From contig NVVD01000001.1 in assembly GCA_002402105.1 (NCBI GenBank), forward strand, positions 575,345 to 639,344: DNA of 64,000 nt. The letters run 5' to 3'. Position 1 is the stretch's first letter; the number at the start of each line of letters is the position of its first letter. A model generated the notes under the pieces. It worked only from the letters and a program-made list of their open reading frames with translations, was not told the origin of the DNA and made no database searches. The translations under genes and the position numbers were made by a program. Source of the stretch: Candidatus Cloacimonadota bacterium (lineage in GTDB: Bacteria; Muiribacteriota; UBA6191). This document shows positions 1-64,000 of this stretch, one piece after another.

Positions 1-1
1 A

Positions 2-466
2 GATTCTTATAACTCTTATCAAGAAAATAGAGCAAATACAAAAAGAGATTTTTCTCAGTCATATGATGACTCTTCACATACTCAAGGTTCATATAATGAA
101 GCTCCAATGAGACAAAATGATGATATGAGTACATCTCAACAAAACTCTTATAGTAGAAATTATAAACAAGCAGAAGAACAAAATGTAGGTGCTTCTAATT
201 ATAATACTCAAAGAGATCAAAACTATTCACAATATGACTCAAGAAATGAAAGATCATTTGATACGAATTATTCTGATGTTAATTATTCTCAAAATACGAA
301 TGACTCGTATAGTGATAGAGGTAGAAGTGCCAACTTTGAGTCAAAACGGCCAAAAAAGCTAAGAGTAAATGTACAAAAATCTTCTAATAAAAAAAGAAAA
401 AAGTCTATTTTTGGAAATCCATTTCGAGGGGTAAGTAACTTCTTTCGATCAGCATTTAAAAGATAG
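2..466 (+). CDS. Low-complexity S/Y/N/Q-rich protein with basic tail (5' partial)
   Basis: The reading frame is open from the first bases of the window, so the start lies upstream. 154 residues are visible. The first ~110 are strongly enriched in Ser, Tyr, Asn, Gln and Asp, with repeated short blocks such as NYSQ, SYD and DSYS, much like a prion-like or disordered domain. The last ~40 residues switch sharply to Lys/Arg-rich sequence (RPKKLRVN, KKRKK) and end FRSAFKR, suited to binding nucleic acid or acidic membrane. No enzyme or membrane domain is visible. A strong terminator follows 10 bases after the stop. Function unknown. The two-part composition resembles disordered RNA-binding proteins, but that is only a compositional analogy. 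Confidence 0.75.
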   Translation, partial: DSYNSYQENRANTKRDFSQSYDDSSHTQGSYNEAPMRQNDDMSTSQQNSYSRNYKQAEEQNVGASNYNTQRDQNYSQYDSRNERSFDTNYSDVNYSQNTNDSYSDRGRSANFESKRPKKLRVNVQKSSNKKRKKSIFGNPFRGVSNFFRSAFKR

Positions 467-472
467 GACAAC

Positions 473-512
473 AAAAAAGCCCCAGTTACATTTTGTAATT
501 GGGGCTTTTTTT
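473..512. terminator. Bidirectional intrinsic terminator
   Basis: A hairpin with arms AGCCCCAGTTACA and TGTAATTGGGGCT is flanked by an A-run on the left and a T-run on the right, so it can stop transcription from both sides. It sits between two convergent genes (stop at 466 on plus, stop at 516 on minus). Confidence 0.85.
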
Positions 513-515
513 ATT

Positions 516-1319
516 TTAGTTTAAATTTAATTTAACCTGGTCAAAAAAGTCTAAGATTCGTTTAGAATTAACCCCAAAGTCAGATTTACCAGAGCGTGAT
601 TTTGATCTCATATGAACCTCTGATAATTGATCATTTATTTTTCTAACTTCAATGACTATATCATCAATAAAACCTAAAAATTGTGTTTTAGCTTGAGCTT
701 CAATTTTAAAATCATTTGGTATAGTTTCTACGATGTTCCAAGCAAAAATCTCTGCAACATTTTTGACTGTAGAAAAGGTCTTTTCTTGAGATTGGTTTAC
801 CTGTAGAGGTAGTACCAAAGGAAAATATTCTTTTTGTTTTTGTGAAAATTGCTTTATTGGGTAGCTAAAATCTCTATTTTTATTATTTTTAGCAATAACA
901 TCAAATTGGGGCGGATTGTTAAAGCTTGTAGTTATATCATTAATTTTAGGCTGTGCAAGGTTTGCAATTACGATAAATAAAGCAAATAAAGCGGGTATAA
1001 CTTGTAAAAATAATATAGTTTTACCAACGGTTATTGTTCCGTAAATTCCGACTCCTACAATAAAAATAAGTATAAAAATTTTGATAGGTGTAGATTGAGA
1101 GGGGATTTTTGAAAAAATAGTCCAAATTAACCCTATAGCTAAAAGTAAATTATAGACACCTTGGTTAGCGGCAAATGTAGAACAGGTTTGAACTTGTTCG
1201 GCAGTCATTTTAAATATTTTTTGTCCCATTGGGGTTAAGATTATATAACGCTCTAAAATAAAGAAATAGATATGTAAAAAAGTCACAAGTGAAAGAAGAA
1301 TTTTTTCTAGTTGAATCAT
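516..1319 (-). CDS. DUF1304-DUF1499 fusion membrane protein
   Basis: The N-terminal ~125 residues look like DUF1304, a small four-helix membrane protein: LHIYFFILERY in the first helix and AANQGVYNLLLAIGLIW, the family's most conserved stretch. After a linker, residues ~145-267 look like DUF1499, with FIDDIVIEVR and the signature SKSRSGKSDFGVNSKR near the end. Both families are normally separate genes of unknown biochemical role; here one 267-residue protein holds both. The start is supported by AGGATTAAAT just upstream of the ATG. The 3' end runs into the bidirectional terminator. Topology would put the DUF1499 part on one membrane face. Domain calls come from recalled family motifs. Confidence 0.8.
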   Translation of the reverse strand: MIQLEKILLSLVTFLHIYFFILERYIILTPMGQKIFKMTAEQVQTCSTFAANQGVYNLLLAIGLIWTIFSKIPSQSTPIKIFILIFIVGVGIYGTITVGKTILFLQVIPALFALFIVIANLAQPKINDITTSFNNPPQFDVIAKNNKNRDFSYPIKQFSQKQKEYFPLVLPLQVNQSQEKTFSTVKNVAEIFAWNIVETIPNDFKIEAQAKTQFLGFIDDIVIEVRKINDQLSEVHMRSKSRSGKSDFGVNSKRILDFFDQVKLNLN

Positions 1320-1378
1320 AATTTAATCCTGCTAATAGTAAAAGATAGAGAATAGTATGAGTTACTGTATAAAAAAAT

Positions 1379-2137
1379 TCAAGATTGTTTTAATCTTTTA
1401 ATAGTAATTTGAGCGACAGGGTTGTTAAATTTATGACTTTGATCTAAAACAGAGTTAGCTAAACCATCACTAGATGTAATGACTCCCCTATGAATTGATA
1501 AAAAAATTTCATCATTAGAGTTAGTGGGAGAAACCGCTTTAGCAAGAGTACTTTGATCACCATGAGGGCCAGACATTGTAGAGGGGGTTTCAGAGTTAAA
1601 CTCTGTTCCGCAATCAAAGGCATTTGCATCAAAGGTTTTAGTTTCACCAACATTCAAACTATCTATTTGTATATGAGTAGCTCCAGTCATACCATCGTTT
1701 GTATTTACTAGCATATTAGCCCATGTAAAATAGATGTCTTCTTTAGACTTTATAATAAATGTACTGACATTAGACTTTGAATGAGAGTTTGTTTCTAGGC
1801 CTATAAATGTTTGATAAACATTACCATTAATATTTGCATTATTAATCCATTTTTGACTATTTCCAGTTTCACAAAGTTCTTCTAAAGAGCTTTTTATAGC
1901 TTTAGATAGGGTCCATTCTTTTATTAAAATATTTTTATGAAATATAAAAGATGATTTAGAAAACTTTTGATTAAAAGTAAGATTTGTAATTTGTATATCA
2001 AATTGAGTTTCATCTATAGTAGGAGATGGATTTGTTACAGTATCTTCGTTAATTAAATTTGGGTCAACAGTAGGGGATAGTTTACATCCTTGTAAAAAAA
2101 ATATAAAAAGAGCGATACTTAAGATTGATAATTTCAT
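1379..2137 (-). CDS. Spondin-domain lipoprotein
   Basis: A 252-residue protein with a lipoprotein signal: hydrophobic N-terminus ending FFLQGC, so Cys18 is the likely lipidated residue. After a Thr/Pro-rich linker, the rest resembles the N-terminal spondin domain found in bacterial secreted proteins: FTWANMLVNTNDGMTG, a Cys/Gly-Thr-Glu block (FDCGTEFNSE), IHRGV, and a final FNNPVAQITI. Its ATG directly abuts the stop of the preceding paralogue (TAAATG), so the two are an operon. Spondin_N domains are thought to act in extracellular adhesion or recognition; the ligand here is unknown. Compared with its neighbour it has Cys in place of Ala before the GTE motif. Confidence 0.75.
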   Translation of the reverse strand: MKLSILSIALFIFFLQGCKLSPTVDPNLINEDTVTNPSPTIDETQFDIQITNLTFNQKFSKSSFIFHKNILIKEWTLSKAIKSSLEELCETGNSQKWINNANINGNVYQTFIGLETNSHSKSNVSTFIIKSKEDIYFTWANMLVNTNDGMTGATHIQIDSLNVGETKTFDANAFDCGTEFNSETPSTMSGPHGDQSTLAKAVSPTNSNDEIFLSIHRGVITSSDGLANSVLDQSHKFNNPVAQITIKRLKQS

Positions 2138-2863
2138 TTACTTAACCACAATTGTTAAGAGTGCTACGGGGTTCATAAATCTATGTATTCTACTATCTAA
2201 ATCAGAAATATCATTGTTGCTACCATCAATTAAAAGGTCTCCTAAAACTCCTCGATGAATATGTATTCCAATTTTATTGGCATTTTCATCACCATTTACA
2301 ATGACGCCACTACCACTTGCGTTAAAGCTAACTTCAGTATGTTGTGGAATCCCTGTATTTGTATTTCCTTGAACAGTAGAAATGATATTTTCATCATTGT
2401 TTTCAGTACCAGCATCCCAAGCATTTATAAATACGGTGTATGTACCCTTAACTGTCGGAATCTTATAAGATTGTAACCCAATAAAACCATCATTTGTTGG
2501 ATAGAGTCTACCAACAATCGTTAAATGCGTATGAGTAGAGTTTGAGTTAGAGTCTGTATTTAGGGTGACGGTTGATGTTTTTTCTCCTGGATTTAATAAA
2601 GTAGTGGTAGGAAAAGCAGGTTTAAAAGTATCTAAGTCAGTATTTCCAAGATTAGAAAAGTCTGTTAAGTTACCAGATTCAGCCATAGTTTCTATTGCTG
2701 TTGAAGCGAAATTAGCTGCTTTAAATAAAGGGGCATTTTCAGCATGAGCAGTAACAAGAATTTGTGAAAAATACATGCCTGTAGTGAGGTTTGCAATCGT
2801 CACATCAAATACGCTAGATTCAGTTTGATATATAAATAATAGTAAAAATAAGAATGTTTTCAT
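2138..2863 (-). CDS. Spondin-domain secreted protein
   Basis: A 241-residue protein with a short signal peptide (about 16 hydrophobic residues) and then a full spondin_N-like domain: FDVTIANLTTGMYFS at the start, PTNDGFIGLQ, NAWDAGTENNDE, IHIHRGV and FMNPVALLTIV at the end. These blocks line up with the lipoprotein encoded directly downstream, so this is a tandem duplication followed by divergence (soluble versus lipid-anchored). AGGG lies a few bases before the ATG. The AGTE acidic cluster is the usual candidate divalent-cation site in spondin domains. First gene of a two-gene operon; a perfect inverted repeat lies 38 bases upstream. Confidence 0.75.
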   Translation of the reverse strand: MKTFLFLLLFIYQTESSVFDVTIANLTTGMYFSQILVTAHAENAPLFKAANFASTAIETMAESGNLTDFSNLGNTDLDTFKPAFPTTTLLNPGEKTSTVTLNTDSNSNSTHTHLTIVGRLYPTNDGFIGLQSYKIPTVKGTYTVFINAWDAGTENNDENIISTVQGNTNTGIPQHTEVSFNASGSGVIVNGDENANKIGIHIHRGVLGDLLIDGSNNDISDLDSRIHRFMNPVALLTIVVK

Positions 2864-2900
2864 AAGAGCCCTGATTGTATTTGGATAGGTTTACTTTAAA

Positions 2901-2927
2901 TATGACTTTATATAAATGAAAGTCATA
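2901..2927. repeat. Perfect 9-bp inverted repeat upstream of the spondin operon
   Basis: TATGACTTT, nine bases, then AAAGTCATA. It lies 38 bases before the start codon of the first spondin gene, where an operator or a 5'-leader hairpin would be expected. No T-run follows on the minus strand, so a terminator is unlikely. Confidence 0.5.
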
Positions 2928-3213
2928 ATATACCTCGTAATATAGTTAAGATAAGTTTTGTTAATTTAGTAAGTTTTTTAAATAAATAAGTTTTATAGAT
3001 GAAAATAGTGGAGAAAGCTGACTTTTAAGATTTGGACTTTTTATTAAACTAAGGTTTTTTGGACAAGGCTATTTTAGATTTTGGTGCAAATTTTAAATCA
3101 ATCAAAAAAAAGATGAATCAGTTTAAACCATGGTAAACAAGCCAAAAATTAAAATCATTTCATACTTTTTATCTACTCAAATAAAAATAAAACCAAATAA
3201 ATAAAAATAAAGC

Positions 3214-3243
3214 TTGCATTGTGGCATTAGTCTATGGCATATT
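3214..3243 (+). promoter_or_regulatory. Candidate sigma70-type promoter of the large RNA
   Basis: TTGCAT and CATATT are separated by 18 bases. The predicted start point, ~3249, coincides with the 5' strand of the closing helix of the RNA (AGCTTT from 3248). An A/T-rich tract lies upstream, as for an UP-like element. Seen by eye only. Confidence 0.45.
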
Positions 3244-3886
3244 GATCAGCTTTCGAAAAACAACCCGAGAGCAACGAGCTAAAGACAAACCTTCTAGGAG
3301 GTCTGGACAAGCTCAAAAGGTTACACTGGGAGCCACTGACAAACTTGTTTGAAGGATGGCCAGAGTTGTGAGAACAAAACCTTGAAGATTAGTTTGAAAC
3401 CATGGTGACATGTTGGAAAATAAGATCAAGAAGGTACAGCTTAGAAGTAAGCTAAGATCACAATGGTAATTCCAGAGAAGCCAAAACAATTGTAGGAGAA
3501 ACCAGCTTAGTTAGAAGAGCAATCTTTTAATCGCTAGGGACTCATTAAGATCGAAACCGATGAAGCTTTGAGAAAAGGCAAGATCGGAATCATTTTTTGG
3601 AAACAAAGAACACAGCTTAGTGAGGAGAAATCTTCAAGAGTAAAGGTTGAAGTCGGAACTGGACTTAAGAGCGATGTGAGAGCAGAGTTTGTATGTCAAA
3701 GGATTTGATTTGGAATAGCCATAGGCTACTGAAAAAGTAGAAATGGTTTCGAAAGTGAGAATGCGAAACGCAAGTTAAGCAAGATTACCTGAAACGCCAG
3801 ATGAGAGGGAAACCGACATGAACCCAAAGAAAGGGTCAGCGTATACTGATAACCGGCCTTAGAAACTTGGCAACAAGGGTCTAATT

Positions 3887-4152
3887 TACAGATTGGTTTT
3901 AGGTGATAGCAATATTGTCTGAGACGGAGGCTTGATCTAAAGGAATCGTAAGATTCAAGAGGATTGGTTAAAGAAAGAGAACTTCGGAAACGAAGGGATC
4001 AGGAAGTCAGGAAACAGCTTTTAGAGGTGAAACTCTGGAGCGACTAGTAAGATCAGAAGAGGACGAGCAAGGCAACTTGTAAGTAGGTCTTAGCAAGAAA
4101 ACCAAAGAGTGGTAATAACTACAGATTGGGTTCTAGGTAACTAGATATTGTT
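3887..4152 (+). repeat. Internal sequence repeat within the large RNA
   Basis: A ~32-base element occurs twice: at 3887-3918 and at 4120-4152. Both begin TACAGATTGG, continue with a TTNTAGGT core and end ATATTGT. Each copy follows a hairpin capped by a GCAA loop (3866-3877 and 4068-4079), so a whole sub-domain appears duplicated. Only the second copy keeps a clean GTAA-capped hairpin. Confidence 0.65.
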
Positions 4153-4281
4153 AAAAATCAAATACTCTAAAGATAGGCTAAATCGTATGAGAGCTTGTTA
4201 AGTGTCAAAGCTTAGACATCTAAGAGATGGAAAAACGTTAGGGCTCCGACTTGATTTCGGGAACGCTTTTTAAAGCTTTAA

Positions 4282-4313
4282 AAAACTCTTAAACTTCGGT
4301 TTAAGAGTTTTTT
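4282..4313 (+). terminator. Intrinsic terminator of the large RNA
   Basis: ACTCTTAAAC and GTTTAAGAGT form a perfect 10-bp stem around a very stable TTCG tetraloop, followed by a T-run. Flanking A and T bases extend the pairing. Confidence 0.9.
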
Positions 4314-4341
4314 GTTTTATAAAAGAAAGGTTAACAAGTAT

Positions 4342-4370
4342 TTGATGGGCTAATAAATAGACAATATCTA
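4342..4370 (+). promoter_or_regulatory. Candidate promoter of the secreted-giant cassette
   Basis: TTGATG and TATCTA are separated by 17 bases. The predicted start, ~4377, leaves a leader of only about 15 bases before the ATG at 4393. It lies just after the terminator of the large RNA, so the cassette would need its own promoter here. Confidence 0.4.
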
Positions 4371-4392
4371 ATTTGATGGTTACAATTAATAC

Positions 4393-5268
4393 ATGAGAAA
4401 GTTGCCTAGCCTAAAAGTACAATTAGTTATTTTAATATTTATCAAAATATTTTTAGTTTCTACTCAAGCCCAAAAAATAGCATCTTTTGACCCATATTTT
4501 TTATTATTATTTCACCCTATGATGGCTAAGTTTGATCAATCAGTTCATCGTTTTCAAAAAGAAAACTTTAAAAATAAAATGACAAAAAAAGAATGGCACC
4601 TTCAAAGAGGAAAGCTACTTAAAGAGCTAAGAAACCAGAAAGAAAACATAAAAAGTAAAGATTTACAGAGTTTTTATGTACAATTGCCTAAATTAAAAAA
4701 AGATTTCCCATTAGAGAAGGACTACATAAGAGAATATACAAAGCTAAGATTAACTTACTTAGGCTTACATCACAAAAATAACTTAGAAAAAGACTTTTTA
4801 ATTTTTTATCAAAATGATAAGAAAAGTATTAGAATTTTTTCAAAAATGTGGCGTGATATTAGAGTAGCTATGTCTAAGATTCAAAAGAAAAAAAAATATT
4901 TATTTTTTTTACCAATTTATAAAGAAGTAAATAATGTGTCTAAAAAACCTTATAATCTTCAATTCATTGATAATAAAATGGGAATATCGAGCTATTTAGA
5001 TTTTACATTAAAATCGTCAAAAATTGATAATGAAAAATATATACGGTATAGGCTCAAAGATCATTTTAAACATATTACAAAAACTAGAGACCTTTTATAT
5101 CCTTTTATGAAATCAAAGTTTGTGCTTTATGGCTTAGAAGATGTTACAGACTTAATTCTTAAAGAAGTTTTAAAAGATAATCATTTAAATAAAGAGTTAG
5201 TTTTAATTGTAAGTAATGTTTATAAAACATGGCTAAATAAGCAAAATCAGATAGCCAAAGGTATTTAA
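4393..5268 (+). CDS. Periplasmic Skp/OmpH-like protein, first of a tandem pair
   Basis: 291 residues with a signal peptide (basic start, hydrophobic core, STQAQ cleavage region). The mature start FDPYFLLLFHPMMAKFD matches the start of the next gene's mature protein (LDMVYLFHPKMKNYN), so the two are diverged paralogues. The layout, a short beta-like strand with an HP motif followed by long Lys/Glu-rich helices, resembles the Skp/OmpH chaperone family but is longer and very lysine-rich. Skp proteins hold unfolded outer-membrane or secreted proteins in the periplasm. The stop overlaps the next ATG by one base (TAATG), so the genes are translationally coupled. A role as a dedicated chaperone for the giant protein two genes downstream is inferred from position. 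Recognition is weak; no signature residue is decisive. Confidence 0.6.
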   Translation: MRKLPSLKVQLVILIFIKIFLVSTQAQKIASFDPYFLLLFHPMMAKFDQSVHRFQKENFKNKMTKKEWHLQRGKLLKELRNQKENIKSKDLQSFYVQLPKLKKDFPLEKDYIREYTKLRLTYLGLHHKNNLEKDFLIFYQNDKKSIRIFSKMWRDIRVAMSKIQKKKKYLFFLPIYKEVNNVSKKPYNLQFIDNKMGISSYLDFTLKSSKIDNEKYIRYRLKDHFKHITKTRDLLYPFMKSKFVLYGLEDVTDLILKEVLKDNHLNKELVLIVSNVYKTWLNKQNQIAKGI

Positions 5269-6281
5269 TGAATAAATTTATAATTTGTTTTTTGTTAGTA
5301 ACTTATTTTGTAAAAGCTAGCGAGTTATCAAGTGTTGAGCAATATGATTTGTTATTAAATCAAACGGTACAAGATGATTCAATAAAGTCTAAATTAGATT
5401 TACAAAAAATAAAATCTAGTAAATTTGTCTCTAAAGTTGGTTTAGTATCATTAGATATGGTTTATTTGTTTCATCCAAAAATGAAAAACTATAATTATTT
5501 AATGGATAGTTTTTTTATCAATATCCCCAAAAACCTATCAATTTCTTTAGCTTTTTATTTAAAAAATAAATTAGTAGAGTATAAAAAATTTAAAAGAAAG
5601 TATTTAAAGAAACAAACTCAGTACAAAAGAGCCTTTAAAAAAATAAATCTTGAACTAAATCAACTAAGAGAAGCTTTTTTAAATGTAAATACAAATAATT
5701 CAACAGATAACTTTAGAGATGAAGAGCAAAAGTATTGGGATCGCAGATATAAGTTAGAGCAAAAAAAAGAAAACTTAAAGAAGACTTTTACATCTTGGTT
5801 AAAAGAAAATGATAAAGACTTTTTAATGAGTGAAAAAAATCGTGATTTACAGTTTTTAAAAATAGTACAAGAAGTAGAAAAAATAATAAAAAAAATATCG
5901 ATTAAAAACTCTATTAACTTTGTATTTAATATAGATTCAGATATTAACCATACTAAAAGTAAATTAAAGTTACCTAAAAGAGACCTTTTTTGGCAAGAAT
6001 ATAATGATTATTCTTCACTGTTGCAAGATGAACTATTTTTTAATTATGAAAAAAGGGGTACAAATGAGCAATATTATAAATCTTTATCATCACATTTGTC
6101 ATATTATCCTCAATTAAAAAATAGCTTTTCTCAAAATTTTAAAAAGATGGCATTTGTTGGAAAAAGCCAAAATATAACAAAACAGGTTTTGGATATATTG
6201 TTTGATAAATACAGGTATTCAAAAAGGTTAAAAGCAAAACTATTAAGAGTTTTGTTTAAATTTTCAAATAAGGATAAATAA
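5268..6281 (+). CDS. Periplasmic Skp/OmpH-like protein, second of a tandem pair
   Basis: 337 residues with a signal peptide (cleavage near VKASE). It has a Skp-like opening (VGLVSLDMVYLFHPKM), a long charged coiled-coil region (~residues 90-190), then IVQEVEKIIKKISIKNSIN followed by FVFNID, which matches the closing helix-strand element of Skp/OmpH (a helix ending in a V-L-D-type strand). The C-terminal ~110 residues are extra and unrecognised. It is coupled to the preceding paralogue by TAATG and followed after one base by the 2186-residue protein. Tandem Skp-like genes directly ahead of a giant exported protein suggest a dedicated periplasmic holdase pair; that is inference. Confidence 0.6.
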   Translation: MNKFIICFLLVTYFVKASELSSVEQYDLLLNQTVQDDSIKSKLDLQKIKSSKFVSKVGLVSLDMVYLFHPKMKNYNYLMDSFFINIPKNLSISLAFYLKNKLVEYKKFKRKYLKKQTQYKRAFKKINLELNQLREAFLNVNTNNSTDNFRDEEQKYWDRRYKLEQKKENLKKTFTSWLKENDKDFLMSEKNRDLQFLKIVQEVEKIIKKISIKNSINFVFNIDSDINHTKSKLKLPKRDLFWQEYNDYSSLLQDELFFNYEKRGTNEQYYKSLSSHLSYYPQLKNSFSQNFKKMAFVGKSQNITKQVLDILFDKYRYSKRLKAKLLRVLFKFSNKDK

Positions 6282-6282
6282 C

Positions 6283-9200
6283 ATGAAAAAGCTATTTTTT
6301 TATATGATTTTACTAAACCTATTAAATACTCCATTTGCAGATTTGACAACTCAAATTCAAGATAAAAACGGTGATGTTTATATACTTTTACGTCCAAAAA
6401 ATATACCCGCAAGCCCAGATAATACAGCAGGTTTATATAAGTTCACTCGAACCCAAGATTATGCAAGAAGTCGTTTATCTTTATCTAAAGATAGCAGAAT
6501 CAATTCTTATGAAGGTTTATCTGTTGATAAATTTGGGCATGTTAAATTATTTAGAAGTGAGTCTTTTGCTAATAAATCTGTGTGGGATTTATTAACTGTA
6601 GGAGCAATTTACCCAGGTTCTCCAACTTGTGAAAAACCCTTAGGTAAAGATAATTTTGATGCGGTTACTTCATATATTGGTGGTAAGGCGACTACTATAA
6701 CAAATTTACAAGCAATTAAATTTGGTTGGGTTTATATGATTAATACTGTAAGTGGTGATGAAGGATGGTTTTGTTTATATCCAGCGGGTACTCACTCTCG
6801 TGGTTATGATATTTCAGACCCAGGAGTTAGACCAACTCAAATGATAGCAAATCGTTTTGAAAGAACAGCTGTTAAAGCAGATTCATGGCTTACAGATGTG
6901 TATGACCATTCTAGAAAAGTAATTGGTATGGCAACGATTCCAGCAGGAGCTCAAGTATTTCCTCCAATTAGAGTAATGGGTGATCCAAGACGTCATCCAA
7001 ATATTAATGGTGTAGGTATTAGAGGTCAAGCTTGGGGACAACCTGTTGGTTTTTTAGCTCATGGTCGTGGACGGTTTATGATTGGTACAGATAAGGGTAC
7101 ATATACTGTTGGAGGTGGTTTTGCACCAGGAAAAGGAAGACGGTATGGTAATGCCTCACCAATGCTTGGTTGGTTTTATGCTAGAACCCCTGTTATTACA
7201 GGACAAGTAGCAAATGTAAGAAGAATAGATGATTTAACAATATCAAGATCAAAACTATTTATGGAAGAATATATAACAGCAGACGATAACCAAGTTTTGG
7301 TTAGTGCAGCTAATGACCCCGTTATTATGGCAACTTACAATTTAGTGGCTGGTAGTGATTATTATACTTCTTCAAATTGTGGCGGTTTTACTCAAACAGG
7401 TTTTTTACATTGTAGTGCAAATCCAATTGATACAGCCTATGCTTACTCTGAAAAAGTAGAATCTTACAATGATTGCTCTGATTTATGTGGTCAGTCTCCA
7501 TCAACTCCAATTATTTCTTCTACCGTAGTTAATAAAGGCAGAGCTAAGTTTTCATCTGCTGGTAATAACCAAGACTCTCAAAATGCCTATATTGTAAAGT
7601 CTTTTTATGCAACAGCAAACTCTCCACAACAAACAGGTGTATTTAAACTAGGCGTAGCTGATCCAATTTTAGGGTGGGATTCAACGGATAGTTTTACATA
7701 TAATGGTACAGGTAGTTTTTCAGAAACAAATGGAGGCGGTACAGTCGCTGTAATGGGTAATGATGATTTTGTTATAGCTTATAATTTTTCAGCAGCAGAA
7801 GGTGGGCTTGGTTATGCTTCTGCTATTCAAACTTCTAAACGAATCACTCCAACTGGTGATGATACAAAAGATTTTATTTATGTTTCTGATTTACCATATT
7901 CTCATTTTAATGTAGCAAGTTCTTTTTGGGGGACAGGAGGAATGGTTTGGTGGGCTATTGAAGTGGGTAAGGATTTAAAACTAAACTACGAACAATTTAA
8001 TCACTTCAGAAGCTCTACTCCGATTGTTAAAGATAAAATTTCAGTAGCAAACTCTACACCATTGGCAGCTTTTGGAGCTGATGGAGATAATTTTATTTAT
8101 TTATTACACTCAGGTGGTGGCAATTTAGTAGAAACAGAAAAAGATATAGATAGATTGTTTCCGTCTAAAACTATAAAAAGAATCAAAGAGCTTTGTGCAG
8201 AGCCAAACCGTATCAATGACTCTACTTGTGGTTCGGGGCCAGCATTTTATCCGACAAAGGGACATCATAGAATGACTATTAGAGTCAATCGCTTTGCGGG
8301 GTTAAAATTAGAAAAAATGGCTCCATTACCAGGAGCAAAACCAGTTAAGATTGGTATTTTACCATTAAAGGCTCCATCAGGTGCAGAATGCGTGGCAGAA
8401 TTTGCTTGGAAGGGTGGAGTTGGTGCAACAATTTTAGATGGAGACGTCGGAAAAATAGTAACTCCATGGATTTGTAGCCCACAAAATATAACAGAAACAA
8501 TAGATACAATTTTAGATAACTATTTAATTGAAATGGCTGTTATAAATGTAGCAAACCCCCCCCCTACTTCTAAGCTTAAAATTGATATTGTTGAGCCATC
8601 AAATATTATAAATACTAACTCAAGATACAATGAAGATGTAATGTATCAATTTAATATGGAAAACCCTCCAGTTTTTAACGGGCAGTTAGCTCAATTATCT
8701 TTGTCAACAGGTTCTGATTTATATGGAGATGTATTTTCTGTATCAAACTATGAAGAAGCAGGTATAGCTATTATTAAAAACTTATTACCTTCTGCTACAG
8801 TTGACTTATTTTATGATGACGATGGCCTGATGGGTACATTAGCACCTTCTTTTATTTATAAAGACCTCGATCCAGCAGACCCAATTATTTCTGCGAATGG
8901 CTCAAAAACAATTCGATATAGGTGGAGAGTTGTAGCAAAAACTCCTCCTCATTCTTTAAAAAACTATACAAATGTAGCAAGCGCTTCTGTTGATGCAAGT
9001 TGTCCTGACTTAGTAGTTGGTGGAATAGCCGGAGCCTACTTTTCTTCTTTGAGTGGTACAGAAAAAGGAGAACTTATATCTTCTGGTTTGGGTTTATCAA
9101 ATGCTGAGGGAGTTATGTTTGATTCTTGTTGGCTAGATTTTAATGAACCAAGCTCTTTAACTGGTCTTGGTTCTTATTTAAGTACTCCCAGTTATCCAGA

Positions 9201-12200
9201 AACTAATTTAAGCGCAATATTACTAGGAGGTCAGCAAGTAGTAGTACCAGCAACTTTAAACATGAAGTTTGATGATCCTGGTATTTATGAAGTACAATTA
9301 TATGTGGGTGGTTTACAATATAATGCAGATGATTTAACTTTTTTGAATGCGCCTCAATCAGTAGCTTTTCAACTATCTGTTACAAAAACAGTATCTATTA
9401 TTAATGTTCAAGCATTAGCAGCACAATCTGGAGATGAAATAAAAGATGTTGTAATTGCTAGTAATGACTTAGCAACAAGCTTAAATTTACGAGCAGGAAT
9501 GTACCCCTCTATTTCTAAGATGGAATCTGAGTTTACAAATAGCTCTAGCTTAGAAACAGCTCAAGGTCGATTTCCTGTAATGCCTATTTCTTATTATGAA
9601 AAAGGTGGTCAAGCAAATGTAGGTGGACCTTTAGTAGTCACCTATGAAAACCAACATATGCCTATGGTAGCAGAGGCAGAAATTCAATTTTTTAGGGTTC
9701 AAGATTTAAATTATTCAGCTCAAGAAAACTATGGTGTTAGTGATATTCAAACAAAATTTAAAGGTGTTGGGGCATGGGACTTTACATACCCAGGCGGAGG
9801 AGAGTTAAAATTTTCTGGACATACTTTTAGACCGATTGATAAAAGAACAAGTTTTCCTGCTAATTATTCGAGTGTTAAAGCATCACAAATAACAACAGTG
9901 ATAGCAGAACTAGGAGAATCAAGAAGAGGATATGATGCATCAGGTGATATGGAGACTGGTAAGGGTTGGGATACTTCAATAATTCCAAATGTATTATTAA
10001 ATACAGGTAATTTTGAAGATGCTCATCAAGGGACTTTAGCATCTCGTGAAAAATTTCCAGATATTACTGGTTTTAATAAAAATCTAGTTGAGCATCCTCA
10101 TAGTCTGTACTCTTGGTGGGAAATAAAGTATGCATGGTTTACAAGATATGTACAAGCTGACGGAACAGTGGTCAAAAAAATATTAAAAACAGGGAACTTA
10201 TCAGAAATTTTCGCATTAAATTTAATGGCTTCAAAAGATAGCGACTGGTTAAATGTAGTCAGAAACTTGGCACCAAATCCACTATTAGCAGAGGGTACAA
10301 GTGCTTTTAGTGATTCAAGCCCATTGATTAAAATAGTTGGTTCACCCAATGAACAAAAATTTAGAGTTAGAATACCCTTAATAAATCCAGGAGCATTATT
10401 AGCAGGTTCTGGTAATACAGAGTTAGATGCGCCACTAAAAAATTTAGATTCAAATACTAATTTTGATAATTTATATGCAAATATTCATCCTATGTCAATC
10501 AATGTACCTACAGAGCCTGGTTTAGTAGAGTTAGGTTTACAGCTTTTTTTCCCTACCATGAACTGGGAGGGTAGAGAAGAGTCTACTAATGTAAACGGCA
10601 ATATAAATGCAGGAGAGTTTTCTTACTATGATGCTGTTTATTGGGGGAATCAATCAGAGCTTTCTAATGGAGTACAGTTTGCTGATTTTACTAAAGTTTC
10701 TCATTCATTTGGAGGTGGAGGAAACTCTTTTAGCTCTTGGCCTAGGTTTGCACAACAAAGAACCAGTATATCTTTTGGGGGAGCAAAAGACCTAGAAGCA
10801 GAAAAAATGGGATTAATATTAGCCGATATAATTAGTGGTGGAGATTACAATGGTATTCCAGGAGGATTTTCATCTATTGGTGATACGACAACTTATCACC
10901 CACCAGGTGGTGTTGGAGAAAGAGATCATTTTACAGAAATTGTTTGTTTAGATTTAAAAAACCCAATTTTAACCCTTGAAAAAGGGCTAGCTTTAAATGC
11001 AGATACTGGTGGGGTATCTAATGAAGACATCGTACTTGAAGTGCAAGATAATAATCCATTTGCTCAATGGAAATCTTTTTCAGAAATTGGGGATAATACT
11101 TTACGAGAAAGGGTTCCAAGTTTAGTAAACTCTTATTATGAAATAGGTTCTGATCCAAGAAATTTAATAGGTATTGGTTTAAGAGGAAACAAAACCCCCG
11201 AAAGGGCTTATGGTTTTCCTCTTTCATTTACAAATTTAAATGCTAGTGGAGATATTGATAGAGATGATATAAAAAAAATGCCCCAATTTACGATGGGAGA
11301 TGATGCAAAGCCAATTACATTAAGTAATCTTGGTTATGCTTATAACCCGATGGATATGGAGTATAGTAACGCTGATTTTTATTTTCCAAATAAAAGTAGT
11401 ATGAGTTTTCCTGAAGATGGTTTATTTATAGAAAGAAAAGCAGCAACAGGAGCAAGTGCTTTCATTGGTGGAACAAATGGTACTGGTTCAGTAAATTCAA
11501 AATCAACAGATGAACAAGCGTGGTTTCATTCATGGAGTAGAACAAGTGCAGGTATAATAAATAGACATTTATTCTATCCACCTGCAAATGCACTTGCAGT
11601 AACAAAAGATACTGTAAGAACAAAAAATGTAGGTCAAACAGTTGATATAAATATGTGGATGATATCTCATATGATTGATAATAACGTTGCCCCTTATAAC
11701 CTAGAAGCAAAGCATTCAGATAACTTGTTTGTGTCGTATTTGACAGCTAATGGTACAGGCGACAATGATTATGAAGTATCAAATACAAATTGTTTGTCAG
11801 GCGAGTCTCCTTTTGATGAAACCCCAGATGATTGTTGGATTAAAACAAGATGGTTGATTCCAAAAGAGTCTTTACTAGCACCATATTTTGTTGACTCTAG
11901 TGCTTCTTGGAATGCACTTAATTTAAATATCTATGCAAAAGCAAGAGATGTTAGAGTCTCTACAGATCAACCAGATTACCTATCAAGTTCTTATAATACT
12001 ATTCCACCAAATTGGTTTAATGGGGTTTTTGGAAATTGGCCAAGTTATGACTTTGATTCCCCTTTTAGAAGAAGAGTTGCGGGAGAAAATGCTGATTTAG
12101 CAGGTGTCTTAGGTGCTGGGGTTATTGGTATCAAAAATAAAGTAGAGCGGGTTTTAGATAATACTTTACAAAGAAGTGCTACATTAATTTCAAGTTTAAC

Positions 12201-12843
12201 AGTAGGAGATAATGATGCTCCAAATGTTAGAGTCACTTTGTTTGATTACAAAAGTAGTTCGATGGTTTCATATGCTGTGATGGGGGCACAAGGCATTGAT
12301 GTTAATACACAAACAGATGCTGATGATGCATTTGTATTTCGTTCTAAAGACCCTAGAAATACAGCAACTTTATTTGATAGTGATGGCTTTTTTGATTCAA
12401 CAAATTGGACAAGTGCCAATCAAGAGGATATTAGAGTTAATCAATCAGCGTCGAGTGCTACAAATCAAAAGTTATATAGAATTCCAGAAGATGTGAGATT
12501 TAGAGTAGAGGTTCAAGCATCAGATAATAAAGTTTTAGAAAATATTACTATTAGTATTTCAGGCGGTCACTTTACAAAATTTACTCATCCAGATACAAAT
12601 ATTGAAAGAGTTGAAACAGAGGAACAATTTCCAGGATATAATGCTAGTAATAAAAGAATTTATAATCAATTCAGAAGAGGTGTGAAAGATCACTTTTATC
12701 CAAGAGCTGGTTATTATGATGTCTTAGAAGTGGTTGTAATTGATGGTGCAGCAGGTAACACTAGAAAAATCTATATTCCAATTGAAGTTATTCCACAAGA
12801 TTTACACTTTAGAAAGCTTGGAAGTGATCAAAGATTAAAATAA
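6283..12843 (+). CDS. Giant secreted protein (2186 residues), unknown family
   Basis: A signal peptide of about 19 residues (MKKLFFYMILLNLLNTPFAD) is followed by a very large, mostly beta-rich, Gly/Ser/Asn/Thr-rich exported protein. Scattered Cys residues (for example in SSNCGG and NDCSDLCGQ) suggest disulfides formed outside the cytoplasm. The last ~110 residues look like an Ig/PKD-type beta-sandwich ending EVVVIDGAAGNTRKIYIPIEV. I recognise no catalytic motif and no sorting tail. A run of nine C lies at codon ~758. The gene starts one base after the Skp-like pair, and its TAA is followed immediately by the ATG of the CDGSH-TIR gene. Likely role: cell-surface or released protein, possibly structural or adhesive; unproven. 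Confidence 0.8.
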   Translation: MKKLFFYMILLNLLNTPFADLTTQIQDKNGDVYILLRPKNIPASPDNTAGLYKFTRTQDYARSRLSLSKDSRINSYEGLSVDKFGHVKLFRSESFANKSVWDLLTVGAIYPGSPTCEKPLGKDNFDAVTSYIGGKATTITNLQAIKFGWVYMINTVSGDEGWFCLYPAGTHSRGYDISDPGVRPTQMIANRFERTAVKADSWLTDVYDHSRKVIGMATIPAGAQVFPPIRVMGDPRRHPNINGVGIRGQAWGQPVGFLAHGRGRFMIGTDKGTYTVGGGFAPGKGRRYGNASPMLGWFYARTPVITGQVANVRRIDDLTISRSKLFMEEYITADDNQVLVSAANDPVIMATYNLVAGSDYYTSSNCGGFTQTGFLHCSANPIDTAYAYSEKVESYNDCSDLCGQSPSTPIISSTVVNKGRAKFSSAGNNQDSQNAYIVKSFYATANSPQQTGVFKLGVADPILGWDSTDSFTYNGTGSFSETNGGGTVAVMGNDDFVIAYNFSAAEGGLGYASAIQTSKRITPTGDDTKDFIYVSDLPYSHFNVASSFWGTGGMVWWAIEVGKDLKLNYEQFNHFRSSTPIVKDKISVANSTPLAAFGADGDNFIYLLHSGGGNLVETEKDIDRLFPSKTIKRIKELCAEPNRINDSTCGSGPAFYPTKGHHRMTIRVNRFAGLKLEKMAPLPGAKPVKIGILPLKAPSGAECVAEFAWKGGVGATILDGDVGKIVTPWICSPQNITETIDTILDNYLIEMAVINVANPPPTSKLKIDIVEPSNIINTNSRYNEDVMYQFNMENPPVFNGQLAQLSLSTGSDLYGDVFSVSNYEEAGIAIIKNLLPSATVDLFYDDDGLMGTLAPSFIYKDLDPADPIISANGSKTIRYRWRVVAKTPPHSLKNYTNVASASVDASCPDLVVGGIAGAYFSSLSGTEKGELISSGLGLSNAEGVMFDSCWLDFNEPSSLTGLGSYLSTPSYPETNLSAILLGGQQVVVPATLNMKFDDPGIYEVQLYVGGLQYNADDLTFLNAPQSVAFQLSVTKTVSIINVQALAAQSGDEIKDVVIASNDLATSLNLRAGMYPSISKMESEFTNSSSLETAQGRFPVMPISYYEKGGQANVGGPLVVTYENQHMPMVAEAEIQFFRVQDLNYSAQENYGVSDIQTKFKGVGAWDFTYPGGGELKFSGHTFRPIDKRTSFPANYSSVKASQITTVIAELGESRRGYDASGDMETGKGWDTSIIPNVLLNTGNFEDAHQGTLASREKFPDITGFNKNLVEHPHSLYSWWEIKYAWFTRYVQADGTVVKKILKTGNLSEIFALNLMASKDSDWLNVVRNLAPNPLLAEGTSAFSDSSPLIKIVGSPNEQKFRVRIPLINPGALLAGSGNTELDAPLKNLDSNTNFDNLYANIHPMSINVPTEPGLVELGLQLFFPTMNWEGREESTNVNGNINAGEFSYYDAVYWGNQSELSNGVQFADFTKVSHSFGGGGNSFSSWPRFAQQRTSISFGGAKDLEAEKMGLILADIISGGDYNGIPGGFSSIGDTTTYHPPGGVGERDHFTEIVCLDLKNPILTLEKGLALNADTGGVSNEDIVLEVQDNNPFAQWKSFSEIGDNTLRERVPSLVNSYYEIGSDPRNLIGIGLRGNKTPERAYGFPLSFTNLNASGDIDRDDIKKMPQFTMGDDAKPITLSNLGYAYNPMDMEYSNADFYFPNKSSMSFPEDGLFIERKAATGASAFIGGTNGTGSVNSKSTDEQAWFHSWSRTSAGIINRHLFYPPANALAVTKDTVRTKNVGQTVDINMWMISHMIDNNVAPYNLEAKHSDNLFVSYLTANGTGDNDYEVSNTNCLSGESPFDETPDDCWIKTRWLIPKESLLAPYFVDSSASWNALNLNIYAKARDVRVSTDQPDYLSSSYNTIPPNWFNGVFGNWPSYDFDSPFRRRVAGENADLAGVLGAGVIGIKNKVERVLDNTLQRSATLISSLTVGDNDAPNVRVTLFDYKSSSMVSYAVMGAQGIDVNTQTDADDAFVFRSKDPRNTATLFDSDGFFDSTNWTSANQEDIRVNQSASSATNQKLYRIPEDVRFRVEVQASDNKVLENITISISGGHFTKFTHPDTNIERVETEEQFPGYNASNKRIYNQFRRGVKDHFYPRAGYYDVLEVVVIDGAAGNTRKIYIPIEVIPQDLHFRKLGSDQRLK
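8556..8564 (+). repeat. C9 homopolymer inside the giant-protein gene
   Basis: Nine consecutive C in a ~30% G+C sequence, read as AAC CCC CCC CCT (Asn-Pro-Pro-Pro). It is the longest G/C homopolymer I found in the window; the next are runs of six G. Slippage here would shift the frame after about 760 residues, as in phase-variable surface genes. Confidence 0.8.
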
Positions 12844-13689
12844 ATGATTATTAAAAAATGTTTTTGTAAAAAATCTAAAAAGTTCCCGATTTGTGATGGT
12901 GAACATGGTCAACTTGGTTGGTCTTGTAATATTGATATTGAGATTGACCCAGATTATGCCTTTTTTTCTAATTTATCTTTAGAAAATATTGGTCTTAAAG
13001 CTGCTAATCATTTTGATGGTGTTTCTTATGTAAATCCAAGAAAAAAAGTAATATGCCAAAAAGCAGTTTATTTTTCTAACGGAACAGATTTAGAGCACTT
13101 TGAAAAGTGGAAAAATAAAATAGACGCTCAAAAATATTATATAATTTTTTTGAATAAAAGTATTTTGAGACCAAAAATTTCTTTAGATTGGGAAGTCATA
13201 CTTTTGGATAGTGATTGTGAACATCCAATGCTTGAATTAGAGAGATTTTTTTCTTTAGGCTTAGTTGTAAATAGTTTAACTACTATTTTAGATAAAGTTT
13301 TTTTGTCTCATAGTGTCCAAGATGAAAACTCGATTCACTTTGTAGTTGAGTATTTACGTAAATTTTTAGATGTAGATATATTTTTATGCGGGGACTCTTT
13401 GCAAGAAGGCTCATTATGGTTTGATGAAATAGAGTCAAACTTAAAGGGTCGTGAACATTTCATTTTACTAAACTCAGCTTTTGTTAAGTCTTCAGTTTTT
13501 TGTGCTTTTGAAGCTGGCATGGCAAAAGCTTTTAATAAAAAAATATCTATTATTAGTTTAGATGGTAGTACACCATCAGCCTACTTTCAGCACCTTCATA
13601 TGTTTGATATACCAAGATTACAATTACAAAAACCGTGGTTAACTCATAAAGAGGTTTTGATTGAGACGTTTTTTAAAATTTTGGGGTAA
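12844..13689 (+). CDS. CDGSH iron-sulfur motif fused to a TIR domain
   Basis: 281 residues, no signal peptide, so cytoplasmic. Residues 6-21 match the CDGSH (mitoNEET-type) 2Fe-2S consensus C-x-C-x2-S-x3-P-x-C-D-G-x-H: Cys6, Cys8, Cys17 and His21 are the expected ligands, with Glu20 in the variable position. Residues ~152-245 are a TIR domain: VFLSHS at the first strand, DSLQEGSLW for the BB-loop region, and SVFCAFE, in which Glu223 fills the NADase catalytic-glutamate position of the S-x-W-C-x-x-E motif. Residues ~30-150 are unrecognised. Bacterial TIR domains commonly hydrolyse or cyclise NAD+ in anti-phage defence; CDGSH clusters are redox- and acid-labile. A redox-sensing TIR NADase is inference. 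Its ATG directly follows the giant gene's stop; the terminator is at 13709-13754. Confidence 0.8.
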   Translation: MIIKKCFCKKSKKFPICDGEHGQLGWSCNIDIEIDPDYAFFSNLSLENIGLKAANHFDGVSYVNPRKKVICQKAVYFSNGTDLEHFEKWKNKIDAQKYYIIFLNKSILRPKISLDWEVILLDSDCEHPMLELERFFSLGLVVNSLTTILDKVFLSHSVQDENSIHFVVEYLRKFLDVDIFLCGDSLQEGSLWFDEIESNLKGREHFILLNSAFVKSSVFCAFEAGMAKAFNKKISIISLDGSTPSAYFQHLHMFDIPRLQLQKPWLTHKEVLIETFFKILG

Positions 13690-13700
13690 AATGGTATTAA

Positions 13701-14807
13701 TTAATCTAAAAAACTTAAGCGATAACTAGTACTTCTACCACCGCTTAAGTTTTTAATAAATATTTTGTAACTTTGTAAAACTTTAATATCTCGTAAGGCA
13801 GTATCATTAGAACATTTAGTTAGTTTGGAGTATTTAGAGCTATTCATGTAGCCCTTAAAATCATCTTCGAGCATTTTATTTATAATTAGTCTTTGTCTTT
13901 TATTTATAGAGAGTTTATTAATTTCACTCCAAATTGTGGCTTTTAATAAAACTTTTTTTAAGGTTTCATTAGCATTTAAAATGGCACGATCAGTACAATC
14001 TAAAAACCAGTTAAGCCATGGACTTAAATCTAAACTTCCAGTTTGTTGTTTTTCTAATAAATTATAATATTCTTGACGTTCTAATTCAATTTGAGTTGAA
14101 AGGCTATAAAAACGATTTGGAGTGTTATCTGCACGTGTTAGTGCTAGATCTGCAATGGCTCGAGCAATTCTACCATTTCCATCATCAAAAGGATGAACTG
14201 TTACAAACCAAAAATGAGCGATTCCTGCTTTTAAAAGAGGGTCAATTGAATTATCTTTTTCAAACCATTCTAAAAATAGTTTCATTTCTTGATGAATTGA
14301 ATCTGCATGAGGAGCTTCAAAATGGACTGTTTCTTTGCCAAAAATACCAGATACTATTTGCATAGGGCCAGACTTTGAACTTCTCCAATTGCCAACAGTT
14401 ATTTTATTTATTCCACTTCTTCCTGTTGGAAAAAGTGCTCCATGCCAATCAAATAAACGATTTTTAGTTAAAGGTTTATTAAAGTTTTTTGTAGCATCTA
14501 AAATTACGTTAACAATTCCATCAACATTATGGCTTATTGTAATAAGACCACCTATATCTATTCCTAGATGGCGGGCAAGAGAAGAACGAACCTCATTAAA
14601 ACTGAGATTTTCACCTTCAATAATAGAAGATTTAATAATATCATTTGTTAAAGTTTTAAGATTAGCCTCTGATTGAAGATCAAAACTTATATTTTCCATT
14701 TTACCAAGAAGCTTTCCTTGAAAATGTCTGATATTTATTAACTTTTTTGATATGTTTTTCTCATCCCAAATAAAATTGGGCCAATTTTTATTTTCATAAA
14801 TCCACAT
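13701..14807 (-). CDS. Fic-domain protein (DUF4172-Fic, class II type)
   Basis: 368 residues. The N-terminus (MWIYENKNWPNFIWDE, residues 1-~80) resembles the DUF4172 module often fused to Fic. Residues 60-65 (SSIIEG) fit the inhibitory-helix motif S/T-x3-E-G/N, which blocks ATP binding in cis. Residues 205-213 are HPFDDGNGR, the Fic catalytic motif with the nucleophile-activating His. Fic enzymes usually transfer AMP to hydroxyl groups of target proteins. The C-terminal ~90 residues look like a winged-helix or DNA-binding tail. GGAG precedes the ATG. The last ~15 codons overlap an inverted repeat that can act as a terminator. Convergent with the CDGSH-TIR gene; no obvious antitoxin partner. 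Confidence 0.9.
   Translation of the reverse strand: MWIYENKNWPNFIWDEKNISKKLINIRHFQGKLLGKMENISFDLQSEANLKTLTNDIIKSSIIEGENLSFNEVRSSLARHLGIDIGGLITISHNVDGIVNVILDATKNFNKPLTKNRLFDWHGALFPTGRSGINKITVGNWRSSKSGPMQIVSGIFGKETVHFEAPHADSIHQEMKLFLEWFEKDNSIDPLLKAGIAHFWFVTVHPFDDGNGRIARAIADLALTRADNTPNRFYSLSTQIELERQEYYNLLEKQQTGSLDLSPWLNWFLDCTDRAILNANETLKKVLLKATIWSEINKLSINKRQRLIINKMLEDDFKGYMNSSKYSKLTKCSNDTALRDIKVLQSYKIFIKNLSGGRSTSYRLSFLD
13709..13754. terminator. Bidirectional terminator overlapping the 3' end of the Fic gene
   Basis: 13-bp perfect arms (AAAAACTTAAGCG and CGCTTAAGTTTTT) around a 20-base loop, with T-runs on both strands. It serves the CDGSH-TIR gene on plus. On minus it lies inside the last Fic codons, before the stop at 13701-13703. 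Confidence 0.65.
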
Positions 14808-14831
14808 ATAATCTCCGCACTTTTTACAGGG

Positions 14832-14860
14832 ATTATATAGCTTATTCGTTGCAAAAGTAA
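14832..14860 (-). promoter_or_regulatory. Candidate promoter of the Fic gene
   Basis: On the minus strand a perfect TATAAT is preceded, after a 17-base spacer, by TTACTT. The predicted start lies about 18 bases before the Fic ATG. Confidence 0.45.
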
Positions 14861-14895
14861 AGAGTATATCGAGGTGTATTATTTATTCATAAAAA

Positions 14896-14930
14896 AATAC
14901 CCCTAAAGTAAAACTTTGAGGGTGTTTTTG
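14896..14930. terminator. Terminator-like hairpin between divergent genes
   Basis: ACCCCTAAAG pairs with CTTTGAGGGT (one mismatch, one wobble) around TAAAA, with T-runs on both strands. It lies between divergently transcribed Fic and M6 genes, so no annotated gene reads into it; it may end an unrecognised short transcript or act as an attenuator. Confidence 0.45.
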
Positions 14931-15058
14931 GGAGTAAATCATAGCTTACAGATTAAATTTATTTAAATAAAGGGGATTTACTTAGATTTGCAGTATATAA
15001 TGCTATTTATTATCTAAATCATTTAATTGATTGGCTAAGTGAAACTATCGAGGTTTTT

Positions 15059-18000
15059 GTGAAGTTTTTTATCTATTTATTTTTTGTATTGTCTTCAATA
15101 TTAATGGCGATGCCACCTCACCCAAATGTTTTACATTTGAAAAGCCATAGTATAGAAAAATCGTCTAATGTAAGAGGGGGTATTGTTTCTAATATTCGCT
15201 CAACAAGAGTACGAGCTAATAGTGTTTCATCACGAAAAAGTAAAATTGTAGTTTTAAGGTTTAATTGTAGGGATACTAATGAAGTTGATCACCTTGATAA
15301 TAATGAAACTGATATTTTTACCTTTGGTGCTGCTGATAGTGCTTATGATAATGTAAAAGCTACTGTTGAAAAGTATTATAAAGATCAATCAAAAGGTAAA
15401 CACGAGATAGAGCTTACTTTTCCGTCAATGACAGGGCTTACTTCTTTATCAGTAAGCCATTCAGAACTTGCAGCTTTATCAAGCTCGACGCAACAAGCTC
15501 ATTTAAAGTTAATATTAAATGCTTATGAGTTACTAGTTGACTATTCTTTATTTGATGCTGTTATTTTTATGCATGCTGGTACAGGGCAAGAGATTTTACT
15601 TTCAAACTCACCAGGTTTAATACACTCTTTTAGAAATACTTTTGGAGACCCATATTACTCTAAAGATGGAGCTTATGTTCATTCTTTTATTTTATTGCCT
15701 GAGCAATACCATGGTAAGGTTGCAGAAACAGTCGGAGTGATTGTTCATGAATATGGTCATGAACTTGGTTTACCCGATTTATATGATGCACAATCATCTA
15801 CTAATACAAATGGTATCGGAAATTTTGGTGCTATGGCTGGTGGTAGTTATGGGGGGCCTCGTTATGATGGTACTAAACCTACGAGCTTTTGTGCTTTTTC
15901 AAAAATACATTTAGGTTGGGAGACCCCTATTATTGCTGAAAATAAAAGCTATGTTTTGAAAAACCCATTAGTAGCCAATAATCAGATTTTAAAGATTTTT
16001 GCAAAAGGGGCTCAATCACCAGAAGAGTATTTTTTAATTACTAATAGATTTAATGGTGATTTAGGTAATGGAATAACAAATTGGGATTTTTACTTACCAA
16101 CAGATAAAACAAATGATGGGGCAAATGCAAATACTTCTACAGGTTTTGTAATTATGCATGTTGATGAGTCTGTTGCTTCATTAAGAACTTGTGAAAATAG
16201 ATTTGGTAATGTAGTCAGTGCCGTTTTTAATAGGTGGGATAATGGATGTTTACAGCATGACCGAACTCATATGTTTTTGGATGTAGAAGAGGCAACAGAA
16301 GATAGTGGAGTTCAACAACTAGAATTTAAAGATGGAGAGTCAAACTCCAATGATACTTGGAATCAAAATACGACTAAAACATTTGATAATACTTCTGGCT
16401 TGAGTAAGCCTTATGATAACTCTTTAAATGGAATAAACTTATCTTTTGGCTCTGTAAATGGCAAAGAAATGACTGTAAGTGTAGCTAGTAACATTCAAGT
16501 GATTGATGTTGATTCATCTATTGATAAACAAATTAAAGTAAGTTTTTCAAAAGAGATTAATGCTCCATCAAATGGAGATGCTGTGATAACACCATCACTT
16601 GGTACTTTATCTTTAACAAAATCTCAAAATAATGTTTTAACAATATCTACTCAAAACTCCATTAATAGACAAACCTCTTATGTATTAAGTTTTCCTAATT
16701 TAAAAAGTAGTGATTTACAATCAATAGCATCATTACCAAATGCATTTGGTACTAATATTACAGATTACACTTTAAAAGGTATAGAGGTTTGGACAAAATC
16801 AAAAAGTCCTTATTTGATTTCAAAGAGTGATTTTATTGTTAGATCAACATCACAGTTGGTAATTGAATCAGGTACTATTATTTTAATGGACTCAGGCTCT
16901 TATGGGGGTAGTTTTCCGACTTTAAAATTAGATATACAAGTAGAAGGTACAATTATAGCAAAAGGTACTAAAGATAGTCCGATACAATTTTTGCCTGTTG
17001 GAGAAGTACTAGCTAAATCATGGGGAACCATTCTATTTTCAGGACTGGGACAAAAACCTTCTGTATTTGAGCATGTAAAAATTAAAGGATGTAATACAGC
17101 TTTTGATATTAGAGACCAATTAGAACATATAATTTCAGATGTGGAGATTAATACTTGTGATGTTGGTTTTGTATTTAATGATAGAGGTGCTTTTGGAGAT
17201 AGTGGGCTTTTCCCCGATGGTGGGAGCTCAGCAAAACTATATCAAGTTCAAATTAATAACTCTGATATTGGTATGTATATTTATTCTACAAATAAAAATT
17301 TAGAGATGATAAATACTTTGTTTAATGACTACAAAACAAGAGGTATTTCTTTTATAGCTAGTAACAGTAATTCATTAAAAGGGTTTAGATTTACTGAGTT
17401 TAAATTAAGTAATGATCGTGGAAATATATTTGACTTTACTAATAACAGCTCACAAAGTGGTACAACTTTAATAACTGCTGATTTAAACGAAATTTTTATA
17501 AGTGACAAAGATGGTAATGACTCTTTAGTTTCTTTAAATGGAGGGAGTACTTTTTTTATAAATAATAATACGATTAGTCAGTCAGTTTCAAGAGACTTTA
17601 AAATAACAACTATGGATTTTATCGGAGCAACAAGCAGTATAGTAAAAACAAAGTTTATTACAGGTGAGTCTTTTAGAGTAAAAGTAGTTGCTACTACTGC
17701 TACAAATCAAAATTCAGATAAAAAACGAGTGATAGGAGTGCTCTTAAATTCAGAGACTTATGAGCAAGTAAAGTTTTTAAGTTTAGAGGAGACAAGTGCA
17801 AACTCTTTAGAGTTTATTTCACAAGTTCATTCGATTCATACAAGTGGGGCAACAACAGGTTCGTTTATATGGGTAGGAGAGCAAGATACACTAAAATTAG
17901 AGTCTTTAGATAATCAAAACAAACTTTTATCTTTAAAAGTAAATGAAATAGTCACCGTAGTTCAAAACCCAGCAACTTTTAATAGTTTCACTTCACAACT

Positions 18001-18832
18001 TATTAATAATAAAATTGAGCTGTCTTATAGTTTTGTAACTTTAAATCAAGAGACAATATCTCAAATGTATTTACAATATTCTACAGATAATAGTACATGG
18101 CTAACATCAACAAAAGTTTCACAATTAGAAACTTCAACAACTCAAACAAATAAAAGCACTTGGATTGCTTACACAGAGTTTGACCCAAACTTTACAGGTG
18201 ATTTACACTTACGCTTATGGGCTAAAGCTAGTAATGCAAGCACTTTTATTTCTACAAGCTCTATTCTTTCTTATAGTTTAACAACAGAAACAAAGTCACT
18301 AGACTACACTTTAAATCAAGGTTGGAACCTATTATCTGTTTACCCAAGTGATACTCAAACAGCAGGAGATTTTTTTAGCGTATTTGACTCATTATTAAGC
18401 TCTTGTGTTTATACGTATAGTGGCAATGGATTTTCTCATTTTTGTCCAAGCGGAGTAAGTACAGATACTTCAACCTCTGTAGCTTTATCTGGTGTATTAA
18501 CTTGGGGACAAAGTTTTTTTATTAATATGAAGCTCGGACAAAACTTAGCAATTACGTCAAACTTTCATCCAAGAAATAAAATTAATTTGAAAGAAGGCTG
18601 GAACTTAAAAAGCCTGTATAAAAGCTCAAATGAAGTTGTTCAAAATCAATTACTAGGTAATTCTTTAATTGTAAGTTATCAAACGACTTATGAAGCTTAC
18701 TTTTTATCAACAAAAAATAATACTCATACATCTATTACCCAAACAATTTCAGATTTAGATGTAAAAAAGGGCTATTGGATCTACTCACCAAACACTCAAG
18801 AAATAAAAGCTACAGAATCTATTTTTAAATAG
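15059..18832 (+). CDS. Secreted M6-family metalloprotease
   Basis: 1257 residues; GTG start preceded by GAGG at good spacing; signal peptide of about 18 residues. Residues 230-240 are HEYGHELGLPD, the M6 (immune inhibitor A) zinc motif with two His and the downstream Asp, followed by LYD and an MAGGS turn. After the protease (~residues 60-420) comes a Big_5-like Ig segment (IKVSFSKEIN onward, ~residue 495), then a region reading like a right-handed beta-helix (~620-800), and two C-terminal modules each starting GWNL (about 1083 and 1181). Members of this family degrade extracellular proteins. The final modules probably mediate sorting or substrate attachment; that is inference. Confidence 0.9.
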   Translation: MKFFIYLFFVLSSILMAMPPHPNVLHLKSHSIEKSSNVRGGIVSNIRSTRVRANSVSSRKSKIVVLRFNCRDTNEVDHLDNNETDIFTFGAADSAYDNVKATVEKYYKDQSKGKHEIELTFPSMTGLTSLSVSHSELAALSSSTQQAHLKLILNAYELLVDYSLFDAVIFMHAGTGQEILLSNSPGLIHSFRNTFGDPYYSKDGAYVHSFILLPEQYHGKVAETVGVIVHEYGHELGLPDLYDAQSSTNTNGIGNFGAMAGGSYGGPRYDGTKPTSFCAFSKIHLGWETPIIAENKSYVLKNPLVANNQILKIFAKGAQSPEEYFLITNRFNGDLGNGITNWDFYLPTDKTNDGANANTSTGFVIMHVDESVASLRTCENRFGNVVSAVFNRWDNGCLQHDRTHMFLDVEEATEDSGVQQLEFKDGESNSNDTWNQNTTKTFDNTSGLSKPYDNSLNGINLSFGSVNGKEMTVSVASNIQVIDVDSSIDKQIKVSFSKEINAPSNGDAVITPSLGTLSLTKSQNNVLTISTQNSINRQTSYVLSFPNLKSSDLQSIASLPNAFGTNITDYTLKGIEVWTKSKSPYLISKSDFIVRSTSQLVIESGTIILMDSGSYGGSFPTLKLDIQVEGTIIAKGTKDSPIQFLPVGEVLAKSWGTILFSGLGQKPSVFEHVKIKGCNTAFDIRDQLEHIISDVEINTCDVGFVFNDRGAFGDSGLFPDGGSSAKLYQVQINNSDIGMYIYSTNKNLEMINTLFNDYKTRGISFIASNSNSLKGFRFTEFKLSNDRGNIFDFTNNSSQSGTTLITADLNEIFISDKDGNDSLVSLNGGSTFFINNNTISQSVSRDFKITTMDFIGATSSIVKTKFITGESFRVKVVATTATNQNSDKKRVIGVLLNSETYEQVKFLSLEETSANSLEFISQVHSIHTSGATTGSFIWVGEQDTLKLESLDNQNKLLSLKVNEIVTVVQNPATFNSFTSQLINNKIELSYSFVTLNQETISQMYLQYSTDNSTWLTSTKVSQLETSTTQTNKSTWIAYTEFDPNFTGDLHLRLWAKASNASTFISTSSILSYSLTTETKSLDYTLNQGWNLLSVYPSDTQTAGDFFSVFDSLLSSCVYTYSGNGFSHFCPSGVSTDTSTSVALSGVLTWGQSFFINMKLGQNLAITSNFHPRNKINLKEGWNLKSLYKSSNEVVQNQLLGNSLIVSYQTTYEAYFLSTKNNTHTSITQTISDLDVKKGYWIYSPNTQEIKATESIFK

Positions 18833-19024
18833 CTTTAAGTATAAAATAGTTTAATATTTTATAGAAATTGTTAATAGCCCAAAAAAGGTGGTTTCTATCT
18901 TAATTACATTGGAGTATCATGAAAAATGAAACTTCATCAATATGGAGTTTTATCTGTTCAGTATAAAAACAGTAAAAGCATTTGGGTATAAAGCTTTAGT
19001 TGAGCCTATTAATAGCGAGTAAAT

Positions 19025-20113
19025 ATGAATTGGGAATTAGTATATATGTCTGTGTTTCGTTGCCAAAGTGACGAAAATTCGGCAAAAAAAATAATAGAAG
19101 AAATTGGTGAAGTTTCTGAGATTGGTATCGACGAAGAATCTTTATCAGACTTTATCGGAGATTTAATCATGCAAGCTGTTGGAAAAAAAGCTTCTTTATC
19201 TCCTAGTGCTTCTTGTAGGGCTTATCAGTTTTTAGATGATTCTAAAGGAGAGACAGACCAATCTATTTGTGATGCTTTATTAACTTCTGTTTCTAAAAGT
19301 AATTTTAGATCACATGCAAAAATAGTAGCAGATCAATATGCCGTTACTCCAAAAGCTAGAGATGGTTTGTTATTTATATTAAATGCGAATGCAGAGCAAA
19401 ATAAAACTTTAACTCCCAATGTTTTTATACTTAAAGTGGATTATAGTACGGGTATTGTTCATCTTGATGACTCTAGTTTAACTCATAGTGAGTCTATTTT
19501 ATTGCCAAATTTAAAAAAAGCGATTACCTATCCATATTTTGATGGAGGTAACTTTAAATACAATCAACTAAAAATATATCAAAAATCATCAGCAGATTAT
19601 TTTCAAAAAGTTTTTAGCGTTGGAGATTTACCAGATAGTGAAGAAATAGCCGATAAATGTTTACACGAAGAACTAACAGAGAAATCTCCAGAAACATATG
19701 ATAAATATTTTGAGCTACCAGAGGGTGATAGAAGACAAAAAAGAGAGTTATTTGGGCCATCTCGAATAGTAACTGATGATGACTTACTTGATGTTGATAA
19801 CGTATCTCACCTTAGTTTAAAAACTCAAATGAATGTTGTAGATAATAATGTGAAACCAATTCGTTTAAAAGTTGCTATTGATGATGGTTTAAAATTTGAT
19901 GGTTCGGTTGATCAACTAAATCGTACTTATTTTTTTGCTCAAGATGGTTTAGAAAGATATTTAATTGTTAAGGGTGTAAAATTTGAAACAAAAAGCCACT
20001 TTCAATCAGTAGAGTTTATGAAACTTGAAAGCCTTGAAGAGACCATGAACCGAATTAGATTTATACCCAAAGAAGTAGCAGAAGAAGACTCAGAAGAAGA
20101 GTATAACGAATAA
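19025..20113 (+). CDS. DUF3900-like cytoplasmic protein
   Basis: 362 residues, acidic, no signal peptide or membrane segment. The start (MNWELVYMSVFR), the central KVDYSTGIVHLDDSS block, and AITYPYFDGGNFKYNQLKIY followed by SADYFQKVF resemble DUF3900 proteins known from Bacillus, which in turn recall nucleoid-associated NdpA-type proteins. The biochemical role of the family is not established. The tail is very acidic (EEDSEEEYNE). The 191 bases upstream hold only short unconvincing frames. Recognition is by recalled sequence pattern, so the family call is tentative. Confidence 0.65.
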   Translation: MNWELVYMSVFRCQSDENSAKKIIEEIGEVSEIGIDEESLSDFIGDLIMQAVGKKASLSPSASCRAYQFLDDSKGETDQSICDALLTSVSKSNFRSHAKIVADQYAVTPKARDGLLFILNANAEQNKTLTPNVFILKVDYSTGIVHLDDSSLTHSESILLPNLKKAITYPYFDGGNFKYNQLKIYQKSSADYFQKVFSVGDLPDSEEIADKCLHEELTEKSPETYDKYFELPEGDRRQKRELFGPSRIVTDDDLLDVDNVSHLSLKTQMNVVDNNVKPIRLKVAIDDGLKFDGSVDQLNRTYFFAQDGLERYLIVKGVKFETKSHFQSVEFMKLESLEETMNRIRFIPKEVAEEDSEEEYNE

Positions 20114-20163
20114 AAATAGCTAAAGCCTATACTTTTAATTAGAATTTAGGATATAATATATAT

Positions 20164-20334
20164 ATGGAAGCAGTATCTGGACAATCTTCATTATTTGCTC
20201 TTCAAAGTATGTCAACAAAAGCTTTGAAGCAGTCTCTTGATACCCAAAAGTCAACGGTTCTAGCTTTATTAGAGTCTCAACCAACACGATCTCAAACACA
20301 AGGATTAGGCAGCTTACTTGACTTGAAAGCCTAA
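20164..20334 (+). CDS. YjfB-like small putative motility protein
   Basis: A 56-residue frame from ATG 20164 to TAA 20334, ending 7 bases before the next gene's GTG. It reads MEAVSGQSSLFALQ at the start and then SMSTKALKQSLDTQKSTVLA. The pattern of a short amphipathic start, a Gln/Ser-rich helix and LLESQP resembles YjfB (PF14070), a family of ~60-residue proteins linked to motility loci. The tight spacing to the AarF gene suggests co-transcription. No flagellar gene is present in the window, so the role is uncertain. Confidence 0.55.
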   Translation: MEAVSGQSSLFALQSMSTKALKQSLDTQKSTVLALLESQPTRSQTQGLGSLLDLKA

Positions 20335-20341
20335 TTGTATT

Positions 20342-22021
20342 GTGAATATAAGACAAATTCATAAGAGTTATGTAAATATTTTACGTGTGCAAGATATTGC
20401 TCAAGTACTTGTAAAGTATGGATTTTCTGATATTTTAGACACTCTAAAAATAGGTGGAGCACTAGGTTTAGCTCGTAAAGTTGGTTTAATATCAAAAAAT
20501 TTAGCAGCTTTAACAAGGCCTCAACGATTAAAGCTATGTCTTGAAGAGCTTGGTCCTACCTTTGTTAAATTAGGACAAATACTATCAACTAGAGATGATA
20601 TTTTAGGCCCAGAATATTTGATTGAATTAAAAGGTTTGCAAGAGAATGTATCTCCATTACCAAAAGAAACTATAGAAGATATCGTATTAAGTTTTTATAA
20701 AATAAAAAGTCTGGATGAAGTGTTTTTAGAGTTTGATTCAATTCCTATTGCTTCTGCTTCAATCTCACAAGCTCATAGGGCAAAACTAAAGTCTTCTCAA
20801 GAAGTTGTAATAAAAATACAAAGACCCAACATTAAAGAAACAATTGAAAAAGATGTTAGGGTATTAACCTATTTTGTAGAGATTCTAGAAGACCAATTTG
20901 GAGACCCAAATAGTTCAACAAACTGGACAAACTTTTTAGAAGAGTTTATCACTGGTATTTTAAAAGAATTAGACTTTTTAAGAGAAGCTCGCTCAATGAG
21001 TCAATTTGAAATCATGTTTCAAAAGATGCCAAAACTAGCAGTGCCAAAAGTTTATTTTGATTTTTCAGGGAAAAACGTGTTAGTACAAGAGTTTATTCAT
21101 GGCTATAAAATTGATGAGCTAGATAAACAAGAAAATATTAACAAACAGGATTTAAGTGAAAGTTTAATTAAATCTTATATTTTTCAAATTTTTTCAGAAG
21201 GGTTATTTCATGGAGATCCTCATCCAGGTAATTTAAGAGTCTTAGAAGATGGTACTTTAGTTTATTTAGACTTTGGTATGTGTGGACTGATCGATGAAGA
21301 AACTATGTCACTTATGGCAAGATTATTTTGGGGGGCTGGTAAAGGAGACTATAATCTAATTGCTCGCTCTATTACTAAAATTTGTACGGGTTCTGTTTTG
21401 GGTACAGATAAGATATTAGTCTTAGAAATTAAAGATATTGTTCAGGCATATCAAAATTTACCCATTGGGGCATATAGTATATCAGAGTTTATGGATTCCA
21501 TTGAATCTGCCTTAAGAGGAAATCAATTAAAACTGCCTAGTAATTTATCGTTATTATTAAAAGCTTTAGTTACATTAGAGCAAATTATTAAAGACTTAGA
21601 TACAAATATAAACTTAATGGATTATCTGGTTCCAGAGATTAAATCTTTAGTAAAAGAAAGGCTTGGTCCTTCAAATATAAAAGCTTTTGTTGAAGAGAAA
21701 TCTATGGTTTTATATGATTATTTATCAGAGATTCCTGAAGATTTATTTCAAATATTAAAAAATATTCAAAAAAACCAACATGAAGCTTCGGTAATCCATA
21801 AAAATTTGGGTGGTTATTTTTCAACGATAGAAAAAATAATGCACCGAATGATTTTAGGAATCTTAATATCAAGCATGTTGGTTGGTTCATCGATACTACT
21901 TGCTTTTGAAAGAACGGGCAATACACTAACTTATTTTTTAGGGTTTGCTGGTTATATCGTAGCGGCTATTTTTGCTTTAGTATTGATTTATTTTATTGTT
22001 ACGACAAAAGATGAATCTTAG
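20342..22021 (+). CDS. AarF/UbiB (ABC1/ADCK) family protein kinase-like ATPase
   Basis: 559 residues; GTG start. It carries the family's hallmarks: the Ala/Ser-rich loop region SASISQAHRAKL (KxGQ-type element LGPTFVKLGQ upstream at about residue 72), VVIKIQRPNI with the ATP-binding Lys, and HGDPHPGNL followed by LVYLDFGMCG for the catalytic loop and the metal-binding Asp. Two hydrophobic helices close the protein (~500-555), giving a membrane anchor as in UbiB. The family supports ubiquinone or other isoprenoid-lipid metabolism through ATPase activity. No other quinone gene is nearby. The stop overlaps the convergent small gene at 22018. Confidence 0.9.
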   Translation: MNIRQIHKSYVNILRVQDIAQVLVKYGFSDILDTLKIGGALGLARKVGLISKNLAALTRPQRLKLCLEELGPTFVKLGQILSTRDDILGPEYLIELKGLQENVSPLPKETIEDIVLSFYKIKSLDEVFLEFDSIPIASASISQAHRAKLKSSQEVVIKIQRPNIKETIEKDVRVLTYFVEILEDQFGDPNSSTNWTNFLEEFITGILKELDFLREARSMSQFEIMFQKMPKLAVPKVYFDFSGKNVLVQEFIHGYKIDELDKQENINKQDLSESLIKSYIFQIFSEGLFHGDPHPGNLRVLEDGTLVYLDFGMCGLIDEETMSLMARLFWGAGKGDYNLIARSITKICTGSVLGTDKILVLEIKDIVQAYQNLPIGAYSISEFMDSIESALRGNQLKLPSNLSLLLKALVTLEQIIKDLDTNINLMDYLVPEIKSLVKERLGPSNIKAFVEEKSMVLYDYLSEIPEDLFQILKNIQKNQHEASVIHKNLGGYFSTIEKIMHRMILGILISSMLVGSSILLAFERTGNTLTYFLGFAGYIVAAIFALVLIYFIVTTKDES

Positions 22022-22197
22022 TTAACTAAGAGCTCAGAAGATTTAAACTGTTGAACTAAGTCTAAGTTTGGACCTCTAAGTAAAAGTTTGTCAGAAACAA
22101 TTAAAATTTGGTCATGAACTAAGTCACCAGATTCAAACTCTCTGACAAAATCTTTCCATACATCATCAACAACTTTTAACTCGTTTTCTTGTAGCAT
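22018..22197 (-). CDS. Small hypothetical protein
   Basis: 59 residues from the ATG at 22197, chosen because GGGGGAA lies just upstream at good spacing; an upstream in-frame start lacks one. Soluble and acidic (MLQENELKVVDDVWKDF). Not recognised. It ends within the last codons of the convergent AarF gene. Confidence 0.55.
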   Translation of the reverse strand: MLQENELKVVDDVWKDFVREFESGDLVHDQILIVSDKLLLRGPNLDLVQQFKSSELLVN

Positions 22198-22335
22198 ACT
22201 AGTTCCCCCAAAGTTCTGATAAAAAATTTTTATCAATCGCATACTGATAGTTAATAGTATACAATTTTTACATATTACATTTATACTATCGGTACATTAG
22301 TATATAAACTTTAGTAAAAAGTTACAAAAATAAAC

Positions 22336-22355
22336 AAAAAAAGACAATTTTTGTC
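22336..22355 (-). terminator. Weak terminator hairpin after the YjdM-like gene
   Basis: On the minus strand GACAA-AAA-TTGTC is followed by seven T. The stem is only 5 bp. Position 37 bases after the stop of the gene at 22392 fits. Confidence 0.45.
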
Positions 22356-22391
22356 ATAATAATGCAAAAATGAGCAATAAAAGGTTACTTT

Positions 22392-22601
22392 CTATGCTTT
22401 TTTAAGAAAACAAGTTTTGAGTACAATCTTAGCTTTGCCAATTTTACATTCAATTTCTTCTGTTTTATTGGTAAGCCTTATGTTTTTAACTGTCGTGCCT
22501 CGTTTTAAATTAAGAGATGAGCCTTTTACTTTTAAATCTTTAATTAGTAAAACACTGTTTCCATCTTCTAAAATATTACCGTTGCTATCTTTACAATCCA
22601 T
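22392..22601 (-). CDS. YjdM/PhnA-type protein lacking the zinc ribbon
   Basis: 69 residues matching the C-terminal PhnA/YjdM domain: [37 protein letters not shown] and VLKTCFLKK. Typical YjdM proteins are ~110 residues with an N-terminal zinc ribbon; this one begins at the domain itself, as many short homologues do. The name PhnA is historical and a phosphonate role is doubtful. It lies 21 bases downstream of the TM2-SHOCT gene on the same strand, so the two are likely co-transcribed. Confidence 0.85.
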
Positions 22602-22622
22602 GATGAATCCTTTAGTAAATAC

Positions 22623-22979
22623 TTATGCTATTAATTTAGCCTTTAATCGAGCAAACTCTTTATCTGTGATTGCACCCTTAACATGTAGCTCATTTAGGTC
22701 TTCTAGTTGTTCTGCGATTGATTCTTTAGGTTCAGAAATTGCTTTTGATTGCAGTTGGTTTGCCATTAATAAGTACCTTGAATTATATGTAACATTGAAG
22801 TTATCTTCAGACATAACAAGTAATAAAATAGATTCAAAAAAAGCGATAAACCCAGGGATAGCAGTCCAGCAAAATAAAAAGTATAAAATGCCTGTAAAGG
22901 TTTTACCCAAGTAAAACTTATGAGCGCCAAAGCTACCCAAAAAGAAAGCAAGTAATGTTGCCGCTGTTTTATTCTTCAT
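22623..22979 (-). CDS. TM2-SHOCT membrane protein
   Basis: 118 residues. Residues 1-~55 are a TM2 domain: AATLLAFFLGSFGAHKFYLG, GILYFLF and two transmembrane helices. Residues ~88-118 are a SHOCT motif: IAEQLEDLNELHVKGAITDKEF then ARLKAKL, a short C-terminal oligomerisation helix pair. TM2-SHOCT proteins are common small inner-membrane proteins of unknown role. It is one of two TM2 proteins in this 2-kb stretch (see 23720, opposite strand). Confidence 0.9.
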   Translation of the reverse strand: MKNKTAATLLAFFLGSFGAHKFYLGKTFTGILYFLFCWTAIPGFIAFFESILLLVMSEDNFNVTYNSRYLLMANQLQSKAISEPKESIAEQLEDLNELHVKGAITDKEFARLKAKLIA

Positions 22980-22993
22980 AAAAGTCCTAATTT

Positions 22994-23425
22994 TTAGCCG
23001 ATTCTGGAGTTAATATCCATGGTAATTTGAGCTTGATCCATTTCAAGCAAGTAGTCACTAGATATTGTGTAGCTCCAAATGTTGGTATCTAAGTCTAACT
23101 CTTCTGTCAATATTTGAGATTCAATCATATGCTTAATTGTAGTTAATAAAGTAGACTCGTTCATATCTATAGCGCTTTTAATTTGATCAAAGTTCATTTT
23201 TGGATACTGTTCAAAAGTTTGTATTACGATTTTGATTCGTTGAATAATAACATTATTGATTTTTGGTTTTTTATTACCTTTAATAACTGTTAAAGTTAAA
23301 AAAGTACTACAAGCTAAAAAAGTAAATAAAAGTGGATAAAATAAAGGAGTTGAATAAAAATATAGAAAAGTAGCTAATGACCCTACTGAGCATGTACTGG
23401 CTACAATAAGATTTTTTTTATCCAT
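22994..23425 (-). CDS. Membrane protein with winged-helix-like tail
   Basis: 143 residues if started at the ATG at 23425; a TTG 23 codons upstream would add a hydrophilic leader. Two transmembrane helices (~residues 4-48) are followed by a cytoplasmic region (IDMNESTLLTTIKHMIESQ) that reads like a helix-turn-helix or winged-helix fold. It ends 14 bases before the TM2-SHOCT gene, so the three minus-strand genes here probably form an operon. Not recognised as a named family. Confidence 0.55.
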   Translation of the reverse strand: MDKKNLIVASTCSVGSLATFLYFYSTPLFYPLLFTFLACSTFLTLTVIKGNKKPKINNVIIQRIKIVIQTFEQYPKMNFDQIKSAIDMNESTLLTTIKHMIESQILTEELDLDTNIWSYTISSDYLLEMDQAQITMDINSRIG

Positions 23426-23617
23426 TATAGGTTTTTTTTTAATTAATCCTGTTTCAACTTTTTGTTTGATTAGATAATTATGATGATCTGACAAAATATA
23501 CCAACTGCTTTATATTGTATGCTTTAAATAGTAGCTAAAGATATCATAAATTTGAAATGAGAATTTCATTTGATGCTAAAATAAGTCAGTAAACAATATT
23601 TTTTTTAAAAAAAAGAA

Positions 23618-23636
23618 AAAAGTGTCTGACACTTTT
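23618..23636. repeat. Perfect palindrome AAAAGTGTC-T-GACACTTTT
   Basis: Nine-base arms around one base, between divergent genes (23425 minus, 23720 plus). Good geometry for a dimeric repressor site; it could also cap a hairpin, but there is no clear gene end next to it. Confidence 0.55.
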
Positions 23637-23719
23637 AAATACAGTGGTTTAATTTTTTGGCATTTTTAGTATATAATCTAAAAGTAATATTAGACTTTTT
23701 AATTAATTCAGGAAAATGA

Positions 23720-24205
23720 ATGAATATCTTTAGTAATAATGAGCCAAAACAAGTAAATATAGCTTATTTATTAACTTGTTTATCCTTTTTTGGATTTAGC
23801 GGTGTTCAAAGATTTTATTTAGGTAAAAATGTTACAGGTGTTATCTGGTTTTTTACTGGGGGTTTATTTTTTTTAGGCACAGCCTATGATTTAATTACTA
23901 TGTCTAATCAGGTAAAAGAGTGTAATTTACAAATTGGTTTTGATGGGCATAGCTCCTATGAAGACCCATCAATCATAGAAGCTAACTACACAGTGGTTAA
24001 AGAAGTAACTCCTATAAAAGCAAAAAGCTTTGAAGCTCAAATAATAGACTTAGCTGAGGCTGCTGACATGAATCAATTAGCTTTAAAAGATTTAATAAAA
24101 GCAGGCATATCTTTAGATGAAGGCAAAACTATCCTAGAAAAGTTTGCAAACGAAGGTGTTTGTGAAGAGGTTTCAATGGATGGAGTCAAAATTTATTGCT
24201 TTTAA
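23720..24205 (+). CDS. TM2-domain membrane protein with C-terminal HTH-like region
   Basis: 161 residues. Residues ~10-65 are a TM2 domain (FGFSGVQRFYLGKNVTGVIW, two membrane helices, then AYDLITM). Unlike its neighbour it has no SHOCT tail; instead residues ~112-161 (ADMNQLALKDLIKAGISLDE then GKTILEKFANEGVCEE) look like a small helix-turn-helix domain. AGGAAAATGA lies before the ATG. A palindrome sits 84 bases upstream. Its stop shares a TTAA with the convergent gene at 24202. Confidence 0.8.
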   Translation: MNIFSNNEPKQVNIAYLLTCLSFFGFSGVQRFYLGKNVTGVIWFFTGGLFFLGTAYDLITMSNQVKECNLQIGFDGHSSYEDPSIIEANYTVVKEVTPIKAKSFEAQIIDLAEAADMNQLALKDLIKAGISLDEGKTILEKFANEGVCEEVSMDGVKIYCF

Positions 24206-24948
24206 TTTCTATATAAATTAGAAAACTTTTGTTTGTGTTCAAGTAGGACTTCTTTAATAGTTGAAAACTCTAGATGACCCGCATGTAAATTATTTTGATC
24301 AAGAAGTAAGGTTAAATATTTTGCGACCTTTTTACTATTTATTTGCACTAAATGTTTTAACCCCCAGTATCTAATTTTTTGTTTATCACTTTGTGTTGCT
24401 TTTATATAGCGATTACTGAGCTTTTTATAGGTACTATTTAGTTTTAGTTTTATAATGGTTAAATTTAAATCATCTTTAAAAATAGGATATTTGTTTAAAC
24501 GATTTAAAGCGTGTTCATGTTTTAGAGTAGCAACTTCACCAAAATTATAAATAGCCCAATTAAATAGATCTGTAAACTCACTAGGGTTATCTTGATTGAG
24601 TCTTTTTTCTAAATAAATAACTCTTTGCTCTTCGGGTAATGAATAGTATTTTAATTGGTGATAGTGAGTATAAATAATAGCAGACTTTTGTTTACTATGA
24701 TGTTTTTGAACTAAAAGTTTTTTAATTGTTTTTAATGAAGAATAATATCTATTTTTAAGTAAAGACTTTAAAGAATGTAAAAAAATAAACTCATCATTAG
24801 AGTTTAAACCCATTTCATAAAAGTGATTTTGTTTTACTAGTCCCATAGGAGAAACAAGCTCTAAAAAATCACTAAGTTTAGTGCTTTTAGCAAAGCTAAA
24901 AGATACTAAAAAAAAGAAAATAACTATATAAAAAAAAAGATTTTTCAT
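24202..24948 (-). CDS. Exported HEAT-like repeat protein
   Basis: 248 residues from the ATG at 24948, chosen because a signal peptide begins there (MKNLFFYIVIFFFLVSFSFA); the longer frame upstream would run into the neighbouring gene and bury the signal. The mature protein is helical and Lys/Leu/His-rich, with a HEAT-like pair near the end (IRYWGLKHLVQINSKKVAKY). No enzyme motif. It follows the cyclic-nucleotide-binding gene at a distance of about 130 bases. Function unknown. Confidence 0.6.
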   Translation of the reverse strand: MKNLFFYIVIFFFLVSFSFAKSTKLSDFLELVSPMGLVKQNHFYEMGLNSNDEFIFLHSLKSLLKNRYYSSLKTIKKLLVQKHHSKQKSAIIYTHYHQLKYYSLPEEQRVIYLEKRLNQDNPSEFTDLFNWAIYNFGEVATLKHEHALNRLNKYPIFKDDLNLTIIKLKLNSTYKKLSNRYIKATQSDKQKIRYWGLKHLVQINSKKVAKYLTLLLDQNNLHAGHLEFSTIKEVLLEHKQKFSNLYRN

Positions 24949-25079
24949 GAAAGTGAGTGATAAGTCAGGTGACAGGTGATAAGTATATTTTGCTCTTTTT
25001 ATTTCTGAATAGTAGTTTACTACTAGAAAAAATAAGGAAGAGCAAAAGATGCTATCAAGTGTTACCGCATAAAAGGAGA

Positions 25080-25598
25080 CTAAAAGTCCCAATCGGAGAA
25101 CAGTGAATGCTTAAACTTATTAAACTCTTGAAACTGACTTTTCATTTTCATTAAAGCTGTATTCATGGTTTCAACTTTTTGAGACAAAGCTGCACCTAAG
25201 TTATGTGATAATTTAAAAGCCATTAAAGAGTTGTTTTCTAATAATTTATTTAATTTATCTCTTCTAAGAAGAAGCAGCACTGTTTTTTCAGTTGCTTTAG
25301 CAGTAGAGGTTCTTTTTCTTTTATTTAAAAGAGCCATTTCACCCAAAACTGTATGAGCCTCAAGCTCAGCTAGTGTTCGAGCAAACTTACCATCTTTCAT
25401 TTTAATGATAGCTACTTTACCTTCAACGATAATGTAAATACCAACAGGCTCTTGTCCCGCTTCAAATATGATACTATCTTTTTCATAAACGATTTCTTCT
25501 GTTACTGAAATAAGTTCATGAAACTCATTATCAGAGAAGTATTGAAAGATAATATTATCTTGATGATTGTCGATTAAATTTTTTACTGATTTTTCCAT
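25080..25598 (-). CDS. Stand-alone cyclic nucleotide-binding domain protein
   Basis: 172 residues. Residues ~20-135 form a CRP-type cyclic-nucleotide-binding beta-roll: FEAGQEPVGIYIIVEGKVAI, then LGEMALLNKRKRTSTAKA, where the GE and R-x-S/T/A features of the phosphate-binding cassette are present. A helical tail follows, but no helix-turn-helix DNA-binding domain, so it is a sensor or partner protein rather than a CRP-like regulator. The ribosome-binding site AGGGGG overlaps the stop of gdhA, so the two are tightly coupled. Suggests a link between a nucleotide signal and glutamate metabolism; inference. Confidence 0.85.
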   Translation of the reverse strand: MEKSVKNLIDNHQDNIIFQYFSDNEFHELISVTEEIVYEKDSIIFEAGQEPVGIYIIVEGKVAIIKMKDGKFARTLAELEAHTVLGEMALLNKRKRTSTAKATEKTVLLLLRRDKLNKLLENNSLMAFKLSHNLGAALSQKVETMNTALMKMKSQFQEFNKFKHSLFSDWDF

Positions 25599-25607
25599 TT
25601 TATCCCC

Positions 25608-26840
25608 CTAAATTCCGGTAAGTACAGTAGCTTTACCGACTCGTCCGATAGATATTATAAATGCTGCTGTACGCATATCAATATTATGTTTTTTAGCTAC
25701 TTTTGTAACAGTTTGATAGCCTTTTCTCATTTTCAGTTTTAAACGAGTATTGATTTCTTCTTCGCCCCAATTAAATTGTTGAATGTTTTGTGTCCATTCA
25801 AAGTAAGAAACGGTTACACCACCAGCATTAGCTAAAATATCTGGTATAACAGTAATACCTTTTTCAAAGCAAATATCATCAGCTTCTGGGGTGATTGGTG
25901 AATTTGCTGCCTCTACGATAGCTCTACATTGTAAAGAGTTTACATTTTCTTTGTGGATAGCACGACCCATGGCAGCAGGAATTAAAATATCACATTTAAG
26001 AGCTAATAATTCAGCATTTGAAATTTTATCGTAATCAGGGTAGTTTTTTAATAAACAACCTTCACCAACAAAATCATAAAGAGCAGGAATGTCTAAGCCA
26101 TCCTCACAATAGACTCCACCACTAACATCACTAACAGCGATTATTTTGGCGTCTTTATCATATAAAATTTTAGCTGCCCAATGCCCTACATTTCCAAAGC
26201 CTTGAATAACAACCTTTGTACCTTCAACGGGTTGCTCCCAGTCTTCAAGAAGGCTTTCACAAATAAAAACAACACCACGTCCAGTAGCTGCTTCTCTTCC
26301 TTGTGATCCATGAAGATCAAGAGGTTTACCAGTAACGACTCCTGGGGCATATCCAGCTGATTTAGAGTATTCATCCATAATCCAAGCCATAACTTGGGCA
26401 TTTGTATTAACATCAGGTGCAGGGATATCTTTTAAAGGACCAATATCAGATGCGATAGCATTAGTAAATTTTCTTGTGATACGCTCTAACTCTGATTCAG
26501 AAAGCTCTTTTGGATCACAATTGATTCCACCTTTAGCTCCTCCAAAAGGGATATCAATTAAAGCTGTTTTCCAAGTCATTAAAGAAGATAAAGATTTACA
26601 ATGATTTAAGTCAACACTAGGATGAAATCTTAAGCCACCCTTCATTGGACCACGTTTTTTATTATGTTGGACTCTATAGCCTGTAAATACCTTAATTTCT
26701 CCGTCGTCCATTTCAATAGGAAGTTGAACAACAATAGATTTGTAAGGTGAAGCAAGCATTTCTCTTATGTGATCTGATAGACCCATTATATCTGCTGCTT
26801 TATTAAAATAATGTAAGGTTTGATCTAAAATTCCAGACAT
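25608..26840 (-). CDS. gdhA: Glutamate dehydrogenase
   Basis: 410 residues, full length for the shorter (archaeal/Bacillus-type, hexameric) glutamate dehydrogenases that interconvert glutamate and 2-oxoglutarate plus ammonia with NAD(P). Visible motifs: RVQHNKKRGPMKGGLRFHP with the substrate Lys, LIDIPFGGAKGGI with the catalytic Lys, PAPDVNTN, and a Rossmann region VVIQGFGNVGHWAA. GAGGTC lies 5 bases before the ATG. Followed directly by the cyclic-nucleotide-binding gene. Leucine dehydrogenase is the main alternative, but the PMKGGLRFHP stretch and length favour glutamate. Confidence 0.92.
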   Translation of the reverse strand: MSGILDQTLHYFNKAADIMGLSDHIREMLASPYKSIVVQLPIEMDDGEIKVFTGYRVQHNKKRGPMKGGLRFHPSVDLNHCKSLSSLMTWKTALIDIPFGGAKGGINCDPKELSESELERITRKFTNAIASDIGPLKDIPAPDVNTNAQVMAWIMDEYSKSAGYAPGVVTGKPLDLHGSQGREAATGRGVVFICESLLEDWEQPVEGTKVVIQGFGNVGHWAAKILYDKDAKIIAVSDVSGGVYCEDGLDIPALYDFVGEGCLLKNYPDYDKISNAELLALKCDILIPAAMGRAIHKENVNSLQCRAIVEAANSPITPEADDICFEKGITVIPDILANAGGVTVSYFEWTQNIQQFNWGEEEINTRLKLKMRKGYQTVTKVAKKHNIDMRTAAFIISIGRVGKATVLTGI

Positions 26841-26959
26841 CTTGACCTCGTTTTCATCAAGTTAGATTAATTAATTGTTATAGTTTATTTATCTTTCGGT
26901 AAATGTTTCAAATATTAGCATAAAAAAGAGGGGGGAATAAACAATATTCTAGTACTTTA

Positions 26960-27769
26960 TTATAAATAAAGCCCAAATTGACTTTTCTTTTTATGAAAGT
27001 AGGATAATCCGAAACAAAAAAAAGTTATAGAGCTGAAGCTCAAATAGATGAGAGTCTCAATATTTAGGGTTCCTTGGTTTAATAAAGCTAATCTATAATA
27101 AGCAACAAAATGTACAAAAGGGTTTAGATTGTAAAATAGCAACCAATCTTTTGGTATTTTACTTAAAGGGTAAACAATAGGAGAAGCAAAAAACCAAGTC
27201 ATCATGAGTATTTGTAATACTTGAACTAAATCTCTATAAAAGATGGTTCCAGCTGAAATAAAAAAATTAATACCACAGGTAAAAAACCATTTAATAGGAA
27301 AAATAATAAATAATAACCAAAGATGTTGAGTTTGTAAATCACCATGCCAAGCTAAAAATAAGATAAATAAAATGAGAGCGATACACTCTTGAATAGCGCT
27401 TGATACAGCTAAATGTAGAGGTAAAAAGCTTAAAGGAAACTTAATTTGATGAATCAAATTTCTAAAATTTAAAACAGCATTAGATGATTTTAAAATAGAA
27501 TCTTGAAAACTCATCCACGGGATCATTCCACAAAATAAATAAATACCAAAATCAATATGGCTATCATTATGTTGGAACTTAATTTTCAAAATGACTGAAA
27601 ATAAGAGAATATACATACCCATTAAAACAAGTGGGTTTATGATGGCCCAAATAAGTCCAAGAATTGAACCGACATATTTTTCAAAAAAATCTCTATAGAC
27701 TAGTTTGAAAAATAAATTACGATATTTATATAAATCGCTTACTATGAAAAAATCTTTAATTTTATCCAT
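26960..27769 (-). CDS. ABC-2 type polysaccharide-export permease
   Basis: 269 residues, six transmembrane helices. It opens with LVYRDFFEKYVGSILGLIWA, the usual cytoplasmic start of KpsM/TagG/Wzm-type permeases, and contains the periplasmic-loop pattern FASPIVYPLSKIP and LNPFVHFVAYYR near the end. Such permeases pair with an ATPase to export O-antigen, capsule or teichoic acid. No ATPase gene is adjacent, which is unusual, since they are normally side by side. The start codon at 27769 is needed to keep the conserved N-terminus, and it makes the gene overlap the divergent gene by 26 bases. Confidence 0.85.
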   Translation of the reverse strand: MDKIKDFFIVSDLYKYRNLFFKLVYRDFFEKYVGSILGLIWAIINPLVLMGMYILLFSVILKIKFQHNDSHIDFGIYLFCGMIPWMSFQDSILKSSNAVLNFRNLIHQIKFPLSFLPLHLAVSSAIQECIALILFILFLAWHGDLQTQHLWLLFIIFPIKWFFTCGINFFISAGTIFYRDLVQVLQILMMTWFFASPIVYPLSKIPKDWLLFYNLNPFVHFVAYYRLALLNQGTLNIETLIYLSFSSITFFCFGLSYFHKKKSQFGLYL

Positions 27770-28175
27770 TGATCCAGGTAACTCTAAATGGGGTGTTGCT
27801 ATCGTTGATAATGACCTGAAGGTTCACGACCAAGGAATATTTTTACTAGATTCATTGTATAATATGGTGCTTGAATTTACAAAAACTTACAAAATTAATT
27901 TAATTGTTTTAGGAAATCAAACCAAGAGTGAGCATTTTTTCAAAGTTTTGTCAAAATTAGATATAAAAATAGTTTTGATAGATGAAAAAAACTCCACCTT
28001 AGAGGCTAAAGACTTATATTTTGAGATTTATCCACCAAAAGGTATAAAAAAATTATTTCCAAAAGGTTTATTGTATCCACCAAGAGACTTTGATGATATA
28101 ACAGCAATTGTTTTAGCTAGAAGATATTTTTGTTTATATCTAAATACAAGTGACTTTTCTGTTTTAGATTCATAA
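27744..28175 (+). CDS. RNase H-fold protein, RuvX/YqgF- or RuvC-like
   Basis: 143 residues from the ATG at 27744. The first strand ILSIDPGNSKWGVAIVD has the Asp-Pro-Gly-x3-Gly-x-Ala pattern of RuvX and RuvC, and LIVLGNQ and IVLIDEKNST follow the same fold; PPRDFDDITAIVLARRY supplies a late acidic pair (DD) where RNase H-fold nucleases have catalytic Asp. The first strand cannot be kept with a later start, so the overlap with the divergent permease is real. Role, probably structure-specific nuclease or RNA processing, is inferred from fold only. Confidence 0.7.
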   Translation: MKKSLILSIDPGNSKWGVAIVDNDLKVHDQGIFLLDSLYNMVLEFTKTYKINLIVLGNQTKSEHFFKVLSKLDIKIVLIDEKNSTLEAKDLYFEIYPPKGIKKLFPKGLLYPPRDFDDITAIVLARRYFCLYLNTSDFSVLDS

Positions 28176-28180
28176 ATAAA

Positions 28181-29959
28181 TTACTCCTCTTCAAGTAAGG
28201 AAATATTTTTATTTTCTATATAATTTGTTTTTTGCTCTGAATTTAGTTGAAAAGATGAGAGTTTAATTTTGTTTTCTTCAGCGATACCTAAAACTAAATC
28301 AGCAATTTGAGAGGTGTTTTGACTAATTGAGGCTTCTCTTTGAATAGCTTCTGATATAGAGTCAAGCGCTTTAGTAAATTCACTAATTGATATCATTTGT
28401 TGATTTAAGGAGTCTTGCATTTCAATCGAGGCTTTATCAACTTTTTTAAATTCAGAAACAACTTGGTTTAAAGATTCTTCTGACTGTATTGCTTTTGTAT
28501 TGCTTTGCTCAATATTTTGAACAGACTTTTCAATTAACATTTCTGTTTCTTTGGCAGCTTTTGCGCTACGGGCTGCTAGGTCTTTAACCTCTTGTGCAAC
28601 TACTGCAAAACCTTTTCCGTGAACTCCAGCTCTTGCTGCTTCAATCGCTGCATTTAAGGCCAGTAAATTAGTTTGAAAAGCAATATCATCTATAACTTTG
28701 ATAACTTTTGCGATATCTTGAGAAGATTCATTTAACTCTGTCATTGTATCTTTCATGCTTCTAATTTTAGAGTGGCTAGATTCGGCATATTGACTAGAGC
28801 TATCAATAGCTTTTGTAATGCCATGTGAGAGCTTAGAAATAGAATTAGCAGAAGCGTCTAATTCTAAAGCACAAGCAGATAATTGCTCTATTGAGGCTGC
28901 TTGAGATTGAGTTTCAGTTGATATTGTTAGACTACCTTGTTGTAGACTATGAGCATGGTCTACTAATGAGTCAGAATTATCTTGAATTTGACTCAAAGCA
29001 TCATTTAGGTTAGTAATCATTGTAGAAAAAGATTGACCAAGTTCATCACCAGGGGTAAAAGAGTAGCTGTGCTGTAAGTCACCATCTGATATTTTTTTAG
29101 CAATTTGGGATTTTTCTGATAGATAGCCTCCCATCATATTTAACTCATCAGATAGGTTTGAAAATTCATCATTTGATTTAAGATTTACGCGATGCCCTAA
29201 ATTGCCAGTAGCGATTTCTTTTGCAAATAAGATAACTTTATCAATTGGTTTTGAGATGACAATATTTATAATATAAACTAAAAAAGCAAATATAATAAAA
29301 AAGAAGCAGAGAGCAAAAAGTCGAATAGTATTTAGGTTTTCTGATACTCGAAGTAAAATTTGATCAACAGGGACAATAACTTCTAAGACTCCTCTGACAT
29401 CGTTTAACTTCCAATCATTTTTTGGAGTGCCTGGCCAAGTATTGTGACATGAAACACAAGCGGGAGCGACTAATTTATCTGCAATTGCAACTCTAACAAC
29501 TTTTTTATTATTAATTTCACTTAATTCTTTAATAATTAAATCAGGGTTATTTTTTAGTTTAGTAATACTATTTCTCGCAAATAGGTCTAATTTTCGACTA
29601 GCCCTATTAGGAAAGGGTTTGTCAGAATATAAACGAAGCTCTACATCTAAATTGTTTTGTAAAAAACCAGCACTTAAATCTTGAATCATAGTAGCAGGTA
29701 GAGGGATTACATTATCTTTATTTTTATGATCAAAATGTATGCTGAGGGCTTGTGACTTTTTAACATCTTTTATTATATTTTTGGTGTAATAAGCTCTAAT
29801 AAATTTAAATTGAGCAAGAGATGTAACGGCAAAGTTTTCAGCCATAGTTATGGTGTTTTTAGTATAGCTTGATTCCATAAAAGAAAGTAAGCCCATACCA
29901 AATATAACTAAAGTAATCATTATAGGTAATATAATTTTAGTTTTAATCTTTGCTTGCAT
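28181..29959 (-). CDS. Methyl-accepting chemotaxis protein with haem-binding sensor
   Basis: 592 residues from the ATG at 29959, chosen because AGGTGGGGACC precedes it; a GTG three codons upstream is the alternative. Membrane helix, then a periplasmic DUF3365/Tll0287-type sensor containing CVSCH (Cys168 and Cys171, His172), a c-type haem attachment motif. A second membrane helix (about 215-235) leads to HAMP and a long coiled-coil signalling domain with the hairpin tip [20 protein letters not shown], then [10 protein letters not shown]. No CheB/CheR pentapeptide tail is seen. Likely senses redox, oxygen or NO and signals to CheA. No other chemotaxis gene is nearby. Confidence 0.92.
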
Positions 29960-30076
29960 GGTCCCCACCTATTAAAATTTGTTTCTACAAGTATATATTT
30001 TTTAAAAAACAAAAGTCAAGAGTAGAAGAATATTATAAATACAGAGCAAAAGCAAATCATTTAGAGTGTATAAAAC

Positions 30077-30105
30077 TTGATTTTTTAATGAACTTGCTAT
30101 ATGTT
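30077..30105 (+). promoter_or_regulatory. Candidate sodB promoter
   Basis: TTGATT and TATGTT with a 17-base spacer. The predicted start, ~30112, lies directly before the perfect palindrome at 30113. Confidence 0.4.
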
Positions 30106-30112
30106 AGAATGG

Positions 30113-30130
30113 TTCTAAATATATTTAGAA
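30113..30130. promoter_or_regulatory. Perfect 18-bp palindrome in the sodB leader (operator candidate)
   Basis: TTCTAAATATATTTAGAA is its own reverse complement. It sits 35 bases before the sodB ATG, at or just after the predicted transcription start, as an operator for a dimeric metal- or peroxide-responsive repressor (Fur/PerR type) would. Confidence 0.6.
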
Positions 30131-30165
30131 TAAAAGTTTAACTTGATTTAAAAGGGAGATATAAA

Positions 30166-30741
30166 ATGAGTTTTGAATTACCAAATTTACCATATGCAAA
30201 AGATGCTTTAGAGCCACATATTTCAGCAAATACATTAGACTTTCACCACGGAAAGCACCATGCAGGATATGTTACAAAATTAAATGCTGCTGTTAAAGGC
30301 ACAGACATGGCAGATTTAACAATCGAAGAGATAGTTAAAAAGTCAGAGGGTGGAGTTTTTAATTTAGCAGCTCAATCTTATAACCATGAGTTTTATTGGA
30401 ATTGTTTATCACCAAATGGTGGTGGGGAAGCTAATGGTACTCTTGGTAAAGCTATTGTTGCTAAATGGGGTTCATTTGATGCCTTTAAAGAAGAGTTCAC
30501 TAAATTGGCTTCTACATATTTTGGTTCAGGTTGGGCATGGCTAGCTAAAAATGAATCAGGAGAGCTTGAACTAATTGGAACTAAAGATGCTGATACACCA
30601 TTGGCTCATGGTAAAACTCCAATATTAACAGTAGATGTATGGGAGCATGCATATTATTTGGACTATCAAAATAAAAGACCAGACTATATTGCTGCTTTTT
30701 GGAAGCTAGTTAATTGGGACTTTGCTAATAAAAACTTTTAA
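30166..30741 (+). CDS. sodB: Superoxide dismutase, Fe type
   Basis: 191 residues, normal length. Converts superoxide to oxygen and hydrogen peroxide in the cytoplasm (no signal peptide). Metal ligands are visible: His in DFHHGKHHAGYV, His in NHEFYWNCL, and the Asp and His of DVWEHAYYLDYQ. The Gln in FNLAAQSYNHEFYW is the residue typical of Fe rather than Mn enzymes. GGGAG stands 7 bases before the ATG. A single-gene unit: promoter and palindrome upstream, strong terminator just after the stop. Confidence 0.95.
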   Translation: MSFELPNLPYAKDALEPHISANTLDFHHGKHHAGYVTKLNAAVKGTDMADLTIEEIVKKSEGGVFNLAAQSYNHEFYWNCLSPNGGGEANGTLGKAIVAKWGSFDAFKEEFTKLASTYFGSGWAWLAKNESGELELIGTKDADTPLAHGKTPILTVDVWEHAYYLDYQNKRPDYIAAFWKLVNWDFANKNF

Positions 30742-30754
30742 TTAGTAATTTTGT

Positions 30755-30787
30755 AAAAGAGCCTAAAATAATAGGCTCTTTTTTTTT
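30755..30787 (+). terminator. Intrinsic terminator after sodB
   Basis: AAAAGAGCCTA and TAGGCTCTTTT form an 11-bp stem around AAATAA, followed by a T-run. Confidence 0.9.
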
Positions 30788-30796
30788 GTCCAAAAA

Positions 30797-31477
30797 CTAA
30801 TGGATTGTATTTTTAAAGGCTCTCCATAACGCTTGAGTAGAATCAATTAAAACTCCAATTGTTTTTGGAAGTGAGTGGTTGTTTGATTCTTCTTGTTCTT
30901 TGTTAATTAGTAGTCTTTCTATACGGTCAATTTTTTGCTCAAGTAATGAGTTTCTAGTTTCTAAGTTTAAAAAATGTTGGGTCATTTTTTCAAGCATTCC
31001 GTGGTTTATTTTAATAGCTTTTCCGTATTCAACCATTTCTTGGTAGTTAAACTGACTGTCATTGTTGTTGCTTTCTTCGTTGATTAAATTTTTTGAAATT
31101 TCTGTTAAGGCTTTTTCTTCAACGATTTTGTTATTGGTATTATTTTCTTTGATTTCTTCAATAGGTTTATCTTCTTTTATTTTAGCTTCTGAAAGTTCAG
31201 CTTGAACCTTTATGATAATTTCTTCTTTTTTAAAGCTATCTTTGATTAAAGTTTTAATCATAACAAAGCAATTGATATCTTCTTTTGAAAAAATAAGGCT
31301 ATTGTAATAACCTCTTTTTGGTTGAACTAACTCTTCATATGACTTTAAATAGTTTCTAAGAGTTCGGACAGTTATACCGGTTAGTTCGGCAACTTCTTGA
31401 ATGGTATAATCTTTTTTACCGCTGACACGCCAGTAGTTTTTATTTTTAATGTTGAACCAATTCATATTTTTGCTCAT
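30797..31477 (-). CDS. MerR-like DNA-binding protein with coiled-coil tail
   Basis: 226 residues. Residues ~20-85 are a MerR-type winged helix: YTIQEVAELTGITVRTLRNY, then a recognition wing and FSKEDINCFVMIKTLIKD. Residues ~95-215 are strongly charged, Glu/Lys/Asn-rich and end in a heptad region (LETRNSLLEQKIDRIERLL) that should form a coiled coil. There are no Cys or metal-binding residues like those of metal-sensing MerR proteins. This build resembles MerR-fold proteins used in chromosome organisation or developmental control as much as a metal or drug sensor. A 190-base gap separates it from the divergent gene at 31668. Confidence 0.75.
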   Translation of the reverse strand: MSKNMNWFNIKNKNYWRVSGKKDYTIQEVAELTGITVRTLRNYLKSYEELVQPKRGYYNSLIFSKEDINCFVMIKTLIKDSFKKEEIIIKVQAELSEAKIKEDKPIEEIKENNTNNKIVEEKALTEISKNLINEESNNNDSQFNYQEMVEYGKAIKINHGMLEKMTQHFLNLETRNSLLEQKIDRIERLLINKEQEESNNHSLPKTIGVLIDSTQALWRAFKNTIH

Positions 31478-31667
31478 AGTATTACCTAAAGTCGATTTGT
31501 ATTGAAGACAGTCAGTTTAACAATAAAGCATAGATATTTTGACAATGTCTTTTACTATTCTGACATAAATGGCTTAAAAGTTTAACTTTTTGTTTGTTTT
31601 TTTATAATTTATTTTATTCTTTAATCAATGAAAGTTCATATCTTTTGTTGAATGTCGAAACCAAATT

Positions 31668-32789
31668 GTGAGTCAATCTATAATCATAAAATATCTAATC
31701 CTTGTTTGTTTTGTAATGTTAAGCAAAAACCCATGTAGGTCTTATGGCGTTAATTTAAATAACTCATCTTATGTTGATTACGAAAACAGATGGAACAATG
31801 ATTTAGAATCTCAAGTTCAGCATCCAATTATTCAGCATACAAAACCTTATTGGAAACCACATAAAGAGCAATTAAAAACAAAGTTAGTAAATTATAAGCA
31901 AAATAAAATTAGACCGTTAAGGTTTATAGAACCAAGTGTAGAGTTACAACTTTTTTTAGCTGATACGAGCTCATGGGATCAAAACTTTGGCTCAAGAAAA
32001 ACAAATCAAGGCTTTGATGAGCTTTTACATTTTAATACAGCGGGTTTATCTTATGATTTATCTTTGCGTTTTAAGGCTATTAATTATAACTATCAAATAA
32101 GTTACTTAAGTTTTCATAATGAAGAAAAAGTTGATTATGCAAACTCTGCATTGGGTTATCAAATTAGCTTTGGGGATGTAACTTCAGAAGTTACTGGGTT
32201 AGCTAAAACTGAACTCGACTTTTTAAGATTTGGTAATGAAAGAATATTAGATAGAAATAAGTATTCTCAATTTACTTTAATGACTGGTCTTGGTTTTTTA
32301 AAATTAGACCGCTTTGAAAGAATGCGTGGTAATGACAAAAACGGTTTAAATAGTGAAGTGAGCTCAAACCCTGCTGCTCCTATTGGTGATAAAATTATTA
32401 TTGATTTGGGAGAAGATAAAATAAATAGAAAAGGTTTAGGGCTTTATATGGGCTTTCGCTACCAATCAGTTTTAACAAAAGGTTTGTCATGGAGCACCCA
32501 AGTTAATTTGCATCAAATGCAAGTGAAGCAGAATCAAAGTTATTTACTACAAAAAGAAGCTCGATCATCTTTGTTTGAATCTGTAACAACTAACTTTCAA
32601 AGTAAAAGAACTGAAACTTTATTAGACTATGAGATTAAGTTTCAAAAATATTTAAGAGATTTTTATAATTTATCTCTTGGATTTAGATGGTTACAGTTTA
32701 CTAAAGGACCAAGTAAAAGTTTAAGTGGATTAACAAGAGATAAGTTTTTACTCAAAGGTTTAACGGCTTCTGTACAGCGTTTTTTTTAG
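31668..32789 (+). CDS. Outer-membrane beta-barrel protein
   Basis: 373 residues with a signal peptide; the GTG at 31668 is used because it gives the full basic-hydrophobic leader (IIIKYLILVCFVML). A ~70-residue linker precedes alternating hydrophobic strands with aromatic ends (VELQLFLAD, LSLRFKAINYN, LSLGFRWLQFT), and the protein ends VQRFF, with the C-terminal aromatic required for BAM insertion. About eight to twelve strands. Family not recognised. It is followed after 23 bases by the ferredoxin and then the TPR gene, so the three may be co-transcribed. Confidence 0.65.
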   Translation: MSQSIIIKYLILVCFVMLSKNPCRSYGVNLNNSSYVDYENRWNNDLESQVQHPIIQHTKPYWKPHKEQLKTKLVNYKQNKIRPLRFIEPSVELQLFLADTSSWDQNFGSRKTNQGFDELLHFNTAGLSYDLSLRFKAINYNYQISYLSFHNEEKVDYANSALGYQISFGDVTSEVTGLAKTELDFLRFGNERILDRNKYSQFTLMTGLGFLKLDRFERMRGNDKNGLNSEVSSNPAAPIGDKIIIDLGEDKINRKGLGLYMGFRYQSVLTKGLSWSTQVNLHQMQVKQNQSYLLQKEARSSLFESVTTNFQSKRTETLLDYEIKFQKYLRDFYNLSLGFRWLQFTKGPSKSLSGLTRDKFLLKGLTASVQRFF

Positions 32790-32812
32790 AGTAAGTATTA
32801 GAAGGTAAACTA

Positions 32813-33076
32813 GTGAAACATAAAGTAGATTTTATACATAGCAATGAGTCATTTGAACTAGAAGAAGGTAGTTACATTTTAGAATCCTTACAACAATTAG
32901 GAGTTGATTTACCTTTTGATTGTTGTAGTGGTTTTTGTGGAGCATGTTTAATGCAAGTTGAAGGGGATGTAACTTGGGCTAGTGAAAGTCATTGTCTAAC
33001 GCAAGACGAAGTCGATAAAGGTTTCATTTTATCTTGTATTTGTAAAATCAAAGAATCTATAAAGGTAGTAGAGTAA
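32813..33076 (+). CDS. 2Fe-2S ferredoxin (plant type)
   Basis: 87 residues; GTG start. Cluster ligands follow C-x4-C-x2-C with a distal Cys: FDCCSGFCGAC and then ILSCIC. The fold is a small beta-grasp electron carrier. The sequence around the cluster loop (DCCSGFCGACLMQVEG) is of the vertebrate/plant-type group rather than adrenodoxin. No reductase or oxygenase partner is adjacent; the neighbours are an outer-membrane protein and a TPR protein. Confidence 0.9.
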   Translation: MKHKVDFIHSNESFELEEGSYILESLQQLGVDLPFDCCSGFCGACLMQVEGDVTWASESHCLTQDEVDKGFILSCICKIKESIKVVE

Positions 33077-33078
33077 AT

Positions 33079-34116
33079 ATGAGATATCTTGTGCTATTAT
33101 TTATTATAAATTTTAATAACTTTGCTTCGAGTGAATTAGATTTAAAACTATTTGAAAGACAAAGTCTTCACTATTTAAGGCAGAATGATTGGAGAAAGTC
33201 ATTTCACTCTTTATTTGGTGCTTTGCATGAAGCTAAAAAAAATTCAAAAGATGAATTAAGATTAAAGATTAAACTGGCTCATCTTTACTTTCATTTTAAT
33301 AAATCTCTTGGAGACGCAGAAGGTTACTATAAACAAGCATTGCAGATTGATCCATATTCTTTAAGTGCTTATCTTGGTATTGGTAATATATATTTTGAAA
33401 GAAAACAATATAGACAAGCAATTCATTATTTTGAAATGGCAATTAAGTATCATAAAAATAGTTATTTAGCATATAGTTCGGTAGCCATGGGATTTTATGA
33501 ACTAGGAGAAGCTGAAAGAGCAACTCATTTATATAAAACGGCCTTACAAAAAAAACCAGATGATATCGTAAGTTTAAATAATTTAGGCAATATAGCTTTA
33601 GATGATTTAAATTTATCTTTAGCAGCAGACTATTATGAAAAAGCAATTGAAATAAACCAAAATTTTCAAACAGGTCATAGTAATTTGGCTAATGTTTATT
33701 TATATCAAAAGAAATATGAATTAGCAAAAAAGCATTTTAAAAGAGCTTTAGAAATTTATTATGAAGATGCATCAGTTCATTCAAATCTTGCAAACCTTTA
33801 TTATGAAAAGAGGTTAATTGAAAGGGCAAAGTATCATTTAAAAAAGGCTTTATATTATGAAGATCATCCTGTATACCATAATAATTTAGCTGTAATGGAA
33901 AAGTTTACCAGAGAGTATAAAACAGCAGGGGCAGAATATGGAAAAGCCCTCAAAAGAAATTCACATTATTCAAATGCTCGTAAAAATTCAGTATTTTTTA
34001 AAAATAGATCTATGAGAATTAGAAAAACTTTAAATGATAGACAAAAGCCTTTTCAGGCAAGAAGATTTGTTAGAGGAGAATGGAGACAAAGAGAGCATCG
34101 CTTTTTAGAAAAATAA
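33079..34116 (+). CDS. Exported TPR-repeat protein
   Basis: 345 residues with a short signal peptide (MRYLVLLFIINFNNFAS). About seven tetratricopeptide repeats follow between residues ~65 and 300, with clear 34-residue periodicity and typical A-Y-x-G/A-L-x-N-L elements (LSAYLGIGNIYFERKQYRQA, IVSLNNLGNIALDDLNLSLA). The last ~40 residues are Arg/Lys-rich. TPR proteins scaffold complexes; this one is probably periplasmic. Two bases separate it from the ferredoxin. Confidence 0.85.
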   Translation: MRYLVLLFIINFNNFASSELDLKLFERQSLHYLRQNDWRKSFHSLFGALHEAKKNSKDELRLKIKLAHLYFHFNKSLGDAEGYYKQALQIDPYSLSAYLGIGNIYFERKQYRQAIHYFEMAIKYHKNSYLAYSSVAMGFYELGEAERATHLYKTALQKKPDDIVSLNNLGNIALDDLNLSLAADYYEKAIEINQNFQTGHSNLANVYLYQKKYELAKKHFKRALEIYYEDASVHSNLANLYYEKRLIERAKYHLKKALYYEDHPVYHNNLAVMEKFTREYKTAGAEYGKALKRNSHYSNARKNSVFFKNRSMRIRKTLNDRQKPFQARRFVRGEWRQREHRFLEK

Positions 34117-34215
34117 TGTCTTTGAGAATTTAAGCTAGGCTCTGTACAATGAATATGTGAGGATCAAAATTAAATTATATTGACAAAATAGATCAAAATT
34201 AACTAATATTTATCT

Positions 34216-34377
34216 ATGGAACTAACCTTCTTAGAAATACTACCAATTTTAAAAAACTTTTCCTTGGGTTTAGTTTATGTCTTGTTGCCTATTTTTTTGT
34301 CTTTAATTTTAATAAGAAAATTTACTTTGATAATAAAAGAAAGCTCACAAGAAGTTCCAACAGACCATTCAGTTTAA
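34216..34377 (+). CDS. Small single-pass membrane protein
   Basis: 53 residues, ATG 34216 to TAA 34377. One clear transmembrane helix (LGLVYVLLPIFLSLILI) is followed by a short charged tail (KESSQEVPTDHSV). No convincing ribosome-binding site. It overlaps the convergent gene at 34369 by nine bases. Plausible but unproven as a gene. Confidence 0.4.
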   Translation: MELTFLEILPILKNFSLGLVYVLLPIFLSLILIRKFTLIIKESSQEVPTDHSV

Positions 34378-34998
34378 AGATTTTTCAAATTTATACTTTT
34401 TACTAGGTTTTAAATCAGGTAACTCACCTTCATAACCTTCAAAGTGTTGATCTTGTAAAAACTGAACCCAATCATGTTTATTAAATCTACTGACTCCAGT
34501 ATGATTTGGAAATAAAAATTGAATTAAATGTGAATAGTCTTGATTGAATTGATGAAAATTAATCTCTTTTGAGGCTTCCATATTAATTAATAAAAACTTT
34601 TTATTTTTTTTCCACGATAACTTACAATTTAAAAAAAAACCGTCACTATCTTTTAATTGATTGAGTACTTTTTGATTAAATGGGGAGTATATTGTAGCTT
34701 TTAAGCTTAGGGTTTCATGAGTTCTAATAAAGCTAAATGGCAATATTTTTAAATACCCCATATGATTTTCTATACGAAGAGGTAGAGTTTTACTAAGCAA
34801 TGAAACATTTAAATAAAATGATGAAGAGATATATTTTTCAATAGAAATAGCTAACTCGATTAAAGATGGTTCTAAATAATATTTTTTATCAAAGGTTTCA
34901 CTTTTTAAAAACTGGTCAACTGTAAAATGAGATAAGTTTGAACAAGAAATGTTTGTAAGAAAAAGAAAATAGAATATAATATTTTTGATATTATGCAT
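34369..34998 (-). CDS. Hypothetical exported protein, possible lipoprotein
   Basis: 209 residues. The start (MHNIKNIIFYFLFLTNISC) is a signal peptide ending in Cys at residue 19; the -3 to -1 positions (N-I-S) are a poor lipobox match, so lipidation is uncertain. The mature protein is mixed alpha/beta with many Lys, His and Phe and no recognised motif. Transcribed alone, divergent from the gene at 35230. Confidence 0.5.
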   Translation of the reverse strand: MHNIKNIIFYFLFLTNISCSNLSHFTVDQFLKSETFDKKYYLEPSLIELAISIEKYISSSFYLNVSLLSKTLPLRIENHMGYLKILPFSFIRTHETLSLKATIYSPFNQKVLNQLKDSDGFFLNCKLSWKKNKKFLLINMEASKEINFHQFNQDYSHLIQFLFPNHTGVSRFNKHDWVQFLQDQHFEGYEGELPDLKPSKKYKFEKSLN

Positions 34999-35038
34999 TT
35001 GTTAAATATCGGAAGATATAAACGGTTTTAATATACAT

Positions 35039-35088
35039 AAAACAAGTCTTTTTTTATACTTTAGTTTGAATATTCTAAAACTTGTTTT
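35039..35088. repeat. 9-bp inverted repeat in a divergent intergenic region
   Basis: AAAACAAGT and ACTTGTTTT with a 32-base spacer, in the 231-base gap between divergent genes. Regulatory role possible; no other evidence. Confidence 0.3.
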
Positions 35089-35229
35089 TAGCTATAGCCT
35101 GAGTCATTGATTTGAGCTATAAATTGTCGATATAAAATTGAAAGTATAAAAATTATTAATTGAATATTCAAGATTATCTAGTAAGCCTAGGTTTTTTCTA
35201 ATGTATTTGGGTATAGAAATGGTTTAGAT

Positions 35230-36177
35230 ATGAAAAACTTTTTTGAAAAATTAAAAGAAAAGCTAGCTTCTTTAAAAAAGAAAAAAAAGGCAGATGGTAC
35301 TGCTGTCGCAACAGATGATATTTCAGTCGATGATAGCGTAGAAACCAGTGGAGAGGAAGCTAAGCCAAAAACAGAAGAAAAAAAGCCAAAAAATAAGAAA
35401 AAAATAATTACTATTATTTTGATAGTGATTTTTACACTTAGTTTCTTTTTTGGTGGAGGTTATTTTGCTTATCAGTATTTTAGAGACTTTCCAAAAGTTG
35501 AAGCTGCTGGCAATAAATTTTTTAAATTGCTCAGAAAAAAACGATACAATCAAACCTATATGAGTATGACTAAAAGCTTTAGAGAGAAAGTAAATGAAAA
35601 AGAATTTAAATTTTCTATATTGGGGTCTTCATATTTGTTTGAAAATATTTTAAAAGTTGAAGCAGATGAAAATAGGTATGTAAAAAAAGGAAAACGTTTT
35701 AAACTTCAAGGGAAAGTTATTTATAAAGATAAATCTGAGGGTACTTTCAAACTTATTTTGATCAAAGGAAAAGTAAAAAAAAGGTCCACTTATTTAGTGG
35801 ATGGCTTTGAGGTTGTTTCAAAATCTAATGAAAAAAAAGTTAGAAAAATGTCTTATAAAGCAGTGCTTGAATTTCTAAAAACCTTAAGTGGTAATAATTT
35901 GAATTCTTTTAAAGGGTTTTTTCATCCAAGTGTAGAAAAGCGTATGGGAAAAGAAGCAGGGGTTAGATTTCATGTGATGCATTCTAAGCATAAAGAAGCA
36001 GGATATACGAACCATACATACTTAGAAAAAGATGTAGAGGTAAAATATAATACTCAAATTACTTATACGGGAACTTCTAAAACAAAATTAGGTTCAGAGT
36101 TTATTGGTAAAATTACTGTTTATTATGATAAAGGTTCTTGGCATATCATAGGCTTTAGTTTTCAACCAAAAAATTAA
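35230..36177 (+). CDS. Membrane-anchored NTF2-like protein
   Basis: 315 residues. N-terminal cytoplasmic stretch with a Lys-rich helix (KEKLASLKKKKK), an acidic linker, then one membrane helix (~58-80, IITIILIVIFTLSFFFGGGY). Outside the membrane follow two stretches that read like NTF2-fold modules of the DUF3887/DUF4864 kind (AAGNKFFKLLRKKRYNQTYM and then VLEFLKTLSGNNLNSFKGFF). Role unknown. Its stop shares a TTAA with the convergent phosphoesterase gene. Confidence 0.6.
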   Translation: MKNFFEKLKEKLASLKKKKKADGTAVATDDISVDDSVETSGEEAKPKTEEKKPKNKKKIITIILIVIFTLSFFFGGGYFAYQYFRDFPKVEAAGNKFFKLLRKKRYNQTYMSMTKSFREKVNEKEFKFSILGSSYLFENILKVEADENRYVKKGKRFKLQGKVIYKDKSEGTFKLILIKGKVKKRSTYLVDGFEVVSKSNEKKVRKMSYKAVLEFLKTLSGNNLNSFKGFFHPSVEKRMGKEAGVRFHVMHSKHKEAGYTNHTYLEKDVEVKYNTQITYTGTSKTKLGSEFIGKITVYYDKGSWHIIGFSFQPKN

Positions 36178-37007
36178 ATAATAACTTTTTTAATAGCATA
36201 TTTTATTTGTTCTTCTGGTTTTTTTGTAACCCATTCAGCAGTATAACCTACGGGGTTTAAAATAACTCTTATATCATTAATGACTTGGTCAAATTGACGA
36301 TGAACATGACCAGATATAAAATAAGAAACCTTGTGCTTTTCAAGTAATTTTTGATATAGGTTAGAGCCCATAAATGCTCCAAAATATTCTTTATCCCAAT
36401 TTTTTTTAGTGAAGTTAAAAATTTCATGATGACTAGGGAAATGACTACAACAAAAAATTTTTTTATTTTGAGCAAGTTGTAAATGAGATTCAAGTTCTTG
36501 ATAAAAGTATTTAGAAATCTCAAAATCATTTTTAAGGTTTGGAAAGTCTATATATTTAGAGTCTTGCCAGATTTTGTTTTTATATTGTTTTTTTTGAAAG
36601 TCATTAGTAGTAAAAGGATGATTTTTTGGCATTAAACTATAGTCATACCAAAGGGGTGAACCAACAAAAATCCAGTTATCTAAAATAAAAGGCTGAGTTG
36701 GCAAATAATGCCAGTTGTTTTGGGTAGAAATCTTAGGAAGATGAACTTTATATTTATCCCAAGCATTAGTAGTTTTGTCTATTCGGTTCCATAAATCATG
36801 ATTACCAGGTAAAATTAACTTTGGACAGTTAAGATCTTTAAATAAACTTAATGCTAGATGAAAGTCTTTTAAAGACTCAGCAAGGTCTCCACATATTATG
36901 AGGACATCAGGAGTATCTCTTTTACACTCTTCATACAGTAAATACCAAAGCTCTTGATTTTTAATATGATGGTCAAAGTGTATGTCTGAACTAAAATATA
37001 CTTTCAT
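36174..37007 (-). CDS. Calcineurin-type metallophosphoesterase
   Basis: 277 residues. All motifs of the two-metal phosphoesterase fold are present: SSDIHFDHH (Asp and His ligands), ICGDLAE, LPGNHDLWN, CSHFPSH and FISGHVHRQFD. No signal peptide. Substrate unknown. Its ATG overlaps the stop of the radical SAM gene (ATGA), so the two are translationally coupled and may act on the same molecule. Confidence 0.9.
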   Translation of the reverse strand: MKVYFSSDIHFDHHIKNQELWYLLYEECKRDTPDVLIICGDLAESLKDFHLALSLFKDLNCPKLILPGNHDLWNRIDKTTNAWDKYKVHLPKISTQNNWHYLPTQPFILDNWIFVGSPLWYDYSLMPKNHPFTTNDFQKKQYKNKIWQDSKYIDFPNLKNDFEISKYFYQELESHLQLAQNKKIFCCSHFPSHHEIFNFTKKNWDKEYFGAFMGSNLYQKLLEKHKVSYFISGHVHRQFDQVINDIRVILNPVGYTAEWVTKKPEEQIKYAIKKVII

Positions 37008-38095
37008 AATTTACAACATCTAGAGCAAGCACTACTTTGCTTATTTGTAATTGAATGCCTAAATTTTTGGTATTTTTCTGAGTTCCATATTTCTTTCATG
37101 GTGTGATTAGTAATATTACCCATAGGTTCTTGTAAAAATTGACAAGACTTAATTTCTCCGTCGGGGTATAAAAAGGTAGAGTGCCAAATAAAATGGCACT
37201 TTCGGGAGCTTTTAAAGTTATTTGTATGCCAAGAATCAAGTTCATTCATTGATAAATCTGGGGCAAATTGATATGGAAATGGACTTTTTTCAAAATTTAC
37301 TTTTTTAAGAGTTTTTAGATATTGTTTCATGTCAAAGTTATTTAAATACGAGTAGGCTTTTGTATTTAAAAAGTCATGTTGTTTTGCATATTGTTTATGT
37401 TGTTCTATCTCAATTGAAGTTAGATAATTTAAGTGAGTAAATTTAATGCCTGTAATAGGTAAACCTTTAATATCTTGAAAAACTTGATCTATGTTTTCAA
37501 TTAAAGAAGGGGTTAAAATTAGATTTAAAAAAATTTTACAATCTTTTTGGTAGTGTGAAAACATAGAAATATTTTCTAATAAAGACTTAAAAGCTCCTTG
37601 TTTTAGAACTTCTTTATCATGGTTTTTAGCATCTCCCATAATAGAAAAGATAATTGCACAAAGAGCATTTTTTTGAAATTTTTCTAATACTTTTGGGCTT
37701 ATCAATAAACCATTAGAAACTAATGAAGATCTCATTTTTTGTTTGTGAATTTCATTGATAATTTGTGGTAGCTCTTTTTTGGCGAATGGTTCTCCTCCAG
37801 AAAAATGCCAATCAGGAGAGAAGCTTCTACATTGTTGAATAAAGGTCAATATGGTTTCAAGGCTTAAGTCTGTTTTATTACTTGTAGTTAAAGCATCGTG
37901 AGCATGACAAACTTCACACCTTAAATTGCATTTCATGGAGATTAAAAAGTTAATTAGCTTTGGATATGTAATGGTTTTATTTAAAATTTTACTTTCAAAA
38001 AAAGTGTGCGAAGCCATTTTAAAATAATTAATATTTCTTATAAATGGAGAATGAAAGCGAGCTTTTTGAATATTTGAGAAGTTAAAAAAGGACAT
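37004..38095 (-). CDS. Radical SAM protein with SPASM-like C-terminus
   Basis: 363 residues from the ATG at 38095, chosen for GGGGAT just upstream; 29 upstream codons are dropped. C-x3-C-x2-C (CNLRCEVC) binds the 4Fe-4S cluster that cleaves S-adenosylmethionine, and HFSGGEPF is the GGE motif for SAM. The C-terminus has a Cys-rich SPASM-like region (DGEIKSCQF and a final CSRCC). SPASM proteins often modify peptides or act as maturases. Coupled to a metallophosphoesterase by ATGA overlap. No precursor peptide gene was recognised. Confidence 0.88.
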   Translation of the reverse strand: MSFFNFSNIQKARFHSPFIRNINYFKMASHTFFESKILNKTITYPKLINFLISMKCNLRCEVCHAHDALTTSNKTDLSLETILTFIQQCRSFSPDWHFSGGEPFAKKELPQIINEIHKQKMRSSLVSNGLLISPKVLEKFQKNALCAIIFSIMGDAKNHDKEVLKQGAFKSLLENISMFSHYQKDCKIFLNLILTPSLIENIDQVFQDIKGLPITGIKFTHLNYLTSIEIEQHKQYAKQHDFLNTKAYSYLNNFDMKQYLKTLKKVNFEKSPFPYQFAPDLSMNELDSWHTNNFKSSRKCHFIWHSTFLYPDGEIKSCQFLQEPMGNITNHTMKEIWNSEKYQKFRHSITNKQSSACSRCCKL

Positions 38096-38209
38096 ATATC
38101 CCCATTTTACTATGTAGTTTATAGTACTACAAGAAGATGACAAATAATTATGTATTATGAAAAGTAGAAACTCTATTAACATGGAGTTTTATTTGCTTAG
38201 CATAAAAGT

Positions 38210-38953
38210 ATGAAAACTATTTACATTTGGTGTAGATATTCTTTTTTATGGTGTATGATTCATTTAATGAAAATTAAGCTAATATATATACTTCTTTTTT
38301 TTAACTCTATTTTGTATGCATTTACTTTTGACTTTTACTATGGCAATGGAGTTGGTTTCAGTTTAAGTAAGGGTTTTAAAAGTTTTGAAAACTTAGATCC
38401 AGAAGTAAAATCTTACCTAAAAAAAGAGTTTGTTACAAATATTTCTTTGTGGAAAAACCGTAGAAACCTAATAGCTAAAAATAGATTTATTTTATTTTCT
38501 AAAAAACCATTATTAGAGTCAAAAATAGTTTTTGAATTTGAAGTTTTAGATTACCCGATATATAAACAACCCGAGCAAAAAAAGCTTCAAACAATGTTAT
38601 CTAGTAGATTGGCTCAACTTTTTACAAAACGTGGTTTTGACTCATTAGATGACATATCTAGTAAGCCTCTATATTTTGAAGGCTTTTCTGGTTTACTATT
38701 GAAGTCACATTTAATGAAAAAATCTGAAGAGTATATAGCTTATATAACTGTTATACCATGTAAAGAATATGCGATATTTATATCAATTATTAGTAAAAAA
38801 GAAAACTCTTCTCAAATAGAAAATGAATATAAATTAATAGCAAAAAGTTTTATGGGTTTTCGTTATCTAAAAGAAAAGGTAAACTCTTTTATTATATTTT
38901 TTCAAATTGTTCTTTTATCTTTGTTTTTTCTTCTTTATCGAGCTAAGTTTTAA
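38210..38953 (+). CDS. Hypothetical exported/membrane protein
   Basis: 247 residues as drawn. In-frame ATGs at 38255 and 38267 are better starts for a signal peptide (MKIKLIYILLFFNSILYA) and none has a clear ribosome-binding site. The mature part is soluble and ends in a C-terminal membrane helix (FFQIVLLSLFFLLYRAKF), so it is likely anchored in the inner membrane facing the periplasm. No recognised family. Its stop shares a TTAA with the convergent gene at 38950. Confidence 0.55.
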   Translation: MKTIYIWCRYSFLWCMIHLMKIKLIYILLFFNSILYAFTFDFYYGNGVGFSLSKGFKSFENLDPEVKSYLKKEFVTNISLWKNRRNLIAKNRFILFSKKPLLESKIVFEFEVLDYPIYKQPEQKKLQTMLSSRLAQLFTKRGFDSLDDISSKPLYFEGFSGLLLKSHLMKKSEEYIAYITVIPCKEYAIFISIISKKENSSQIENEYKLIAKSFMGFRYLKEKVNSFIIFFQIVLLSLFFLLYRAKF

Positions 38954-40251
38954 TTTTTTGATTCAATCCAATTTTTTATAATTAAAATAACTCGTGCTGA
39001 AACAATTCCTTTTGTATGAAGGTTTTGTTTGGTTTGCAAAACTTGACCGACATGAAAAATATGATTTAATTCTGGAAAGTTATAAGTTGTTACCTTTTGA
39101 GTTTCTAGAATGTCTTCAAATATAGGGATATCACTAGGGTTTTGAGAGTAATCTTCACCAGCATTTAAAAGTAGAAACTCAGTAGAAATATTTGAATTTA
39201 TTTTTTTTGGTTGGTACTTGGTTAATTTTTTAAAATAAGAAGAAGGGTAAGAAAAAAAATCTTCATTTAAACTTTTTTTACTTTTAAAAAAGTTTTCAAT
39301 TCGTTGGTGTAAACTTAGTAATAGCTTCTCACTATTATTTTTGTTATTTAAGAAAAACTCTTCTTTTTCAAAAAGTGTATATAAAGGATGTCTAAAACTA
39401 GGGTTGAGTAAGATAAATTGGTCAAAAACTTTTTGAGTAGCTAAATAGGAGCTAAAATAACTAGAAAAACCGTTTAAAACTAAAGTAATCTGAGTATTTT
39501 TTAATTGGGGGTGTGATCTAATTTTAAAAATGGCTCCATATAAATCTCGTAAAATTTCCCAAGCTGGTGTGAGAGCTTTTTTTGTCTGTGCTTGATATAT
39601 ATAACTACGTTTATTAAATAAAAAGCTAGCAATTGAATTAGATGCAAGACCTTCTGCAATATCACGATAATATGGATTAACTCCTGTTTTATGATAAAGG
39701 TTTTGAGGTCCAAAATCATGTAAAAATAAAAGAGTATTTGTAACTTTTGTATCATTTGGAAGATATACTTTTGCCTGTAATGGTGAAGACTTGCCTCCAA
39801 ATTCAATCAATTCAAAATGAAATTTTTGCTTTTTTACGTAGGGAGGGGTTTTATACTCTGGAGGTTTTATTTCACTAGTATCAATAAATTGAAAAGACTT
39901 AATCTTGGCATTGTAAAAGAAGTTAAATTGCAAAGCTAACTTTTGATTTTTCATCTGGACAAGAACTTTTAGTGTTAGAGAATTATCGCCTTTTTTCTTG
40001 GTAAAATATAAAATTTCTTGAAAAGGGCCATGTTTTTTCTCTTGATATAACCAAGTATTTTGTAAAGATTTAATTAAGGCTTCTTTTTGAAAATTGTCAG
40101 AAAAATATTGACTTGACTGTATAAAATGATGCTTAGAAAATGAGTCTAAAACTTGAAATAAGTTTTTAACATAAAGATCAGAGCTATCATTTTGAAAAGA
40201 ATGCGAAATTGTGAAATTAAGAAAAAATAGAAGTAAAATTAATTTGTTCAT
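38950..40251 (-). CDS. Exported alpha/beta hydrolase with DUF3887-like N-terminus
   Basis: 433 residues with a signal peptide. Residues ~25-130 look like the DUF3887 NTF2-type module that precedes many secreted esterases. Residues ~145-433 are an alpha/beta hydrolase: NTLLFLHDFGPQ for the oxyanion-hole strand, then LVLNGFSSYFSS at the nucleophile elbow, where G-F-S-S-Y is close to G-x-S-x-G but ends in Tyr; Asp in NAGEDYSQ and His in ELNHIFH complete a plausible triad. The altered elbow makes activity uncertain. Two bases after the elbB stop on the same strand. Confidence 0.75.
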   Translation of the reverse strand: MNKLILLLFFLNFTISHSFQNDSSDLYVKNLFQVLDSFSKHHFIQSSQYFSDNFQKEALIKSLQNTWLYQEKKHGPFQEILYFTKKKGDNSLTLKVLVQMKNQKLALQFNFFYNAKIKSFQFIDTSEIKPPEYKTPPYVKKQKFHFELIEFGGKSSPLQAKVYLPNDTKVTNTLLFLHDFGPQNLYHKTGVNPYYRDIAEGLASNSIASFLFNKRSYIYQAQTKKALTPAWEILRDLYGAIFKIRSHPQLKNTQITLVLNGFSSYFSSYLATQKVFDQFILLNPSFRHPLYTLFEKEEFFLNNKNNSEKLLLSLHQRIENFFKSKKSLNEDFFSYPSSYFKKLTKYQPKKINSNISTEFLLLNAGEDYSQNPSDIPIFEDILETQKVTTYNFPELNHIFHVGQVLQTKQNLHTKGIVSARVILIIKNWIESKN

Positions 40252-40253
40252 TT

Positions 40254-40919
40254 TTAAATCATACTGATAACTTTTTCTACTAAAGCATCGATACCTTTAT
40301 GTACGTCAGAAATGTTTTGACCAACCATGTAAGCAGGTGTTGTTACAATTTTATGAGTTGTATCTACACAGATTTCATGTACAGATTTGCTTTCGTGATT
40401 ACAACCAAGAATTTTTAGAGCCTCTGAAGTGTCTTCATCATTACCAATTGTAAGTGAAAGTTTTGAGTTATTGCCGAGTTCTTTATTTAAAAGAGCTAAA
40501 AGCACAGGAGAAATACAAATTGCTCCAATGGGTCGGTTATATTTTTTAAACTCTAATAAAAAGTTAGATAGTTCTTCTAGTACAAGAGCTTTAGAGCCAA
40601 TAAATGCGAAATTAGAGAGATTTTTCGCAGCTCCAAAACCACCAGGTAAAATAATGGCATCAAACTGACTTGGATCACTTTCAGATAAAGATGTAACTGC
40701 ACCTCTTGCAATTCGAGCAGACTCAATGAGTACATTTCTTTTTTCATTCATTTCTTCACCGTTTTGATGGTTGATAACATGATGTTGATCAATATTTGGT
40801 GCGAGAATATGGACCTCTTGGTTTCTTTGGTCTAATGCTAATAAAGTTAAGACAGCTTCATGAATTTCAGAACCATCAAATACACCACACCCAGATAATA
40901 TTACAGCAATTTTTCCCAT
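40254..40919 (-). CDS. elbB: ElbB-type DJ-1/PfpI family protein
   Basis: 221 residues from the ATG at 40919, where GGAG sits at good spacing; the longer frame adds eight codons without one. It has the ElbB opening KIAVILSGCGVFDGSEIHEA, then DAIILPGGFGAAKNLS and GAICISPVLLALL with the nucleophile-elbow Cys. ElbB is a glyoxalase-like member of the DJ-1/PfpI superfamily, once tied to isoprenoid synthesis; it is cytoplasmic. About 220 residues is the usual length. Same strand as the following hydrolase gene, with two bases between. Confidence 0.92.
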   Translation of the reverse strand: MGKIAVILSGCGVFDGSEIHEAVLTLLALDQRNQEVHILAPNIDQHHVINHQNGEEMNEKRNVLIESARIARGAVTSLSESDPSQFDAIILPGGFGAAKNLSNFAFIGSKALVLEELSNFLLEFKKYNRPIGAICISPVLLALLNKELGNNSKLSLTIGNDEDTSEALKILGCNHESKSVHEICVDTTHKIVTTPAYMVGQNISDVHKGIDALVEKVISMI

Positions 40920-40962
40920 ATTTTCTCCTAATTTTGGGGACATTATATACTAATGGTAAACA

Positions 40963-41994
40963 CTATGCATCTTTACTCAATTGTAAATAAATATTTTCAT
41001 GTTTTTTAATAGATTCTTTTAAAGAATAAATATTTAATTCAAAGTTTTGAGGGATAAAGTTTTGTAACTTACAAGCAGAAGATATTTTATGAACACCATT
41101 TAAACAGCTATAATCAGTTGAAATAGGGCTATTATATAAAATGACCTCTGTTTTAGCACTTAGTGCTTCTTGTAAAACAATAGGCCCAGTTTCTTTCCAG
41201 AGAGAGGGTATAATAAGAGCTTTATATTGTGATAATAGTGACTTATTAGTCATTAAACCTTTATGTTTTACAAAGTGAGGAACTTTTTGAGTAAAGCTAT
41301 TAGGAGAATAAATGTGTAATTCTTCATTAAAGGCTACTTTTTGTAAATCTTCTATGAGTTGAAATATTCCCTTATGGTTTGCAAGAGTTCCAAGGTATAC
41401 GAAGCTTTTTTTTATTTGATGGTTTGTATTTTGTTGGGGGACTGCATAATGAATGATATTACACTTATAATGATATTTTTTGGGTATTAACTTTAGGAGC
41501 TCTTGATTGGGTAAAATAATTTTTTTGACAAACTTTAAAAAAATTTCAACTTTTTTTGATCGAAAATAAAAAAAAGCTGGGAGAAAAACTCCTTTTATAT
41601 TATTAGAGTTACACAGGCTACACTTAAAAAAAGCTGGAGATTTGCATATACTTTTTGTTTCATGATAGTAAGTGCTTTTTTGACAGAATAAATAATAGTC
41701 ATGTAGGGTAAATATACAAGGAATCTTTTGAGCGAGCTGAATCAAACTATTTAATCCATAGGGTTGTATTTGATGAATATGTATGGCTTCACAGTCTACT
41801 TTTTTGTGAAGGAATTTTGTTTGAAAATGGTTTATCAATGGGTATGGTTCAAGTAAATTAAAATACTTTGCATCTAATAATTGATGTGAAAAGCGCTTAG
41901 ATTTATTTTTTTTAAAAAATAAGTCATTGATAAACTCAACGCCACCAACTCTATTTTCAAGAGTTTGGTCTAGCAGGTGGCAAATTTTAATCAT
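40963..41994 (-). CDS. Glycosyltransferase, GT4/GT1 type
   Basis: 343 residues. GT-B fold: VGGVEFINDLFF near the N-terminus, FTLHDYYLFCQK with the acceptor His-Asp, FVYLGTLANHKGIFQLIEDL at the start of the C-terminal domain, and PSLWKETGPIVLQEALSAKT containing the E-x7-E nucleotide-sugar motif. Four Cys in the middle (CKSPAFFKCSLC) are typical of some family-4 members. Presumably transfers a sugar during envelope or exopolysaccharide synthesis, together with the two glycosyltransferases at 45137 and 46245. Confidence 0.88.
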   Translation of the reverse strand: MIKICHLLDQTLENRVGGVEFINDLFFKKNKSKRFSHQLLDAKYFNLLEPYPLINHFQTKFLHKKVDCEAIHIHQIQPYGLNSLIQLAQKIPCIFTLHDYYLFCQKSTYYHETKSICKSPAFFKCSLCNSNNIKGVFLPAFFYFRSKKVEIFLKFVKKIILPNQELLKLIPKKYHYKCNIIHYAVPQQNTNHQIKKSFVYLGTLANHKGIFQLIEDLQKVAFNEELHIYSPNSFTQKVPHFVKHKGLMTNKSLLSQYKALIIPSLWKETGPIVLQEALSAKTEVILYNSPISTDYSCLNGVHKISSACKLQNFIPQNFELNIYSLKESIKKHENIYLQLSKDA

Positions 41995-42002
41995 TATGGA
42001 TA

Positions 42003-43688
42003 TTAATTATCAATATATTCAGAAACAAAAGCCATTTCACCTTCATCTCCCATTTCAATAATGGCTTGTTTAGTTTCAGAAACTTGTAAATAAATAACTT
42101 CATCATCTAAATCTATTTTAGTTAATCTATAACCATCTAAGTCTTCACCAACTTCTACAGTTGATTTCTCTCCATTTAAAGATATATTAGCAACTTTTCT
42201 AGCACCAAATTGACCAACACTAATTAATTCAAAATTAGGTATGTACAGATTTTTTTGAGCAACAATAATTTCACCAGATTCAGAGTCAATACCATACTCT
42301 TGTGTATCTATTTCATCACTAGGAAAAGTTGAAATAATATTTAGAAGCTTTTGTTTTAACTCATTGGAGGATTTTTTCTTAAAGGAGGTTGAATTTAAAA
42401 TGGACTTAATTTCATGGTGAGAGCCATCTTGAACAGAATTATATAATTGGTTGTAAGCATTATTTCTAACAAAGCCAAAATTATCTCCAAGCGCACTTAC
42501 GATAGAAGCAAGTCCATTTTGAGAGGCAAGTAAGCCCATTGCAGAAATCGATGCATTTCTGACCCAAGGAGAAGAATGTTGAATAAAGGGCTCAATAGAT
42601 GAAATAGAATCTTCATTGAAAAATTGTGCTAAAGCTTTAACTCCTACAATAATTAAGTCGGCTTTTTTTTCTTTTCTAAGAATTTTTCTTAAGCTTGATT
42701 CTGCTTCAGTGATTCCAGAAACTCCTAAGGTATAAATACTAGCAATCTTAATATCATTTGTGTTTTTTCCTTTCATTAAAGCTATAAGTTCATCAGATGG
42801 GTCTAAACTTTTATAATAGGAGAGTTCCATGATTCCACTATAGACTATTTCATCATCTTCACTATTGAGCTTTTCAATGGATCTTTCAATTACATTTGTA
42901 TCAGAGTCAATTGATTTAGAAGAGATTTTACCATCTTTTTCAAGGGTAACTAATTTTTCAATAGAATCAATATCAGATATAACAAAACCAGCAATGACTT
43001 CTCCAATCCCAAAAAACTCCTTACCGACTTGAATTTTTGCTTTTTTACCTTTTCCTATCATTCCATTGATGCTAAAAGAGTCTAGTGAAATACGCCCAGA
43101 GTCACCATCAAAAGTTTTAGGAGTTTGAATTTTTTGTAAAATTTTATATGCTTTTTCAGATAAATCTGAATTAAGTTTTGGCATTATTTTTAATAAAAAC
43201 TCCTCGGTGTAGTCATCTTGGAAAAAACCAAGGGCCTGTATGATTGCATCTCTTACATCTTTTCTTCGAGAAAAAAGGCGATAAATCATAGGGAGACTTT
43301 CGTTATCTTGAAATTTGGCAAGTGAGATGATGGCAGCTTTTAAAATAGTAGAGTTTTTATCTTTTAGTAATTTTTGAATTACTAAAATTGAATCTTGATG
43401 ATTAATTTGTTGTAAAGCAGTAATAGCATGGGCTTTTTTTCTAGGGTCTTTAGAATTTAAATTTTGAGTCATTTCTAAAATTGTACGCTCTTTAGAAAAC
43501 TCTTTTGGTAATGGTTGAATTGTAATAGAAGCTTTTTTTGTTGGTTTTTTTACTCTTTTTTTAGAAGATTTTTTGACAACTTTTACTCTTTTTTTTGGGG
43601 TCTTTTTATTAGATGAAAAACAACCCGTAAATAAAAGTGAAAGAAGAATTAAAGAAAGAGGAAATAACTTAGATTTTAGTTGATTCAT
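42003..43688 (-). CDS. HEAT-repeat lipoprotein
   Basis: 561 residues from the ATG at 43688, which overlaps the preceding stop (TAATG). A lipoprotein signal ends LLFTGC, then a Lys-rich linker (KKTPKKRVKVVKKSSKKRVK). HEAT/PBS-like helical repeats occupy most of the rest (DPRKKAHAITALQQINHQDS, PWVRNASISAMGLLAS), interrupted by a small beta domain near residues 205-245 (GKKAKIQVGKEFFGIGEVIA) that recurs at the C-terminus (GARKVANISLNGEKSTVEVG). Translationally coupled to a zinc-peptidase-like protein; a scaffold in the envelope is the likely role. Confidence 0.75.
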   Translation of the reverse strand: MNQLKSKLFPLSLILLSLLFTGCFSSNKKTPKKRVKVVKKSSKKRVKKPTKKASITIQPLPKEFSKERTILEMTQNLNSKDPRKKAHAITALQQINHQDSILVIQKLLKDKNSTILKAAIISLAKFQDNESLPMIYRLFSRRKDVRDAIIQALGFFQDDYTEEFLLKIMPKLNSDLSEKAYKILQKIQTPKTFDGDSGRISLDSFSINGMIGKGKKAKIQVGKEFFGIGEVIAGFVISDIDSIEKLVTLEKDGKISSKSIDSDTNVIERSIEKLNSEDDEIVYSGIMELSYYKSLDPSDELIALMKGKNTNDIKIASIYTLGVSGITEAESSLRKILRKEKKADLIIVGVKALAQFFNEDSISSIEPFIQHSSPWVRNASISAMGLLASQNGLASIVSALGDNFGFVRNNAYNQLYNSVQDGSHHEIKSILNSTSFKKKSSNELKQKLLNIISTFPSDEIDTQEYGIDSESGEIIVAQKNLYIPNFELISVGQFGARKVANISLNGEKSTVEVGEDLDGYRLTKIDLDDEVIYLQVSETKQAIIEMGDEGEMAFVSEYIDN

Positions 43689-45076
43689 TATAGTTTCCAT
43701 TGCTTTTTTTGATATATAATCCAAGATTGTAAAAACTCATTTAAAGTCATATCGCTTTCTTTTTTAAAAGCAACATAAAATAAGTTTCCTTGGTATAAAT
43801 TTCTTAATAATCTCTGTAGTTTCCATGCTCCAAAAGTTTCAATAAAGTATTTAGTAAGCATTAGGCTTTGGGCATATGCAAGTAGAACTTGTTGATCGTT
43901 TAGATGCATGAATGAACCATTTAAAACTTTCATATCAAGAAGTTTTTGCTTTTTAATGGCTTCGCTTAAAACTTTTTTGAATTTTTTAGGTAGTGGGCTA
44001 TCTTCTCTTTTGTCAAAAGCTTCATCACCATCGTAACTGAATGGTTTTTCAAAGTATTGAGCGATACCCTCATTGAACCATGTAGGAATAGAGTTTCTTG
44101 TGATAGAGTCTAAAAAAAGGTGCATTAACTCGTGGCGTATTACTGTCTCTAACTTATAAGGGTCTTCGTCAAGTTCTTTACCAGGAATCCGTATTTCACC
44201 GTCATAAACACCAGCAGCCCAATTTGGATTTTGTAGGCTAGAACTAAAGTCTTTTTTTTCTTTGTCATATACGATAACAGTAATAGGCGCAGGAGGGTAA
44301 TAATCTAGTTGGTTAGAGTGATCTGTATAACTAGCTTCTAAAATATCATTGAGTTTTTCTTGGGCTTCATCAATCATGGTACTAGAAGCTTTAATCGAAA
44401 AGTGAGGGTTTGGAGTAGAAAGTTCGTAGTTTGTTTCTACTTTTAACTCTCTTGAAATTTTATCTATTAATTTATTTACATCTTTGCTTTGTTTTATTTT
44501 TTGAGCGAGTTTTAGATATTTAATAGCAAGTTTTAATTTACTCTTATGATAATATGAGTCACCCAAAATAGTATATCCAGATCTTTTTCCTTCAAATGTT
44601 CCTTTGATTTTCAAGATACTTTGAATTGCTTTTTGATAGCTTTTTAGTTTGTGAAAGCTACTACCTTTAAAATAGTGAATTTCATTTTGATTTCCGAGTT
44701 GTTTTATGATTTGATCAGCAAAAAAAATACACATATCGTATTGATTTTGTTGATAAGCATAAAGAACTTTAAAGCGAAGAAGAGGGTATGAATTAGGAAA
44801 TAGAGTTAAAGCAGTTTCAAGAATCTCTAAACCTAGCTTATACTTCTTATCATTTAAAGATTTACCGAGTACTCTTTGAAAGGCATTTTCTATCTCAGTG
44901 GTTGTTTGTCGATTTGGGTAGCTTACATAATAAGCTTTAACAAAAGTTTCAATAGATTTTTTTGGCTTTTGTAGTTCAATTTTTTTTGCTTCTTCAATAA
45001 GAAAGTTGGGATCAAAATTATTGGCAAATAAACTTCCACTAATGAGTGAAAAACTAAGTATTACATTTCGTATCAT
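43688..45076 (-). CDS. TPR and peptidase-MA-like (HExxH) exported protein
   Basis: 462 residues with a signal peptide (LSFSLISGSLFA). TPR-like repeats run from ~25 to 200. Residues ~310-460 are a gluzincin-type domain: VIRHELMHLFLDS (HExxH), then PTWFNEGIAQYFE, which supplies the third metal-ligand Glu, as in peptidase_MA_2/DUF1570 proteins. Probably a periplasmic metallopeptidase, substrate unknown. Its stop overlaps the ATG of the HEAT lipoprotein, so the two products are made together. Confidence 0.85.
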   Translation of the reverse strand: MIRNVILSFSLISGSLFANNFDPNFLIEEAKKIELQKPKKSIETFVKAYYVSYPNRQTTTEIENAFQRVLGKSLNDKKYKLGLEILETALTLFPNSYPLLRFKVLYAYQQNQYDMCIFFADQIIKQLGNQNEIHYFKGSSFHKLKSYQKAIQSILKIKGTFEGKRSGYTILGDSYYHKSKLKLAIKYLKLAQKIKQSKDVNKLIDKISRELKVETNYELSTPNPHFSIKASSTMIDEAQEKLNDILEASYTDHSNQLDYYPPAPITVIVYDKEKKDFSSSLQNPNWAAGVYDGEIRIPGKELDEDPYKLETVIRHELMHLFLDSITRNSIPTWFNEGIAQYFEKPFSYDGDEAFDKREDSPLPKKFKKVLSEAIKKQKLLDMKVLNGSFMHLNDQQVLLAYAQSLMLTKYFIETFGAWKLQRLLRNLYQGNLFYVAFKKESDMTLNEFLQSWIIYQKKQWKL

Positions 45077-45136
45077 TTTAGCCTTTTGGGGATTTTAATT
45101 ATATTCATTTGTTTTAGGTGAACCAGAGTATAACAA

Positions 45137-46267
45137 TTAAGATAAAATTTTTAAATAAGCATTGATAGTATTTGATATGAATGAATCTTCATGTTTTATA
45201 TATTCACTAAAACCTACTGTTTGTATCTCGTTTTTGTCGTTTATTGATAATAAAACTTTTTCATGAATATCCTTTTTACTGTATGGATTGGCTTCAGGGT
45301 AGTTTGTATGAAGAGAATGGTTAAAAAAGCTCTCTTTTGAAATGAGTAACTTTTTATTAAAAAGGTGTGCTTCTAAACTGACAAGGCCAAAGTTTTCAAA
45401 ACAAGAAACCTGTAAAATTACTTCAGCATTTTGAATAGCAGATAAAACAAGCTTTCTCGTTAAATTTGGGTAATGAAAGGCTTTTGGATTTTGTTGAATA
45501 AGTTTTTTAAACCTATTAGTATATCTTTGATGGTTTTTATTAAATTTTCCGATGAAAACAATCTCAAAATTAAGTTTTTCTAATGCTTCCAAAATTGTAA
45601 CCTGATTTTTTAAATCTTCGATTCTACCAACAATTAATAGATATTTTTGATGTGGATATTGATTAAGAAAGGATTTATCATTCAATGATATTTCTGTTGT
45701 ATCAATAGCTGGTTTGATAAATTCAACCTTGTTTTTGAGCTTTACATTAAAAAATTTTTCGATTTCTTTTTTTTCTTGATGAGAATTACAAAATATTAGA
45801 TTAGATTGATTTAAGAAATCTTTTCCTAATTGCTGATAGCTTTTAAAAAGTATTTTAAAAAAAAGATTAAAGGATATTTGAAAAGAAAAAAGGTGTATGA
45901 ATAAACGTATTTTTTCTAGTTGGTTATAAGAAAGGTGCTTTATGATATTTGAAAATATAGAAAAACGCCCCTTTTTATTATAGTTTGTTAAGTTTTGAAA
46001 AATAGGGGTTAAACAAGTTTTAATATTGTACTTTTGAGCGTTTTTAAAAACTTGGTAAGTATCATCAATTCTTGATAAATTAAAAAAATGAATAAGATGA
46101 AAGTTTTGTACTTTGATTTTTTTTAAATTTATAGAAAGGGTAATAGAGAAATTATTTTTTTCGAGTAACTTTTTTAAAAGTAAAATTTGATAGCTATCTC
46201 CTCCTTTTTTTGTAAAAAACTGCTTTCTAACACAAAATAAGATGTTAATTTGAGGAGTGCTTTTCAT
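45137..46267 (-). CDS. Glycosyltransferase, GT4 type
   Basis: 376 residues, GT-B fold. N-terminal domain with KKGGDSYQILLLKKLL; IFCNSHQEKKEIEKFF in mid-protein; C-terminal domain with YLLIVGRIEDLKNQVTILEA and VILQVSCFENFGLVSLEAHL carrying the E-x7-E motif. Its start lies inside the end of the upstream family-2 glycosyltransferase (23-base overlap), so the two are coupled and probably build the same glycan. Confidence 0.88.
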   Translation of the reverse strand: MKSTPQINILFCVRKQFFTKKGGDSYQILLLKKLLEKNNFSITLSINLKKIKVQNFHLIHFFNLSRIDDTYQVFKNAQKYNIKTCLTPIFQNLTNYNKKGRFSIFSNIIKHLSYNQLEKIRLFIHLFSFQISFNLFFKILFKSYQQLGKDFLNQSNLIFCNSHQEKKEIEKFFNVKLKNKVEFIKPAIDTTEISLNDKSFLNQYPHQKYLLIVGRIEDLKNQVTILEALEKLNFEIVFIGKFNKNHQRYTNRFKKLIQQNPKAFHYPNLTRKLVLSAIQNAEVILQVSCFENFGLVSLEAHLFNKKLLISKESFFNHSLHTNYPEANPYSKKDIHEKVLLSINDKNEIQTVGFSEYIKHEDSFISNTINAYLKILS

Positions 46268-47078
46268 TTTGAACTTGTTTCCAAATTTTAAGAGATTGAG
46301 GCTGCTTTTTTTTAAAAAACTGTAATAAATATAAATAACCTAGATATGGTTTAATCGAAAACTCCTTATTATATATTTGAAGGTTTTTACATATAGATAG
46401 AAACTGCTCATTAGATATTTGTCTATTTGGATGAAAGACTTCTATTGTTGGGTCAATATATGAGAATATATTATTTTCGTTTAGTTTTTTAGCAAGATAC
46501 ATATCTTCTGTATAAACAAAAAACTCTTCATTAAAACCATCAATGAGTTGAAAACTTTCTCGGCTTAAAAATAAACAAGCAGCTTGAATCCAATCCACTA
46601 AATGTAGTTTTCTTTTAGTAAAAAACTTATTGAAAACTTTGTTGAAAATATAAAAAAAATTATCATAAAAAGAGTCAAAATTATTGTATTTTTGTTTGGT
46701 TTGAGGGTCTTTAAAACTTGGGCTTAAGCAAATGTTTTTTTCAGATAACTTTTGTAAACAAGGGCTTATAAAATCGTTTGAAAAAGAGATATCTGGGTTT
46801 AAAAATAATATAAATTTACTTTGAGACTTTGCAACTAGTTGGTTGTTGGCTTTAGAAAATCCAGTATTTTTTAAACTTTGTTGTAAAAATATTTTTTGGG
46901 GAAACCTAGAGTGCCATTTTTGTAGAACTTGGTAGGAGTTATCTTGACTATTATTGTCTATTATATGAATAGGGCAGGGAATAGTTTTGTAAACATTTAA
47001 AAAAGACTGAAAGTATTTTTCAAGATAAGAAGAATGGTTAAACACAACAGTAATAATTTGAAGGTTTGAAAAAATCAT
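46245..47078 (-). CDS. Glycosyltransferase family 2
   Basis: 277 residues, GT-A fold, similar to rhamnosyl- or glycosyltransferases of the WcaA/RfbN kind: IITVVFNHSSYLEKYFQSFL, IDNNSQDNS, GFSKANNQLVAKSQSKFILF and LNPDISFSN with the D-x-D-type metal site, then WIQAACLFLSRESFQLIDGF and FFVYTEDMYLAKKL with the catalytic acidic residue. Cytoplasmic, no membrane segment. First of a coupled glycosyltransferase pair. Confidence 0.92.
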   Translation of the reverse strand: MIFSNLQIITVVFNHSSYLEKYFQSFLNVYKTIPCPIHIIDNNSQDNSYQVLQKWHSRFPQKIFLQQSLKNTGFSKANNQLVAKSQSKFILFLNPDISFSNDFISPCLQKLSEKNICLSPSFKDPQTKQKYNNFDSFYDNFFYIFNKVFNKFFTKRKLHLVDWIQAACLFLSRESFQLIDGFNEEFFVYTEDMYLAKKLNENNIFSYIDPTIEVFHPNRQISNEQFLSICKNLQIYNKEFSIKPYLGYLYLLQFFKKKQPQSLKIWKQVQNEKHSSN

Positions 47079-47098
47079 ACTTTTAAAATTAAGGTCTT

Positions 47099-47740
47099 TT
47101 ACCTTCGTTTTTTACCTTTGTTATAACCTAAAACTCCAAAAGTAATCAGCTTTAATTTAGCTAAAATACCGTAGGGCACATCTGGATCTGGTTTCATTTC
47201 TAAACTAATTGGCTCAAAATAGCGCTCTTGATTAGCTAAGTCGTGTAAAAAGTTTAAAAATTCAAAATAATTAGCTCTGATTTCTAAATTTTGCTCATAT
47301 TTAGCTATGTCTATAGCATTACCTACTTTTAGATTAGCTCCCTTTTTTCCGATAAGTGGGACGGTATATTCAGGGGTATTTTTACCTACAAACATGGTAA
47401 TATATTTAGGCTTGTTTTTAGAGTTAACCAAAATTAAATCACGAGTTATATTTGTAATGATTTTATTAATCTCAATTTCTGAATCATCATTAGATTGAAA
47501 CTTTTCAAAAAGTTGAGTCATGATTTCTTTATTTTCATCTAAATATATACGTAGATCAGATATATCTAGTTTTAGATTTTCATAGTTTCTAAGCTGTTCT
47601 GTATTTGTTTTAATATTTCTTTTAAAAGCTTTTATTTTTTGTGGCATTTTACCTTGTAGCATACCATCAGCCATAAATAAAATAGCCAAAATTAAAACAG
47701 CAAGAATTTGTACGTGTTGTAAAGCAGGATCTTTTTTCAT
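47099..47740 (-). CDS. PilO/GspM-like membrane protein
   Basis: 213 residues: short cytoplasmic start, one membrane helix (HVQILAVLILAILFMADG), a coiled coil (~35-80), then a compact alpha/beta domain (EQNLEIRANYFEFLNFLHDL). This build and its position right after a PilM-PilN-type gene fit PilO or GspM, inner-membrane platform proteins of type IV pili and type II secretion. Its ATG overlaps the upstream stop (ATGA). Sequence identity to either family is not obvious, so the call leans on context. Confidence 0.6.
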   Translation of the reverse strand: MKKDPALQHVQILAVLILAILFMADGMLQGKMPQKIKAFKRNIKTNTEQLRNYENLKLDISDLRIYLDENKEIMTQLFEKFQSNDDSEIEINKIITNITRDLILVNSKNKPKYITMFVGKNTPEYTVPLIGKKGANLKVGNAIDIAKYEQNLEIRANYFEFLNFLHDLANQERYFEPISLEMKPDPDVPYGILAKLKLITFGVLGYNKGKKRR

Positions 47741-49632
47741 AGTAGATTCTCCATTAAAACACTTCCTTGCATTGAAAATGTGTAGTGAGCGCTTTCTGTT
47801 TTAACGATTTCTGGCCCACCTTTATTGTTTGATTTTGTTTTAATTTCTTTTTCAGGCATAAACTTTGTTAATGGCTGCTTTGTTATCTTAAAAATACCTG
47901 TATTTTTTAGTGAATCAATGAGCTGTGGAACATCAGATAAGGAAAGAGCAATGCCAGACATTTTAAAGTTAATTTGTTTTAGTATCCAAGGAGAGTCTTT
48001 TTCATTTTGCGATTTTTTCCATTTTTTATAATTATTTTTTTTGAATTGAGGTAATGTTGTAGTAAACTTTAAATCTTTAAGAATAATGTTTGGACCTAAC
48101 TTTTGAATAAGTTTTTTTAATAAAGTTGGCCAATGTCCATAGTTTTTGGTAAATGTTTGGATATTTTCATATTTTAGATCTATGAGTTGGCTTTCTAATT
48201 TTAGTTTGTGTAATTCATTTCTGTTGGCTTCTGTATTTTTTAAACTAGCCTTAAGTTTAGAGGACTTTCTTTTAAAGGTGTTATATGCAGAGCTTACAGA
48301 ATAATAATTAAATCCAGACCTTAAGCAAGATAATATTAGAATAAAGACTAAAATTGTACGATATTTTGACATCGGAAGTTTTAAAAGAACTTTTATTAAG
48401 TTTTCATTTTCTGAGTCAACTTTATCAATAAGGTTTAGATTAAATTTAGACTGATCAAGGCCAAGTAACATGGATTGAGCAATAGACACAAAAGGGCTAT
48501 TTTCTCGTAAATGACTACGAAATTCATCACTTAAAATACTTGCTTCGGTTTGTTCAAGAGTATTTTGAAAATTGAAAGGATCTATTAAGTGTATTTGCCC
48601 CTTAAATGATTCACTAGCTTTAATGTAAAACTCTTTGGCATTTATTAAACCACCAGAAAATAAAAAATGCGTAGGCCCTTTTCTTATGGTCATGAAAGAA
48701 GCATTGTCATTTGTAAAGTTACGAGCAAGGGCTGAAACAAAATAATTAATAGAAGAGTTAACCTTAGAAAAAATAGACTTTAGGGTTTCTTCTAAGTTAG
48801 CTATATATGGAGCAGGGTTATTTATATCAAGCTCCATAGCAGCTAAAATATCTGTTTCTTTAGAAAAACCAATTTTATGTAAAACAGCTTCTACATCACT
48901 AGGACTTAGGGTTGTTGTACCACTTTTTGATGCAAAATCAAAAAGTTCATCAGAAAAAACTTTGGTTCCGTAGTGTAACACTTTATTAAACAGATGTTTG
49001 CCTTGAAAAAATAAATCAACTTTAGTTGTCATATAGCCAAAATCAACAAATACAATAGCTTCATCACGCCAAGGTTCTTTGGATTCAATAGCTAATAAAT
49101 ATTGTTCATATACATTGTATAAAGCAGGATATATTCCACCAAATTTTAATTGATTATCGTATAAATGTTTTTTAATGATTCCGACGTATTTAGGATTTAA
49201 TAAAATATTAGCTGAAATAACTTGGGCTTTATCATCTAGCTCTTTGATGAAAAGTTCTTTTGTTTGATTATAAAAACCATCTATTGGTATTTTTTCTTGA
49301 GAGGCGTATTTTTCTAACTCATCTTTGACCCTAGTTTCTACTTGATCTTTGTCTACTCGAGATAAATAAGATAGGTTTGTTGGTGTAAATAAAGAAGAAC
49401 AAGTAAACTTAATAGGAAGTTTTTTATTTAAATCACCTATTATATCTTTTATATATGAACCTAAAGAGTCCATGTATAAGTCAGGCCCTGAATAAGTATT
49501 AGGAATTTTATAAATAAATTTATTTTCTTCTACAACTTCATTCGTTTCTTTAGAAATTTGAAAGGTACCATATTTGATAGAATATGTTCCTAAATCGATA
49601 TATTGAACTAGTTTGTTGGTTTTTACTGCCAT
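47737..49632 (-). CDS. PilM-PilN-like fusion (GspL-type) assembly protein
   Basis: 631 residues. The N-terminal ~400 residues are an actin-like PilM/GspL domain: VQYIDLGTYSIKYGTFQ at the phosphate-1 loop and IVFVDFGYMTTKVDLFFQGK at phosphate-2. A membrane helix follows at about 425-440 (TILVFILILSCL), then a coiled coil and a ferredoxin-like PilN-type domain (ILKDLKFTTTLPQF). In type IV pili these parts are separate (PilM, PilN); one chain is the GspL arrangement. It is followed by the PilO/GspM-like gene and no other secretion gene is in the window, so the remaining apparatus must lie elsewhere. Confidence 0.8.
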   Translation of the reverse strand: MAVKTNKLVQYIDLGTYSIKYGTFQISKETNEVVEENKFIYKIPNTYSGPDLYMDSLGSYIKDIIGDLNKKLPIKFTCSSLFTPTNLSYLSRVDKDQVETRVKDELEKYASQEKIPIDGFYNQTKELFIKELDDKAQVISANILLNPKYVGIIKKHLYDNQLKFGGIYPALYNVYEQYLLAIESKEPWRDEAIVFVDFGYMTTKVDLFFQGKHLFNKVLHYGTKVFSDELFDFASKSGTTTLSPSDVEAVLHKIGFSKETDILAAMELDINNPAPYIANLEETLKSIFSKVNSSINYFVSALARNFTNDNASFMTIRKGPTHFLFSGGLINAKEFYIKASESFKGQIHLIDPFNFQNTLEQTEASILSDEFRSHLRENSPFVSIAQSMLLGLDQSKFNLNLIDKVDSENENLIKVLLKLPMSKYRTILVFILILSCLRSGFNYYSVSSAYNTFKRKSSKLKASLKNTEANRNELHKLKLESQLIDLKYENIQTFTKNYGHWPTLLKKLIQKLGPNIILKDLKFTTTLPQFKKNNYKKWKKSQNEKDSPWILKQINFKMSGIALSLSDVPQLIDSLKNTGIFKITKQPLTKFMPEKEIKTKSNNKGGPEIVKTESAHYTFSMQGSVLMENLL

Positions 49633-49849
49633 AATAAAGCCATGTATAGAGTACTTAAAAAATTACTATTTTCCACACTTTCTTGTCGGCATTATTAGTG
49701 TAGAAACTAATAATTATGTTCAAGTAAAAGCTTTAGCATCTATTTGATATGCAAACTGGAGCAGAAGCTTTAAATTGTGGTCTCTTTAATTATATAATTT
49801 TTATAGAAATATTACTATACTATTAAAGTTACATATTTGTGAGGAAACA

Positions 49850-51340
49850 ATGCTTTTATTAATTATTAGAGATGGTTGGGGAATTAATGATAATTCACAT
49901 GGAAATGCTATAAGCATTGCAAAACCAAAATGTTACTTAGAGTTGTTACAAAAATACCCAAGGTCTATTTTAGAACCAGGTGGAGAGTTTGTAGGTTTAC
50001 CCAAAGGGCAAATGGGTAACTCCGAAGTAGGACACATGAACATCGGCTCAGGAAGAGTCGTATATCAAGATTTGTTACGAATCAATCGAGCATTTGTAAA
50101 CAACGAATTTGATCATAGTGAAGATGTAGCTAAATTTATTAAAATATCTAAAGAAAAAAACAAAGTACATTTAATGATTTTACTTTCAGATGGCGGGGTG
50201 CACTCTCATATTTCACATTTAAAATCATTTGTTGCTATTTGTAAAAAAGAGAATATTTCTAATGTGTATGTTCATGCAATTATGGATGGTAGAGATACTT
50301 ACTCAAGAAGCGGTATAGACTATATAAAAGAAATAGAAGCTTATTTTAAAGAGTTAGGGCTTGGTACGATTGCTACTGTTTCTGGTAGATTTTATACAAT
50401 GGATCGTGATTCTAATATGGATAGGATTCAAAAGTCTTATGATATTTTGGTCTATGCCAAGGGAAAGAAAGAAGAATCAGCTCAAGAATGTATGCTAAAT
50501 TCTTATAAAAATGAAATATCAGATGAGTTTATTATTCCAACTATTATTGAAACTAAGGGTAAAATAGAAAAAAATGATTCGGTTTTCTTTTTAAACTTTC
50601 GTCCTGATAGAGCTCGTCAAATTACGAATGCGCTATTAGACGTAAAAAAAGAAAACTTAGCTTTAAACTTTTTATCAATGACAAGGTATTCTTCTGATAT
50701 TAAATGCCCTGTTGTTTTTTCAAAAGAAAACTTGGGTAATGGATTATCTGAAGTATTTTCAAACCATGGCTTGAAACAGTTTAAAATAGCTGAAACAGAA
50801 AAGTATGCGCATGTATCTTACTTTTTTAATGGTGGACAAGAAAAATGTTTTGATGGTGAAGAGCTAGTAATGATTCCATCTCCAAAAGTTGAAACCTATG
50901 ATTTAAAACCTGAGATGTCAGCATATGAAGTTACAGATAGATTAATAAAAGCAATTTATTCCAAAAAATATAAATTTCTAACAGTTAATCTAGCCAACCC
51001 AGATATGGTAGGACATACGGGTAATTTAGAAGCAGCAGTACAAGCGGTTAAGGTGGTTGATGATTGTGTACAAAAACTTTTAAATGCTATGAAAGTTGTT
51101 AATGGTACGTCTATTATTACAGCAGATCATGGCAATGTAGATGAAATGATTGATCAAAAGGGTATTGTTTTGACAAACCATAGTTTAAACCCTGTTGATT
51201 TTATTTTAGTTGATCATTTAAAAGCTAAAAATTATCAATTGAAAAAGAATGGTAAATTATCTGATATTGCGCCAACAATTTTAAAATATATGAACTTAGC
51301 TATACCATCTGAAATGGATGGAGATAGTTTATTTATCTAG
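49850..51340 (+). CDS. gpmI: Phosphoglycerate mutase, cofactor-independent
   Basis: 496 residues, slightly short (family ~510). Interconverts 3- and 2-phosphoglycerate in glycolysis, with two Mn ions. The metal-binding Asp of DGWG lies at the very N-terminus (LIIRDGWGIN), the phosphoserine nucleophile is in MGNSEVGHMNIGSGR, and VHAIMDGRDT, RPDRARQI, NLANPDMVGHTGN and TADHGNVDEM are all present. The residue before DGWG is Arg where most members have Leu or Met. GAGGAAACA precedes the ATG. Its end overlaps the convergent folB gene by eight bases. Confidence 0.95.
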   Translation: MLLLIIRDGWGINDNSHGNAISIAKPKCYLELLQKYPRSILEPGGEFVGLPKGQMGNSEVGHMNIGSGRVVYQDLLRINRAFVNNEFDHSEDVAKFIKISKEKNKVHLMILLSDGGVHSHISHLKSFVAICKKENISNVYVHAIMDGRDTYSRSGIDYIKEIEAYFKELGLGTIATVSGRFYTMDRDSNMDRIQKSYDILVYAKGKKEESAQECMLNSYKNEISDEFIIPTIIETKGKIEKNDSVFFLNFRPDRARQITNALLDVKKENLALNFLSMTRYSSDIKCPVVFSKENLGNGLSEVFSNHGLKQFKIAETEKYAHVSYFFNGGQEKCFDGEELVMIPSPKVETYDLKPEMSAYEVTDRLIKAIYSKKYKFLTVNLANPDMVGHTGNLEAAVQAVKVVDDCVQKLLNAMKVVNGTSIITADHGNVDEMIDQKGIVLTNHSLNPVDFILVDHLKAKNYQLKKNGKLSDIAPTILKYMNLAIPSEMDGDSLFI

Positions 51341-51683
51341 TAATATAAACTTTTATTTCATCTAAGTCTAAATCATCATTAAACCTTGAGGTTTCAACAG
51401 CAAGCTTTATTTTCTCTAATTTAAATTTTTTCTTTAAATCTTGGGCAATTTGGTTGCTATAGGCTTCAAGGGTATGAGTTTGAATATCACCCGAAACTTC
51501 TCGTAAATAAGAAATGACTTGTGAGTAATCAATACCATCTTTTAAATCATCAGAATTTTGAATTTTTTCAAAGTCATAATATAAATGTAAATCGACATAT
51601 ATTTCTTGCTCTAACATCTGCTGTTCTTGAGTAATACCAATATTTGTATTTACTCTAATTCCACTTAATGAGATTTCATCCAT
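51333..51683 (-). CDS. folB: Dihydroneopterin aldolase
   Basis: 116 residues from the ATG at 51683, where GGAAG is well placed; a TTG four codons upstream is the alternative. Folate pathway: cleaves dihydroneopterin to hydroxymethyl-dihydropterin and glycolaldehyde. FolB features: ISLSGIRVNTNIGITQEQQ (with N in place of the usual GCH loop), QEIYVDLHLYYDFE, DGIDYSQVISYLRE and the catalytic-region LEAYSNQIAQDL. No other folate gene adjacent. The FolB fold is shared by FolX epimerase, so specificity is likely but not certain. Confidence 0.85.
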   Translation of the reverse strand: MDEISLSGIRVNTNIGITQEQQMLEQEIYVDLHLYYDFEKIQNSDDLKDGIDYSQVISYLREVSGDIQTHTLEAYSNQIAQDLKKKFKLEKIKLAVETSRFNDDLDLDEIKVYITR

Positions 51684-51698
51684 TTTAACTTCCAATCT

Positions 51699-53987
51699 TT
51701 AGAATTGTAATTTTAATTTTTCAGGTGACATACATTCTTCTTCACTACAAGCTTGGGTTGAAAAAGTTAAAGAAAAAGGCCCTTTATTTTTTAAAAAAGT
51801 AATAGGTATTTTGATTTTAAAGTTTCCTTCAAAAATATCAATTTCTTCATCTGCAAACTCCATTTCAACAATACGGGATTCAGGATAAGAAAAGGTGCCA
51901 AGCTTTACTAAATTTTCAGAATCATTAATGATAGAAGTAGGAATCAAATAGTCTTGTAGAGGTTCGTTACTATTAATATGCCAACCTTCTTCAATTTCAA
52001 TTTGAAGAGTTACAAAATTATCTTGATATTTAGCTTGAATTGCTACAGGAAACTTCTGAACAGCAACAGTTTTAGAAATCCAAGGTTTTTTTTGTTTTGT
52101 AGGCAGCTTTTTTTGAGGAACTTGTAAATAATCGTTGTAAGCTTGAATTAAACTAATACTTGAGCTAGGACTTCTATTAGCAAAAGAAAAATAAAAAGAT
52201 ATAGCTTCTTTGGCTATTTTTAAGTAGTTATTATTTTTAGATTTTTGAGAGAGATAAATGAGGTTTTGTATAAAAACCCCCGCACTTGAAGGGGTAACAT
52301 TATCACTTTCTCCAATTTCTTTTGATAATAGTTCTTCATTATCAGAGCCCGAAAAATAAAATCCCCCGTCTTTATTATTAAAAAGTTCAGTAGCATCACT
52401 AGTTAAAGTATTTGCTAAATTTAATATTTTAGAGTCATTATTAATTTTATGGATAGTTATTAATGATTGTACAAAAAGAGCATAATCTTCTAAAAACCCT
52501 TTACTTTTTGTTTCAGATAGTCTTGAAGAGTGGTATAAACGCCCATTTTTAATCATTTTAGTTTGAATAAATTGCACGCTTTTAAGTGCATGATTTAAAT
52601 ACTTTTTCTCTTCAAATACCTTTGAAGCAAAAGCAAAAGCTTTTATCATTAATCCGTTCCAACTAACTAAAACTTTATCATCTAAAAGAGGCCAAACTCT
52701 TGTTTCACGAGAAAGTCTAAGCTTTTTTAACCATTCTTTATGTTTTTTATTTTTAATGAGTATATTGTTTAAAAAGGGAATATTCCCATTAGATTCTTCT
52801 CCAATTTCAGATGTGTAATTGCCTTTTTTAGTAATATTGTATAGTTTTGAAAATTCTGAGGCACTTTCACCTAATATTTTTTCAATTTGCTTTGTGCTAA
52901 AGAGGTAGAACTTTCCTTCTTCTCCATCACTGTCGGCATCAAAAGCGCTAAAGTAGCCTCCCTCTTTTTGGCTCATATCACGCATTATAAACTCTAAAAT
53001 CTCTATAGCAGTTTGTTTATAAAACTGTTTATTTGTTTTTTGATATAAGAGGGTGTAGTTGTAAGCGAGTTGAGCATTATCATAAAGCATTTTTTCAAAA
53101 TGTGGTAAAAACCACTTGCCATCAGTTGAGTATCTGGCAAATCCGCCACCAACTTGATCATGGATACCTCCAAGAGCCATTGTTTCCATTAGTTTTTCTA
53201 TAGATGCTAAAAGTTTTGTATTATTTTCTAAAGAGACTGAGCTTAAAGCGTATTCAAGCATACGATGAGGTGGAAACTTAGGTCCATTTGTTTGATTAGA
53301 GCTAAAGTGTTCAAATTGTTGAACTAAAGACTTTTCAACTTGGTTTTTAGGGTTTAAGTTAGGTGTGACCTTAGAAATAGAAGTATAAGAAGATTCTTTA
53401 ATTAATCGACTAATCATGTCAGCTTGTTTTTGAATATCTTTTGATTGTTCTTTGTAGGCTTTACTAAGTTCAAGTAGCATAGATATAAACTGTTTTTTTG
53501 GTACATAAGTGGCAGCATACCAGGGCTGTTTATCTGAGTTTAACCAAACAGAATTAGGCCACCCACCATGTCCCCTTTTGATAATTTGAGTTGCTGCCAT
53601 ATAAACAGAGTCTATATCTGGTCTTTCTTCACGGTCTACTTTAATAGAAACATAATGTTCATTAAGTACTTTTGCGACTTCACTTTTTTCAAAAGAGTCT
53701 TTTTCCATGACATGACACCAGTGACAACTAGAATATCCTACAGATAAAAAAATAGGTTTATTTTCTTTTTTTGCTTTATCAAAAGCGTCTTGTCCCCATG
53801 GATACCAATCAACTGGGTTTTCACAATGCTGTAAAAGGTAGGGACTTTTTTCAAAGACTAAACGATTATATTTTTTACCACCATCTTTAGGTAGTTTTTT
53901 AATAATTTCTTGTGAGGGAAATGTGTTTTTGGCTTGTAGTGATTGAAGCATTAAAAATCCTGTAAATAGAAAGATAAAGTTTTTCAT
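51699..53987 (-). CDS. DUF255 thioredoxin-fold protein with DsbD-like C-terminal domain
   Basis: 762 residues from the ATG at 53987, where a signal peptide begins ([19 protein letters not shown]); a longer frame adds ten codons. Residues ~30-190 are the DUF255/SSP411 thioredoxin-like domain: [18 protein letters not shown] and [12 protein letters not shown] with a C-x2-C. A glucosidase-type (alpha/alpha)6 barrel follows to about residue 640 (YasH/YyaL-like proteins). The last ~120 residues resemble the N-terminal domain of DsbD ([13 protein letters not shown], and a final [13 protein letters not shown] with two Cys). The combination suggests a periplasmic redox role. Confidence 0.85.
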
Positions 53988-54140
53988 ATTGTTTCCAATT
54001 ATATAAATGAATGGCATATTTTTAATCTCACATAAAATGGAAATCTTTTCAAGGGTTCTAACTTAGAAATTATTGTAGAATATGAAAAAGTGACACCCAT
54101 TCTTTAAAGAATAAGTGCCACCTCTTTTAGATAGAACTTT

Positions 54141-54158
54141 GTATAAGAAAACTTATAC
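54141..54158 (-). repeat. Hairpin in the gap between two minus-strand genes
   Basis: GTATAAG-AAAA-CTTATAC, a 7-bp stem, lies 22 bases past the end of the DUF481 gene. No long T-run follows on the minus strand, so it is a weak terminator at best. A separate perfect palindrome ATTCTTTAAAGAAT is at 54099-54112. Confidence 0.35.
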
Positions 54159-54180
54159 TAACAACTTAACGGGCTGTTTT

Positions 54181-55227
54181 TTAGAATTTATAACTAATGC
54201 TTGTTGTTATGATAGTGTCTAACTTTTTAATACCAGGTAATACTTGAGCTTGATATTTTTCTTGAAGAGTAATTTTTAAATCAGAAACTTCGGTTAATGG
54301 AGTTGAGAGTGAAAAACGTCCATCAGCTTTTAGATTTCCACTGATATCTTTAAAATCAGGATATAAATTAATTGAAGAAGAAAAACTAGACTCTTTAAAA
54401 ACTGGTTTTAAGTAGTTCATTGAAAGTAAAGCGCTTAATGTACTATCTTTAGTACCATTGTCTCTAACTTCTTTATCCATAGTTAAACCAAAGCTATACT
54501 CAAGTTTGTGCTTTTTAGTATTGAAAATTGTTTTACCAAGTCCAAGTCCAAGAACACTTCGTAAATCAATCAATTTGATTTTATCGTATTCTAAACTAGA
54601 CATTAAAAAGAAAAATTTAGAGTTTGAAGTTTTGAAATCAAATCGTGTGGCAATTTTAGCTTGATTTGCATTTTCTTTGCTGTTTGTTTCACCTTGAATG
54701 GCTGATAAATCAATATGAAAAGTATCATGTTTAGAATCTCTAACTGTATGTAATAAAAAATTAAACTTAGAGTCTTCTGTGTTACCAGTTTGAAGTAAAT
54801 ATCCTAAATCTAGATGTCCAGCCCAGACACTTTTGTTTTCAGCATCAATTCTTGCTTGAACTTCACTTTTATAAAGGGTTACTGTTTTAATTGAAGAAAT
54901 ATCTTTTTTTGTAAAATGTACAATTTCACCAGTAGAAATTTGAAGATTAATAAAGTGAGTTTTATTAGTGTGAGCACTTTTGCCCTCTACACGACTTCCA
55001 TCAGATAAAAAAACAATATGATTTTGTGGAAAATAAATCGACTTTACAGAAACCCAAGGGATACTTAAATCTCCCCCAAAATATTTAGCTTGAGCAGTTT
55101 CTCCAACGAATTGAAAGGATTCTACGTCAAGCGTATTTCCATTTATAAGTTTTAACTTAGCAGATTCAGCAAAAATGCTATGTGACACTAAAGAAAAAAG
55201 TATCATAGTAATTAAAGATAGTTTCAT
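54181..55227 (-). CDS. DUF481 outer-membrane protein (YdiY-like)
   Basis: 348 residues with a signal peptide (LFSLVSHSIFA). Residues ~22-110 are a small beta domain. From ~130 the protein is a DUF481 barrel: WAGHLDLGYLLQTGNTEDSK is the family's salt-induced YdiY-type opening, then antiparallel strands to a C-terminal ISYKF ending in Phe, as needed for BAM insertion. Forms an outer-membrane pore or channel; substrate unknown. Upstream ~120 bases carry no clear regulatory site. Confidence 0.88.
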   Translation of the reverse strand: MKLSLITMILFSLVSHSIFAESAKLKLINGNTLDVESFQFVGETAQAKYFGGDLSIPWVSVKSIYFPQNHIVFLSDGSRVEGKSAHTNKTHFINLQISTGEIVHFTKKDISSIKTVTLYKSEVQARIDAENKSVWAGHLDLGYLLQTGNTEDSKFNFLLHTVRDSKHDTFHIDLSAIQGETNSKENANQAKIATRFDFKTSNSKFFFLMSSLEYDKIKLIDLRSVLGLGLGKTIFNTKKHKLEYSFGLTMDKEVRDNGTKDSTLSALLSMNYLKPVFKESSFSSSINLYPDFKDISGNLKADGRFSLSTPLTEVSDLKITLQEKYQAQVLPGIKKLDTIITTSISYKF

Positions 55228-55412
55228 AGTTTTCCTTGATTAATTTAGAATTATTTAGTAACAAATATGACTATATTTGTACAAAAAATGGATTATATGG
55301 TCAAAAATGTAGCTAAGCAATCAATTTTTAAAAAAGTACAAACTATTTTTTGAAAAATTCAAATTATTACTATATGTGTAAAAAAAGTACTAAAATCAAC
55401 CGAATGATACAA

Positions 55413-56003
55413 ATGAAAGATTTATTACTTATGTTTATAATTAAGCTATTTTTATTTTTATTGCTGATTCAAAGTGATAATGCTGCGACTAAAAGTATTA
55501 TTCCTAATGGTTTGACATTACACCCTACTTATAAAAAATTAAAAGGCTTTAAAAGAGGTGAAGGTTTAGTTATTTCTTATGTAGATTTAAATAATAAAAG
55601 TGAAACTCAAAAAGATATGTGGAACTTCTATTATTCAAAACTTGTATTGACCAATTTTTCTACTTTTCGTATAACTCAGTTAATAGGAGAGTGGGAAAAT
55701 AGAACTTATGGAGAAGGTGGAGCTTATAGCTCAGCCGCAGTAGGAATAAATCGTTTAATAATAGGGAACTCGATAAAAAGCCATATGCAATCACTTGGTA
55801 CAAATGCGAAACATGCTTTCAAACCATATTTAGAATTTAGAATGGGTTATAAGCTTGCAGATCAAGGTATGTTTGGGATACCTATTGCTGGTCAATTAAG
55901 CTACACTCTTTCTGATGATTATCGTTTCAAATCAAATTTACCAAATGGGTATCATAAAATACCTCTAAAAGGTTTTAAAGCAGATATTAGTTTTAGGTTT
56001 TGA
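55413..56003 (+). CDS. Exported beta-barrel-like hypothetical protein
   Basis: 196 residues from the ATG at 55413, which begins a signal-like stretch (MKDLLLMFIIKLFLFLLLIQ). A longer frame from a TTG at 55350 and ATGs at 55374 and 55404 are alternatives; no ribosome-binding site decides. The mature part has alternating strand-like segments with aromatic and Gly residues and ends DISFRF, typical of an outer-membrane barrel of about eight strands. Family not recognised. Directly convergent with the gene ending at 56004, no gap. Confidence 0.55.
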   Translation: MKDLLLMFIIKLFLFLLLIQSDNAATKSIIPNGLTLHPTYKKLKGFKRGEGLVISYVDLNNKSETQKDMWNFYYSKLVLTNFSTFRITQLIGEWENRTYGEGGAYSSAAVGINRLIIGNSIKSHMQSLGTNAKHAFKPYLEFRMGYKLADQGMFGIPIAGQLSYTLSDDYRFKSNLPNGYHKIPLKGFKADISFRF

Positions 56004-57410
56004 TTATTGAGATGTTCTTAAATAGAGCTTGTTTAAGTGATCTTTTAAAGTTGTTGCATCGATTTCTACTGACTCTTTTAGTGACCTAGCTAAACTCAGT
56101 TCGACCTGGGTAACTTGTTCATCTTTTGTAAACTTTTCTAAGATACGATTTAATTTTTTAAAAGCACGCCTATAATTGTTATCGCCAGTAGATAATAAAG
56201 AGAGGCTATTTTGAAAGCTTTCGAGTAGTTCTAACATATACTCATCTTCAATTTTAATTAAATGAGTAATAGCTTTACAAAGAAAAAGGTTTAGCCGAGG
56301 CTGTTTCATACTAAATTCTTCTATTTGATGAATTGGAATTTTATAGACTCTTACGGGAGATAGGGCTCTTAAATCTCTCTTGAATTTACCTTCATAATTT
56401 TTTGGATCACAAAGAGGTTTTAAAAAATCTATAAGTTCATAAGGTTTAGAATATATTACGGTTCTTTTTCCATCAACTTCTGTTTCGAGTTTTCCTTTTC
56501 TTAAGATAAAGAAGTTTTCTTGTTTTTTTTCTATTACGGTTACATAACTATTAATATTAACTGTGACTTCTAATTCAGGCGGTAGTACTTCTTCTTTATA
56601 AATAAAAGTTTCATCAGATTTTAATACTTCTGGGGGCCTGTATTTTATATCGCTAGAAAGTGGAGGTATGTTTCCAAGCTCAATTACAATTTTATTGAGC
56701 CATTCTAAGTTTTTACTAAGAGACTTATTTGTAAGTGATTTTCTAAGTTTGTTAAATATAGCTTGGTAAGAGTTTATTTTTGCAGCTAATGCTCCATGTA
56801 TTTTTTTGATGTCTATAACAGATTGACGAATAGATTTAAGTCTATTGGCTAATGTAATAGTAATTGAAAGGCCAAGTTTTGGGTTAGCAACAAGAGTTTG
56901 TCCAAAAGCTTTTGGGTTAGTAGAGATACTAGCGACTTCAACTTCAACAGAGCATTTAATCGAAGCATTACGAATACCACTATAAATAGCAGCCATTTCA
57001 CCAAACTTTGCCCCTCTAGCATTGATATTAGAAATTAACTTTCCTTTTTCATTTACATAGCGTTTAGCAAGATCAGGGTCATTCATTGGAGGAGCGTCAG
57101 GAGTAATTATAACTTGAATGCTTCCACTTTTAAGAATAAAAATTTGTCTAGCAGGCTCTCCTTGAAAAAAGATAAACTCACCAGCTTTATAGATGTTGCT
57201 AGGAAGATTACTGCCCTTACTTTTTTTTGTTTCGGATGAAGCAGAGCCAACATCAAGTTCCATATAATCTAATAAAAGAATGTTGTTAATCATACTCGCT
57301 GTTAAACGAGTACCTTTTTTATAGGCAATATTTTCTCTTTTTATATCAAAAACATCTTGATGTAAAACTTGTCCTGGGGTTACTTCTTCAATAGGAGTGA
57401 TTTTGCTCAT
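56004..57410 (-). CDS. Protein with two cyclic nucleotide-binding domains
   Basis: 468 residues. Residues 1-~52 resemble the N-terminal cap of HD-GYP proteins (EVTPGQVLHQDVFD, then YKKGTRLTASMINNILLLDY), but no HD-GYP domain follows. A first cyclic-nucleotide-binding domain lies at ~70-190 (GEFIFFQGEPARQIFILKSG, GAKFGEMAAIYSGIRNASI with the Gly-Glu of the phosphate cassette), and a degenerate second one at ~275-390 (FFILRKGKLETEVDGKRTVI). No effector domain is visible. AGGATATTAA precedes the ATG. It follows the 1325-residue TPR gene after 12 bases, so the two are one operon. Confidence 0.85.
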   Translation of the reverse strand: MSKITPIEEVTPGQVLHQDVFDIKRENIAYKKGTRLTASMINNILLLDYMELDVGSASSETKKSKGSNLPSNIYKAGEFIFFQGEPARQIFILKSGSIQVIITPDAPPMNDPDLAKRYVNEKGKLISNINARGAKFGEMAAIYSGIRNASIKCSVEVEVASISTNPKAFGQTLVANPKLGLSITITLANRLKSIRQSVIDIKKIHGALAAKINSYQAIFNKLRKSLTNKSLSKNLEWLNKIVIELGNIPPLSSDIKYRPPEVLKSDETFIYKEEVLPPELEVTVNINSYVTVIEKKQENFFILRKGKLETEVDGKRTVIYSKPYELIDFLKPLCDPKNYEGKFKRDLRALSPVRVYKIPIHQIEEFSMKQPRLNLFLCKAITHLIKIEDEYMLELLESFQNSLSLLSTGDNNYRRAFKKLNRILEKFTKDEQVTQVELSLARSLKESVEIDATTLKDHLNKLYLRTSQ

Positions 57411-57422
57411 TTAATATCCTAA

Positions 57423-60400
57423 TTAAGCTACATTTTCTTTTTTAAGAAGGTTGTGTGCTAGTCTATAAAATTTAGAGTTTCTTTTTGATCTATTAATTAA
57501 ATCTTTAAAAACTTTTAGAGCAGTTTCTCTTCTATGTAGCTTTAGATTTAAAACCCCAATTTCTAGTTGATACTCTTGTTTATAGTTTTCTCTAACTAAG
57601 CTTTCATATAAATGTAAAGAGTCTTGAAATAAGCCCTCTAATTTATAAATTTTAGCCATTAGCTCTTTTGCTTTAATATGTTTAGTTGAAAGTTGTAGTG
57701 TTTTTTCAAGATGAAACATAGATAGTTTAGAGTCACCAGTTTGAAAATGTATTTGTCCAAGTAAAAATTGAGCTTCTTCATGATAAGGTTTAATTTTAAT
57801 GCATTTATTAAGATAATTTAAACTCATGATAAAGTTTTGTTCTTGATATTGATTATGGGCTAGTTCAAATAATACACTAGGGTTTGTTGGTTCAATTTTT
57901 AAAATACTTTGAAAAACATAATCGGCTTTTTTATATAATTGGTGGGATTTATATATTTTAGCTAATTGAAATTGTAGACCAGTATTTTTAGGGTTTTTAT
58001 CCATATACTTTTGAAAGTACTCGGCAGCTTTTAGCTCAGACTTCATTGCTAAGCAAGCATTTCCCATTTTTAAGAAAATATTATGGTCTATATTATTAGA
58101 GCTATTTAATATATTTTGATAGGCCCAAATCTCTTGAGAATACATACCAAGTTGATGGGATACCTGAGCTAATTCTTCCATATGTTTTTGTACATTAATT
58201 TGCTTTTTGATTAAAGCTTTTAGATGAGTAAGCATATTTTGTAAATCGTTGTTTGCACTAAAGTAGTTTAAGAGGCGAAGAGAAATGCTTGGATCTTCAT
58301 CTTTTAGATAAAATAACTTTTGATCTATTGTAGACTGAGATTTTTTATCTTGTAGTTGACCATATACATAAGACATTTTAGTTAGAGTTTCAATATGGTC
58401 TGGTTTGATTTGATGAGCTGCTTTTAAATAAGTTAAACTAGAGTTTAAATCTTGCTTTGAATAATTTATTTGGGCTCTTTGAAAAGAAGAAATAAACTTT
58501 TGTTCGTTATTTTGAGATTTATTGTTTTTATCCCATAAATTATAATGTTCAAGAGACTTTTGATAAGATTTATTTTCATAGTACTGACTAGCTATTTCAA
58601 AATGAAAATTTATTTGTGTACTAGCTATTTTTAAACCTACTTGAGTTAAATATAATTTAAACTCATTGGCTTGAGTAATAGAGCAAACAAAATTGAGTAA
58701 AAACTTGGAGTTTTGCTCATGAATTAATAATAAATAATCATGCAATTTATTTGTTTTACCTCTTTCATAAAGAGCAATCATTTGAGATTGAAAAAGAAGC
58801 TCTTTTTTTGAATGTTGAAAGTTGAGTAAACTTTGAAAGCTATAATCAATAACGGTTTCTAATTTTTGATAATCATTTTGTGAAAATAGAAATTTAGTAA
58901 GTAAAAAACAGAGGTCAAAATCAAAATGAGACTTTTTGAGTTCAATATAATTTGTTACAGCAAGGCTAGTATCAGAAATACTAATACCAATTTTACTTAA
59001 GTAAGTATAAGACTCTTCAAACTTTTCATTAGCTTCTAAACTTAATAAAAACATACTTTTAGCAGATAAATATTTTTGAAGCTTATATAAATTTAAAGCA
59101 TAATAATAATAAAAGCTATCAAATTGTTTAGCATCTATTTGAAGCTTTTTAAATATATTTAAAGAAGTTTCAAATTTAGATAAGCGCATCAAACAAAGCG
59201 CCTCTTGAAACTTCGCACGATCATAAAAGGGAGAGTTTTTTTCAATAGTGCTATAGTGTAATATAGCCTTTTTAAATTGTGACAAATCAAAGTAGGCACT
59301 AGCAAGTAAAAAGCGTACAGAGCTTTTTTCTAACAAATATTTGTGTGCTTCTGTAATAAGATGAACAAAGCGTTTTAATGTATTTTCAGATTTAAAAATT
59401 TGATATAGGTACTCTAGGCATTGAACACTTTGTATATTGGCTTGAAATAAAGAAATAAAAGAGTGTTTTGCTTTTTGGTATTGATGGTCTTCAAAATAGA
59501 TTTCACCAAGTAAACTATGAATTTGTAATGGCTTTTTATCTTTATCTCTTAAAGCTTGTTCTAACCAAACGATAGATTCACTAACTTTCTTTTGGCTCCA
59601 ATAAATAAGGCCTAAAAAGAAGGATGATCTATATTTTGTGGTTGGTGATTTAGAAAGCTTTAATAAATAGCTTTTAGCTGAGTCTAAATCTCCTTCAGAA
59701 AAGTGAAAAACTCCAGCTTTATAATAAAATAAAGGAACTTTTTTTAATACTTCATGATGAGATTTAAAGTCTTGATAGCGATAAACATTCATGATTTGTG
59801 AAAAGGCTAATTTATTTTTAATGAGTTTGATAATTCTAGGAAATAAAATATCGCTTTTAGTTTGATCATGGCATAGTTTTAGGTAAATCTCAAACGCTTG
59901 TGAGTAGTTTAAACTTTTTTCACAGCTTTGAATAAATAAAGACATCTGTCTTTCATTGAGCTGGTCTTTGATTTGCATGAAAGAATGAAAAGATTTTGAG
60001 TATTGTTTTAGCTCTAGAGCTTTTAAAGCAATATAAAGTAAAGATTCAAAATTATTAGTATCTAATTTAATGATTTGAGAATGAAAATCTAAACATTTTT
60101 GGGGATTGCTTAATTTATAAATTGTAGCTAACTTTTTTAATCCTTCTATACTTGATTGAAGATTCAATTCAGCCATTTCAATGTAAGAGAAGAAAGAGTC
60201 AGATAAAAGGTTTAAAGAGTACATCTCAAGAAGCATTACCCAGGCTTCTTGATGAAGGGGCTTTTCATCTAAAGCAATAAAGAGGTGTCTCTTCATATTT
60301 TCATATTGTTTTTTATGATAAAAAATACAAGAGAGATAATAATGAAGTTTTTCTGGTGGATATGGAGAGTTGATTTGTCTTTCAAAACAATGTAGAGCTT

Positions 60401-61400
60401 TTTCATATTGAAAATTATAAAAACGTGTTACTCCAAGTTCAAAGCAAACTTCATCGTCTGTTGGGTCTTTTAAAAAAAGCTCCTCTAAAAGATCAGAACA
60501 TAAAGAAAACTTTTTAAGGTCTCGGTAACATAAGGCTTTAATTTTTTTAAAATGAGGAGCTAATTCTTGATTTTCATCTGATAAGAGTTCAAGCTCATCC
60601 AAACATCGACTAGGGGATTCTTTTTTATAGAAACTTAATAAATCTAGTTTTGCTTTTTTTGATTGAGGAGCAAGTAAAATGATGCCCTTTAAAGCAAACT
60701 CTTCAAATTCAGCTTGTTTAGTGATTTGATAAATTAGTTTAAAGCATTTAATTTTTTCTTCAATAGGCTCAAAATATTGTTTTAAAAGCTTTAGTTCAGA
60801 TTGAGCTTGTTTTTCTTGTTGTAGAGAAAATAAAGATATAACTTTATATGTTGTGGCTTGATAAAATGATAAATCACTAAGAGACTTATTGATTTGATAC
60901 TCTTCAAAAACAGACAAAACAGTAGCGTGTTTTTTGAGGCAATGAGCAGTTTTGATCATGAAGTACATAGATTCATCATTCACCATGTCTCCAGCTATTT
61001 CAAAATAAGATTTATAAGCTTTTGGATAATCATTTAAATAAAAGTGACAAAGAAACAGTTTTTCACTTAAAAGTGGATCTAATTTACTTAGCTTTAATCC
61101 CTCTTTAATGACAGAGATAGCAGATTTATACTGATAGTCCATCATAAAAACATTAATAAGTAGTCGAATAGATTTTAAGCTTTTTGGGTTTAAGCAAAGT
61201 AAGTCTTGTAAAAGGTCTTGAGACTTATGAGGGTTATCCATTTGAAAATGACAAAAAGCTAAATGGTATAAAAGTGCTTCGCTATTTTTACTTTTTAATT
61301 GCTTTTCAATTAAAAAGCTGGCTTGAAGAAAGCTCCCATTTTCTATTAAGTCATAAATATCTGGAAAGTTTAATTTAAATTTATTTGATTGTTTCATCAT
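57423..61400 (-). CDS. Giant TPR-repeat protein (1325 residues)
   Basis: An all-helical protein made almost wholly of tetratricopeptide repeats, with clear ~34-residue periodicity (SEALLYHLAFCHFQMDNPHK, PSVLFELAHNQYQEQNFIMS, EEAQFLLGQIHFQTGDSKLS). I estimate well over 25 repeats. No signal peptide, no membrane helix and no enzyme domain, so it is probably a cytoplasmic scaffold. GAGGA abuts the first ATG; the second ATG at 61397 has better spacing and may be the true start. Co-transcribed with the double cyclic-nucleotide-binding protein downstream, suggesting a nucleotide-regulated assembly; inference. Confidence 0.88.
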   Translation of the reverse strand: MMKQSNKFKLNFPDIYDLIENGSFLQASFLIEKQLKSKNSEALLYHLAFCHFQMDNPHKSQDLLQDLLCLNPKSLKSIRLLINVFMMDYQYKSAISVIKEGLKLSKLDPLLSEKLFLCHFYLNDYPKAYKSYFEIAGDMVNDESMYFMIKTAHCLKKHATVLSVFEEYQINKSLSDLSFYQATTYKVISLFSLQQEKQAQSELKLLKQYFEPIEEKIKCFKLIYQITKQAEFEEFALKGIILLAPQSKKAKLDLLSFYKKESPSRCLDELELLSDENQELAPHFKKIKALCYRDLKKFSLCSDLLEELFLKDPTDDEVCFELGVTRFYNFQYEKALHCFERQINSPYPPEKLHYYLSCIFYHKKQYENMKRHLFIALDEKPLHQEAWVMLLEMYSLNLLSDSFFSYIEMAELNLQSSIEGLKKLATIYKLSNPQKCLDFHSQIIKLDTNNFESLLYIALKALELKQYSKSFHSFMQIKDQLNERQMSLFIQSCEKSLNYSQAFEIYLKLCHDQTKSDILFPRIIKLIKNKLAFSQIMNVYRYQDFKSHHEVLKKVPLFYYKAGVFHFSEGDLDSAKSYLLKLSKSPTTKYRSSFFLGLIYWSQKKVSESIVWLEQALRDKDKKPLQIHSLLGEIYFEDHQYQKAKHSFISLFQANIQSVQCLEYLYQIFKSENTLKRFVHLITEAHKYLLEKSSVRFLLASAYFDLSQFKKAILHYSTIEKNSPFYDRAKFQEALCLMRLSKFETSLNIFKKLQIDAKQFDSFYYYYALNLYKLQKYLSAKSMFLLSLEANEKFEESYTYLSKIGISISDTSLAVTNYIELKKSHFDFDLCFLLTKFLFSQNDYQKLETVIDYSFQSLLNFQHSKKELLFQSQMIALYERGKTNKLHDYLLLIHEQNSKFLLNFVCSITQANEFKLYLTQVGLKIASTQINFHFEIASQYYENKSYQKSLEHYNLWDKNNKSQNNEQKFISSFQRAQINYSKQDLNSSLTYLKAAHQIKPDHIETLTKMSYVYGQLQDKKSQSTIDQKLFYLKDEDPSISLRLLNYFSANNDLQNMLTHLKALIKKQINVQKHMEELAQVSHQLGMYSQEIWAYQNILNSSNNIDHNIFLKMGNACLAMKSELKAAEYFQKYMDKNPKNTGLQFQLAKIYKSHQLYKKADYVFQSILKIEPTNPSVLFELAHNQYQEQNFIMSLNYLNKCIKIKPYHEEAQFLLGQIHFQTGDSKLSMFHLEKTLQLSTKHIKAKELMAKIYKLEGLFQDSLHLYESLVRENYKQEYQLEIGVLNLKLHRRETALKVFKDLINRSKRNSKFYRLAHNLLKKENVA

Positions 61401-61489
61401 TCCTCAATCATCGAATCTATTGGTTTATAGGCACTTTTAGGACAAAAATGACCTAAACTACGGTATAAATGTATTTCTTGTCTCTATTG

Positions 61490-61555
61490 TTTTTCGGCTA
61501 AATGTCAGACTATTTAAACTCAGGCAGAAAAAAACTATACAAATTAGCCGAAAAA
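61490..61555. repeat. 12-bp inverted repeat between divergent genes
   Basis: TTTTTCGGCTAA (61490-61501) and TTAGCCGAAAAA (61544-61555), perfect arms with a 42-base spacer, in the 218-base gap between the TPR gene and the small membrane-protein gene. Possible shared operator; the spacer is long for a terminator. Confidence 0.4.
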
Positions 61556-61618
61556 AAAGAATAACTTGTTATAAAAACTGACTACAAGTGGTAAAAAATA
61601 AAAAAATTAGAGGTTAAT

Positions 61619-62002
61619 ATGGTTCAAGGGTATACAAGAAGAGATTTAGAAATGATTAGAAGTCGTGGACAAATTGATGCAGTTTGTAGTTTAAAAAAAG
61701 AAATGAAACGATGTGTTGATCCTGTTTTAAGATATGAAATAGAAGAGACGATTACTTTTTTGAATCAATTAAATAATCCTTTTGCTATAGATTATTTTTT
61801 TCCTGATGAAATGAAGTCACCGATGCTTGAGTTTTTAACACTATCTTTTAATAGAAATAGATTACAGCATCAAGCACAAATGGTTTTATTTTGTTTATTA
61901 TCGATTATATTTATAACTTACTTATTTATTCAAATAAAGGCTTCAAATCCAGATTTATTGATTTTTTATAAAAAAATAAACTTTTTATATCAGTGGTTTT
62001 AA
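61619..62002 (+). CDS. Small C-terminally anchored membrane protein
   Basis: 127 residues. The soluble N-terminal ~80 residues are helical (RRDLEMIRSRGQIDAVCSLK, then RYEIEETITFLNQLN). One membrane helix follows (MVLFCLLSIIFITYLFIQI), then a short tail. AGAGG sits before the ATG. Its TAA overlaps the ATG of the MORN protein (TAATG), so both are made together. Not recognised. Confidence 0.7.
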   Translation: MVQGYTRRDLEMIRSRGQIDAVCSLKKEMKRCVDPVLRYEIEETITFLNQLNNPFAIDYFFPDEMKSPMLEFLTLSFNRNRLQHQAQMVLFCLLSIIFITYLFIQIKASNPDLLIFYKKINFLYQWF

Positions 62003-63864
62003 TGTCAGATTTTGATGATATAAATATTGGTACTAATGAAGATGAAATGGAAGATCTTTTAGATGATATTAGTTTAGATGATGACTCCAAAGAGGAGGGT
62101 TCATCAAAAGAAAATATTGAATCTCTTTTTGATAGTATAAGTAATTTAGATTTAAGTCAAAAATTTATAGACCTAAAATTTAAATTAAATAATGAAAACA
62201 CTTATGAAAATTTTCGGTTAAACTTGAGTAATAAATTCAAAGTTTTAAGTTTTTGTGAACTATTAGAATCTTCTATCAATAAAAAATATGAAAACCTGTC
62301 AGAAGAGGAGACAGAAAGTTTAGGTGATGATCTTTTTCCAATTGAAATTAAATTAAATAAAATTTTAGTAAATTACTCTTCATCTTTAAAATCTTTTACT
62401 AAGATGAAAAATCCTTTGATAATTTTTATTATTATTGTGATGTTTGCAGTTATTTTATATTTAAGTTCAAAAATGATGGATGCTAGTGAAGAAGCATTAA
62501 AAATTAAAGAACAAAATAAGCAAATAACTGAGTTAGAAAAAGAGAAACTAAATCAAAAGAAAGCTATTAAAAACTTAGGGTTTAAAGTAGAAAAACTAAA
62601 GCAAGATGTGGCTCAAGCTATAAAAGATGGAAATAAAAAAGAGAAAACCTTTATAAGAAAATATACATTACAAAACTCACCTAAAACTTTTAGTCGTAAA
62701 AAAGCAATTGTTATTTACTATAAAGGAGTAAAAACTCAAGATTTAAAGCTTCGCTCATCAAGAGATATGTTAGTAAAAATAAATCCAGCAGGAAACTACG
62801 AAGGTGAAAAAAACAATAACTTGCCACATGGAGAAGGAAGTTACTGGTTTGAGAATAAAGATCGCTACATTGGAAATTTTAAACATGGTTTATTTCATGG
62901 AAAAGGAACATTTACTTGGGGTAATGGAGACCATTATGAAGGCTCTTTTGTTAATGGAAAAAGAAAAGGTAAAGGCTTTTATTCTTGGGTAAATGGCGAA
63001 GTATATGAGGGCTTTTTTAAAAACTCATTTCGATCAGGATATGGAGTGATGGTTTTTTCAGATGGCTCTCGATATGAAGGTGAATGGGAAAAAGATTTAT
63101 TTGAGGGCAATGGAATGTTAGTTTATTCTGATGGTACTTGGTATGAAGGAGAATTTCATCAAGGTCTAAGAGATGGTAAGGGAGTGGTTTCTTATGTAAA
63201 TGGACGTAGCTATGAAGGTAACTTTTCTCTGGATCATATGGTAGGAAAGGGTATTTTAAAGTTTGTATCAGGAGACCTTTATGAGGGTTTATTTTTAGAT
63301 TCTTTGCCACATGGAAAAGGTAAGTATAACTTTAAAAAAGGAGATGTTTATCAAGGTAACTTTATTTTAGGTGCTATGAGTGGAAAAGGAAAGTTTATTT
63401 ATGCTACTGGTGAGGTATATGAAGGTGAGTTTAAAAGAGATGCTCCTCATGGAGAAGGAAAACTTATTTATCCTCTTTTGGGTGTATATCAGGGACAATT
63501 TAAAAATGGTCTTGAACATGGATTAGGCGAATTTATAGGAAAAAATAATTATAGATATAAGGGGCTTTGGAAAAAAGGCTTTCAACATGGCCTTGGGGTT
63601 TCTTTGTATTCTGATGGCTCTATTTATGATGGTGAATATTATAAAGGAAAAGAAGAAGGACAAGGAAGCTATACTTGGAAAGATCAGAGTGAATATAAAG
63701 GTGCTTGGGAGCAAGGTCAAAAAAATGGTATGGGGAAGTTTATTTTTTCAGATGGACAATTCATTCAGGGTATTTGGAAGAATGATAAACTTGTTGGAAA
63801 AGTTCTTAAAGAGTCTTCACATATACAAAGGCTTAAAGATTTGAATAAAAAGGGTATGTATTAA
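62002..63864 (+). CDS. Membrane-anchored MORN-repeat protein
   Basis: 620 residues from the ATG at 62002, which overlaps the preceding stop. An acidic disordered N-terminus (~1-50) is followed by a soluble segment, a membrane helix at ~138-155 (NPLIIFIIIVMFAVILYLSS), a coiled coil (~160-210), then 14-15 MORN repeats of 23 residues (pattern YxGxFxxGxxxGxGxxxxxxG, for example HYEGSFVNGKRKGKGFYSW). MORN repeats bind phosphoinositides or act as scaffolds in eukaryotes; bacterial roles are mostly unknown. The repeats should lie outside the cytoplasm or inside it depending on anchor orientation, which the sequence does not settle. Confidence 0.92.
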   Translation: MSDFDDINIGTNEDEMEDLLDDISLDDDSKEEGSSKENIESLFDSISNLDLSQKFIDLKFKLNNENTYENFRLNLSNKFKVLSFCELLESSINKKYENLSEEETESLGDDLFPIEIKLNKILVNYSSSLKSFTKMKNPLIIFIIIVMFAVILYLSSKMMDASEEALKIKEQNKQITELEKEKLNQKKAIKNLGFKVEKLKQDVAQAIKDGNKKEKTFIRKYTLQNSPKTFSRKKAIVIYYKGVKTQDLKLRSSRDMLVKINPAGNYEGEKNNNLPHGEGSYWFENKDRYIGNFKHGLFHGKGTFTWGNGDHYEGSFVNGKRKGKGFYSWVNGEVYEGFFKNSFRSGYGVMVFSDGSRYEGEWEKDLFEGNGMLVYSDGTWYEGEFHQGLRDGKGVVSYVNGRSYEGNFSLDHMVGKGILKFVSGDLYEGLFLDSLPHGKGKYNFKKGDVYQGNFILGAMSGKGKFIYATGEVYEGEFKRDAPHGEGKLIYPLLGVYQGQFKNGLEHGLGEFIGKNNYRYKGLWKKGFQHGLGVSLYSDGSIYDGEYYKGKEEGQGSYTWKDQSEYKGAWEQGQKNGMGKFIFSDGQFIQGIWKNDKLVGKVLKESSHIQRLKDLNKKGMY

Positions 63865-64000
63865 TTTCTAAGATAATCTACAAAAACGTTAACAACCTTA
63901 GGGTCAAATTGTGATGTTTTTTTATCTAACCTAGTCAGTTTAGGGTTAAAATCTTGATTGGATGCTCTTAATAGCTCATGTAAAGCAGACTCGTGAGGCA
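63861..64000 (-). CDS. C-terminus of a probable HD-GYP-type protein (5' partial)
   Basis: A frame on the minus strand stays open from the right edge of the window to a TAA at 63861-63863, giving 45 residues: PHESALHELLRASN at the edge and SQFDPKVVNVFVDYL at the end. The pattern (HE-x-AL-x-EL, then a FDP-x-VV-x-x-F tail) matches the end of HD-GYP phosphodiesterase domains, which degrade cyclic-di-GMP. Most of the gene lies outside the window. The stop shares a TTAA with the MORN gene. Confidence 0.55.
   Translation of the reverse strand, partial: PHESALHELLRASNQDFNPKLTRLDKKTSQFDPKVVNVFVDYLRN

Follow-up and report, generated by a model that had tools for sequence, protein, structure and literature searches.

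A multicopy family of very large structured noncoding RNA genes from one family of a candidate bacterial phylum

Positions 3248 to 4313 of the window (the whole 64,000-nucleotide stretch of DNA analyzed here) hold, on the + strand, a structured noncoding RNA gene of about 1,066 nt (about 1,070 bases), and comparison with its relatives confirms it as a putative free-standing gene for a large structured RNA. The earlier note had proposed a large structured RNA gene outside the known classes at this place, and the proposal is supported: the sequence lacks an open reading frame (ORF) of appreciable length and any match in Rfam, it is present in many copies, and these relatives covary, with compensatory changes in the helices. 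We assign the gene to an apparently new family of structured noncoding RNAs, autonomous and very large, a class not previously described. Its predicted fold is as elaborate as those of the largest RNAs known from bacteria. It is the class that is new; large ornate RNAs as a broad category are already known.

Gene boundaries, copies and distribution

No ORF of at least 60 amino acids lies within 3248-4313, where the longest sense-strand ORF has 46 codons, and none was found to recur among the RNA copies, which bears out the description of this stretch as gene-free; a coding-gene reading was dropped because no ORF is conserved among the copies. As also claimed, the gene exceeds its AT-rich surroundings in G+C (about 0.40, against 0.21 to 0.30 in flanking DNA) and in purines (62%). 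Outside the RNA lie a gene for a Spondin_N protein upstream (2138-2863, - strand; Pfam PF06468), whose orthologue adjoins an empty site in a related genome (see below), and a gene without a Pfam match downstream (4393-5268, + strand). Further downstream, at 6283-12843 and after two small secreted-protein genes, the window encodes a 2186-aa protein with a cell-surface or pilus-associated look.

The promoter (3214-3243, + strand), inferred from the consensus of copies in two genera, comprises a -35 element TTGCAT (3214-3219), an 18-bp spacer and a -10 element CATATT (3238-3243), with an A-rich, UP-like stretch just upstream of the -35 element (3195-3212). Every copy whose 5' end could be read keeps this layout, with the consensus TTGAC[AT] (TTGCAT in some), N18, [CT]A-[TC]-[AT]-[CT]-T and A-rich DNA upstream, and in the alignment of full copies the second A and the last T of the -10-like hexamer are invariant; the promoter-like site reported previously is thus retained throughout. 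At the other end, an intrinsic terminator (4280-4313, + strand) consists of a 15-bp stem, a UUCG loop and a U-tract. Its stem changes between copies while pairing is kept (ACTCTTAAAC-TTCG-GTTTAAGAGT versus CCCCTCAAACTCACGTTTGAGGGG and others), with significantly covarying pairs at 4290:4303 and 4285:4308, in agreement with the TTCG-loop terminator that had been described. In the alignment of full copies, homology between copies begins at the A-rich stretch and promoter and ends at the U-tract of the terminator, and beyond these limits the flanks of the compared copies are generally unrelated. Some copies carry a further motif, GTAAACAAGCC..., about 60 to 110 bases upstream of the -35 element (window 3125-3185; upstream of 9098 in locus L039; upstream of 386 in locus L043), which is possibly an activator site or the trace of a duplication unit.

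Homology searches, a check that the earlier note had suggested, returned paralogues in the same genome (G000), relatives in a second metagenome-assembled genome (MAG) of the same genus (G001; GenBank JAGSHD01, labeled Candidatus Cloacimonadota) and 5' halves in a sister genus. By DNA search, G000 holds at least 13 copies, a count made by 3' ends: six full-length copies, plus seven 3' and two 5' fragments at contig ends. Besides the window copy on contig C40, full-length copies lie on C7, C31, C22, C42 and C25 and are 77 to 92% identical to it; the fragments are on C42 (both ends), C36, C19, C48 (both ends), C35, C31 and C41. Many contigs end inside RNA copies because a long repeat of this kind breaks short-read assembly. 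G001 holds at least eight copies, and it is the only MAG in the genome_contigs set to match the nearly invariant 3' signature UAGGGCUCCGACUUGAUUUCGGGAA (4237-4263, + strand, from the alignment of full copies). All sequences of the family come from MAGs, with 16S only fragmentary in them; G000 is an estimated 8.6% contaminated, although its contig C31 carries both subfamilies of copies.

A covariance model (R2) of a conserved core segment (3428-3552, + strand) made three matches (E of 2e-7 to 3e-4) in G003, a MAG from another genus of the same family. The three are 5' halves at contig ends, about 96% identical to one another and with unrelated flanks, and they show the promoter layout of the window family (TTGACA-N18-CATACT). 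One further 5' end from G003 and a pair from G002 have the promoter and RNA start in common, so that the sister-genus MAGs contribute the 5' ends of two (G002) and four (G003) copies. The 3' half was not found in either MAG by pattern search or by model R3, probably because collapsed repeat contigs were left unbinned. There were no other matches among 382 genomes from 324 genera under stricter filters, none in other genomes of the phylum under permissive filters, none in 50,697 phage records and the plasmid records in distant mode, and none in viral_contigs to the 3' signature or two gapped core patterns. Five viral_contigs stretches picked up by a loose gapped pattern did not score with model R2, and a match in G038 (22 bits, E of 0.18) to model R1, built on a conserved central block that includes the invariant CCCAAAGAAAGGGUCAGCGUA (3752-3890, + strand), was taken as chance. 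In the data searched, the RNA family appears limited to a single family within a candidate phylum.

Consensus fold and relation to known RNA classes

The sense strand, folded without the terminator, has a z score of -6.5 relative to dinucleotide shuffles, against -2.1 for the antisense strand and about 0 for two coding controls. We built a consensus fold of about 320 pairs on ten nearly full copies from two MAGs of one genus (RNAalifold on all 25 rows, fragments included, was uninformative owing to gaps). As a null, we simulated 30 alignments along the tree, keeping the substitutions in each column the same, and refolded each of them, which avoids the circularity of testing a fold on its own source alignment. 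Two-sided compensatory changes occur at 90 pairs, versus 22 ± 4 in this tree-aware null (standard deviation of 4.4, maximum of 30), and the RNAalifold consensus energy is -442, versus -310 ± 8. Individually significant covariation is seen in 12 of 323 pairs, spread across about ten helices, the number being small because the sequences are so few. The suggested covariation test on homologues thus places compensatory change far above the phylogenetic null, as is characteristic of structured noncoding RNA, and indicates that the RNA structure is under selection. About a dozen consensus hairpins bear GNRA loops, more than the minimum of five that had been counted, and several vary within GNRA only: one loop is GCAA, GTGA, GCGA or GTAA, and another GAAA, GAGA, GTAA, GCAA or GTGA, depending on the copy.

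The 5' domain (3319-3482, + strand) shows compensatory changes both within the genus and between genera, the latter including ACCUU:AAGGU to GCCAU:AUGGC and AGCUUA-GAAG-UAAGCU to UCCUUA-GAAG-UAAGGA. It is closed by helices 3319-3322:3479-3482 and 3326-3331:3470-3475 and contains the inner helices 3365-3371:3458-3464, 3379-3383:3431-3435 and 3387-3394:3419-3427 and a hairpin at 3438-3443:3448-3453. A peripheral hairpin with a GNRA loop (3893-3928, + strand) follows the central block; paralogues C31 (locus L045, within 8001-9159) and C22 (locus L046, within 1021-2175) have a long hairpin in place of its tetraloop, an insertion of ~45 nt that is nearly identical in the two and sits at about window 3908-3913. 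The 3' domain (4040-4186, + strand) is a multihelix branch with three hairpins that have GNRA or A-rich loops; its closing helix, 4040-4054:4172-4186, shows two-sided compensatory changes in 7 of 12 pairs, and pairs 4045:4180, 4068:4079 and 4111:4120 covary significantly. The strongest covariation is in a hypervariable hairpin at 4198-4215 (+ strand), where pairs 4203:4210 and 4204:4209 score above every null replicate.

According to the earlier note, three long-range helices join the two ends of the RNA. That the end segments are complementary holds in all nine full copies; the three helices are only partly supported, two of them being unproven, and one of these two, GGAGCC:GGCUCC, conflicts with the covarying local helix 3326-3331:3470-3475. 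The outermost, P1 (3248-3259 with about 4267-4277, + strand), has a duplex energy of -7 to -9 kcal/mol in 9 of 9 full copies, which represent three sequence types, and its arms show half-compensatory changes only. In the candidate helix P2, CCCGAGA (3264-3270, + strand) pairs with UUUCGGG (4255-4261, + strand); the pairing is strictly conserved, with a predicted probability above 0.75 in six of the nine copies. P2 does not covary among the copies, and covariation is silent on long-range closure because both arms are nearly invariant. The consensus fold favors local hairpins that compete with long-range closure, and closure by the outermost helices is a plausible prediction.

With cmscan, Rfam 15 gave no match over the whole window at gathering thresholds, and for 3150-4400 at E values up to 10, the check that had been proposed, GOLLD, ROOL, OLE and HEARO were all unlisted. 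The weak matches at E up to 10 were dismissed as chance and were mostly driven by the terminator (L10_leader reached 25 bits, below its cut-off of 44). The usual neighbors of GOLLD, ROOL and HEARO are likewise missing near the copies, as the earlier note had observed for the window: the 30 neighboring proteins scanned include no phage family and no IscB-type domain, and the window has no tRNA. The RNA thus appears to be distinct from GOLLD, ROOL, OLE and HEARO.

For comparison, ROOL is about half the length of the new RNA, and OLE is a single-copy RNA of Firmicutes extremophiles. Like rRNA operons, the new RNA has multiple dispersed copies, a UP-like element, a near-consensus -35 element and within-genome homogenization; it differs in having no rRNA similarity in Rfam and, among the genomes searched, in occurring in a single bacterial family. 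It shares its very large size and its free-standing, multidomain form with GOLLD, an ornate noncoding RNA with many representatives over 800 nt (PMC12286853). GOLLD is carried by phages and prophages, often close to tRNA islands, while the new RNA has ordinary chromosomal neighbors and at least 13 dispersed copies. It is large and ornate like ROOL, which has no known protein partner and forms RNA-only nanocages, and it is a large structured bacterial RNA like OLE, which forms an RNA-only dimer; OLE dimers and the cages of ROOL and GOLLD are all RNA-only complexes (PMC12286853). It differs from ROOL, which is phage or prophage encoded, in having no sequence match to it, and from OLE, which has the dedicated partners OapA and OapC, in having no match to the OLE model.

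Chromosomal settings and evolution of the copies

The genes beside the copies are ordinary and specific to each copy, encoding Spondin_N, an FMN oxidoreductase, glycosyltransferases, a response regulator, an ECF sigma factor, RtcR, a transporter and others; a reading based on a shared neighbor gene or an operon leader was dropped, as neighbors differ between copies. Just upstream of copy C22 (L046, upstream of 2175), a fragment similar to an addiction-module antitoxin gene precedes pieces of a DDE transposase.

Some loci do correspond between the two species of the genus. The copy at the end of C31 in G000 (C31b) and a copy on C11 in G001 have several downstream genes in common, and both C35 in G000 and the start of C4 in G001 are followed by rtcR-rtcB-rtcA (rtcR assigned by Pfam, rtcB and rtcA named from sequence alone). 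This RNA-repair cluster downstream of one RNA copy in both species (L053, 2598-6714; L042, 798-4918) concerns one locus of many and is perhaps a coincidence. RNA copies at L048 and L043 have the same flanking genes in the two species, though on a different side and in a different orientation, which suggests rearrangement by recombination between copies.

The copies themselves follow their genomes. Identity between C31b and C42, a paralogue in its own genome, is 94%, but with the G001 copy at the corresponding position it is 64% (about 180 nt); for the C35 copy the values are 99% with C25 and 80% with its counterpart (about 110 nt). Copies closer to paralogues in their own genome than to positional counterparts imply concerted evolution, a process familiar from rRNA operons. 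In G001, orthologues of the genes that flank the window copy are adjacent and the RNA is absent, with homologous DNA resuming at about window 4317, just past the terminator; this empty orthologous site implies gain or loss of copies over time.

Possible roles of the RNA

We lean toward a stable, abundant structural RNA whose output would be set by gene dosage, as with rRNA. Each copy looks like a complete transcription unit, with a sigma-70-type promoter, ~1.07 kb of RNA and an intrinsic terminator, alone between unrelated genes, and free-standing units without a constant neighbor argue for a trans-acting RNA. Many homogenized copies with near-consensus promoters point to a need for large quantities of one product, which rrn-like promoters would express strongly. 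A compact tertiary fold is suggested by the dozens of helices and the dozen or so GNRA loops, on the basis of the A-minor chemistry of such loops, whose tertiary contacts may draw the RNA into a globular particle. The RNA would then act as a scaffold, a self-assembled RNA complex or an RNP, and not as a cis-regulator or antisense RNA. Copy number, promoter form and loop types are what we draw on for abundance, stability and self-assembly.

A dispersed nonautonomous mobile element, copied to new sites by machinery encoded elsewhere and with a structure that serves its own replication, would also explain the empty G001 site, where homology resumes right after the terminator, and it accords with the precise boundaries, unrelated flanks and number (at least 13) of the copies. 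We nevertheless regard it as unlikely, since the copies tested lack the hallmarks of transposable elements: no terminal inverted repeats surround the window copy, target-site duplication is not clearly above chance in six copies tested, and no linked recombinase or reverse transcriptase is shared among the copies (a single DDE transposase gene lies near one copy only). Some copies, moreover, occupy gene neighborhoods conserved between species, and the promoter lies inside the unit, unlike in simple retroposition of a transcript. The two readings overlap, in that a housekeeping RNA gene may also relocate.

A protein-titrating regulatory or decoy RNA in amplified copies, in the manner of CsrB or 6S RNA, would share the free-standing, multicopy, trans-acting layout, yet the loops are GNRA or UUCG rather than the repeated GGA loops of CsrB-type RNAs, no sRNA class in Rfam is similar, and the complexity is far above that of known decoys, all of which makes this account improbable. 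Size and an ornate multidomain fold would equally suit a catalytic RNA, an intron relative or the guide of an RNA-guided nuclease (a group II intron fragment or a HEARO/OMEGA-like guide); we give this very little credence, given that neither introns nor HEARO matched in Rfam up to an E value of 10, that the RNA has its own promoter and terminator, and that IscB, TnpB and intron-encoded proteins are absent among the 30 neighboring proteins scanned.

If the RNA is structural, its nearest functional analogy is perhaps with the ornate self-assembling RNAs, that is, OLE dimers and the cages of ROOL and GOLLD. We advance more tentatively, as a conjecture we think somewhat doubtful, that it represents a second kilobase-scale, high-dosage chromosomal RNA gene family besides rRNA, made up of homogenized, relocatable units and yielding a massively abundant, self-assembling, nonphage particle that would belong to the ordinary makeup of the cell in this lineage. 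To our knowledge, very few classes of bacterial RNA come close to 1 kb. The best studied of them, OLE, ROOL and GOLLD, proved to form RNA-only complexes, and we know of no precedent outside rRNA for a class in at least 13 dispersed, homogenized copies per genome. The boundaries, consensus fold, paralogues and sister-genus homologues define the family well enough for cryo-EM and probing. The multicopy state hints at a cellular requirement for an RNA machine in large amounts, and, if that is true, the family would offer a direct test of whether giant RNA assemblies are no more than curiosities of phages or can be regular components of cells.
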